Position numbers and translations under genes: made by a program. The notes beneath the pieces are model-generated. The model was not told where the DNA came from. It worked only from the letters and a program-made list of their open reading frames with translations, and did no database searches. This document shows, piece by piece, positions 1-38,815 of a stretch of DNA of 38,815 nucleotides. Every line of letters starts with the position of its first letter. Position 1 is the stretch's first letter. Origin of the DNA: Alphaproteobacteria bacterium (GTDB lineage: Bacteria > Pseudomonadota > Alphaproteobacteria > UBA6615); NCBI GenBank assembly GCA_002727315.1, contig PBWR01000008.1:1-38815 (forward strand), read 5' to 3'.

Positions 1-224
1 CCGTCTGGCGATTCGCGAGCGGCCGACCGGACTCGACGCCCTTCAAGCATGTTAGCCTCTCGCTCGCGGCGCTGGGGCCGACATCAGCGAGGACTAGGTG
101 ACCCGCTCCTGAGCAGCCCGGCCATTGATGTCTGTTTGCTTTCCCGATCCGGATAGAAATTTTCTCGAAGTTGCCACCGCCGACGCCTAAATAAACGCGT
201 TCACAATCAAGAAATGGAAACGCC

Positions 225-995
225 ATGGAACAGAACCGATTCGACGTTAGCAATCGCATCGTAGTTATCACGGGCGCCGGCCAGGGCCTTGGCCGGGAAT
301 ACGCTCATGCCTTCGCCAAGGAGGGTGCGACGCCAGTGCTGGCCGATATCAATGGCGAGAACGTAAAAAAGGTCGCCGGCGAGATCGAGGCCGCCGGCGG
401 ACAGGCGCTCGCGGTCGAGACGGACGTCACCGATGCCGCTTCCGTCGATGCGATGGTCGCGTCTACCCTCGATTCCCACGGGCGGATCGATGTACTGATC
501 AACAATGCCGCCATCTTCGCCACGCTGCCCCAACGGCCGTTCGACGAGATCCCCGTGGATGAATGGGAGCAGGTCATCCGTGTGAACATCACGGGTTCCT
601 ACCTGTGTGCCCGCGCCGTCGCGCCGAGCATGCGCGCGGCGAACCAGGGGCGGATCATCAACATTTCATCGGGCACCGTTCCCCAAGGCGTCCCGGGCTT
701 CATGCACTACGTCACCTCCAAGTCCGCGATCATCGGCATGACACGCGTGCTGGCGCGCGAACTGAGCGACCACAACATCAACGTCAACACGCTGATGCCT
801 GGCTACACGACGACGGAGGTCGAACATGCGAGCATGGACGACGACCTGCACCAGTTCATCCAGGGCAAGAGGTTGGTGAAGCGGCCCGGCGTGCCCGACG
901 ACCTTATCGGCGCGGTGATCTTCCTGTCCTCGCCCGCCAGCTCGTTCATCTCCGGCCAGACCCTCGCCGTGTGCGGCGGAGAGGTCATGATCTAG
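225..995 (+). CDS. SDR family NAD(P)-dependent oxidoreductase
   Basis: This is a 256-residue classical short-chain dehydrogenase/reductase, of the usual length. The Rossmann glycine motif GAGQGLG is at residues 17-23, the NNAA motif at 93-96, the catalytic serine region NISSG at 146-150 and the YxxxK active site at Y162/K166. It should oxidise an alcohol or reduce a ketone in the cytoplasm with NAD(P); the substrate cannot be read from the sequence. It is the first gene of a same-strand run with the unknown gene at 1047 and the Sec-CMD gene at 1806, with gaps of 51 and 24 bases, so co-transcription is likely. The first 224 bases of the window hold no gene I recognise and may carry its promoter. 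Confidence 0.93.
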   Translation: MEQNRFDVSNRIVVITGAGQGLGREYAHAFAKEGATPVLADINGENVKKVAGEIEAAGGQALAVETDVTDAASVDAMVASTLDSHGRIDVLINNAAIFATLPQRPFDEIPVDEWEQVIRVNITGSYLCARAVAPSMRAANQGRIINISSGTVPQGVPGFMHYVTSKSAIIGMTRVLARELSDHNINVNTLMPGYTTTEVEHASMDDDLHQFIQGKRLVKRPGVPDDLIGAVIFLSSPASSFISGQTLAVCGGEVMI

Positions 996-1046
996 TCCTC
1001 GCGCGGCCGCGCCGGGACGAGTTTTTCAGAAAGAAGGAATTGCGTA

Positions 1047-1781
1047 ATGGGAGAAGTCCTGCGGGCCGACTGGTTCGACCTGGCCGACGACAGGCGTGAC
1101 AAGCATTGGGCGTGGCTACACGCCGAGTTCCTGCCGGCGCTCCAGGCTGCATCGGGTGTCGCCTGGGTCGGACACTACGAGATTATCGCCCACCCCGATC
1201 GCCCCTATATCGAAGGGGCGCCGACCAGAAAGGAGACAACCGACCGCACGGTCAACACCGGCTGGCAGAACGTTGTCCTGACGGCCGGGCTTTCCACCAA
1301 CACCTTCCTCGGTCCGGACAATGACGTCGATGCGCTGCGCGCGGCCCATGCGGACGCGCTCGGGGCCTGGATGAACCATCGCAGCTGCACATTCATCGAG
1401 GAAAAGGTGGTGAACGGTCCCGAGGAACGCGCCGTGCCATATGGCATGGGCCCGCCGCCGGCCATGCAGATCGGTTCGTTCAACGCCGACACGGCCGAGC
1501 ACAATGATCTGCTGGCCCGCTGGTACCGCGCCGAGCGATTTCCTCGTATTGCCGTCTCGCGCGGCATCATCCGCGGCCGCAAGATGCTGTCGGTGACCGG
1601 CTGGGCCCAGCACGGCGTCCTGTGGGAAGGCACCGAACTGGGCGCGGACGATTATTCGTTCGAATCCCGTTTCATCGAGGCCGACCGCGACGAGAACTGG
1701 CCGGGACCGCATGTTCTGGAATATGTCATCCACGCCCCCGGCAGCCCCCATGCGGGCCGCCGCGTCTGGCCAAAGGTCTAG
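1047..1781 (+). CDS. Conserved-looking hypothetical protein, possibly two-lobed EthD-like
   Basis: This 244-residue cytoplasmic protein has no signal peptide or membrane segment. I do not recognise the family. Two stretches, around residues 15-50 and 150-200, both combine aromatic and acidic residues with an HxxW or WYRAERFP-type pattern. That would suit a duplicated ferredoxin-like (EthD or dimeric alpha/beta barrel) fold of the sort found beside catabolic SDR genes, but this is inference only. The start is supported by an AAGGAA ribosome-binding site upstream. It lies between an SDR gene and the Sec-CMD gene on the same strand and is probably in their transcript, which suggests a role in the same degradative pathway. 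Confidence 0.8.
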   Translation: MGEVLRADWFDLADDRRDKHWAWLHAEFLPALQAASGVAWVGHYEIIAHPDRPYIEGAPTRKETTDRTVNTGWQNVVLTAGLSTNTFLGPDNDVDALRAAHADALGAWMNHRSCTFIEEKVVNGPEERAVPYGMGPPPAMQIGSFNADTAEHNDLLARWYRAERFPRIAVSRGIIRGRKMLSVTGWAQHGVLWEGTELGADDYSFESRFIEADRDENWPGPHVLEYVIHAPGSPHAGRRVWPKV

Positions 1782-1805
1782 GCCCAAACCATAAGAGGAA
1801 TTCAC

Positions 1806-2486
1806 ATGGCCCGGGTAAACCTGATCGACGCGACCAACGCGCCCGATCATCTGAAATCAGATATCGAGACCAACTACGCCGCCAACGACATTCTGTTCGG
1901 CGAACGCGCCTCGACGATCAACTCGCTAAAGCTGATCTCCCATGTGCCGCTGGTCGCGCGCTGGCTCGCGCCTTTGATCGCGGCGATGCAGCGCAACGGT
2001 GCCGGCAGCATCCTGCCCGCCAAACTAAAGACCCTGGTCGACATCAAGACCAGCACGCTGAACGACTGCTTCTACTGAACCCACCACAATGTGTCGCTCG
2101 GTCGAGTGGCGGGGGTAACGGACGAAGAGCTCGAGGTCATTCAGGGGAACGAATACATGAATTCCGATCTGCTGACCGCGCGCGAAAAGGCGACGCTGCT
2201 GTGGACGGAGCATGTGACGCTGAACACCGCAAAGAACCGCGAGGACGTCTTCAATGAGGTCTCAGCCGTGTTCAGCGAGCCCGAGATCGTCGAACTGACG
2301 ACCGTCTGCGCGTTCCGCAACATGCGGAACCGGATGCACGATTCCCTACATCTGGACCCCGATCCGGCCGCAGGGGCGGAAGCCGTGGGCGCCGGCTCAC
2401 AGGTCAGCCCGGACGCACTGAAGGCCTATCTGCAACACCTGCTGGAGAACTGGCCGGACGAATTCCCGACCGCACCGTCGGAATAA
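1806..2486 (+). CDS. Selenocysteine-containing CMD/AhpD-like protein (in-frame TGA at residue 91)
   Basis: The gene is read as one 226-residue CDS in which the TGA at 2076-2078 encodes selenocysteine. The first 90 codons match the N-terminal half of a carboxymuconolactone decarboxylase/AhpD-like protein. After the TGA the same frame continues without a stop for 135 codons with the rest of the fold. The TGA falls on the active site: C88-F-Y-U91-T-H-H94, where Cys relatives have CxxCxxH. That motif in AhpD-like proteins is a redox-active pair that reduces peroxide or thiol partners. A hairpin with a GGUC loop follows the TGA at SECIS distance. The ATG has an AGAGGA ribosome-binding site 7 bases upstream. 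Sec forms of CMD/AhpD-like proteins have been reported from marine metagenomes. A plain nonsense mutation is the alternative, but its exact placement on the catalytic residue argues against it. A standard gene caller would split this into two ORFs. Confidence 0.88.
2092..2111 (+). promoter_or_regulatory. Putative bacterial SECIS element of the CMD/AhpD-like gene
   Basis: The hairpin lies inside the coding sequence just after the TGA at 2076-2078. The stem pairs 2092-2099 with 2104-2111 (eight pairs, three of them G-U). The apical loop 2100-2103 is GGTC. Twenty-one bases separate the TGA from the loop. Bacterial SECIS elements, the SelB-binding hairpins, sit at about this distance and carry G in the first loop positions; the E. 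coli fdhF element has the same GGUC loop. The G-U pairs make this stem weaker than the one in the second selenoprotein gene. Confidence 0.78.
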
Positions 2487-2493
2487 CGGGCCT

Positions 2494-3318
2494 CTATTCG
2501 AAGTCCATATCCTGGGTGTAGCCACCCCGCTCCCACTGCAGGAAGTTGACCATCTCGTAGGCCGCCGCCGCGTCCAGCGTCTGGTTGTGCTGGGCGGCGA
2601 TATAGCGGTTCACCGAACGCTTGGTCCAGGCCAGGGTCAAAGGCGGTTTCTCCAGAAGTTTGGCGACGATCCCGTCGATCTTGGCGTCGAGCTCCGCCAT
2701 CGGGACGGCATAGTTGATGATGTGCATATCCGCCATCTCGCGCGCAGAATATTCCTTGGCAAGCATCAGATATTCCTTGGCCAGCGCCGGCGACATATAC
2801 AGCGGGATCAGCGAAGCGCCGCCGTCGCCGGGCACCAGCGCGAATGGGGGCCCATAGGGCGCCACATCGCCCATACCCATATGGATATCGGCAATCCGGG
2901 CATCCTCGCGCGCGATGATCATGTCGCAGCCGAACATTAGGCTCTGCCCGAACCCCGCCGCATCGCCGTTCACCCGTGCGATAACCGGCTTCTCCATCTC
3001 GGTCAGGGTGTTGTGGGCCCGAATGATGCCGTTGAAGATCTTCCAGGACCCCTTCGGCTCATTGTGCCCCGCCAGCGCCCCTGGATCCTCGTAATGGGGC
3101 GTGCGCGGCGAGACCATGAACTCGCCGTCTTTCACCCCGGTCAGAATGACGACACGCACATCTTGATCGTCACGCAGCTCGCCCAGCGCCATCGCGATCT
3201 CCCAGTGGAAGTCGAGCTTGCGCCCCGCCACGATGCCGTCGGTCAAATTGTACATGTGAACGGTCGCGACGCTGCCGACCCGTTCGATATGCAGTGTTCC
3301 ATATTCGTTGTCTGCCAC
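2494..3318 (-). CDS. Enoyl-CoA hydratase/isomerase family protein
   Basis: This is a crotonase-superfamily protein of 274 residues, close to the normal length. The N-terminal beta strands read TLHIERVGSVATVHM, followed by the VVILTG strand, an oxyanion-hole region with ARVNGDAAGFGQSL, and the helical C-terminus. It should act on a CoA thioester (hydration, isomerisation or hydrolysis). The specificity is unclear because the usual paired glutamates are not obvious; MGMGDVAPYGPP occupies that region. I chose the GTG at 3316-3318 because a GGGAGG ribosome-binding site lies 8 bases upstream. The ATG at 3352-3354 would overlap the preceding gene. It follows the alpha/beta hydrolase gene after 14 bases and converges on the Sec-CMD gene, 7 bases away. 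Confidence 0.88.
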   Translation of the reverse strand: MADNEYGTLHIERVGSVATVHMYNLTDGIVAGRKLDFHWEIAMALGELRDDQDVRVVILTGVKDGEFMVSPRTPHYEDPGALAGHNEPKGSWKIFNGIIRAHNTLTEMEKPVIARVNGDAAGFGQSLMFGCDMIIAREDARIADIHMGMGDVAPYGPPFALVPGDGGASLIPLYMSPALAKEYLMLAKEYSAREMADMHIINYAVPMAELDAKIDGIVAKLLEKPPLTLAWTKRSVNRYIAAQHNQTLDAAAAYEMVNFLQWERGGYTQDMDFE

Positions 3319-3332
3319 TCCTCCATCCTCCC

Positions 3333-4241
3333 CTAGAGATACTTGCCGAACCACGCGACCGCTTCCGTCATGCCGATCTCGTGCATCTCCGGATTGCAGA
3401 AGTAGTAGCTCTCATAGTGTTGCGCGCCCGGAAGCTTGACAAGCTTCTTGGGCTCACCGAGCTGTTCGTAGCAGCCGAACTGCTCCTCCGGCGGCACCGT
3501 GCAGTCGTCCTCCGCATAGACCACGAGCACCGGGCGCGGCGAAATCAGATGCGCCACCGCCTCGGGCTTGAAGCGCATGCAGGTCTCCGCGCTTTCCAGG
3601 TCGTAATCCGACACATAGTGACCATGCTTCTGGTGGTGCTGCTGGATCACGTCGAGCGTGTGCGGATCCGTCAGCATGATGTCGAGGAGCGGCCAGTATG
3701 TGTGCTCGCCGGTGGTGACACGCTTGCGCGCCGCCTCGGCAACCTGCTCCTTGAAATCCAGCCACTCGTGGGGCCGCCGCGCCTGCTTCATCCAGCGTCC
3801 GCCGTCGGACACACCGACCGAATTCACGATGACCTTGATGCGTTCGTCGAAGGCCGCACACCAGATGACCGATGCCCCACCCCAGCTGGTGCCGTAGCAG
3901 CCCATGCGCTCGCGATCGACCCCTTTGACGGTTTCCATGTAGGTGAAGGCGTCATACACGTCCTGGACCTGTTCCAGCGGCCGGTGCCGGCCGCGATCGC
4001 CACCGCTTTCGCCGAAACCGCGATGGTCCGGCGCGAGCACGAAATACCCCTCTTCCCAGAGGCGGCGCGGCACATCCATGCCGTAGACTTCTTTCATGCC
4101 GGAGTAGCCGTGCAGGCAGACGATGGCCGGACGCGCCGGATCGCCGGGCTTCCAGTCCCTGGGCGTGTACAGGTGAGACGCGATCTTGACCCCGTCACTG
4201 TAGTAGGTGATGTCCTCCCAGACCTTTTCGCGTTCGACCAT
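3333..4241 (-). CDS. Alpha/beta hydrolase (dienelactone hydrolase or acyl-esterase type)
   Basis: This is a 302-residue soluble alpha/beta hydrolase. The oxyanion strand ends in CLHGYSG near residue 45, the nucleophile elbow is G117-T-S119-W-G121, a likely acid is in YAEDDCTVP, and the catalytic histidine is in GAQHYESYY near the C-terminus. The family cleaves ester, lactone or acyl bonds. The substrate is unknown, although the neighbours (enoyl-CoA hydratase, cupin, dehydrogenases) point to breakdown of an organic acid or ring-cleavage product. The ATG at 4239-4241 was preferred to one 20 codons upstream because a GGGGGG run lies just before it and the fold begins right after. It is divergent from the cupin gene. 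Confidence 0.9.
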   Translation of the reverse strand: MVEREKVWEDITYYSDGVKIASHLYTPRDWKPGDPARPAIVCLHGYSGMKEVYGMDVPRRLWEEGYFVLAPDHRGFGESGGDRGRHRPLEQVQDVYDAFTYMETVKGVDRERMGCYGTSWGGASVIWCAAFDERIKVIVNSVGVSDGGRWMKQARRPHEWLDFKEQVAEAARKRVTTGEHTYWPLLDIMLTDPHTLDVIQQHHQKHGHYVSDYDLESAETCMRFKPEAVAHLISPRPVLVVYAEDDCTVPPEEQFGCYEQLGEPKKLVKLPGAQHYESYYFCNPEMHEIGMTEAVAWFGKYL

Positions 4242-4257
4242 GTCGGTTCCCCCCGTT

Positions 4258-4287
4258 ATTGTTCGAAACTGAAGTCTGGCAAACAAT
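4258..4287. promoter_or_regulatory. Inverted repeat in a divergent promoter region
   Basis: The 78-base gap between the divergent hydrolase and cupin genes contains ATTGTT (4258-4263) and AACAAT (4282-4287), a 6-base inverted repeat with an 18-base spacer. A regulator acting on both genes could bind here. The arms are short, so chance is a real possibility. Confidence 0.22.
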
Positions 4288-4319
4288 CCGGGCCGCGACA
4301 ATCAGGGGGGATACGCACG

Positions 4320-4904
4320 ATGAAATCGATAGAGGTCACACCGGAAGAAATGGCGCGCCGCGCCGCGAAATTCGACGATCTGGTGCCCTACAAGCAGCAG
4401 CACGATGAATCGAGCGGAATCCCGACGAAGGTCGTGGAGAAACTGACCGCGCACAATGTTTATCCGATCATGGTGCCCGAGGCCTATACCGGCCGCAGCG
4501 CGATGGCGCCCATCAAGGCCGGCGAAAATGTGGTGCTGGCCATCGCCGAGTGCCCGCCAGGCGACGGGCCGGGGCTGCACAATCACGAAATCACCATCGA
4601 GAGTTTCCTGTGCCTGCAGGGCCGTTTCGAAATTACCTGGGGCGATGACGGCGAACACAGCATGGAACTCGGACCGCTCGATTTCGTCTCGGTCCCACCG
4701 GCCGTGAGCCGTGCGTTCCGCAATATTTCAGACGAAACCGCGCGCCTGCTCGCCGTGATCGAGCTTGCCGATCCGACCAGCAACGACCGCGTGGCCTATG
4801 CGCCTTCGGTCGCCGACGAGGTGGAACGCGACTTCGGCGCCGACACACTGACCAGGCTCAAGGAAATCGGTTTCAAGTTCAACGCCGGCCTCGACGACGA
4901 GTAA
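4320..4904 (+). CDS. Cupin domain-containing protein
   Basis: This is a 194-residue single-cupin protein. Metal-ligand-like residues lie in the first cupin motif (GPGLHNHEITIESFLCLQG, about residues 80-98: two histidines and a glutamate). The second motif is LGPLDFVSVPPAVSRAFRN, which lacks the usual histidine, so the metal site may be incomplete or differently built. Such proteins act as dioxygenases, isomerases or small-molecule sensors in the cytoplasm; the sequence does not tell which. The ATG at 4320 follows a GGGGGG run. The quinone oxidoreductase gene begins 7 bases after its stop, so the two are probably co-transcribed. Confidence 0.85.
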   Translation: MKSIEVTPEEMARRAAKFDDLVPYKQQHDESSGIPTKVVEKLTAHNVYPIMVPEAYTGRSAMAPIKAGENVVLAIAECPPGDGPGLHNHEITIESFLCLQGRFEITWGDDGEHSMELGPLDFVSVPPAVSRAFRNISDETARLLAVIELADPTSNDRVAYAPSVADEVERDFGADTLTRLKEIGFKFNAGLDDE

Positions 4905-4911
4905 GCCGGGG

Positions 4912-5904
4912 ATGAAAGTCGTCCGCTTCCACACGTACGGGGGGCCTGAGGTCCTGACGGTCGAAGACGTGCCGGAACCGTCGCCCGGACCGGGTGAGAT
5001 TCGGATCCGCGCAGAGGCGATCGGCGTCGGCGTGCCCGACATCCTGATGCGCCGGGGCACCTATGACTGGATCCCGGCATTCCCCGTGGTTCCCGGCAAC
5101 GAGCTGGCCGGAACGGTCGATGTGGTGGGCGAAGGCGTCGACGGTTTCACGGTGGGCGACCGGGCCTATGTGAATTCACGGGAACTGCCCGAGCGCGGCG
5201 GCGGCTACGCCGAGGCGTTGATCGTCCCGGCGGAAGCCGCTTTCGCCATGCCCGACACGGTGGACGCCGCCCAGGCCGTGGCCCTCGGCAACTATCAGCT
5301 CGCCTGGTTGTTGCTCAATTACGCATGCAACCCGAAACCGGGCGATAGCATCCTGATCCACGCGGCCGCCGGCGGGGTCGGCGGTGCGCTGATCCAGACG
5401 GCCAAGCGCCAGGGATTGACGGTCTTGGGTATCGCCGGCTCGCCGGAGAAAGCGCGCTACGTCACCGAACTCGGCGCCGACGCGGCGATCGACCGCAACG
5501 CCGAGGATATCGGCGAGCGTGTCGGCGATCTGACATCGGGCGGCGGCGTGAACGTGGTCTACGATTCCGTTGCCGGGCCGGGCCTGTCGGACGACTTCGC
5601 GATGCTGGCGCCGATGGGTATGGTCGTTATGTTCGGCTATCTGGGCGGGGACCCAGACCCGGACCTGTTTGAGCCCATGCGCGCAAAATTCGGCGACAGC
5701 GTCGGGTTTCGCCTGTTCTCCATCCACGTCCTCGACGACAAGCCCGACATTCGCCGCAAGGCCATGAATGCCGCGATGGACGCGCTTGCCGCGGGTGACG
5801 TTTCACCGCGCATTCACGCGACCATGAAACTGGAAGAGGCCGAAGAGGCACAGCGGCTGCTGGAAAGCGGAACGGTAACCGGTAAGCTGGTACTGAGGCC
5901 GTAG
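4912..5904 (+). CDS. Zinc-independent quinone oxidoreductase (MDR superfamily)
   Basis: This is a 330-residue medium-chain reductase. It opens with the family's MKVVRFHTYGGPEVL and a GroES-like domain, then the nucleotide-binding AAAGGVGGALIQTAKRQG near residue 155. The cysteine ligands of zinc alcohol dehydrogenases are absent, which fits NADPH:quinone or enone reductases. It likely reduces an alpha,beta-unsaturated ketone or quinone in the cytoplasm. It lies between the cupin gene (7-base gap) and the second SDR gene (21-base gap) and is probably in one transcript with them. Confidence 0.9.
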   Translation: MKVVRFHTYGGPEVLTVEDVPEPSPGPGEIRIRAEAIGVGVPDILMRRGTYDWIPAFPVVPGNELAGTVDVVGEGVDGFTVGDRAYVNSRELPERGGGYAEALIVPAEAAFAMPDTVDAAQAVALGNYQLAWLLLNYACNPKPGDSILIHAAAGGVGGALIQTAKRQGLTVLGIAGSPEKARYVTELGADAAIDRNAEDIGERVGDLTSGGGVNVVYDSVAGPGLSDDFAMLAPMGMVVMFGYLGGDPDPDLFEPMRAKFGDSVGFRLFSIHVLDDKPDIRRKAMNAAMDALAAGDVSPRIHATMKLEEAEEAQRLLESGTVTGKLVLRP

Positions 5905-5925
5905 GGGCCGGAACGGGAGGCAGCG

Positions 5926-6678
5926 ATGAACAGTATCGATCTGGGTGGACGGCACGCGATCGTCACCGGCGGCGCAAAGGGAATTGGTCGGGCCATTGTC
6001 GCGCGCTGCCTGGCCTCGGGCGCCCGCGTCACGATCTGGGATATTGATGTCGGCCGCACCGACCAGACGATCAAGGAACTCGGCGCCGGCAACAATCTGC
6101 GCGGCGATATGGTCGACGTGACCGATCCGGATGAGATCGCCCGCGGCCTGGACGAAGCCACCGCAGCGTTCAGCAAGATCGATATCCTGATCAACAATGC
6201 CGGCTCTGTGGGAACCATCGCAAAGCTCTGGGAACAACCCGTCGAGAACTGGCAGCGCATGCTGACCCTCAACCTGACCAGTAGTTTCCTGTGCTGCCGC
6301 GCCGTGGCACCACAGATGATGGAGGCCGGCTACGGACGGATCGTCAACATCGCATCGAACGCCGGCAAGATGGCAACCATGAACAACGCCCCCTATGCCG
6401 CGGCCAAGGCGGGCGTCATCAGCATCACCAAGACCCTGGCCAAGGAAGTGGCGACCACCGGTGTGCTAGTCAATGCGGTCGCGCCGGGCGGCACCAACAC
6501 AGAGCTGTTCGACGACCTGGCGCCCGAATATGCCAGCCAGATCGCATCGGCCATGCCGCTCAACCGGTTGATCGAACCCGACGAGGTGGCCGCGATCGCG
6601 GTATGGGCCGCATCGGAGGATTGCTCGGGGACGACCGGCGCCGTGTTCGATATTTCAGGCGGGCGCTCCGACTATTAG
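5926..6678 (+). CDS. SDR family oxidoreductase (FabG-like)
   Basis: This is a 250-residue classical SDR. The cofactor motif GGAKGIG is at residues 15-21, NNAG at 90-93, a catalytic serine at S144 and the YxxxK pair at Y157/K161. The C-terminus has the typical GAVFDISGG strand. It likely oxidises a hydroxyl group or reduces a keto group. It closes the cupin-quinone reductase-SDR run, with a GGGAGG ribosome-binding site about 8 bases before the ATG. FabG itself is possible on motif grounds, but the surrounding genes suggest catabolism. Confidence 0.91.
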   Translation: MNSIDLGGRHAIVTGGAKGIGRAIVARCLASGARVTIWDIDVGRTDQTIKELGAGNNLRGDMVDVTDPDEIARGLDEATAAFSKIDILINNAGSVGTIAKLWEQPVENWQRMLTLNLTSSFLCCRAVAPQMMEAGYGRIVNIASNAGKMATMNNAPYAAAKAGVISITKTLAKEVATTGVLVNAVAPGGTNTELFDDLAPEYASQIASAMPLNRLIEPDEVAAIAVWAASEDCSGTTGAVFDISGGRSDY

Positions 6679-6786
6679 ACGGTTTGTGCACACCCGGCCG
6701 GATTGTTCGCCGCCGCACTGCTTGCTATACCTCCCGGGCACGCCGCTTCGCGCGGACGCGCCCCAACACCTGCGGATTTTCCGAGC

Positions 6787-7554
6787 ATGACGCGACGCAG
6801 AAAAATCTACGAAGGCAAGGCGAAGGTCCTTTTCGAGGGCCCCGAGCCCGGCACGCTGGTCCAGTATTTCAAGGACGATGCGACCGCCTTCAACAACGAG
6901 AAGAAAGGCGTCATCACCGGCAAGGGGGTCCTGAACAACCGGATTTCCGAGTATCTGATGACCCGCCTGTCCGAGGCCGGAATTCCGAACCATTTCGTGC
7001 GCCGGCTCAACATGCGCGAGCAGCTGGTCCGCGAGGTTGAGATCGTCCCGGTCGAAGTGGTCGTCCGCAACATCGCAGCGGGTTCGATCTGCAAGCGCTT
7101 CAATATCGAGGAAGGCACGCCGCTGCCGCGCTCGATCGTCGAGTATTATTACAAGTCCGACGAACTGGGCGATCCGCTGATCTCGGAAGAGCACATCACG
7201 GCCTTCGGCTGGGCCGCGCCGCCCGAGATCGACGACATGCTGTCGCTCAGTCTGCGGATCAACGATTTCCTGTCGGGCCTGTTCCTCGGCATCGGCCTGA
7301 AGCTCGTCGACTTCAAGCTCGAGTTCGGGCGCCTGTATGACGAGAACGACCAGATGCGCATCGTGGTGGCCGACGAGATTTCGCCCGACGGGTGCCGCCT
7401 GTGGGACGTCGAGACCAACGAGAAGATGGACAAGGACCGCTTCCGCCGGGACCTCGGCGGCGTCGAGGAGGCCTACCAGGAGGTCGCCCGCCGCCTCGGC
7501 ATCTTGCCCGAATCCGATCAACAGGACATCAAGGGTACGACAACCCTTCAATAA
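6787..7554 (+). CDS. purC: Phosphoribosylaminoimidazole-succinocarboxamide synthase
   Basis: SAICAR synthetase joins CAIR and aspartate with ATP in de novo purine synthesis. The 255-residue protein starts with the family's [19 protein letters not shown]. It also carries the SAICAR signatures [11 protein letters not shown] (around residues 92-102) and [11 protein letters not shown] (around 172-182). I chose the ATG at 6787 because homologues begin at this point; an in-frame start 28 codons upstream would add a non-homologous tail. purS, purQ and purL follow on the same strand. Confidence 0.97.
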
Positions 7555-7575
7555 CCCGAACCGAGCGGCAATCCG

Positions 7576-7818
7576 TTGAAAGCGCGCGTCCACATCACCC
7601 TCAAGAACGGCGTCCTCGACCCCCAGGGCAAGGCGATCCACCATTCCCTCGAAGGGCTGGGATTCGACGGTGTCGACGATGTCCGCCAGGGCAAGTTCAT
7701 CGAGATCGAACTGTCCGGCAACGACCCCGACGCCGCCAGGGCGAGCGTCTCGGAGATGTGCGAAAAGCTCCTCGCCAACACGGTGATCGAGAACTACGCG
7801 GTCGAAATCGACGACTGA
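7576..7818 (+). CDS. purS: Phosphoribosylformylglycinamidine synthase subunit PurS
   Basis: PurS is the small subunit that bridges PurQ and PurL in the three-part FGAM synthase complex. The 80-residue length is standard. The sequence shows the family patterns KNGVLDPQGKAIHHSLEGLGF and, near the C-terminus, CEKLLANTVIENYAVEI. The start codon is TTG and no strong ribosome-binding site precedes it, so translational coupling to purC (21 bases upstream) is plausible. Its presence agrees with the short form of PurL downstream. Confidence 0.95.
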   Translation: MKARVHITLKNGVLDPQGKAIHHSLEGLGFDGVDDVRQGKFIEIELSGNDPDAARASVSEMCEKLLANTVIENYAVEIDD

Positions 7819-7824
7819 AACCCC

Positions 7825-7842
7825 GTGGCACCGGCCTGCCAC
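7825..7842 (+). repeat. Short inverted repeat between purS and purQ
   Basis: GTGGCA (7825-7830) and TGCCAC (7837-7842) form a perfect 6-bp stem with a 6-base loop in the 109-base purS-purQ gap. No T-run follows, so it is not a standard terminator. It could protect an RNA end or attenuate transcription, or mean nothing. Confidence 0.3.
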
Positions 7843-7927
7843 GAACGATCCACAACGACCATTCTTTGCGACTCGCGGGCGTGACTGATAGCAGGGATGG
7901 ATTAAACTCGAAGGCCGGCCAGGGCGC

Positions 7928-8616
7928 ATGTCAGCTGCCGTAATTGTCTTTCCCGGATCGAACTGTGACCGCGACATCGCCGTCGCGCTGGAGGCCGCGC
8001 TCGGCACGGCCCCGCTGATGGTCTGGCACGGCGACAGCGCCCTGCCCGGCGTCGACCTGATCGCCGTTCCCGGCGGTTTTTCCTATGGCGATTATCTGCG
8101 TTCCGGCGCCATGGCGGCGAACAGCCCGATCATGCGCGAGGTCGTTTCCCATGCCGGCCGCGGCGTGCCGGTGCTGGGCATCTGCAACGGCTTCCAGGTG
8201 CTGACCGAGTGTGGCCTCCTGCCCGGTGTGCTGATGCGCAACGCAAGCCTCAAATTCGTCTGCCGGGACGTGGATTTGCGCGTCGAGCGCGGTAATACAG
8301 CCTTCACCGGTGGCTACAAGGTCGGCGACGTGATCCGCATTCCTGTCGCCCATCATGACGGCAACTACTTCACCGATCCCGACACCCTGAAGTCGATCGA
8401 GGACAACGACCAGGTCGCATTCCGCTATTGCGAGCCGGATGGCACGGTCTCCGATGCCGCCAACCCGAACGGATCGCTGGCAAATATCGCCGGCGTGCTG
8501 AACGGGAATGGTAACGTGCTGGGCATGATGCCTCATCCTGAGCGGCTGATCGATCCGCTGCTGGGCGGCACCGGTGGCACACCGATGTTCACGGCCCTGG
8601 CCGAAGCGGTGGCGGC

Positions 8617-8620
<4 letters not shown>
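7928..8620 (+). CDS. purQ: Phosphoribosylformylglycinamidine synthase subunit PurQ (glutaminase)
   Basis: PurQ is the class I glutamine amidotransferase subunit that supplies ammonia to PurL. Its 230 residues include the N-terminal [12 protein letters not shown] motif, the nucleophile elbow GICNGFQ with Cys86, and the catalytic His and Glu in MMPHPER near the C-terminus. The stop overlaps the purL start by four bases (ATGA), which indicates translational coupling and equal production of the two subunits. Confidence 0.97.
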
Positions 8621-10803
<2,183 letters not shown>

Positions 10804-10833
10804 AGTGACACCCAACCCCGCGGAGCACCTGCA

Positions 10834-11073
10834 ATGCCGATGGCCGCCAGCGAAATCGAGACCCTGATCAAGGCCGCATTGCCGGACGCGGAAGTCCGGA
10901 TCGACGATCTGCGCGGCGACGGTGATCATTATCTCGCTTACGTCGTGTCATCGGAATTCGAGGGGAAGAACCGGGTCCAGCAACATCAAATGGTTTATGA
11001 CGCCCTCCAGGGCCGCATGGGCGGCGAGCTGCACGCGCTCGCGCTCCAGACCGCGGTGCCCGAGGGCAGCTGA
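10834..11073 (+). CDS. BolA family protein
   Basis: This is a 79-residue BolA/IbaG-like protein. It has the family's acidic N-terminal helix (MAASEIETLIKAALPDAEV) and the conserved NRVQQHQMVYDALQGRMGGELHALAL, which includes a histidine used to ligate an Fe-S cluster with a monothiol glutaredoxin. BolA and CGFS glutaredoxins form [2Fe-2S]-bridged complexes that sense or deliver iron-sulfur clusters. The next gene, 22 bases downstream, is such a glutaredoxin, so the partner pair is encoded together, as is common in alphaproteobacteria. Confidence 0.94.
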   Translation: MPMAASEIETLIKAALPDAEVRIDDLRGDGDHYLAYVVSSEFEGKNRVQQHQMVYDALQGRMGGELHALALQTAVPEGS

Positions 11074-11095
11074 CCAACATCGAACGGAGTTCGAC

Positions 11096-11434
11096 ATGAG
11101 CGACAATCCTGTGCACGAGCGTATCAAGGGCGATATCGACCAGAACGAGGTCATGCTCTTCATGAAGGGAACGCCCGTCTTTCCCCAGTGCGGCTTTTCC
11201 GCCGCGGTGGTTCAGATCCTGAACCAAATGGGCGTGAAATTCGGCAGTGCCGACGTGCTGATCGACCCAGAAATCCGGCAGGGCATCAAGGAATTCACGA
11301 ACTGGCCGACCGTGCCCCAGCTCTACATCAAGGGCGAGTTCGTTGGCGGTGCCGATATCATTCGCGAGATGTTCGAGACCGGCGAACTCGAGCAGATGTT
11401 CGAGGACAAGGGCATCGCGCGCGAAGCTGCCTGA
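11096..11434 (+). CDS. grxD: Grx4-family monothiol glutaredoxin (CGFS)
   Basis: This is a 112-residue monothiol glutaredoxin with the CGFS active site at residues 32-35 (FPQCGFS). Other family elements are WPTVPQLYIKGEFVGGADI for glutathione and cluster binding. CGFS glutaredoxins hold and pass on [2Fe-2S] clusters rather than reduce disulfides. It follows bolA and is the last gene before a strong terminator, so it ends the purine-bolA-grxD unit. The active site is an ordinary Cys codon, in contrast to the two TGA-containing redox genes nearby. Confidence 0.96.
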   Translation: MSDNPVHERIKGDIDQNEVMLFMKGTPVFPQCGFSAAVVQILNQMGVKFGSADVLIDPEIRQGIKEFTNWPTVPQLYIKGEFVGGADIIREMFETGELEQMFEDKGIAREAA

Positions 11435-11458
11435 CGCATGCGCATTCGGTATTGTGAG

Positions 11459-11485
11459 CGGGCCGCGGTCTTCGCGGCCCGTTTT
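11459..11485 (+). terminator. Rho-independent terminator after grxD
   Basis: A perfect 9-bp GC-rich stem, CGGGCCGCG (11459-11467) with CGCGGCCCG (11473-11481), has a 5-base loop and is followed by TTTT (11482-11485). It closes the purC-to-grxD unit 24 bases after the grxD stop. Confidence 0.9.
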
Positions 11486-11520
11486 CGTTTGCGCGGAGAA
11501 CCCCGCTGTCTGAACCCCAC

Positions 11521-12417
11521 ATGACCCCGCGCCGACGTTTCACGGGCGAAGAAAGCGCCGGCCTGCTCTATGGCCTCGGCGCATTCGGCATCTGGAGCGT
11601 CACGCCATTCTATTTCGATGCGATCGAGCGCCTGCGGGTCGACGAGATCGTCGCCCACCGTTTCATCTGGTGCCTGATCTTCATGCTGATCGTGCTGTCG
11701 ATCGGGCGGCAATGGACCGATGTGGGGCGCGCCGTCCGCAACCCGCGCGTGCTCATCACCCTCTTCCTCACCGCCGTGCTGATAAGCGTCAACTGGGGCA
11801 CATTCATCTTCTCGGTGCTATCCGACCAACTGCTGGCGTCCAGCCTGGGCTACTTTTTGAGCCCGCTGGTCAATGTGTTCCTGGGGTTTGCCGTCCTGCG
11901 CGAACGCCTGTCGCCTGGTCAGCAGGTGGCTGTTGCCCTCGCCGCCATCGGTGTGACGATCCAGATCGTCGCCTTCGGACAGGTGCCGTGGATCGCCCTC
12001 ACCGTCGCATTTTCCTTCGGCACCTATGGTCTGTTGCGCAAAACCGTCGATGCGGGCGCATCTGCCGGGCTGTTCGTCGAGTGCAGCCTCATCACACCTT
12101 TCGCAGTGGTCGGCCTGTTATGGCTGGAGTGGCAGGGGGTCGGCGCGTTTGGCCGGCACGGGGTTGGTTTCGATGGCCTGATCATCTTCTCCGGCGTGGT
12201 CACGGGATTACCGCTGCTCCTGTTCACCGCCGCCGCCCGCCGGGTCCGCCTGGCGACCATCGGTCTGATGCAGTACATCGCGCCGTCGACCTACCTGGTG
12301 ATGGCACTGACGGTCTTCCCGCAACCCTTTGGGATCGCGGAGGTGGTGACGTTCGCGTTCATCTGGGCCGCGTTAATCATCTATACAGCGGAAATCTGGC
12401 GGACCCGCGTCGTGTAA
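11521..12417 (+). CDS. RarD-like EamA-family transporter
   Basis: This is a 298-residue integral membrane protein with about ten hydrophobic segments in the two-repeat layout of the drug/metabolite transporter superfamily. RarD-type signatures are visible: LLYGLGAFGIWSVTPFYFDA at the N-terminus, VNWGTFIFSV near residue 95, SLGYFLSPLVNVFLGF near 115 and the late QYIAPSTYLVMAL. The substrate is unknown for most of this family. The start is taken at 11521, shortly after the grxD terminator; the ribosome-binding site is weak. Confidence 0.9.
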   Translation: MTPRRRFTGEESAGLLYGLGAFGIWSVTPFYFDAIERLRVDEIVAHRFIWCLIFMLIVLSIGRQWTDVGRAVRNPRVLITLFLTAVLISVNWGTFIFSVLSDQLLASSLGYFLSPLVNVFLGFAVLRERLSPGQQVAVALAAIGVTIQIVAFGQVPWIALTVAFSFGTYGLLRKTVDAGASAGLFVECSLITPFAVVGLLWLEWQGVGAFGRHGVGFDGLIIFSGVVTGLPLLLFTAAARRVRLATIGLMQYIAPSTYLVMALTVFPQPFGIAEVVTFAFIWAALIIYTAEIWRTRVV

Positions 12418-12493
12418 CGCGCTGCCGCGTTGAATCCGTCCTCTTGTCGGCGCAATATTCCGACCAACGCACAACCGAAAGCGAGATATCACG

Positions 12494-13054
12494 ATGGCAA
12501 TGTACTGGCTCGACCACGTCAACATTCGCACCAGCCGGCTCGATGAGATGTCGGCGTTTTACGAGGATGTCCTGGGCCTGAAGCGCGGCAGGCGCCCGGC
12601 ATTCCAGTTCGGTGGTGCCTGGCACTATTGCGGCACCCAGGCGATCGTCCACCTGGTGGAATCCGCGAAAAGTATCAAGACTGGTGAGGCCCAGGTCGAA
12701 CATTTCGCCCTGCGCGCCGGCGGCAGCATGAGGAGCTTCCAGCGCAAGCTGCGCGAGCATGATGCGCCATACGAAGTTATCGATCTGCTCGATATCAACA
12801 TGCGCCAGGTCAACGTATTTGATCCGGACGGCAACAAGATCGAGGTCCAGTTTGCCGCGTCCGACAATGACGATCGCGAGCCGTTCCCTGGCAAGAGCGC
12901 CGGGGCGAAACGGCGTTTCCGGAAAGGCGCGGACCTGAACACCACGCCGCCCATGACCCTCAAGAACTCGAAAGCGAAGGTCTCGAAGACGAACCGGAAG
13001 CTGGGCACCCCGAAACCCATCACCGCCCCGAAGCGGCGCGCGCGCAACGCCTGA
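12494..13054 (+). CDS. VOC (glyoxalase/bleomycin-resistance) family protein with basic tail
   Basis: This is a 186-residue protein. Residues 1-125 form one vicinal-oxygen-chelate domain: it starts YWLDHVNIRTSRLDEMSAFYEDVLGLK and ends NVFDPDGNKIEVQF, with candidate metal ligands at the first His and the last Glu. The last 60 residues are unusually rich in Lys, Arg and Pro, look disordered and are not part of the VOC fold; they may bind nucleic acid or be a lineage-specific tail. The reaction is unknown. It precedes the Sec-peroxiredoxin-like gene on the same strand by 77 bases. Confidence 0.88.
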   Translation: MAMYWLDHVNIRTSRLDEMSAFYEDVLGLKRGRRPAFQFGGAWHYCGTQAIVHLVESAKSIKTGEAQVEHFALRAGGSMRSFQRKLREHDAPYEVIDLLDINMRQVNVFDPDGNKIEVQFAASDNDDREPFPGKSAGAKRRFRKGADLNTTPPMTLKNSKAKVSKTNRKLGTPKPITAPKRRARNA

Positions 13055-13065
13055 CATTTCTCATC

Positions 13066-13099
13066 AAACACCGGGAATAATCCAGCATCCATGGTGTTT
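13066..13099 (+). promoter_or_regulatory. Inverted repeat upstream of the Sec-peroxiredoxin-like gene
   Basis: AAACACC (13066-13072) and GGTGTTT (13093-13099) are perfect 7-base inverted arms with a 20-base spacer in the short gap before the selenoprotein gene. They could be an operator controlling it or a weak terminator for the VOC gene. No T-run follows the second arm beyond TTTAAT. Confidence 0.3.
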
Positions 13100-13131
13100 A
13101 ATGTAGTGCGTTCGATCACGGAGAGTTTTCG

Positions 13132-13731
13132 ATGAAGGGCCCAGTTTTCCTGAAAACCATGCTGGCCAAAGGATTGGGGATTGCGGCAGTGGCCGGAGCG
13201 CTGGTCCTGCACGCCCCGAATCCAGCCTCGGCGCAAGGCGCCGATGCGGCCGAGGTCGGCAAGGTCATCCCGCATTCGCTGGAAGTGCCCGACCAAAACA
13301 ACCAGGAGCAGAATTTCCAGGGCCTGAGCCGCAAGAAGGGCCTGATCCTGATCTTCTCCCGCTCCCTGTCATGGTGACCCTATTGCATTGTCCAGGCGGT
13401 CGCCTGGAACGAGAGGATCGACGAAGTTCACAAGCTCGGCTACAAGGTCGCGACGGCCACCTATGACGATGTGGGCAAGCTAAAGCGCCTGGCCCGCCGC
13501 CAGAAAATGGACATTCCGCTGCTGTCGGACGAGGGTTCGGAGATCATCCAGGCCTTCGGACTGCTCACGGGCTATCCGCAGGGCACGTTCTATTACGGTG
13601 TGCCGCACCCCGCGATCGTCGTGCTGGGTACCGACGGCGCGGTCGCCCACTGCTTCACCGCGCGGCATTACTCCCAGCGGCCCGAGATCGATGACGTGCT
13701 GGCGGTGCTGCGCAAGGACGCCACGAGCTAA
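13132..13731 (+). CDS. Exported selenocysteine-containing peroxiredoxin-like thiol-disulfide oxidoreductase (in-frame TGA at residue 82)
   Basis: The gene is read as one 199-residue CDS in which the TGA at 13375-13377 encodes selenocysteine. Residues 1-34 look like a Sec signal peptide ending ASA before QGA, so the protein probably acts in the periplasm. The mature part is an AhpC/TSA-redoxin domain: GLILIFSRSLSW, then U82-P-Y-C85 where Cys homologues have WCPYC. The same frame continues with the family's RIDEVHKLGYKVATATYDD, IPLLSDEGSEIIQAFGLL and HPAIVVLGTDGAV. A perfect-stem hairpin with a GGUC loop follows the TGA by 20 bases. The ATG has a GGAGAG ribosome-binding site 7 bases upstream. 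UxxC peroxiredoxin-like proteins are known among bacterial selenoproteins. A nonsense mutation is the alternative, but the position and hairpin argue against it. Confidence 0.91.
13391..13408 (+). promoter_or_regulatory. Putative bacterial SECIS element of the peroxiredoxin-like gene
   Basis: The stem TCCAGGC (13391-13397) with GCCTGGA (13402-13408) has seven Watson-Crick pairs and the loop GGTC (13398-13401). Twenty bases separate the TGA at 13375-13377 from the loop. Loop sequence and spacing match the E. coli fdhF SECIS pattern and the hairpin in the CMD gene at 2092-2111. It should bind SelB and direct selenocysteine insertion. Confidence 0.86.
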
Positions 13732-13755
13732 ACTGCACGACATCGTCTTAACGAA

Positions 13756-13780
13756 AAAGGCCACCCCTGGGGCGGCCTTT
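13756..13780. terminator. Bidirectional terminator between the Sec-peroxiredoxin-like gene and rpsD
   Basis: AAAGGCC (13756-13762) pairs with GGCCTTT (13774-13780), with an inner CCCC/GGGG pairing. The A-run on the left and T-run on the right allow it to stop transcription from both sides. It sits between the convergent stops at 13731 and 13808. Confidence 0.8.
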
Positions 13781-13807
13781 CCGTATGCCTTCGACGGGAT
13801 CGCATGG

Positions 13808-14422
13808 TCAGAGCGAGTAATACTCGACGACCAGGTTCGGCTCCATCGTCACCGGGTAGGGCACATCGGCCAGCTTCGGCCCGCGTACGTAGGTGCCCTT
13901 GAGGTTGTTCAGGTCGACATCGAGATATTCCGGCAGGTCACGCTCGGTCGAGGCGATCGCCTCGAGCACCAGCGGCAGCTCGCGGGACTTGTCCTTGACC
14001 TCGATCACGTCGCCATCCTTCACCTGATAGGACGGGATGTTGACCTTCTTGCCGTTCACACGGATATGGCCGTGATTGACGAACTGGCGGGCCGCAAAAA
14101 TCGTCGGCACAAACTTCATGCGATAGACGACCGCGTCCAGGCGCCGCTCGAGCAGCTCGATCAGGTTCTCGCCCGTATCACCGCGACGGCGCACGGCTTC
14201 GTCGTAGTAGCGACGGAACTGGCGCTCGCCGACGTCACCGTAATACTTGCGGAGTTTCTGCTTGGCGATCAGGTGGAGGCCGTAATCCGAGGGCTTCTTG
14301 CGCCGGCGGCCATGTTCGCCGGGGCCGTGCTCACGGCGGTTCACCGGGCTTTTCGGCCGGCCCCAGAGGTTTTCGCCGAGACGGCGATCAATCTTGTACT
14401 TCGCGGAATGCCGCTTTGACAT
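13808..14422 (-). CDS. rpsD: 30S ribosomal protein S4
   Basis: S4 is a primary 16S rRNA-binding protein that starts small-subunit assembly. The 204-residue length and sequence are standard: [21 protein letters not shown] at the start, [10 protein letters not shown], the S4 RNA-binding region [34 protein letters not shown] from about residue 91, and a C-terminus ending in VVEYYSL. It stands alone on the minus strand, as is usual in alphaproteobacteria. A TATAGC hexamer lies upstream on the minus strand but no convincing -35 element was found. Confidence 0.98.
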
Positions 14423-14610
14423 GTTTCAGATCCGTTGTTGTCTTTGTTGTCCCGATCAGCACCGCGCTATAAGGCTCGCAGTACGGGATTCGGTCGTTGC
14501 CGGTCCACATACACGGGAGTGGCGCGCACTATAGGCATCGACGGTGCGATGTCAAACCCGTATGGCGTGTTCGAACGCCCCAATTCAGCGCTTTCCAGGT
14601 GAGCGAACAC

Positions 14611-15492
14611 ATGACGGCCCAGCCCCGATCTAGCAACCATCTCAAAGGGATAGCGATCACCGCCACGGGTGTGCTGATCCTCAGCCCCGACGGCCTGCTG
14701 ACCTCGCTGGTCGAGGCCGACCCCCGCACATCGCTGATCTGGCGCGGTCTGTTCATGGGCCTCGCGCTGTCCGTGTTCATCCTGCTTCGCTATCGGGCCG
14801 GCGCGGGTGCGGCGTTCGGCAACCTGCGGCGGATGCCCTACCTGGCCGTCGGCGTTCTGTTCGCGATCTCGTCGATCGGCTGGGTCACGGCGATCGTGAC
14901 CACAAGCGTCGCCAACACGCTGTTCATCGTCGCCTGTGCACCCCTTTTCTCCGCGATCTTCGCATGGGTCTTCCTGGGCGAACGGGTGCCGCCGCGCACC
15001 ATCATCACCATCCTGATCGCCATCGCCGCCATGGGTGTCATCTTCGCCGAAGGCCTGGGACGCGGCGATCTTGTCGGCAATCTTGCCGCCGTCATGACCG
15101 CGCTTGCCTGGGCAGGTCTGGTGGTGATTCTGGGCCATGCGCGGATCGAGGACCCCGCCCCGTCGCTGGCATTGGGTGCGTTTCTCGTCGCAATCGTCGC
15201 CTTCGCCGCCGCACCCGCCGTCGCGGTCGCGGGCAACGACTGGCTCTGGCTCGCCATACTCGGGTTCGTGGTGCTGCCGGCTTCGTTTTTCCTGATCGGG
15301 CTCGGCCCGCGGTACATCCCCGCGCCCGAGGTCAGCCTGATCATGCTGCTGGAGGCTGTTCTCGGCCCGCTCTGGGCCTGGCTGGTGATCACACAATCAC
15401 CGTCACCCACCACCCTTGTCGGCGGCGCGGTGATCCTCGGTACCCTTGCGGTCCACTTCGCGATCGGGCTGCGGCAACAGACCCGCGGCTAG
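14611..15492 (+). CDS. EamA-family (DMT superfamily) transporter
   Basis: This is a 293-residue membrane protein with about ten hydrophobic segments in two EamA repeats. The first repeat begins LKGIAITATGVLILSPDGLLTSLV, ahead of SLIWRGLFMGLALSV; the second contains ALAWAGLVVILG and ends with PEVSLIMLLEAVLGPLWAWL, the typical EamA C-terminal motif. The substrate is not predictable. I took the ATG at 14611, just before the first membrane segment; in-frame starts further upstream would add a non-hydrophobic tail inside the rpsD promoter region. It converges on the decayed cyclase fragment. Confidence 0.88.
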   Translation: MTAQPRSSNHLKGIAITATGVLILSPDGLLTSLVEADPRTSLIWRGLFMGLALSVFILLRYRAGAGAAFGNLRRMPYLAVGVLFAISSIGWVTAIVTTSVANTLFIVACAPLFSAIFAWVFLGERVPPRTIITILIAIAAMGVIFAEGLGRGDLVGNLAAVMTALAWAGLVVILGHARIEDPAPSLALGAFLVAIVAFAAAPAVAVAGNDWLWLAILGFVVLPASFFLIGLGPRYIPAPEVSLIMLLEAVLGPLWAWLVITQSPSPTTLVGGAVILGTLAVHFAIGLRQQTRG

Positions 15493-15493
15493 T

Positions 15494-15800
15494 CTAGCGG
15501 CTTTCAGCTTCGGGCAATGTGAAGGCTTCGAGCTCGTCTGCGACGCCCGCACCTTGTGGGCACCCAGTCCAACCAGGTTTTCTTCCGTGGCGTCCGCGAA
15601 CTTTGCAGACGCGACAACGGGCACGCCGAGTGTTTTGGTCAGCCCCTCGAGACGAGCCGCCTCATTGACCGCCGTACCGATCACCGTGAAATCGAGCCGC
15701 CGGTCGGTCCCGACATTGCCTTAGACCACCTCACCCGCATGCAGCGAGATACCGAATTTCAGCGGCGGCAGATCATGCGGAGAGGTATTCATGACGGGTT
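15494..15800 (-). pseudogene. Remnant of a class III adenylate/guanylate cyclase C-terminus
   Basis: Reading the minus strand gives the family sequence LKFGISLHAGEVV, then a TAA codon (15721-15723) where relatives have an aromatic residue, then GNVGTDRRLDFTVIGTAVNEAARLEGLTKTLGVPVVAS in the same frame. Near 15545 the frame shifts by one base: after LGAHKVR the family ending VADELEAFTLPEAESR continues in another frame and stops at 15494-15496. Everything upstream of the cyclase half-domain is missing. The fragment therefore has a 5' truncation, an in-frame stop and a frameshift, and is a dead gene. It would once have made cAMP. The 5' boundary is approximate. Confidence 0.85.
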
Positions 15801-15862
15801 GCACACCCAAAACTGACGGAACTCTATCACGCAGGGGCGCATGCGACAGTGATCGGCCGAAT

Positions 15863-16669
15863 CTATTCTTCGTCGTCCCATTCGCCGCGCCGCCGCTTGG
15901 CGTTCTGGGTCTGCTGCCAGCTTCGTGTCAATGCGCTGATCATGCCGTGGAAGGTTCTCACCTCCTGGTCGGTCAGCTGGCCGCGCTGAAGCATCGCGCG
16001 CATGTTGCGGATGACACTCGGCCGGAGATCCTCGGCCCGGAAAAAACCGCCGGCATTCAACTCGCGCTCCAGGCGTTCGAACAGCTCCAGCATCTCGTGC
16101 TTCTCCGCCAGCCGCGTCCCTGAAAGGGCAAGCTCCTGGGGCGGCGTCTCATCACCGGCCGTGAACCACTCATAGGCAACCACCAGCACCGCCTGCGCCA
16201 GGTTGAGCGACGAATAGGCCGGGTTGAGCGGGACCGAGATGACCGTGTCCGCGAGCACGATGTGATCGTTCGTCAGGCCCGACCGTTCCGGGCCGAACAG
16301 CACGCCCACCTCATCGCCGGCCTCGAATGCCGCGCGCATTTCCAACGCGGCCTGACGCGGCGTGACAACCCGGGCCGACAATTCGCGGGGCCGCGCGGTC
16401 GTTGCATAGACACGTGTGAGGCCCGCCATGGCCTCCTCGGCGCTGGCAAACAGCTCGGCCTTGTCGAGGACCTCGGTCGCGCCCGATGCCATTGTGACGG
16501 CCCGCTGGTTCGGCCAGCCCTCTCGCGGATTGACTAGGGACATCCGGTCGATTCCGCAGTTGAGCATGGCCCGCGCCACGGCGCCCACATTCTCACCGAG
16601 CTGGGGCTCGATGAGAATGATGCGCGGTCCCCCGACAATCGACGCCTGTGTTCGGTCCGTTCCAGACAT
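15863..16669 (-). CDS. trmJ: tRNA (cytidine/uridine-2'-O-)-methyltransferase TrmJ-like
   Basis: This is a SPOUT-class RNA methyltransferase of the TrmH/TrmJ family, 268 residues. The N-terminus has IILIEPQLGENVGAVARAMLNCG. The SAM-binding knot is formed by VGVLFGPERSGLTNDH and VPLNPAYSSLNLAQAVLVVAYEW. The C-terminal helical extension (residues 175-268) is the TrmJ-type dimerisation region. It methylates the ribose at position 32 of tRNAs in studied bacteria. It stands alone here; the end is close to the cyclase remnant and the start is 131 bases from the divergent IclR gene. Confidence 0.9.
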   Translation of the reverse strand: MSGTDRTQASIVGGPRIILIEPQLGENVGAVARAMLNCGIDRMSLVNPREGWPNQRAVTMASGATEVLDKAELFASAEEAMAGLTRVYATTARPRELSARVVTPRQAALEMRAAFEAGDEVGVLFGPERSGLTNDHIVLADTVISVPLNPAYSSLNLAQAVLVVAYEWFTAGDETPPQELALSGTRLAEKHEMLELFERLERELNAGGFFRAEDLRPSVIRNMRAMLQRGQLTDQEVRTFHGMISALTRSWQQTQNAKRRRGEWDDEE

Positions 16670-16800
16670 CAGAAAGACCCTTTTTCCGTCGATTCCAACA
16701 TGACTTCCATCGTGCCATTCACCGGCAGCGAAGATGGTGCAACAATTCAGCCGACAGGTTTATCGCGCGCAGCGCGCGCGGGGAAGCAGGCGAGCACCGG

Positions 16801-17571
16801 ATGAACGACAGCACAACATCGGCAGGACGGACGGTCGAGCGTGGGCTCGATGTCCTCGAATGCCTGCGCGAGGCTGGCACGCCGCTCTCATTAACGGAAA
16901 TCTGCCAAACGACAAACCTGCACCCGGCAACCACGCACCGAATTCTTGCCGTCCTGGAGCGTCGAAACTACGTCTATCGCAACGCCCGATCTCGGCGCTA
17001 TGAGCTTGGCTTCCGCGCCTATTATCTGGGTCAAACCAGTGACGCCATGCTCGTAACCGCCGAGCGCGTCCGGCCGGCATTGCAGCAGCTGGCGACTGAA
17101 TTTGGTGTCACCGCCTCGTTCGGCGCACGCGAAGGCACCCGCGTCATCCTGCTGGCCCAGGCGCAGCCGGCGGACATGGACCATCCCCTCGCCGGCCTAG
17201 AGCGGTATGTCGACGCTCACGCGTCCGCTATCGGCAAGGTCCTGCTGACCGGGCTCGACGACCAAGACATTCGGGGTCTGTACCGCGATGTTCCGCTCAA
17301 CCGCTACACACGGCGCACCATCGGAAGCATCGATCGGCTGGTGAAAGAGGTGGCGCTGACCCGAGAACAGGGACACGCAACAGACGTTGGCGAACTGCGG
17401 GAAAACTTGTTTGGCATGGCAGTCCCGCTGGTCAACCAGGTGGGAGAGATCAACCTGGCCTTCTGGCTGGTCTTCAGCGGTGCCACCACGGCCCCGCGCA
17501 ACCTGCGTGTCGCGCTGAACCGCACCAGGGTACTCAGCGAGCAAATCAGCGAATATCGGACCGTTGGGTGA
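16801..17571 (+). CDS. IclR family transcriptional regulator
   Basis: This is a 256-residue regulator. Residues 10-70 form a winged helix-turn-helix (RTVERGLDVLECLREAG, then LSLTEICQTTNLHPATTHRILAVLERRNYV) and the rest is the effector-binding IclR domain, with family patterns such as HASAIGKVLLTGL and VPLVNQ. IclR proteins usually control nearby catabolic genes in response to a small organic acid. I chose the ATG at 16801 because the winged-helix domain starts right after it. A perfect palindrome sits 5 bases past its stop, before the OsmC-like and monooxygenase genes, which are its likeliest targets. Confidence 0.93.
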   Translation: MNDSTTSAGRTVERGLDVLECLREAGTPLSLTEICQTTNLHPATTHRILAVLERRNYVYRNARSRRYELGFRAYYLGQTSDAMLVTAERVRPALQQLATEFGVTASFGAREGTRVILLAQAQPADMDHPLAGLERYVDAHASAIGKVLLTGLDDQDIRGLYRDVPLNRYTRRTIGSIDRLVKEVALTREQGHATDVGELRENLFGMAVPLVNQVGEINLAFWLVFSGATTAPRNLRVALNRTRVLSEQISEYRTVG

Positions 17572-17576
17572 GTCAA

Positions 17577-17595
17577 ATTTTCATTGAATGAAAAT
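17577..17595. promoter_or_regulatory. Perfect 19-bp palindrome, candidate IclR-family operator
   Basis: ATTTTCATT (17577-17585), a central G, and AATGAAAAT (17587-17595) form a perfect 9-base inverted repeat. It lies in the 94-base gap between the IclR gene and the OsmC-like gene. It is AT-rich in a GC-rich setting and not followed by a terminator-like run. IclR-family dimers bind palindromes of this size, so it may control the genes downstream. Confidence 0.55.
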
Positions 17596-17665
17596 ATCTG
17601 TGGCTTCAAGTTGGCCCCGTATGCGCACCAACGCATGATCTGGCCGGACTGGGGGACATTCATCG

Positions 17666-18160
17666 ATGGCCGAAGCCATGAAAAAGTCGTTCACCGCCGT
17701 GTTCGACTGTGAAGCCCGCGCCGTGGGCAAGATGCGTTCAGAAATGACCGTGCACTGGCGCGAGCCCAAGCAGAAGAGCTGGGAGATGGCGTCGGACGAG
17801 ACCGCCTTCCAGGGCGGCGACGGCACGGCGCCGGTGCCGATGGCCTATTTCATGGCCGGGCTGACCAGCTGCCTGATGACCCAGATCCGAGCCTTTGCCA
17901 AGAAGATGCGGATCGACGTCCGCAACGCGGTGGTCAATTGCCATGCCGAATGGGAAGCGACCGTCGAGGGACGTGATCCTTATGTCGCAGTACCGAAGGG
18001 TGTCCGCATGGACATCGAATTCGATAGCGAGGCCTCGGTCGAAGACCGGCTGCGGCTGATCGAAGCCGCGAAAAAGGGATGCTTCATTGAAGAAATCGTG
18101 CGGGTACCCAACGAGGTTTCGCACCGACTGAAAACGGAGGACGGCTGGATCGACACCTGA
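17666..18160 (+). CDS. OsmC family protein
   Basis: This is a 164-residue OsmC/Ohr-fold protein. The two redox cysteines expected of the family are present: C69 in GLTSCLMTQIRAFAKK and C139 in AAKKGCFIEEIV. Related proteins reduce organic hydroperoxides at this Cys pair, although some members have other roles. Both positions are ordinary Cys codons. It precedes the luciferase-like monooxygenase gene by 37 bases on the same strand and follows the IclR gene, so it is probably part of an IclR-controlled unit. Confidence 0.9.
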   Translation: MAEAMKKSFTAVFDCEARAVGKMRSEMTVHWREPKQKSWEMASDETAFQGGDGTAPVPMAYFMAGLTSCLMTQIRAFAKKMRIDVRNAVVNCHAEWEATVEGRDPYVAVPKGVRMDIEFDSEASVEDRLRLIEAAKKGCFIEEIVRVPNEVSHRLKTEDGWIDT

Positions 18161-18197
18161 TCCAACCGACAACAGGACAAGGGAAGGGGAACCGACC

Positions 18198-19433
18198 ATG
18201 GCGTTACCGAAGGTTATCGTTCAGCTGTATCCGATGATCCCGGCGGACGGCGAAGAGGACCGCAAGGCCCGCCGGCCGCTGGGTGCGGACACCGACGCCT
18301 ATTACAAGGCGGTCCACGAGTGGACGGACATCATCAAGGCGGCCGACGAGATGGGCGTCTGGGGCATGTCCACCATCGAGCATCACCTGCATTCCGAGGG
18401 TTACGAGGTCGGGCCCAATCCCGGCGTGCTCAACGCCCACTGGGCCGCCCACACCAAGAACCTGCATGTCGGCGCGCTCGGCTATGTGCTCGCGACCCAG
18501 GACCCGATCCGTGTTGCCGAGGAAACGGCGATCATCGATCACTTGACCCACGGAAAGTATTTCGTCGGGTTTGCCCGCGGATATCAGTCACGCTGGACCA
18601 ACATCCTGGGCCAGGCCAGCGGCGCCAAGGCGTCCACATCGGACGGCAGCGACGTGGACAAGCAGAACCGTGAAATCTTCGAGGAACGCCTGCAGATGGT
18701 CCTCGATTGCTGGACCCAGGATTCGGTCGAGCTGAACGGCGCGCACTACCAGGCGCCCTTCCCGATCGAGACCGGCGTCGAGGGCTACCAGGGCGTCGAC
18801 ATCGCGCGCGAGGCTGGCACCGAGGGCGAGATCGACGAGGACGGCGCGGTGCGCCGAATCTGCGTCGTGCCGAAACCCCTGCAGAAACCTCATCCGCCTG
18901 TCTTCCTGGGCGTCCACAAGAGCCCCGAGACGATCGAGTACTGCGCCAAGCACGGGTTCCACCCCTGCTACTTCAACCCGACGGATGTCGTGGTCGACCT
19001 GGCAAAGGACTATCACCGCATCGCCAACGAACACGGCCACAATTTCCGGCTCGGCGAGCGTCAGAACATCGTCCGCCAGACCCGCATCGCGCCGAACCAT
19101 GACGAGCTGAAGCACCGGGTGATGAAGTACGACGTTGATATCTTCAAGAACTTCTACAGCACCTTCGCCAACCACAATGTGGACAAGGCGGATTCCAGCG
19201 ACGAGGCGGCCTTCGAGGCCATGAAGAACACGAGCTTTCTGACCGGCGGCACTGTCGACGACGCGATCGAATACTGGACGGGGATCTTCGAACAGGCCCC
19301 GTTCGAGTACATCACGCTCATCTGGCACTTCGCCCAGCAGCCTAAGGACCTGGTGCTCGAGGAGATGCAGCTGTTCATGGAGAAGGTGCTGCCGGAGCTG
19401 GAAGTGCCTGACTACGCGGCCGCCGCGGAGTAG
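18198..19433 (+). CDS. LLM class flavin-dependent oxidoreductase
   Basis: This is a 411-residue luciferase-like monooxygenase. It has the bacterial-luciferase TIM-barrel pattern: WGMSTIEHHLHSEGYEVGPNP near residue 55, an LATQDPIRVAEETAIIDHLTHGKYFVGFARGYQ stretch near 97-129 and KPLQKPHPPVFLGVHKSPETIEY near 220. These enzymes use reduced flavin and oxygen on a variety of substrates, often in degradation of unusual carbon sources. A GGGAAGGGG-type ribosome-binding site precedes the ATG. The neighbouring IclR and OsmC-like genes suggest regulated catabolism that generates peroxide. It ends 9 bases from the convergent DUF3179 gene. Confidence 0.92.
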   Translation: MALPKVIVQLYPMIPADGEEDRKARRPLGADTDAYYKAVHEWTDIIKAADEMGVWGMSTIEHHLHSEGYEVGPNPGVLNAHWAAHTKNLHVGALGYVLATQDPIRVAEETAIIDHLTHGKYFVGFARGYQSRWTNILGQASGAKASTSDGSDVDKQNREIFEERLQMVLDCWTQDSVELNGAHYQAPFPIETGVEGYQGVDIAREAGTEGEIDEDGAVRRICVVPKPLQKPHPPVFLGVHKSPETIEYCAKHGFHPCYFNPTDVVVDLAKDYHRIANEHGHNFRLGERQNIVRQTRIAPNHDELKHRVMKYDVDIFKNFYSTFANHNVDKADSSDEAAFEAMKNTSFLTGGTVDDAIEYWTGIFEQAPFEYITLIWHFAQQPKDLVLEEMQLFMEKVLPELEVPDYAAAAE

Positions 19434-19442
19434 CGGACACGC

Positions 19443-20447
19443 CTACTGGTGCAGCGTGCCATCTGGTTTGAAGTCGTTGAAGGCGAAGGCAAAAGTCATG
19501 TCGTGGGCCGCATCCAGCATGCCCGCCGGCGTCTTGCGCTGCACCGTCACATAGCCGATGTCGCGGTTCTCCTTGATGTAGGCGCCATCGAGAACGGACA
19601 GCTGGCCGGGCTCCCAGGTGAGGACCAGGTCGCCGACCTCAACACGTTTCTTTTCGCGCAGCAGGTCGATGGCCCAGGCCTGATCACCCACCGCGACGAC
19701 ATAGGCCATCGGGGCGACGCCTTCGGGCAGCGGGATTCCGGGAAACAGGGGTGTCGCGCCGGTGTCGTAACTGTCATCGGCGTTCACGCCGTAATTGCGC
19801 GGAAATCCCGGCGGGCGTTGCAATATGTCGGCGTCGGGAAACGCCGCGGCAAACACGCCGAACGGCTCGACTCGGCTGGGAATGATGGTCAGCCGGGCCT
19901 CGCTGAACGCGCCCACGATCCCCTCACCGGTAAATTGCTGCCACCAGCTGTCGGTCTGGCGGTCATACATCACCAGATCGGAGAAACGGAGGTTTCCGGT
20001 GGTCCCGAAATCCAGGACCCGGTCGTCGACGCGACGATCGAAGACGATCGCGGTGTTGCACAGCGGGCAGTAGGTGACGGCGATGGGCACGCCGCCGAGC
20101 TCGTCGTTGACGATCTCGTGCCAGATCAGCACCGACAGGGGATAGCCGCGGGTTTTGCCGTTCACGGTGACGCGAATCACGGGTTCGCGGTCAGCGTGGG
20201 TCTCTCGCCCCGCCGCGATGGACCCGATGGTCGGCGAGTCCATGGCGCGAATCAAGTCCTTGCAGATCCCACCCGAGAAGATTTCGGCCAGGTCGACACT
20301 GTGTTTCGAGAAGTCGGTGTTCGGCCAGTCGCGTTCCCAACGGTCGATATCCGCGAACGCCACCGGCCCGGCAAACGCCATCGCGGCAATCGCGAACACG
20401 AACCTGAGGGTTGTGTCTCTCAAATGGACTGGCAGACGAGTGATCAT
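19443..20447 (-). CDS. DUF3179 domain-containing exported protein
   Basis: This is a 334-residue protein with a signal peptide: a basic start (MITRLPVHLRDTTLR), then the hydrophobic VFAIAAMAFAGPVAFA, giving a likely cleavage near residue 32. The mature part is the DUF3179 domain with RGYPLSVLIWHEIVNDELGG and the conserved VTYCPLCNTAIVFDR, plus FGTTGNLRFSDLVMYDR. The CPLC pair could be redox-active or metal-binding, but the function of DUF3179 is not established. I chose the ATG at 20447, with GGAG upstream, because it gives a clean signal peptide. It follows cimA on the same strand. Confidence 0.9.
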   Translation of the reverse strand: MITRLPVHLRDTTLRFVFAIAAMAFAGPVAFADIDRWERDWPNTDFSKHSVDLAEIFSGGICKDLIRAMDSPTIGSIAAGRETHADREPVIRVTVNGKTRGYPLSVLIWHEIVNDELGGVPIAVTYCPLCNTAIVFDRRVDDRVLDFGTTGNLRFSDLVMYDRQTDSWWQQFTGEGIVGAFSEARLTIIPSRVEPFGVFAAAFPDADILQRPPGFPRNYGVNADDSYDTGATPLFPGIPLPEGVAPMAYVVAVGDQAWAIDLLREKKRVEVGDLVLTWEPGQLSVLDGAYIKENRDIGYVTVQRKTPAGMLDAAHDMTFAFAFNDFKPDGTLHQ

Positions 20448-20537
20448 CGTCGGAGCTCCGTCATTGTGCCAACAAACTAGCGCGCGAAACCGCTGCGGCC
20501 CCACGACAAGGGCTTCAAATGGGTGTGATCGCCGGGT

Positions 20538-22127
20538 CTAGGCCCGTGCGCGAAGCAGCTTGTAGACGATGGCGTCGCCTAGCGCCTCATAGGCTGCATC
20601 AATGATGTTGGGCGAGATGCCCACCGTGCCCCAGCGGTGCCCGGTCTCGTCGGTGGATTCGATCATCACCCGCGTGACGGCTGCCGTCGCCTGCTGCGGC
20701 GTCAGGATGCGGACCTTGAAATCGACCAGGCGCATGGTCTCGAGCTCGGGATATTTCGGCAGCAGGGATTTCCGCATCGCCTCGTCCAGCGCGTTGACCG
20801 GACCGTTGCCCTCGGCAACCTGAATGGTCGGCTCCCCGTCGATTGCCATCTTCACCACGGCCTGGCTGATGGTGGTCACCTCGCCCCGGGCGTTGAAACG
20901 GCGTTCGACCTCGGATCGAAAACTCTCGACCTTGTAGAAGGACGGCACCTCGCCCAGCGCACGGCACGCCAGAAGCTCGAAGCTCGCCTCTGCACCGTCA
21001 TAGGTGTAGCCCTCGAACTCGCGGCTCTTCACATCCTCGACCAGCCGAGAAAGACGTTTGTCCTTGCTGTCGACATCGATATTCGCATCGGCAAGACGCG
21101 ACAGGATATTCGAGCGCCCGGCCTGATCGGACACCACGATATGGCGGGCATTGCCGACGCTGTCCGGGTCGACATGCTCATAGGTCACCGGATCCTTCTG
21201 GACCGCAGAGACGTGCAGCCCACCCTTGTGGGTGAAGGCCGCCTCACCGACATAGGGTGCCGTGCGGTCGGGCGCGCGGTTCAGCAACTCATCAAGCAGG
21301 CGCGAGACATGGGTCAGCTGACGCAGTTCGTCGGGCCCGAGACCGGTCTCGTACGCGCCGTCATACTTCAGCATCAGGTTCGGCAAGACCGTCACGAGGT
21401 TGGCATTGCCGCAGCGCTCGCCGAGCCCGTTCAGGGTCCCCTGGACGTGCCGCACTCCCGCCTCGACCGCCGCCAGCGTATTGGCAACGGCATTGCCCGT
21501 ATCGTCATGGGTGTGAATTCCCACATGGTCGCCGGGAATATGCTCCAGCACCTCCGACACGATGCGGGTAACCTCATGGGGTAGCGCGCCGCCATTGGTG
21601 TCGCACAGCACCACCCAGCGCGCGCCGGCCTCGTGCGCAGCCTTCAGGCAGGACAGCGCGTAGTCCGGGTTGGCCTTGTAGCCGTCGAAGAAATGTTCGG
21701 CATCGAACAACACCTCATCCTTCTTCGAGCCGGCATAGGCGACACTCTCGACGATCATTGCCAGGTTGTCCTCGCGCGGGATGCCAAAGGCGACATCGAC
21801 ATGGAAATCCCATGTCTTGCCCACCATGCAGATGGAATCCGCCGCGGTGGAGATCAGCGCATTGATGCCCGGGTCGTTGGCCGCGGAATGATCGGGCCGG
21901 CGGGTCATGCCGAAGGCGGTGAAACGCGCATACGACAGGCCGGGCGAGGCCTGGAAGAAGGCGTCGTCGACCGGGTTCGCGCCCGGCCAGCCGCCCTCGA
22001 TATAGTCGATCTTGATCTCGTCCAGCGCCCGGGCGATGGCGCGCTTGTCGTCGACGGAGAAGTCGACGCCGCGGGTCTGGGCCCCGTCGCGCAGCGTGGT
22101 GTCGAAGATATGGATCCGCTCGGCCAT
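20538..22127 (-). CDS. cimA: Citramalate synthase
   Basis: This is a 529-residue enzyme of the LeuA/HMG-CoA-lyase-like family. CimA condenses pyruvate with acetyl-CoA to citramalate for threonine-independent isoleucine synthesis. The catalytic barrel starts IHIFDTTLRDGAQTRGVDFSV, contains GGWPGANPVD and the metal site HTHDDTGNAVANTLAAVEAG with HVQGTLNGLGERCGN. The C-terminal third carries the LeuA-type dimerisation/allosteric domain. The length and the DTTLRDGAQ form suit CimA rather than LeuA. The start is 4 bases after the cysS stop, with GAGGGA as its ribosome-binding site, so it is coupled to cysS. Confidence 0.93.
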   Translation of the reverse strand: MAERIHIFDTTLRDGAQTRGVDFSVDDKRAIARALDEIKIDYIEGGWPGANPVDDAFFQASPGLSYARFTAFGMTRRPDHSAANDPGINALISTAADSICMVGKTWDFHVDVAFGIPREDNLAMIVESVAYAGSKKDEVLFDAEHFFDGYKANPDYALSCLKAAHEAGARWVVLCDTNGGALPHEVTRIVSEVLEHIPGDHVGIHTHDDTGNAVANTLAAVEAGVRHVQGTLNGLGERCGNANLVTVLPNLMLKYDGAYETGLGPDELRQLTHVSRLLDELLNRAPDRTAPYVGEAAFTHKGGLHVSAVQKDPVTYEHVDPDSVGNARHIVVSDQAGRSNILSRLADANIDVDSKDKRLSRLVEDVKSREFEGYTYDGAEASFELLACRALGEVPSFYKVESFRSEVERRFNARGEVTTISQAVVKMAIDGEPTIQVAEGNGPVNALDEAMRKSLLPKYPELETMRLVDFKVRILTPQQATAAVTRVMIESTDETGHRWGTVGISPNIIDAAYEALGDAIVYKLLRARA

Positions 22128-22131
22128 GCGC

Positions 22132-23505
22132 CTATCCCTCGCGCCGCCAGGTTGTGCCGCCGGGCCCGTCCTCGAGCACAATCCCGTCGGCGGCAAGCTG
22201 GTCGCGAATCTCGTCGGCACGGGCGAAATCCTTGGCATCGCGGGCTGCGATGCGCTCGGCGATCAACGCATCGATCGCGGCATCACCGTCGCCCTGGAAC
22301 CAGACCTCCGGGTCCTGCTGCAACAACCCCAGCAGCTCTCCCGCTGCCTTCAGAGCGCCCGTGGCCGCCGCCACGTCTTCCGGGGTCTCGGCCGCAAACG
22401 CCGCATCGGCAGCAGCATGCAGCCCGGAAAGCGCCAGCGGCGTGTTGAGATCGTCATACACCGCATCGGAGACATCGTTCGGCACCGCATGGGCCTCGCC
22501 ATCCGACACGCCCGTCTCATGCAGCGCCAGCGCCCGGTAGAACCGGTTCAATTCCTGCCGCGCCTCGCGGACACCGTCCCTGGTGAAGTCGAGCGGTTGG
22601 CGATAATGGGTCTTGAGAAGCGCCAGCCGCAGCGCCTCGCCGGGAAACTCAACGAGCAAATCGGTGACCGTGTAGAAGTTACCCAACGACTTGGACATCT
22701 TCTCACCCTCGCTCATTAGATAACCGTTGTGCACCCAGGTGCGCGCGAAACTGTCGTCGGGATGGGCGCACAGGGACTGGGCGATCTCGTTTTCGTGGTG
22801 GGGAAACACCAGATCGACACCGCCCCCATGAATATCGAAGGACGCGCCCAGATGTTCCTCGCTCATGGCGGAACATTCTAGGTGCCAGCCGGGCCGGCCC
22901 CGGCCCCATGGGCTGTCCCAGCCGGGCTGATCGTCGGCGGACGGTTTCCAGAGAACGAAATCGGCAGGGTCGCGCTTGTAGGGCGCCACCTCGACCCGCG
23001 CACCGGCGATCATCTCGTCGCGGTTGCGGCCCGAGAGTTTCCCGTATTCGGGCATCGAGGGGACATCGAACAGCACATGGCCCTGCTCGGCATAGGCATG
23101 CTGCTTGCCGATCAAATGCTCGATCAGCGCAATCATCTGGGGGATATGGTCGGTCGCGCGCGGCTCGACATCCGGCGGCAGACAGCCCAGCGCGGCAGCG
23201 GCGGCATGGAAGTTCTCCGTCGTCCGGACGGTCAAGGCCTCGATCTCCTCGCCGTTCTCGGCGGCCCGCTCGATGATCTTGTCATCGACGTCGGTGATGT
23301 TGCGGGCATAGGTGACGTTGCCGTCGCCGTAGGCATCGCGCAGGACCCGCGCCAGCACATCGAAGATCACCAGCGGGCGGGCATTGCCGATATGGATATC
23401 GTCATAGACGGTCGGGCCGCAGACATACATGCGCACATTGCCCGGATCGATGGGCCGAAACGCCTCTTTCTGGCGCGTGTAGGTGTTGTGAAGATTCAAG
23501 GTCAT
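22132..23505 (-). CDS. cysS: Cysteinyl-tRNA synthetase
   Basis: This is a class I aminoacyl-tRNA synthetase that charges tRNA-Cys, 457 residues. The HIGH-type motif appears as CGPTVYDDIHIGNAR near residue 30, with the zinc-site CGP cysteine. The KMSKS motif is EGEKMSKSLGN. The zinc ligand C-H set includes WHLECSAMSEEHLG. I took the ATG at 23505, where homologues begin (LNLHNTYTRQKE); an upstream in-frame start would add 11 residues. It is the upstream gene of a cysS-cimA pair. Confidence 0.97.
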   Translation of the reverse strand: MTLNLHNTYTRQKEAFRPIDPGNVRMYVCGPTVYDDIHIGNARPLVIFDVLARVLRDAYGDGNVTYARNITDVDDKIIERAAENGEEIEALTVRTTENFHAAAAALGCLPPDVEPRATDHIPQMIALIEHLIGKQHAYAEQGHVLFDVPSMPEYGKLSGRNRDEMIAGARVEVAPYKRDPADFVLWKPSADDQPGWDSPWGRGRPGWHLECSAMSEEHLGASFDIHGGGVDLVFPHHENEIAQSLCAHPDDSFARTWVHNGYLMSEGEKMSKSLGNFYTVTDLLVEFPGEALRLALLKTHYRQPLDFTRDGVREARQELNRFYRALALHETGVSDGEAHAVPNDVSDAVYDDLNTPLALSGLHAAADAAFAAETPEDVAAATGALKAAGELLGLLQQDPEVWFQGDGDAAIDALIAERIAARDAKDFARADEIRDQLAADGIVLEDGPGGTTWRREG

Positions 23506-23702
23506 CGGGGGTTCCCGGGGTTCGATTCCGCAATGCACACGGCGTCACCGCGCGCTGACAGGGCGTGTCAGCCGGTAATTCGCCTGCCGGGGCAGCAACA
23601 TCGATGGGAACGAATGTTCATCACGGGGCGCTATATACGCCTCCGTGGAAAGTAAAGCAAATCAAAGGGTTGCCGCGTATGCTCCCGGAACAGAGCTCGT
23701 CA

Positions 23703-23723
23703 TGCCCGGGCTTGACCCGGGCA
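23703..23723. repeat. Palindromic intergenic repeat of alphaproteobacterial type
   Basis: TGCCCGGG (23703-23710), CTTGA and CCCGGGCA (23716-23723) form a perfect 8-bp hairpin, followed by GTCCCGGATGAG. This resembles the short interspersed palindromes that occur in many copies in Rhodospirillales and related genomes, from memory of such sequences. It is the only copy I see here. The 290-base gap between cysS and nadE (23506-23795) otherwise holds no gene. Confidence 0.65.
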
Positions 23724-23795
23724 TCTCGGCACCGTCCCGGATGAGATACGCGGATAAAGTCCGTGTATCACGATCATAGAAAGTAGAACGCGTTG

Positions 23796-25460
23796 CTAAG
23801 CCTTGCCCCGGAATGCGTTGGTGATCGGGTAGCGCCGGTCGCGGCCGAAGGCGCGACTGGTCAGCTTCACGCCCGGCGGCGCCTGGCGGCGCTTGTACTC
23901 CGACAGTTCCAGCAATCGCCAGATGCGCTGCACCGTCTCCGGCTCGAACCCCTTGGCTTCCAGCTCGGCGCCGCCGAGATCTTCCTCGATCAAGCCGTGC
24001 AGGATGGCGTCGAGCACGTCATAGGGCGGCAGGGAATCCTCGTCCTTCTGGTCGGGACGCAATTCCGCGGACGGCGGTTTCGTGATCATCCGCTCCGGGA
24101 TCACATCGCCGGCCGGGCCGAGCACACCGTCGGGATAATGCTCGTTGCGCCAGTGACAGAGCCGGAACACGTCGGTCTTGTAGACATCCTTGATGACCGA
24201 GTAGCCGCCATTCATGTCGCCGTAGATGGTCGCATAGCCGACCGACATCTCCGACTTGTTGCCGGTGGTGACCAGCATCGCGCCCGTGGTGTTCGACACC
24301 GCCATCAGCAGCATGCCGCGCGCACGACTCTGGATATTCTCGGCCGCGACATTGGCGGCCGGTTCGTTGAAAGCCTCGGTCAGCATCTCGTCGAAGGCCG
24401 TCATGGCCGGGCCGATCCCGACCGTGTCGTAGCGCACCTCCAGCCGGTCGGCGAGTTCGCGCGCATCTTCGAGAGAATTCTCGCTGGTATAGGGCGAGGG
24501 CATCATCACGCAGTGCACCCGGTCGCGACCCAGCGCATCCACGGCCACCACCGCGGTAATGCCGGAATCGATACCGCCCGACAGGCCCAGCACCACGCCG
24601 GGAAACCCGTTCTTGTTCACATAGTCACGCAGGCCCAGGACCATCGCCTGATAGATGCGCTCGCTGCCCTCGATCCACTCGGCCACGTCTTCGGTGGCGC
24701 AACTCCAGCCGTCTCCGATCCGGGTCCATTCGGTCATTGTCAGGTCCTGGACAAACTGTTTGGACGCCGCGACGATGCGCCGGTCGGCGTCGAGCACGAA
24801 CGAGCCGCCATCGAACACGAGCTCGTCCTGGCCGCCCACCTGGTTCACATAGATCAGCGGCAGGCCGGTCTCGGTCACCCGGGCAACGGCATAGTTCATG
24901 CGCACATCGACCTTGTCGCGCTCATAGGGGCTGCCATTGGTGATCACCAGGATCTCGGCGCCCGATTCCATGAGGGTCTCGCACACATCCGGCGTCCACA
25001 TGTCTTCGCACACGGCCAAGCCCAGCCGGACGCCGCGGAAATTCACCGGCCCCGGCAGTTCACCGGCCTGGAAGATACGCTTCTCGTCGAACACGCCGTA
25101 GTTGGGCAGATCCCACTTGAACCGGACGGTCTGCACCTTGCCGTCGTCGAGCACTGCTGCCGCGTTGTAACGATTGCCGGCATCATCGAACCACGGCGTG
25201 CCAACGATCACCCCGGGTCCGCCGTCCGCGGTCTCGGCGGCCAGTTCCTCGACCGCCGCCATGGCCGCACGCACGAAGGCGTTCTTCAGGATCAGGTCTT
25301 CGGGCGGATAGCCGGTGATGCACAACTCGGTGCCGATCACCAGGTCCGCCCCAGCACCTGCTGCGGCCAGACGCGCGGCGCGTATCTTGGCGACATTGCC
25401 CTCGATGTCGCCGACGACCGGGTTCAACTGTGCAAGCGTGATTTTGAGCGTGTCGGTCAT
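23796..25460 (-). CDS. nadE: Glutamine-dependent NAD+ synthase
   Basis: This is the two-domain, 554-residue NAD synthetase. Residues 1-260 form a nitrilase-type glutaminase with the triad E45 (GTELC), K115 (RFKWDLPNYG) and C151 (AVCEDMW). Residues 290-554 form the synthetase, with the ATP-loop VLGLSGGIDSG and GNKSEMSVGYATIYGDMNGGYSVIKDVYKTDV. It amidates deamido-NAD using ammonia tunnelled from glutamine, the final step of NAD synthesis. I took the ATG at 25460; a TTG two codons earlier is possible. The nicotinate phosphoribosyltransferase gene is 78 bases upstream, so the two salvage steps are encoded together. Confidence 0.97.
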   Translation of the reverse strand: MTDTLKITLAQLNPVVGDIEGNVAKIRAARLAAAGAGADLVIGTELCITGYPPEDLILKNAFVRAAMAAVEELAAETADGGPGVIVGTPWFDDAGNRYNAAAVLDDGKVQTVRFKWDLPNYGVFDEKRIFQAGELPGPVNFRGVRLGLAVCEDMWTPDVCETLMESGAEILVITNGSPYERDKVDVRMNYAVARVTETGLPLIYVNQVGGQDELVFDGGSFVLDADRRIVAASKQFVQDLTMTEWTRIGDGWSCATEDVAEWIEGSERIYQAMVLGLRDYVNKNGFPGVVLGLSGGIDSGITAVVAVDALGRDRVHCVMMPSPYTSENSLEDARELADRLEVRYDTVGIGPAMTAFDEMLTEAFNEPAANVAAENIQSRARGMLLMAVSNTTGAMLVTTGNKSEMSVGYATIYGDMNGGYSVIKDVYKTDVFRLCHWRNEHYPDGVLGPAGDVIPERMITKPPSAELRPDQKDEDSLPPYDVLDAILHGLIEEDLGGAELEAKGFEPETVQRIWRLLELSEYKRRQAPPGVKLTSRAFGRDRRYPITNAFRGKA

Positions 25461-25538
25461 GGACAAAAACCGTGCCGGGGTGGATCGCGGCGGACGGTAG
25501 GCACCGCGCCGCAGGGTGTCAACGCAGGGGCCCTCGGG

Positions 25539-26720
25539 CTATTTCTGCAACAGGAACTCGCGGCCGACCTTGACCCGCTTGGTGCCGCCATACTCCACGA
25601 TATCGGACGTCGCATAGGTCTCCTGCCAGTCGCCGGGCAGGAAGGAACCGGTGCCGATAGCATCGATCGGCACATCGGCCGCCGCCATCACCCGGCATTT
25701 CTTGGGTCCGAAACCGGAAGACGCCACAATCTTCGCCTTCTCGAACCCGCCTTCGTCGAGGCGCTCGCGCAGATGCCAGAGCGCGGCGGCCGAAACACCG
25801 CCACCGATCAGATGGCGCAACTCGCCCTCGGTGCGATAACCGCGGATCGCATCTGGCGCATGGCGTTCGAGGACGGCATAGCTCTGCGAGGGGTCCAAGC
25901 CTTCGATATATCGCCCACCCGGCGTATCGAGGCGGAGGGAGAGCTTGCCGTCGGCTACCAGGTCCGGGAACCGTCGGCACACTTCCAGGCTGTCGGTGAC
26001 CTCGCGTCCGAAAAAGTCGACCAGCACCGTGAGCGCCTCACCGGGATGGGTCTCTTGGAACATTTCCGCGGCGCGCACCGTGGACCCGGCATAGCCGATG
26101 AGCGCATGGGGCATGGTCCCAAGCCCACCGGCCTGATCGAAGAAATGGGACGTGGCGTCGGTCGCATTGCCGACAAAGCCGATGGCGGAGACCTTGCGCT
26201 TGGCGCGGGCCGAACCCACGGATGCGGCATAGGCCATCAGCTCGGCCATGTCTGGACCGGCGCAATGACGCGCATCGAAGGCCATAAAGGCAACGTTCGG
26301 CAGATCGACGCACATGGCCGCCGCGTTGTAGGCCGCAACACAGGCCGCACCGAGTTTCTGCAGATACAGTGTCTCGAGGTCGACCAGCTCGTGAAAGGAA
26401 CCGGAGATGTAGAGAAGTGGCTCACCGGCGCCAACCCACCGGCCTTCGTCGAACTGCAGGTCGATATCGAATGTGACGCCGCGCGCCTCGGCGACGGCTT
26501 CGAGCCAATCCAGCGCCAGCCGCGGCGCCGAAATCACCGGGCGGCGCATGAACACCGCATAGGTGACTCGGGTATCGCCGAACTTGCCGACGATCTCACG
26601 CGTCTTGTTGAAATAGGTGTCGGTCAGGGCCGGGATGTCTTCGATACGCGGATGGATGTCATCCGAACCCGCGCGCGTTTCATCCGGCGACGATGCGCCC
26701 TTAGATTTCACGGTGCCCAT
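25539..26720 (-). CDS. Nicotinate phosphoribosyltransferase
   Basis: This is a 393-residue NAPRTase-family protein that makes nicotinate mononucleotide from nicotinate and PRPP in the Preiss-Handler route. Visible features are the N-terminal ALTDTYFNKT motif, FMAFDARHCAGPDM, the core SAIGFVGNATDATSHFF (family: GT.A.S), LDTPGGRYIEGLD and, towards the C-terminus, IVASSGFGPKK with DAIGTGSFLPGDW for phosphate binding. The first 20 residues are polar and variable. The ATG at 26720 follows a GGGGGC ribosome-binding site. It is directly upstream of nadE. I leave the symbol open because pncB-type families differ. Confidence 0.93.
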   Translation of the reverse strand: MGTVKSKGASSPDETRAGSDDIHPRIEDIPALTDTYFNKTREIVGKFGDTRVTYAVFMRRPVISAPRLALDWLEAVAEARGVTFDIDLQFDEGRWVGAGEPLLYISGSFHELVDLETLYLQKLGAACVAAYNAAAMCVDLPNVAFMAFDARHCAGPDMAELMAYAASVGSARAKRKVSAIGFVGNATDATSHFFDQAGGLGTMPHALIGYAGSTVRAAEMFQETHPGEALTVLVDFFGREVTDSLEVCRRFPDLVADGKLSLRLDTPGGRYIEGLDPSQSYAVLERHAPDAIRGYRTEGELRHLIGGGVSAAALWHLRERLDEGGFEKAKIVASSGFGPKKCRVMAAADVPIDAIGTGSFLPGDWQETYATSDIVEYGGTKRVKVGREFLLQK

Positions 26721-26810
26721 ATTGCCCCCGCTGATGGCCAACACGGCCGCCGTAGATCAAGGTTGCAGTTTGACTTGCCTCGCGTCCCGGCGAAACCCCG
26801 GTTTTGGGGT

Positions 26811-28205
26811 CTAGCCGGCTACCGCCACGCGCTCACCATTCTCGGCCGCGCTCAGATCACGCTGACGTTTCAGCCGTTCGGCGATCTGGAACGCAAGTTC
26901 GATCGACTGGCTGGCATTGAGACGCGGGTCGCAATGGGTGTGATAGCGATCGCTCAGGCCTTCCTCGGTAATCTCCTGGGCGCCGCCGATACATTCGGTC
27001 ACGTCCTGGCCAGTCATCTCGAAATGCACGCCGCCGGCATGGGTCCCCTCGGCCCGGTGCACATCGAAGAAGGTGTCCACCTCCGACAGGATCGCATCGA
27101 AGGCGCGTGTCTTGTAGCCGCTGGACGACGACACGGTATTCCCGTGCATCGGGTCGCAGGACCACACGACGTTCTTGCCTTCGCTGGCGACAGCGCGCAC
27201 CAGGCCCGGCAGATGCTCTTCCGCCTTATCGGCGCCCATCCGGCAGATCAGGGTCAGCCGGCCGGCCTCGTTGTCCGGGTTCAGGATATCGGTGAGGCGC
27301 AGCAAGTCGTCGATGTCGATCGACGGGCCGCATTTCAGACCGAGCGGGTTCTCGACGCCGCTGAGATACTCCACATGGGCGCCGTCGGGCTGGCGCGTCC
27401 GGTCGCCGATCCACAGCATGTGCGCCGAGGTGTCGTACCACTTGCCGGTCAAGCTGTCCTGGCGGGTCAGCGCCTGCTCATAGACGAGCAACAGCGCCTC
27501 GTGGCTGGTGTAGAAATCGGTCTCGGCCATCTGTGGCACGTTGGCGCTGGTCAGGCCGCACGCCGCCATGAACGCGAGGGTCTCGTCGATGCGCGCGCCG
27601 AGTTCCTCGAACTTCGCGCCCTGGGGGCTCGACTTCACGAAGTCGAGGTTCCAGCGATGCACCTGGTTGAGATCCGCGAAGCCGCCCTGGGCGAAGGCCC
27701 GCAGGAGGTTCAGGGTCGCCGCCGCCTGGTTGTAGGCGCGCAGCATACGCTCGGGATCGGGCTCGCGCGATTCCGGGCTGAAGACCATGTCGTTGATGAT
27801 GTCGCCGCGATAGCTCGGCAGGGTGACGCCATCGACCTCCTCGGTGGCCGACGAGCGCGGCTTGGCGAACTGGCCGGCCAGCCGGCCGACCTTCACCACC
27901 GGGCAGGCAGCGCCATAGGTCAGCACGATGGCCATCTGCAGTAGCACCTTGAAGGTGTCGCGGATATTGTCGGCATGGAATTCGGCGAAGCTTTCCGCAC
28001 AGTCGCCACCCTGAAGCAGAAATGCCTGCCCCTCGGCGACCTTCGCCAGCTGCTCGCGCAGGGCGCGCGCCTCGCCGGCAAACACCAGCGGCGGCTGCTT
28101 GCGAAGTGTGTCTTCGACGTTCGCCAGCGCATCCGCATCCCCATACTCGGGAACCTGCAGGATATCGTGGCTACGCCAGCTGTCGGGCTGCCAGTTCTTC
28201 GACAT
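26811..28205 (-). CDS. Class II 3-deoxy-7-phosphoheptulonate (DAHP) synthase
   Basis: This is the first enzyme of the shikimate pathway, joining phosphoenolpyruvate and erythrose-4-phosphate. The 464-residue length and sequence are those of the plant/Mycobacterium-type class II family: [12 protein letters not shown] near the start, [14 protein letters not shown] with metal-ligand C69, [14 protein letters not shown] for PEP binding, HRWNLDFV, and the C-terminal [17 protein letters not shown]. No separate ACT-like regulatory domain is seen. It lies between gor and the NAPRTase gene on the minus strand, 90 bases from the latter. Confidence 0.96.
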
Positions 28206-28362
28206 CTGAATACCCGGACCTGCGTTCGAGAAAACGCCCGATCCGTCCGTCTGTTTGTTTCACCAGGTCGCGCTATCGCGCGGGGCCATGCCTATAGGCC
28301 CTCAGGCCCACGATGGCCAGTAAAAATCGCACGAATTCAACGGGCTATCAACCAACAGCCCC

Positions 28363-29739
28363 CTATTCCGCGGCTTCGGGCACCTCTTCGGGGACAGAAT
28401 CGCGCATGGTCACGAACTCCTCGGCCGCGGTCGGGTGGATGCCGATCGTGGAATCGAACACCGCTTTCGTGGCCCCGGCCTTCAGGGCAATCGCGATCCC
28501 CTGGATGATCTCGCCCGCATCCGGGCCGATCATATGGACGCCAACGACCCGGTCGGTTTTCTTGTCCACGATCATCTTCATCAGGGTCTGTTCGTCGCGT
28601 CCGGAGATGGTGTTCTTGAGCGCCCGGAAGCTGCTCTTGAACACCAGAACCTCGCCGAACTCCTCGCGCGCCTCCGCCTCACTCAGTCCGACGGTGCCGA
28701 TCGGCGGCTGGCTGAAAACCGCGGTCGCGATATTCTCGTAATCCACCGTGGTCGGCGTGTCGTTGTAGAGGGTCTTGGCGAGTGCCGTGCCTTCGGCCAG
28801 CGCCACCGGGGTCAGCTGGAACCGGTCGATGATATCGCCGATGGCATAGATCGACGGCACCGAGGTCTGGAAGTGGTCGTCGACGACCACCGCGCCATTA
28901 TCCTTGAGTTCGACCCCGGCCTCCTCGAGGCCCAGCCCGGTGACCTTGGGCCGCCGCCCGATCGCCGACATGACGCAATCGGTGTCGACCGCGCTGCCGT
29001 CGGACAGATGTACGCGATATCCGTCATCGGTCTTCTCGACGCACTCGAAAGTGGTCTCGAATTTCAAGTTGATGCCCTGCTTTTCCATCTCCCCGGCAAG
29101 ATGCGCGCGGATATCGTCGTCGAACCCGCGCATGAACATCGGGCCGCGATAGACCAGCGTGACCCCCGCGCCCAGGCCGTTGAAGATGCCGGCGAACTCG
29201 ACAGCGATGTAACCGCCGCCCTCGATCACCACATGCTGGGGGAAATCATCGAGATAGAACGCCTCGTTCGAGGTGATGACATGCTCGCCGCCCTCATAGG
29301 ACAGGTCGGTCGGCCAGCTTCCCGCCGCCACCAAGATGCGTTCGGCCGTGTAGGTCTTGTCACCCACCGCGACGGTGTGCGCATCGACGACCGTGGCGCG
29401 GCCGTCGATGACCTCACAACCAGAATTCTCGAGCAGGCGCTGGTAGATGCCATTCAGCCGCGAGATTTCCTTGTCCTTGTTCTCGATCAGCGTGCGCCAG
29501 TTGTGGGCGCGCGGGCCGACGGACCAGCCGAAACCGGCCGCATCCTCGAAATCCTCGTGATAGTGTGCGGCATAGACGAAGAGCTTCTTCGGAATGCAGC
29601 CCACATTTACACATGTGCCGCCCATATGGCGGTCCTCCGCGACCGCAACGCTGGCCCCGAAACCCGCAGAAAACCGGGCGGCCCGGACACCACCGGAACC
29701 GGCCCCAATGACAAAAAGATCGTAATCGTATTCGGCCAC
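28363..29739 (-). CDS. gor: Glutathione-disulfide reductase
   Basis: This is a 458-residue FAD-dependent disulfide reductase. The FAD motif GAGSGG is at residues 12-17, the redox disulfide is C43-VNVG-C48 within GGTCVNVGCIPKKL, the NAD(P)-binding site follows near VIEGGGYIAVEFAGIFNG, and the C-terminal catalytic GIHPTAAEEFVTM is present. The form GSGGVRAARFSAGFGA at the N-terminus is typical of alphaproteobacterial Gor. It uses NADPH to regenerate glutathione, which supports glutaredoxins and, indirectly, the peroxide-reducing proteins in this window. It is the upstream gene of the minus-strand block. Confidence 0.95.
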   Translation of the reverse strand: MAEYDYDLFVIGAGSGGVRAARFSAGFGASVAVAEDRHMGGTCVNVGCIPKKLFVYAAHYHEDFEDAAGFGWSVGPRAHNWRTLIENKDKEISRLNGIYQRLLENSGCEVIDGRATVVDAHTVAVGDKTYTAERILVAAGSWPTDLSYEGGEHVITSNEAFYLDDFPQHVVIEGGGYIAVEFAGIFNGLGAGVTLVYRGPMFMRGFDDDIRAHLAGEMEKQGINLKFETTFECVEKTDDGYRVHLSDGSAVDTDCVMSAIGRRPKVTGLGLEEAGVELKDNGAVVVDDHFQTSVPSIYAIGDIIDRFQLTPVALAEGTALAKTLYNDTPTTVDYENIATAVFSQPPIGTVGLSEAEAREEFGEVLVFKSSFRALKNTISGRDEQTLMKMIVDKKTDRVVGVHMIGPDAGEIIQGIAIALKAGATKAVFDSTIGIHPTAAEEFVTMRDSVPEEVPEAAE

Positions 29740-29809
29740 GGCTGATCTCTCTCTTCGATGATCGTTGCGGAGCCTCCCGCCCCGGCGTATTGCTCAAGCG
29801 TTACTTAGC

Positions 29810-30376
29810 GTGCAAGCCGGCAAAAGCAAACGTCCGACACGGAATAGAACCTTGCCGAACTGGATCATATGCACCGCCCTATCCGCGGCCTTCATGCTGT
29901 CCGGGATCGCCGCATCCCACGGGCAGGAGAAGACGTCGCCGATCCTGACCGGCCCGATCCAGGACATGGGGGAGTTGCGCAAGCTGCAGCCCCTGCCGAG
30001 CGCCCAGATCGACCCCGAGACCGCCGCGCCCGACGCCACGCCCGCCGAACGGCCCATGCGGCCCTTCAGTGGCTGGGTCGGCCCGGGCGGCTGCACATAT
30101 GTCTATGACGGTCAGATGTGGGGCCGGGTGCAGGACAACCGGATCAGCGGCATGGCCGCCGAGGGGCACAATTTCGACTTTCCACTGGCCGATGACGGCT
30201 CCTTCGCCGGGCGCCTACCCCTGAAGCGCCATGAGGAAACAGGTGCAGAGATCCTGCAGACGATCACGGGGCAGATCGACGGCAACCGGCTGGTCATGGA
30301 CATCGAGTTCGGCGCACCCAGCCACCCGGACACGTTCTGCATGGCCGAGGGCGTGACCCTGCCGCTGGGGGGCTGA
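29810..30376 (+). CDS. Hypothetical exported protein
   Basis: This protein of about 188 residues has a probable signal peptide: the basic KSKRPTRNR, then WIICTALSAAFMLSGIAASHGQ, with cleavage near ASHG/Q. The mature part is hydrophilic with a Gly/Trp-rich stretch (GWVGPGGCTYVYDGQMWGR) and two cysteines that could pair. I do not recognise the family. The start is uncertain: GTG at 29810 is used here; in-frame TTG codons at 29765 and 29852 are alternatives, and none has a strong ribosome-binding site. It is divergent from gor. Confidence 0.7.
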   Translation: MQAGKSKRPTRNRTLPNWIICTALSAAFMLSGIAASHGQEKTSPILTGPIQDMGELRKLQPLPSAQIDPETAAPDATPAERPMRPFSGWVGPGGCTYVYDGQMWGRVQDNRISGMAAEGHNFDFPLADDGSFAGRLPLKRHEETGAEILQTITGQIDGNRLVMDIEFGAPSHPDTFCMAEGVTLPLGG

Positions 30377-30394
30377 TCTCCCCGGGGTTAGCGG

Positions 30395-30784
30395 CTATCC
30401 GGCGGACGTATCGCTACTCGCGCCCGCCAGAGGATCGGGACCGAAACGATTGTCGCCATCCGTCCCGACGCGAACTTCCCATATAATCAGGATAATCCAG
30501 CCGATAATCGGTATGATCACCAGCAACTGCCACCAGCCGAACTTGTCGATATCGTGTAGACGACGCGCGGTCACTGCGATGCCAGGCAGCAGCACCGCCA
30601 GACTGAATACGGTGCTCAACGGGCTCCACAGAATTTGCGGGAACACGGCCGAGTCCAGAACCGACAGGCAGACCTATACGATCGCCATAAACAACATCCA
30701 GTACCAGAATGCCGAGCGCTGAGCCCGTCCTGTGAAGCTGACGTAGTTCTGAAACCCCGACGAGATGGCTTGTTCAAAGTTCAT
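30395..30784 (-). pseudogene. DUF805 membrane protein gene with an in-frame TAG
   Basis: The minus strand encodes a DUF805 protein: MNFEQAISSGFQNYVSFTGRAQRSAFWYWMLFMAIV, a TAG codon (30674-30676), then in the same frame VCLSVLDSAVFPQILWSPLS, ARRLHDIDKFGWWQLL and IPIIGWIILIIWEV. This is the normal DUF805 layout with three to four membrane segments and about 130 codons, so only the TAG spoils it. A GGGG ribosome-binding site precedes the ATG. The stop interrupts the first membrane segment. It could be a recent nonsense mutation or a sequencing error; I see no reason to propose recoding. DUF805 function is unknown. Confidence 0.85.
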
Positions 30785-30889
30785 GATTTTCCCCAATTCA
30801 CCACTCAACCGGGAAAAGCCTATACCCACGGCGCCCATGAAGAGGAGCCGCGGGTTTGTTTGCCGGCAGACTGAACAGGGCCGCTTCGC

Positions 30890-31705
30890 TTGACCGACAT
30901 CATCGTCATATATCTTGCCGCCGGCGTGTTCTCGGGTTTCGTGTCGGGCCTGTTCGGGGTCGGCGGGGCCTTCGCGCTGGCCCCGGCCCTGATCATCACG
31001 CTCTCGCTCCAGGGCGTGGCCGATGTGCACATCATGCACCTGACCATTGCGACGTCACTGGCCACCCAGGTGATCACGGCGATCCTGACGACCCTCCTGC
31101 GCTACCGGGCGGGCGACCTGCTGGTCCCGCTGGTCGGGCGGCTCGCGCCCTTCGTGGCCGTCGGCGCCATCATCGGTGCCGCGATCGGCGACGCGTTGCC
31201 GGGGATCGTGCTGCAGGTCATGTTCATCTGTTTCGTCGGTTTCTCGATTGCGCGGGCATTGCTGATGCAAGCAAGACACATCACCAGCGGTTCCGGCGCG
31301 CACCCGTCGGCGGCCCGCGGTCCCGTTGTCTGGTTCTTCGCGACCCTGTCCGGCGCATCTGGCGGGGTTCTCGGTCCGGGCCCGGCCATCCTGCTCGCAC
31401 CACAGCTGCGCCGCCTCGATTTCGCGATGCCCATCATCGCAGCGACCAACGCGTCCCTGGCGGGTCTGGTCGGCATTGTCGCAGCCGGCGGTTATATCGT
31501 CGGCGGCTTCAACGAGACGGGCCTTCCCGAATACAGCCTCGGATATCTGTATCTGCCCGGCTTCTTCGCCTTGACCCTCGGCGCACTCGCTGGATCGCCA
31601 CTGGGAATCCGTTTTTCACGCCGGGTGCGTGACCGCCTACAGGCCTGGATGTTCATAAGCTACCTGACGGCTGTCCTGATTATCATGGTCGCCCATACGA
31701 TTTGA
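30890..31705 (+). CDS. TauE/SafE family permease, first of a tandem pair
   Basis: This is a 271-residue membrane protein with about eight hydrophobic segments and the two TauE/SafE repeats: FSGFVSGLFGVGGAFALAPAL in the first and SGASGGVLGPGPAILLAPQL in the second. Members export sulfite, sulfoacetate or related organosulfur anions; the substrate here is unknown. The start is a TTG, chosen because it fits the paralogue's N-terminus (IVIYLAAG versus IVLIYLATG). The paralogue follows after 62 bases. Confidence 0.9.
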   Translation: MTDIIVIYLAAGVFSGFVSGLFGVGGAFALAPALIITLSLQGVADVHIMHLTIATSLATQVITAILTTLLRYRAGDLLVPLVGRLAPFVAVGAIIGAAIGDALPGIVLQVMFICFVGFSIARALLMQARHITSGSGAHPSAARGPVVWFFATLSGASGGVLGPGPAILLAPQLRRLDFAMPIIAATNASLAGLVGIVAAGGYIVGGFNETGLPEYSLGYLYLPGFFALTLGALAGSPLGIRFSRRVRDRLQAWMFISYLTAVLIIMVAHTI

Positions 31706-31767
31706 GAATAGCCGCGGCATTGCCACCGACCGCGGGGCCAGATATGGGAATTCCAGCGGGGGGACGC

Positions 31768-32583
31768 GTGCTCTACGAAATTGTACTGATCTATCTTGCC
31801 ACCGGCGCGCTGGCCGGGTTCGTTTCCGGGATGTTCGGTGTCGGCGGTGCCTTCACCATGGCACCGGTCCTGATCATCGGCCTGCCGCTGCAGGGGGTGC
31901 AGGACCAGCATGTCATGCATCTTTCGGTCGGGACCTCGCTGGCGGTGATGTTCAGTACATCCGCCTATGTCACGATCCTGCGCTACCGGGTCGGGGACCT
32001 GCAGATCCCGCCCACCCTGCGCTTCGTTCCCTACATCATCGTCGGTGCGGTCGCAGGGTCCCTGTTCGGCGACTTCCTGCCGGGTGATATCCTGAAGGCG
32101 ATTTTCATCGGTTTCCTGATGCTCACCATCATCCGCGGCATTTTCTACAAGGGCCACGAGGCCGTGGCGGAGGGCGGTGACCTGCACGATATGCGCGGGC
32201 CGAGCCTGTGGGGTCACGGGGTGCTGACGGGCATTACCGGGTCGCTGTTGGGCCCAGGGCCGGCGATCATCATCGGCCCCTATCTGCGCAAACGCCGCTA
32301 TTCAATGGTCATGGTTGCGGCCAGCGCGTCCGCGCTCGCCGGCCTGCTCGGCCTGTCGGCGGCCGGCGGCTATGTCTATGGCGGGTTCGGTAAGGCGGGC
32401 CTGCCCGAATTCTCGCTCGGCTATCTCTACGTCCCAGCCGCGGTGGGCCTCGCCGCCGGCGCGCTGGTCGGTTCACCGCTCGGCATCCGTGCATCTCACC
32501 GGATTCCTGACCTGCTGGTCCACCGGATGTTCACCGGCTATGTCGCCCTCATCCTGGTCGTGATGCTGGTCTGGGGGCGATAG
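31768..32583 (+). CDS. TauE/SafE family permease, second of a tandem pair
   Basis: This is a 271-residue paralogue of the preceding gene with the same length, topology and motifs (AGFVSGMFGVGGAFTMAPVL; LTGITGSLLGPGPAIIIGPYL; FGKAGLPEFSLGYLYVPA versus FNETGLPEYSLGYLYLPG). I chose the GTG at 31768 because a GGGGGG ribosome-binding site lies 4-5 bases upstream and the protein then aligns end to end with its neighbour. An ATG at 31744 is an alternative. The two may form a heterodimer or transport related substrates. Confidence 0.9.
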   Translation: MLYEIVLIYLATGALAGFVSGMFGVGGAFTMAPVLIIGLPLQGVQDQHVMHLSVGTSLAVMFSTSAYVTILRYRVGDLQIPPTLRFVPYIIVGAVAGSLFGDFLPGDILKAIFIGFLMLTIIRGIFYKGHEAVAEGGDLHDMRGPSLWGHGVLTGITGSLLGPGPAIIIGPYLRKRRYSMVMVAASASALAGLLGLSAAGGYVYGGFGKAGLPEFSLGYLYVPAAVGLAAGALVGSPLGIRASHRIPDLLVHRMFTGYVALILVVMLVWGR

Positions 32584-32672
32584 GCCCCATCGTCCACATC
32601 GTTGTCATGTCGGTCAGCACCCACACCCCATTCTCTTTACCCATTCCGAATATTATCTGTCAGACTTTCTGT

Positions 32673-33305
32673 ATGAGAAAGCTGACCGCCACACTCTGCC
32701 TGACGATTGCCGTGCTTCTTAGAAGTGCGGGAGTGAGTTGGAGCGCTGATACGATTTATCCATCAGGAGCGCCGGAAATCGGCTCAGAGTTTGGCAGTTA
32801 TATTGGCATTAATGGTAGGGACCGAGAAGACGCTCATCAGGGAATAGATATTACGGGAAAAGAGGGTCAGGAGATTTTAGCGGTTGCCGATGGCACGGTT
32901 TTAGAAGCAACAGTGGAAAAGTGTTGGGGTCCAACAATAGCGGTGGATCATGGCAACGGGATAGATGGCAACAAAATTATAGCGCTCTACGGTCACGTCG
33001 GTGAAATGTTGGTTGCTGAGGGTGACGTAGTAGAGCGTGGTCAAATTATCGCTCGTTTAGGCAACAATCAGTATAATTTCGAATGCATTTGGGGAGTGCG
33101 CCATCTTCATTTTCAGATAGGTCAAAAATACCGAGATCGCTTTAATAAAGGAACTTATTGGGGACATTCGTATTTTCTGGAAGATGGGGGAGAGGGGATA
33201 AACCCGCACTTGTATTGGGCAGACGGACCGAACAAGGTAACTTGCTTTGAATCGAGTAAAAAATACAAAAGGGGTACTATTACTTATCCTGTACCATGCC
33301 GATGA
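32673..33305 (+). CDS. Exported M23 family metallopeptidase, probably foreign
   Basis: This is a 210-residue LytM/M23 peptidase with a signal peptide (MRKLTATLCLTIAVLLRSAG, cleavage near WSA/D). The zinc and catalytic residues are in place: H55xxxD59 in AHQGIDI, H108 in LYGHVG, and H144/H146 in the HLHF motif. Such enzymes cut peptidoglycan cross-links or bacteriocin targets in the envelope. Base composition differs from all neighbours: four 60-base rows I counted have 50, 45, 37 and 37 % GC. Codons ending in A or T are frequent. This points to recent transfer. It is followed by the convergent glmS. Confidence 0.87.
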   Translation: MRKLTATLCLTIAVLLRSAGVSWSADTIYPSGAPEIGSEFGSYIGINGRDREDAHQGIDITGKEGQEILAVADGTVLEATVEKCWGPTIAVDHGNGIDGNKIIALYGHVGEMLVAEGDVVERGQIIARLGNNQYNFECIWGVRHLHFQIGQKYRDRFNKGTYWGHSYFLEDGGEGINPHLYWADGPNKVTCFESSKKYKRGTITYPVPCR

Positions 33306-33385
33306 TTTTGCCCGTGAATGTGTCCGTAAGAAACACAAAGGGTGTTGAGAGAAGTACCCCACAAACCCTCTGAATAGACATTCTG

Positions 33386-33404
33386 TAAGGGTAAAACACC
33401 CTTA
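33386..33404. terminator. Inverted repeat between the M23 gene and glmS, weak terminator
   Basis: TAAGGGT (33386-33392), loop AAAAC and ACCCTTA (33398-33404) form a 7-bp stem between convergent genes. No strong T-run flanks it on either strand, so its strength is doubtful. Confidence 0.4.
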
Positions 33405-33416
33405 TGTATCAATGAC

Positions 33417-35240
33417 TTACTCGACAGTCACGCTCTTGGCGAGATTTCGCGGCTGGTCCACATCCGTGCCCTTTACCACCGCCGTGTGGTACGCGAGCAG
33501 CTGGATTGGGATCGCGTATAGGAGCGGCGCGACGAACGGCTCGACAGCAGGCATCTCAATCCGCGCCAGGGCCTTGTCCGACACCGTTGCCACGCCGTCG
33601 CGATCGGACATGAAGATCACCTTTCCGCCACGCGCGATGACCTCTTCGACGTTCGACAGGGTCTTGTCGAACAGCTCGTCATTGGGCGCCAGCACGATCA
33701 CCGGCACACCTTCATCGATCAGGGCGATGGGGCCGTGTTTCATCTCGCCGGCGGCATAGCCCTCGGCGTGGATGTAGGAAATTTCCTTGAGCTTGAGCGC
33801 ACCTTCAAGCGCGATGGGATAGGCCGTGCCGCGGCCGAGATAGAGCACGTCGCGGGCCTTGGCGATGTCGCGTGCAATCTCGCGCAGCGCCTCGTCGTGG
33901 TTCAGAACCTCGGTCATGCGCGAGGGCACCTCGGTCAGCGCACCGGCGAGCGCAGCCGCCCCGGCGTCGTCCACCGCACCGCGTGCGCGTGCCGCCGCGA
34001 TGGCGAAACAGGCCAGCACGGCCAGCTGGGTGGTGAAAGCCTTGGTCGATGCGACGCCAATCTCGGGCCCGGCGAGCGTCGGCAGGACCAGGTCGGATTC
34101 CCGCGCGACGGAGCTCTCGCTCACATTCACCACTGAGACGATGGACTGCCCCTGCTCGCGGCAGTGGTGCAGCGCAGCCAGCGTATCCGCGGTCTCGCCC
34201 GACTGGCTGACGAATAGCGCCACGCCACCTTGGGGCATGGGTGCCTCGCGGTAGCGAAATTCCGATGCAATATCGATCTCGACCGGTATGCGCGCGACCT
34301 TTTCCAACCAGTATTTAGCCACCCAGCCGGCATAGCAGGCCGTGCCGCAGGCCACGACCGTGATACGCGGAACGGTGGTCAAGTCAAAGGGCAGATCGGG
34401 CAGGCTGATTTCGCGGGTCGCGGCGTTGATGAAGGATTGCAGAGTGTCTCCGACTACGGCGGGCTGCTCGAAGATTTCCTTCTGCATGAAATGGTCGTAA
34501 TTGCCCTTGCCGATCAACGCCCCGGACAGTTCGGTCTCGCGGATCGGACGCGACGCCTCCTTGCCCTCCTCATCGAAGACCGTCGCGCCAGTGCGGGTGA
34601 TCACCGCCCAGTCGCCTTCCTGCAGATAACTGATGCGTTTAGTGAGAGGCGCCAGCGCCAGCGCGTCGGAGCCGATGAACATCTCGCCGTCACCATAGCC
34701 GATCGCCAGCGGACTGCCGCGCCGCGCGCCGACCATAAGGTCGTGCTCGCCGGCGAACACGATGGCCAGCGCGAAGGCACCATGCAGGCGCGGCAGGGTC
34801 TCGGCGACGGCCTCGCGCGGTGACGACCCGGCCTCAAGGCGCTGGGTCAGCATGGCGGCAATCGCCTCGGTGTCGGTGTCGCTTTCGAAATTGTGCCCGG
34901 CGTCCGCAAGCTCGGCCCGCAACTCCTGGAAATTCTCGATGATGCCGTTGTGCACGACGGCCACGCGCGACGTCGCATGGGGATGAGCGTTATTTTCGTT
35001 CGGCACGCCGTGGGTCGCCCAGCGCGTGTGGCCGATTCCCGCATCGCCCTCGAGCGGATCGTCCTCGAGGATTGCGGCCAGGTTAGCGAGCTTGCCCTCG
35101 GCCCGCCGCCGGTGGATGGAGCCGTTGACTAGGGTCGCGATCCCGGCGGAATCGTAGCCGCGATATTCCAGCCGCTGCAGCCCCTCGAGCAGCCGCGGCG
35201 TGGCATCGTCCGCGCCCAGAATGCCGATGATCCCGCACAT
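33417..35240 (-). CDS. glmS: Glutamine--fructose-6-phosphate aminotransferase (isomerizing)
   Basis: GlmS makes glucosamine-6-phosphate, the entry point to peptidoglycan and LPS amino sugars. The 607-residue protein begins MCGIIGILG with the N-terminal nucleophile Cys2 of the glutaminase domain (residues 1-240). Two SIS isomerase domains follow, with FVSQSGETADTLAAL and AYPIALEGALKLKEISYIHAEGYAAGEMKHGPIALI, and the C-terminus ends NLAKSVTVE as in the family. It starts 5 bases after the glmU stop, so the two successive pathway genes are co-transcribed. No glmS ribozyme is visible upstream. Confidence 0.98.
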   Translation of the reverse strand: MCGIIGILGADDATPRLLEGLQRLEYRGYDSAGIATLVNGSIHRRRAEGKLANLAAILEDDPLEGDAGIGHTRWATHGVPNENNAHPHATSRVAVVHNGIIENFQELRAELADAGHNFESDTDTEAIAAMLTQRLEAGSSPREAVAETLPRLHGAFALAIVFAGEHDLMVGARRGSPLAIGYGDGEMFIGSDALALAPLTKRISYLQEGDWAVITRTGATVFDEEGKEASRPIRETELSGALIGKGNYDHFMQKEIFEQPAVVGDTLQSFINAATREISLPDLPFDLTTVPRITVVACGTACYAGWVAKYWLEKVARIPVEIDIASEFRYREAPMPQGGVALFVSQSGETADTLAALHHCREQGQSIVSVVNVSESSVARESDLVLPTLAGPEIGVASTKAFTTQLAVLACFAIAAARARGAVDDAGAAALAGALTEVPSRMTEVLNHDEALREIARDIAKARDVLYLGRGTAYPIALEGALKLKEISYIHAEGYAAGEMKHGPIALIDEGVPVIVLAPNDELFDKTLSNVEEVIARGGKVIFMSDRDGVATVSDKALARIEMPAVEPFVAPLLYAIPIQLLAYHTAVVKGTDVDQPRNLAKSVTVE

Positions 35241-35245
35241 GGGGG

Positions 35246-36583
35246 CTAACCCTTCTTCTTCGACTTGAGCTTGCGGAAGGCGGCCGCCCAGCCGTGCTTG
35301 GCAACCTGCTCGGAGCGTTCGATCGCCAGCGCATCGACCTCGACATCCGACGAGATGGTGCTGCCGGCGGCGACTATCGCGCCGTCGCCGATAGTCACCG
35401 GCGCGACCAGCGCGGAATTGGAGCCGATGAAGGCACCGTCGCCAATGTCAGTCTCGTACTTGCCAAAGCCGTCATAGTTGCAGGTGATCGTGCCAGCGCC
35501 GATGTTGGCGCCCGCGCCCACCCGGGCGTCGCCGACATAGCTCAGATGGTTGGCCTTGGCGCCCGCGCCCAGATCCGCATTCTTGACCTCGACGAAGTTG
35601 CCGACCCGCGCACCCGCACCTATCCTCGCGCCGGGCCGCAGCCGTGCATAGGGTCCGATGACGGCACCAGCCTCGACCGAAGTGCCTTCCAGGTGGCTGA
35701 AGGCCCTAATTTGCACATCGTCGGCAACGGTGACGCCGGGACCGAAGACCACGTTGGGATGCACGACCACGTCGCGACCCAGTACCGTGTCGTGCTGGAA
35801 CCAGACCGTCCCCGGATCGACCAGGGTCGCGCCGCCCGCCATCGCCCGGGCGCGCAGATTGTTCTGCACGACCGCCTCGGCAAGCGCGAGGTCGGCGCGG
35901 GAATTCACACCGAGCAGTTCGTCTTCCTCACCCTCCACCACCGCGGCGGCGTGCCCGTCTGCGCGTGCAAGCGCGACCGTCTCGGTGAGGTAGTACTCGT
36001 TCTTGGCGTTGTTCGTGTCGAGGCGTTCGAGCAGCCCGATCAGGTGCCGGCCGTCGAACGCCATAACACCGGAGTTGCAGAGATTGACCGCAAGCTGCTC
36101 CGGCGAGGCGTCTTTGGCCTCGATGATGGTCTCCAGCCCGCCATCATCGTTGGTGATGAGACGGCCATACTGGTGGATATGGGTCGGCCGGAATCCGAGC
36201 ACCGTCACCGCCACGTCGCCGCAGCAGGCCTCGACGGCCCGACGCATGGTCTCGGCACTGACCAGCGGTGTGTCGCCATAGAGCACGAGCACCGTGCCGG
36301 CGAAGTCCGCCAGCTCATCGCGCGCGGCCTTGACCGCGCCGCCGGTACCGTCCCGCTCGGCCTGGATACATGTGGGATGGGGCGCCACCGTCTCGCCGAC
36401 AATTTCCATATCGGGGCCAACCACGAACACCATCTTCTCCGGCGCCAGCTCACCCGCCGTCGCCAAGAGGTGACTGATCATTGGCCGGCCGGCGAGCGGG
36501 TGCATCACCTTGGGCAGGTCGGAACGCATTCGCGTCCCCTTCCCGGCGGCAAGCACGACAATAGCAAGAGAGGTATCGGTCAT
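35246..36583 (-). CDS. glmU: Bifunctional GlmU: N-acetylglucosamine-1-phosphate uridyltransferase / acetyltransferase
   Basis: This 445-residue two-domain enzyme makes UDP-GlcNAc. The N-terminal pyrophosphorylase has LAAGKGTRMRSDLPKVMHPL near residue 10 and LYGDTPLVS. From about residue 245 a left-handed beta-helix of hexapeptide repeats forms the acetyltransferase, with the catalytic-histidine region AKANHLSYVGDA and the NYDGFGKYETDIGDGAFIGSNSALVAPV stretch. I chose the ATG at 36583 because homologues begin just before the glycine loop; an ATG 5 codons upstream is possible. Neither has a strong ribosome-binding site. glmS follows. Confidence 0.97.
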   Translation of the reverse strand: MTDTSLAIVVLAAGKGTRMRSDLPKVMHPLAGRPMISHLLATAGELAPEKMVFVVGPDMEIVGETVAPHPTCIQAERDGTGGAVKAARDELADFAGTVLVLYGDTPLVSAETMRRAVEACCGDVAVTVLGFRPTHIHQYGRLITNDDGGLETIIEAKDASPEQLAVNLCNSGVMAFDGRHLIGLLERLDTNNAKNEYYLTETVALARADGHAAAVVEGEEDELLGVNSRADLALAEAVVQNNLRARAMAGGATLVDPGTVWFQHDTVLGRDVVVHPNVVFGPGVTVADDVQIRAFSHLEGTSVEAGAVIGPYARLRPGARIGAGARVGNFVEVKNADLGAGAKANHLSYVGDARVGAGANIGAGTITCNYDGFGKYETDIGDGAFIGSNSALVAPVTIGDGAIVAAGSTISSDVEVDALAIERSEQVAKHGWAAAFRKLKSKKKG

Positions 36584-36724
36584 CGCGTCACGCGCCATTA
36601 TGCGGCGCGGCTGGGTTGGTCGAATTGGGCATACGGGTTCCGCAGGAAACCGGCGCGAACGTGCCACATCGGCGTGAATCGCACCAAGTCACGATTTGTT
36701 CCCGATTGTTTCGGACGGCGCGAA

Positions 36725-37609
36725 CTACTCGTCGTCCGCCTCGCCGAAGACGAGCGTGCCGTCGGGTGTGCGGGCGCGCACCAGATGGGCAAAACCGTCG
36801 CCCCACGGCGTGGACAGTTCGAGACGCACGGGCATGCGCCCGGACGCGACCCCGATATCGGCAAGCCAGATCGCGACCTCGAGATCCTGCATCCGCTTGC
36901 GGTCGGGCTTGAAACCGGCAATGCGCTCGAATGTCAGGCGGCACCCCTCTGCCCGCCCGGCGAACGGCGCGGCGGAACTGGGTTTGAGTTCCCTCGGCTC
37001 AAGCACGGACATGTTCGCGTCATAGCGTCGGCGACCGTCATAGACCGGCGTGCGCGCGCGGCACGCCCCCGCGACGGCGCTAGTCAGCACCAGCGCCGTG
37101 ACCGCGGTTGTCGGATCGACGGCACCGGAGATCATCTCGGGCGCGACCCGCTTCAGGTCGTCCGCGCCATAGGGCGGCTCGGCGGTGACCGTGTCGGCGA
37201 TTCCCGCATCGTATTCGATCGCGACCTGGCGCTGGCGCCCGCGCCAAACATTCGCCGAGCGATACTGGCGCGGCACGATGATGCCGTCCTGCCAGTCGCC
37301 CTCGCTCGACGCCTCGAGGCTCCACTTGAACAGGGCGCCGACGATGCCGGATGTCTCAAGCCGAATGCGGGTTTTATATCCCGGGTCGCCAAGATCGACC
37401 CCGAAATCGAAACGGATGGCGCGCAGGCCGCCGGTATAGACGTCATAGGTCAGCGCGAAACCGTCCGGCGCGGCGGTACCGGTGTCCGGTACCACCATTG
37501 CCTGATCGTCGGCGTTCACAGCCGCGGGTACGAGCCCCATGGCGGCCGCCAGGCCTGCGGCCAACGCATAGCGTCGAAAGGTTCCGTCGATCGAATTTCC
37601 GATCGTCAT
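36725..37609 (-). CDS. DUF3108 domain-containing exported protein
   Basis: This is a 294-residue protein with a signal peptide (GTFRRYALAAGLAAAMGLVPAAVNA, cleavage near residue 33). The mature sequence has the DUF3108 pattern LTYDVYTGGLRAIRFDFGVDL, repeated beta strands, FKWSLEASSEG, and a C-terminal RMPVRLELSTPWGDGFAHLVRA. Members are periplasmic or envelope proteins of unknown function, common in alphaproteobacteria. It ends 141 bases before glmU on the same strand and is divergent from the tRNA gene. Confidence 0.88.
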   Translation of the reverse strand: MTIGNSIDGTFRRYALAAGLAAAMGLVPAAVNADDQAMVVPDTGTAAPDGFALTYDVYTGGLRAIRFDFGVDLGDPGYKTRIRLETSGIVGALFKWSLEASSEGDWQDGIIVPRQYRSANVWRGRQRQVAIEYDAGIADTVTAEPPYGADDLKRVAPEMISGAVDPTTAVTALVLTSAVAGACRARTPVYDGRRRYDANMSVLEPRELKPSSAAPFAGRAEGCRLTFERIAGFKPDRKRMQDLEVAIWLADIGVASGRMPVRLELSTPWGDGFAHLVRARTPDGTLVFGEADDE

Positions 37610-37660
37610 GTCTTCATCTACGCTCAGGACTTTGGCGATTTCAAGGAATTGCAGGCCCGC

Positions 37661-37690
37661 TTGACTTGGCCGAACCGTACGCCCTATAGC
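37661..37690 (+). promoter_or_regulatory. Sigma-70-type promoter of the tRNA-Val gene
   Basis: TTGACT (37661-37666), an 18-base spacer and TATAGC (37685-37690) lie directly upstream of tRNA-Val, whose mature 5' end is 19 bases after the -10 element. This is the clearest promoter in the window. Confidence 0.72.
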
Positions 37691-37709
37691 TCCGCGGTCC
37701 CGATCTGGC

Positions 37710-37784
37710 GGGCGCGTAGCTCAGCGGGAGAGCACTGCCTTCACACGGCAGGGGTCGCTGGTTCAATCCCAGCCGCGCCCACCA
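37710..37784 (+). tRNA. tRNA-Val (anticodon CAC)
   Basis: A full cloverleaf can be folded. The acceptor stem is 37710-37716 with 37774-37780, fully paired. The D stem is GCTC/GAGC. The anticodon stem is CTGCC/GGCAG around the loop TTCACAC (anticodon CAC at 37742-37744). The T arm is GCTGG/CCAGC with the loop TTCAATC. CCA at 37782-37784 is encoded. It reads GUG codons, which are abundant in this GC-rich genome. No tRNA-Sec (selC) was found in the window. Confidence 0.97.
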
Positions 37785-37936
37785 TTCCCAAGCCCTTGCC
37801 CAGCAAGGCGAAGGGGATGCCGGCGCCCACACCACCGAAACCAACGCAACTCGAGCTGTCACAACTGTGTCACAGCAGAGAGGCGAATTCAGGTGGCTAC
37901 AATCCGAAAACGATGCACACGTCCCGGCGCATCCGG

Positions 37937-38317
37937 CTACGGGCGGTGCAGACCGCAAAGCTTGTTGCCATAGGGGTCCAGCAGATAGGCGAGATAGATC
38001 TGGTCGCCCGCTGCGCTCTCGCGCCAGCCGGGCGGATCCTCGATGCTGGTCCCGCCATTCGCCACACCGGCGGCGTGCCACGCATCGGTCATTTCGGGGC
38101 TGGCGCAGGTGAAACCGATGGTGCCGCCATTGGCGCCGGTCGCCGGTTCGCCGTCGATCGGGATCGACACGCCGAACGCACCGGTGTCCGTGCGGTACCA
38201 GATCCGCCGCTTGGGATCGATCTTGCCCTCGGGCACGCCGATGGCCGCGAACATCGCATCGTAGAACTTCCTGGAGACGTCGATATCGTCCGTCCCGATC
38301 ATGACATGTGAGAACAT
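37937..38317 (-). CDS. VOC (glyoxalase) family protein
   Basis: This is a 126-residue single-domain VOC protein. It begins MFSHVMIGTDDIDVSRKFYDAMFAAIG and ends YLLDPYGNKLCGLHRP, the usual paired beta-alpha-beta-beta-beta halves. The first metal-ligand position is His4; the last is not the typical Glu (KLCGL), so metal binding is uncertain. I took the ATG at 38317 because GGGGAGGAG stands just before it. The substrate is unknown. It is divergent from the CO/xanthine dehydrogenase-like gene. The 152-base gap on its other side, up to tRNA-Val, holds nothing I can identify. Confidence 0.9.
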   Translation of the reverse strand: MFSHVMIGTDDIDVSRKFYDAMFAAIGVPEGKIDPKRRIWYRTDTGAFGVSIPIDGEPATGANGGTIGFTCASPEMTDAWHAAGVANGGTSIEDPPGWRESAAGDQIYLAYLLDPYGNKLCGLHRP

Positions 38318-38449
38318 GGTTTCTCCTCCCCACTTCGTGGTGCGTGATTGGGGGTAGATCCCCGAAAGGCTGCTTAGTTTACACGCGAGCGATCTGGCAA
38401 ACCACGCTGCCAAACTCTAGTCTTCGCATCCTAAAAAAGGACGTAGATC

Positions 38450-38815
38450 ATGGGTGAGTTTTCCATCGGGCAGTCGCCGACCCGGCTTGAGGACGGTCGG
38501 CTTCTGACCGGCCAGGGTCGTTATCTGGCCGACATCAATGCCGATCGCCAGCTCTGGGCAGTGATCCTCCGATCACCACACGCCCATGCGGAAATCCTTT
38601 CCATCGACACCGCCGCCGCCGCAAAGGCACCAGGCGTGCACACGGTACTGACGGGCGCGGACTACCGGGCCGACGGTCTGGGCGTGGTGCCCTGCATGGG
38701 GGCATATAAACAGCGCGACGGCTCGCACATGTACGTCCCCGACCGGCCGGCGCTGGCCGTCGACCGGGTCATGCATATCGGCTACCCGGTGGCCCTGGTC
38801 GTCGCCGACACCGAG
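38450..38815 (+). CDS. Xanthine/CO dehydrogenase-type molybdopterin subunit, N-terminal part
   Basis: The window ends inside this gene, leaving 122 residues. They match the N-terminus of the large molybdopterin-binding subunit of the xanthine dehydrogenase/aerobic CO dehydrogenase family: IGQSPTRLEDGRLLTGQGRYLADI, then LWAVILRSPHAHAEILSIDTAAA, GVHTVLTGADY and, at the end, GYPVALVVADTE. The active-site loop that would separate CO dehydrogenase from other members is beyond the edge. AAAAAGGACG precedes the ATG as ribosome-binding site. Confidence 0.88.
   Translation, partial: MGEFSIGQSPTRLEDGRLLTGQGRYLADINADRQLWAVILRSPHAHAEILSIDTAAAAKAPGVHTVLTGADYRADGLGVVPCMGAYKQRDGSHMYVPDRPALAVDRVMHIGYPVALVVADTE

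Follow-up and report, generated by a model that had tools for sequence, protein, structure and literature searches.

Peroxiredoxin-like selenoproteins with a UXXC motif have been known since at least 2005 and are described in the accessible text of PMC1088965, and the families Prx-like 1-3 are listed in the available part of PMC2398784. Likewise, the available sections of a 2026 catalogue (PMC13188914) name a "Prx-like thiol:disulfide oxidoreductase" (PF00578, UxxC/UxxU) and a "redoxin family protein" (PF08534, UxxC). The window analyzed here, meaning the whole stretch of 38,815 nucleotides, belongs to an alphaproteobacterial genome bin (G000) and encodes a protein with the Prx-type domain and the UxxC motif that define the survey family in the accessible text of PMC1088965. 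The gene is very probably a real selenoprotein gene and an additional example of this known kind of protein.

A single in-frame TGA (13375-13377) interrupts an otherwise open frame at 13132-13731 (ATG at 13132, TAA at 13729-13731), with no additional stop or frameshift between the TGA and the TAA. The translation begins with MKGPVFL...ASAQ... and reads ...FSRSLSW-U-PYCIVQAVAW... around the TGA, which bears out the first-pass annotation, where the TGA was placed in SW-U-P-Y-C with the same frame continuing to 13731. The seemingly stop-broken gene is very probably intact, with the TGA read as selenocysteine (Sec). The features of the locus are as follows:

12494..13054, plus strand: upstream neighbor, a glyoxalase-superfamily (VOC) protein with an ordinary TGA stop
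13120..13123, plus strand: GGAG, a likely ribosome-binding site as read from the sequence, 8 nt 5' of the ATG
13132..13731, plus strand: selenoprotein gene including its TAA, 199 residues long, residue 82 being Sec
13132..13233, plus strand: probable signal peptide (residues 1-34), likely cleaved after A-S-A, by a heuristic
13375..13377, plus strand: UGA, codon of Sec82 according to translation and alignment
13384..13386, plus strand: codon of Cys85, which is paired with Sec82 in UxxC; TGC in 20/20 Sec rows of alignment A1
13391..13408, plus strand: predicted SECIS upper stem-loop, a perfect 7-bp stem of TCCAGGC (13391-13397) and GCCTGGA (13402-13408) around the loop GGTC (13398-13401)
13756..13780, no strand assigned: G+C-rich inverted repeat (from the fold) lying between the selenoprotein gene and its convergent neighbor rpsD, perhaps serving both as a terminator
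13808..14422, minus strand: downstream convergent neighbor, ribosomal protein S4 (rpsD)

We hold with high confidence that the gene encodes an exported, PrxQ-like W-U-P-Y-C selenoprotein whose UGA82 is decoded via SelB, tRNA-Sec and the SECIS at 13391-13408. Under this proposal, SelB and tRNA-Sec would act with the hairpin to insert Sec at codon 82, and the protein would be exported to the periplasm. There, the Sec82 selenol would serve as the attacking nucleophile and a Sec82-Cys85 selenenylsulfide would form, as in UxxC thiol-disulfide oxidoreductases, with the pair reducing disulfides or peroxides. The computed evidence comprises the conserved TGA, the hairpin across copies, the coding constraint after the TGA, the link to selA, the fold, and a signal-peptide-like N-terminus; Sec insertion itself, export, substrate and electron donor are what we infer.

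The family was delimited by searches at several levels. Of 60 relatives searched, 32 gave at least one match at E <= 1e-3, often to a distant redoxin, and the close matches with one TGA come from the window's family. With the family alignment (E <= 1e-25), 24 genomes available for the order were searched and 14 proved to have members, of which 13 (that of the window included) have TGA copies and one, G008, has a Cys copy. In alignment A1, which contains 20 Sec rows and one Cys row and omits both damaged G021 copies as well as the contig-edge and internally deleted G018 copies, the TGA occupies the same column in 20/20 Sec rows from 12 genomes, and therefore is not a sequencing error. Outside the order, in other families of the class, TGA copies are present in G231, G320, G397, G114 (three copies), G145, G248 and G361. 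At E <= 1e-25, W-U-x-x-C with TGA is found in 19 genomes, including that of the window, and Cys copies in G008, G158, G339, G189 and G205. UxxC homologues, which the first-pass annotation had proposed to look for, are thus present with their TGA at this position in many related genomes. In 385 genomes drawn from the class, with at most eight candidates scored per genome, 20 had a match at E <= 1e-12. The family alignment also matches 11 named MAG records labeled Alphaproteobacteria, Rhodospirillaceae or Proteobacteria, on which basis the class is regarded as Alphaproteobacteria. A plasmid search gave 10 records at an identity of only 24-28%, and a single-protein contig scan (29 stretches) gave no relative, its motif pattern having Cys codons that TGA copies could not match.

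Most relatives have two tandem copies, separated by 2.1 kb in G005 and by about 0.1 kb in G002, G003 and G006, and the genome of the window has a single one. Within the genus, the copy adjoining the VOC gene is WUPTC (PT) and the copy adjoining S4 is WUPYC (PY); other copies show the variants UPFC, UTPC and UAPC. At 9 of the 11 loci examined, the family gene has VOC as well as ribosomal protein S4 next to it, and on the short contig L055 it is accompanied by S4 only. The Cys locus of G008 (L063) has neither neighbor and is therefore not the same place. Damage to the gene in close relatives, which had been put forward as an argument against a selenoprotein, was encountered in part, in both copies of G021 and in one internally deleted copy of G018. 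The pair in G021 (L061:7668-9035), a genome with selA, is probably decaying: its PT copy has TAA in place of the Sec codon as well as additional stops, and the frame of its PY copy is lost. In the third copy of G018 (L062:1238-1774, minus strand), some 40 residues are missing around the Sec motif, through internal deletion or misassembly.

The presence of TGA copies follows that of selA, which was found over the cut-off in 18/19 genomes with TGA copies versus 0/5 with Cys copies (E <= 1e-25; Fisher p 1.4e-4, an optimistic value because the genomes are related). Not counted in the Fisher table are G361 (TGA, E 2.1e-13), a genome with selA, and five genomes with weaker matches free of TGA (G325, G180, G069, G064 and G310), none of them over the selA cut-off. 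The Cys counterparts presumed in the first-pass annotation do occur at the TGA position, in genomes without selA over the cut-off. All of selA, selB, selD and tRNA-Sec are present in 6/6 same-genus relatives: within 13-17 kb in G002, G005 and G006, with selA, selB and a tRNA-Sec on one contig and selD on another in G001 and G004, and spread over small contigs in G003. One of the two selD genes over the cut-off in G001 (G001:C88:2112-3044, L048), a bin rated 7% contaminated, has an in-frame TGA, as in Sec-containing SelD. Also, inside or beside the sel block of five same-genus relatives there is another Prx-like gene, whose WUPYC contains the TGA and which has no signal peptide (L067:1243-1713, L068:10318-10788 and L071:2322-2792 on the minus strand; L069:15923-16393 and L072:17265-17735). 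In these five genes, a strict test gave no comparable simple hairpin at the usual place (p 0.976-0.996).

The exception among the 19 TGA genomes is the window's own bin, of 2.24 Mb and 87.18% completeness. Searches of this incomplete bin gave no selA, and no selB or selD over the cut-off. The tRNA-Sec model gave 15 hits, one barely over the cut-off at 51.4 bits, versus 64.5-72.3 bits for the tRNA-Sec genes of the relatives; ARAGORN, run on five of the hit loci, assigned four to tRNA-Ser (including the 51.4-bit one) and the fifth to tRNA-Tyr plus tRNA-Gly, and no tRNA-Sec was found in G000 at E <= 1e-12. At the same time, the flank of the sel block in G006 (L067:17492-19986) aligns at 79% to G000:C24:426275-428757, that is, to the very end of C24 (428757 in length), which stops 8.4 kb short of the position of selA in G006. 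This flank is common to G006, G002, G004 and G001, the G005 stretch examined ending before it; on the opposite side of the sel block G000 has just short scattered matches, so that only one edge of the presumed gap is seen. Since 6/6 relatives have the sel genes and C24 ends in the sel-block flank, an assembly gap is the likelier reason for their lack in the bin, and one missing stretch would explain it. An absence of the Sec machinery had been named at the outset as speaking against a selenoprotein; it applies in part, as the machinery was not found in the bin, but the end of C24 makes a gap likely.

Alternatively, the gene could belong to a Sec family in an organism that truly lost its sel genes, the window copy being recently dead and yielding an 81-residue fragment. 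The lack of selA, of selB and selD over the cut-off and of a convincing tRNA-Sec would fit such a loss, as would the small genome and the single copy, which sits on a longer branch than those of the genus relatives (0.37 versus 0.05-0.09). We nevertheless regard it as improbable, given the end of C24 in the shared sel-block flank, the frame free of further stops and frameshifts after the TGA, the intact hairpin and invariant residues, and a divergence after the TGA that is in step with that of the DMT neighbors.

Three further readings, namely sequencing error, reassigned UGA and a split gene, were rejected. The TGA is one base from TGC or TGT, but its recurrence in W-U-x-x-C across the 19 genomes makes an error, or the appearance by chance of a TGA in a gene for a Cys protein, barely conceivable. 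Decoding of UGA as tryptophan or by general readthrough, under which the frame would be open as well, is just as remote, considering that Cys stands at this residue in genomes without selA, that TGA copies accompany selA, and that the upstream VOC gene and both family copies of G022 end at TGA. As for two separate short genes, a mechanical ORF of 86 aa does begin at GTG 13471; however, residues 83-113, between the TGA and 13471, hold the invariant Cys85, Trp92, Asn93, Gly103 and Asp112, and the Pfam domain spans the TGA, which renders this arrangement very improbable.

Regarding the hairpin, the perfect 7-bp stem with a GGUC loop reported in the first-pass annotation holds, and the distance of 20 bases given there is that from the TGA to the loop, the stem starting 13 nt after the TGA. 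The bacterial SECIS model, as given in the available legend of Fig. 2 of PMC13188914, comprises a loop of 3-9 nt, a stem of 4-16 bp, a G in the first two loop positions, a distance of 16-37 nt from the UGA and an MFE <= -7.5, and the window hairpin lies within these bounds (loop 4, stem 7, GG, 20 nt, -13.9 kcal/mol). Compared with chance, it has z -2.31 (37 nt) and z -1.23 (52 nt), and an equally long stem arises in 14% of random synonymous recodings of the window gene (p 0.14); by itself, the hairpin is only mildly exceptional. For other Sec copies of the order, synonymous recoding gives p 0.13-0.54, a weak test because the Q-A-V-A-W peptide itself favors the hairpin. An Rfam search of 13300-13500 gave no match. 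Given that the single-sequence tests are weak, the case for the hairpin rests on comparison.

Covariation in the stem was evaluated on alignment A3 (22 copies, 19 distinct), to which the copy of G018 at a contig edge and the PY copy of G021 were added. The 7-pair stem is paired in 90.2% of 133 cells, versus 4.5-50.4% when the partners are slid. In 3/19 distinct rows, from two genera, one inner pair is A-U in place of G-C, another is G-U in 7 rows, and the outermost is unpaired in 13/19 rows, so that the common stem is 6 bp. The covariation score lies above 500/500 shuffles, unlike the number of double-change pairs (1 versus 0.4; 215 of 500) or of additional pair types (3 versus 3.4). The loop codons GCG and GTC are invariant in 20/20 Sec rows and are the sole fixed four-fold columns (2/34). 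Sec copies of the window's family reach 5.5-7 in the stem statistic, versus 2.5-5 for four Cys copies, and the folding energy is <= -7.5 in 16/16 Sec copies folded, the GGUC hairpin being the minimum-energy fold in 13 and a different fold in 3. In the same family, the Cys copy of G008 (WCVFC) has no GGTC hairpin, and another 5-bp stem is possible. Four distant Sec copies (L137, L142, L143 and L151) form stems that differ in sequence and place the loop at an identical position or one base further on (recoding p 0.015-0.089). The SECIS of E. coli fdhF has a GGUC apical loop like that of the window hairpin, on another stem. In addition, a distant UPYC copy of G361 (L147, TGA at 1851, minus strand) has a 9-bp stem just behind its TGA, with a recoding p of 0.005.

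At the protein level, Pfam AhpC-TSA (PF00578) matches residues 43-173, spanning the TGA, at 1.8e-16 (60.6 bits, cut-off 26), and a structure model with Cys in place of Sec has the PrxQ/BCP fold (mean pLDDT 82.5; best Foldseek E 6.5e-11), so that both PF00578 and Foldseek point to a peroxiredoxin domain and fold. The peroxiredoxin motif PxxxTxxU, as given in the available part of PMC13188914, and its PxxxTxxC form are absent from the window protein, which has SxxxUxxC with an invariant Ser78. In the model, helix 83-94 begins right after residue 82, which is where a thioredoxin would have the first Cys of its CxxC. When the protein is aligned to 2cx3, Cys85 coincides with the Cys of that chain and Sec82 lies three positions earlier, and the protein is therefore not a TxxU peroxiredoxin. 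Our best inference is a periplasmic thiol-disulfide oxidoreductase or selenol peroxidase.

The signal peptide claimed in the first-pass annotation is supported by a heuristic rather than a trained predictor: K/R followed by a hydrophobic core and an AxA-type site is present in 21/21 rows of A1, with start codons chosen by script. TonB-dependent receptors, outer-membrane barrel proteins and multihaem cytochromes are exported proteins. A TonB-dependent receptor, an outer-membrane barrel protein and multihaem cytochromes are, among others, entered as selenoproteins in the available part of the 2026 catalogue (PMC13188914), which weakens the accompanying remark that exported selenoproteins are unusual. 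Two distant UPPC Sec copies (L142:1501-2400 and L151:1501-2400), with a GGTCG loop and no signal peptide by eye, have a DsbD_N domain in the same frame, a hint at a DsbD-type electron donor.

In the part after the TGA, identity between G000 and four genus relatives is 69-75%, similar to that of the two adjacent DMT transporters (67-73%); the other neighbors are at 76-81% (VOC), 78-84% (PurL-like) and 93-96% (S4). Differences to G005 after the TGA number 17, 17 and 39 at codon positions 1, 2 and 3. In the mature part before the TGA, G000 is at 63% versus 94-98% among the relatives. In a tree of 31 rows, built without G339, G361, L150 (the second copy of G114), G021 and the two partial copies of G018, all 20 Sec rows of the order cluster with three rows from G231, G320 and G397 (support 90/79, below the star), and the G008 Cys copy lies next to this cluster (99/96); the direction of the Sec/Cys change is unsure because of long branches.

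Within the genus, 51 columns separate PT from PY. Before residue 47, the three ungapped ones that G000 matches are all PT-type and the gapped ones are mixed (two PT, two PY), and after residue 56, a manual count gives 30 PY-type, 3 PT-type and 9 neither (Fisher p 0.003 for the switch, with 31 for 30). In 20-residue windows, PT is favored at residues 1-30 only, with 21-40 PY and 31-60 even. The upstream DNA of G000 resembles that of PT copies (p 0.001 for G002, 0.003 for G003, 0.026 for G006 and 0.094 for G005) more than that of PY copies (p 0.048, 0.45, 0.47 and 0.885). From these sequence comparisons, it is plausible, with moderate support, that the window gene is a recombination fusion of the two tandem paralogues, WUPTC and WUPYC, kept in relatives; a fast-evolving N-terminus is the alternative. 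More tentatively, this order of uncultured alphaproteobacteria may keep a periplasmic pair of diverged tandem selenoproteins, WUPTC and WUPYC, between the same neighbors, perhaps as a selenol relay, with the window lineage having a recombined chimera that takes its promoter and signal peptide from one copy and its active domain from the other.

On the selenoprotein reading, the lineage uses Sec in exported thioredoxin-fold proteins, often in tandem, and such genes are easily missed because standard annotation splits them at the TGA. The clear Sec and Cys relatives make Sec/Cys exchange and periplasmic selenium use testable. In the openly available literature, no paper on this subfamily was found, and that on exported and Rhodospirillaceae selenoproteins, judged from listings, gave nothing on the window's family. 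The window protein reaches no NCBIfam cut-off, the best NCBIfam E-value among other family members being 1.1e-17, and it matches the profile of the SelL-related redox protein (NF040769) weakly, at 29.4 bits, far under the 120-bit cut-off. With the PrxQ/BCP peroxiredoxins (PDB 2cx3, 3hjp and 5epf) it shares the fold and a distant sequence similarity, but not their PxxxTxxC. The Prx-like selenoproteins of the Sargasso Sea and GOS surveys, as far as their accessible descriptions go, share the AhpC-TSA/redoxin domain and the UxxC that stands in place of TxxC or TxxU, and the window family may fall within Prx-like 1, 2 or 3 of those surveys. Compared with them by description only, it differs in its probable signal peptide, its tandem pairs beside rpsD and its UPTC, UPFC, UTPC and UAPC variants.
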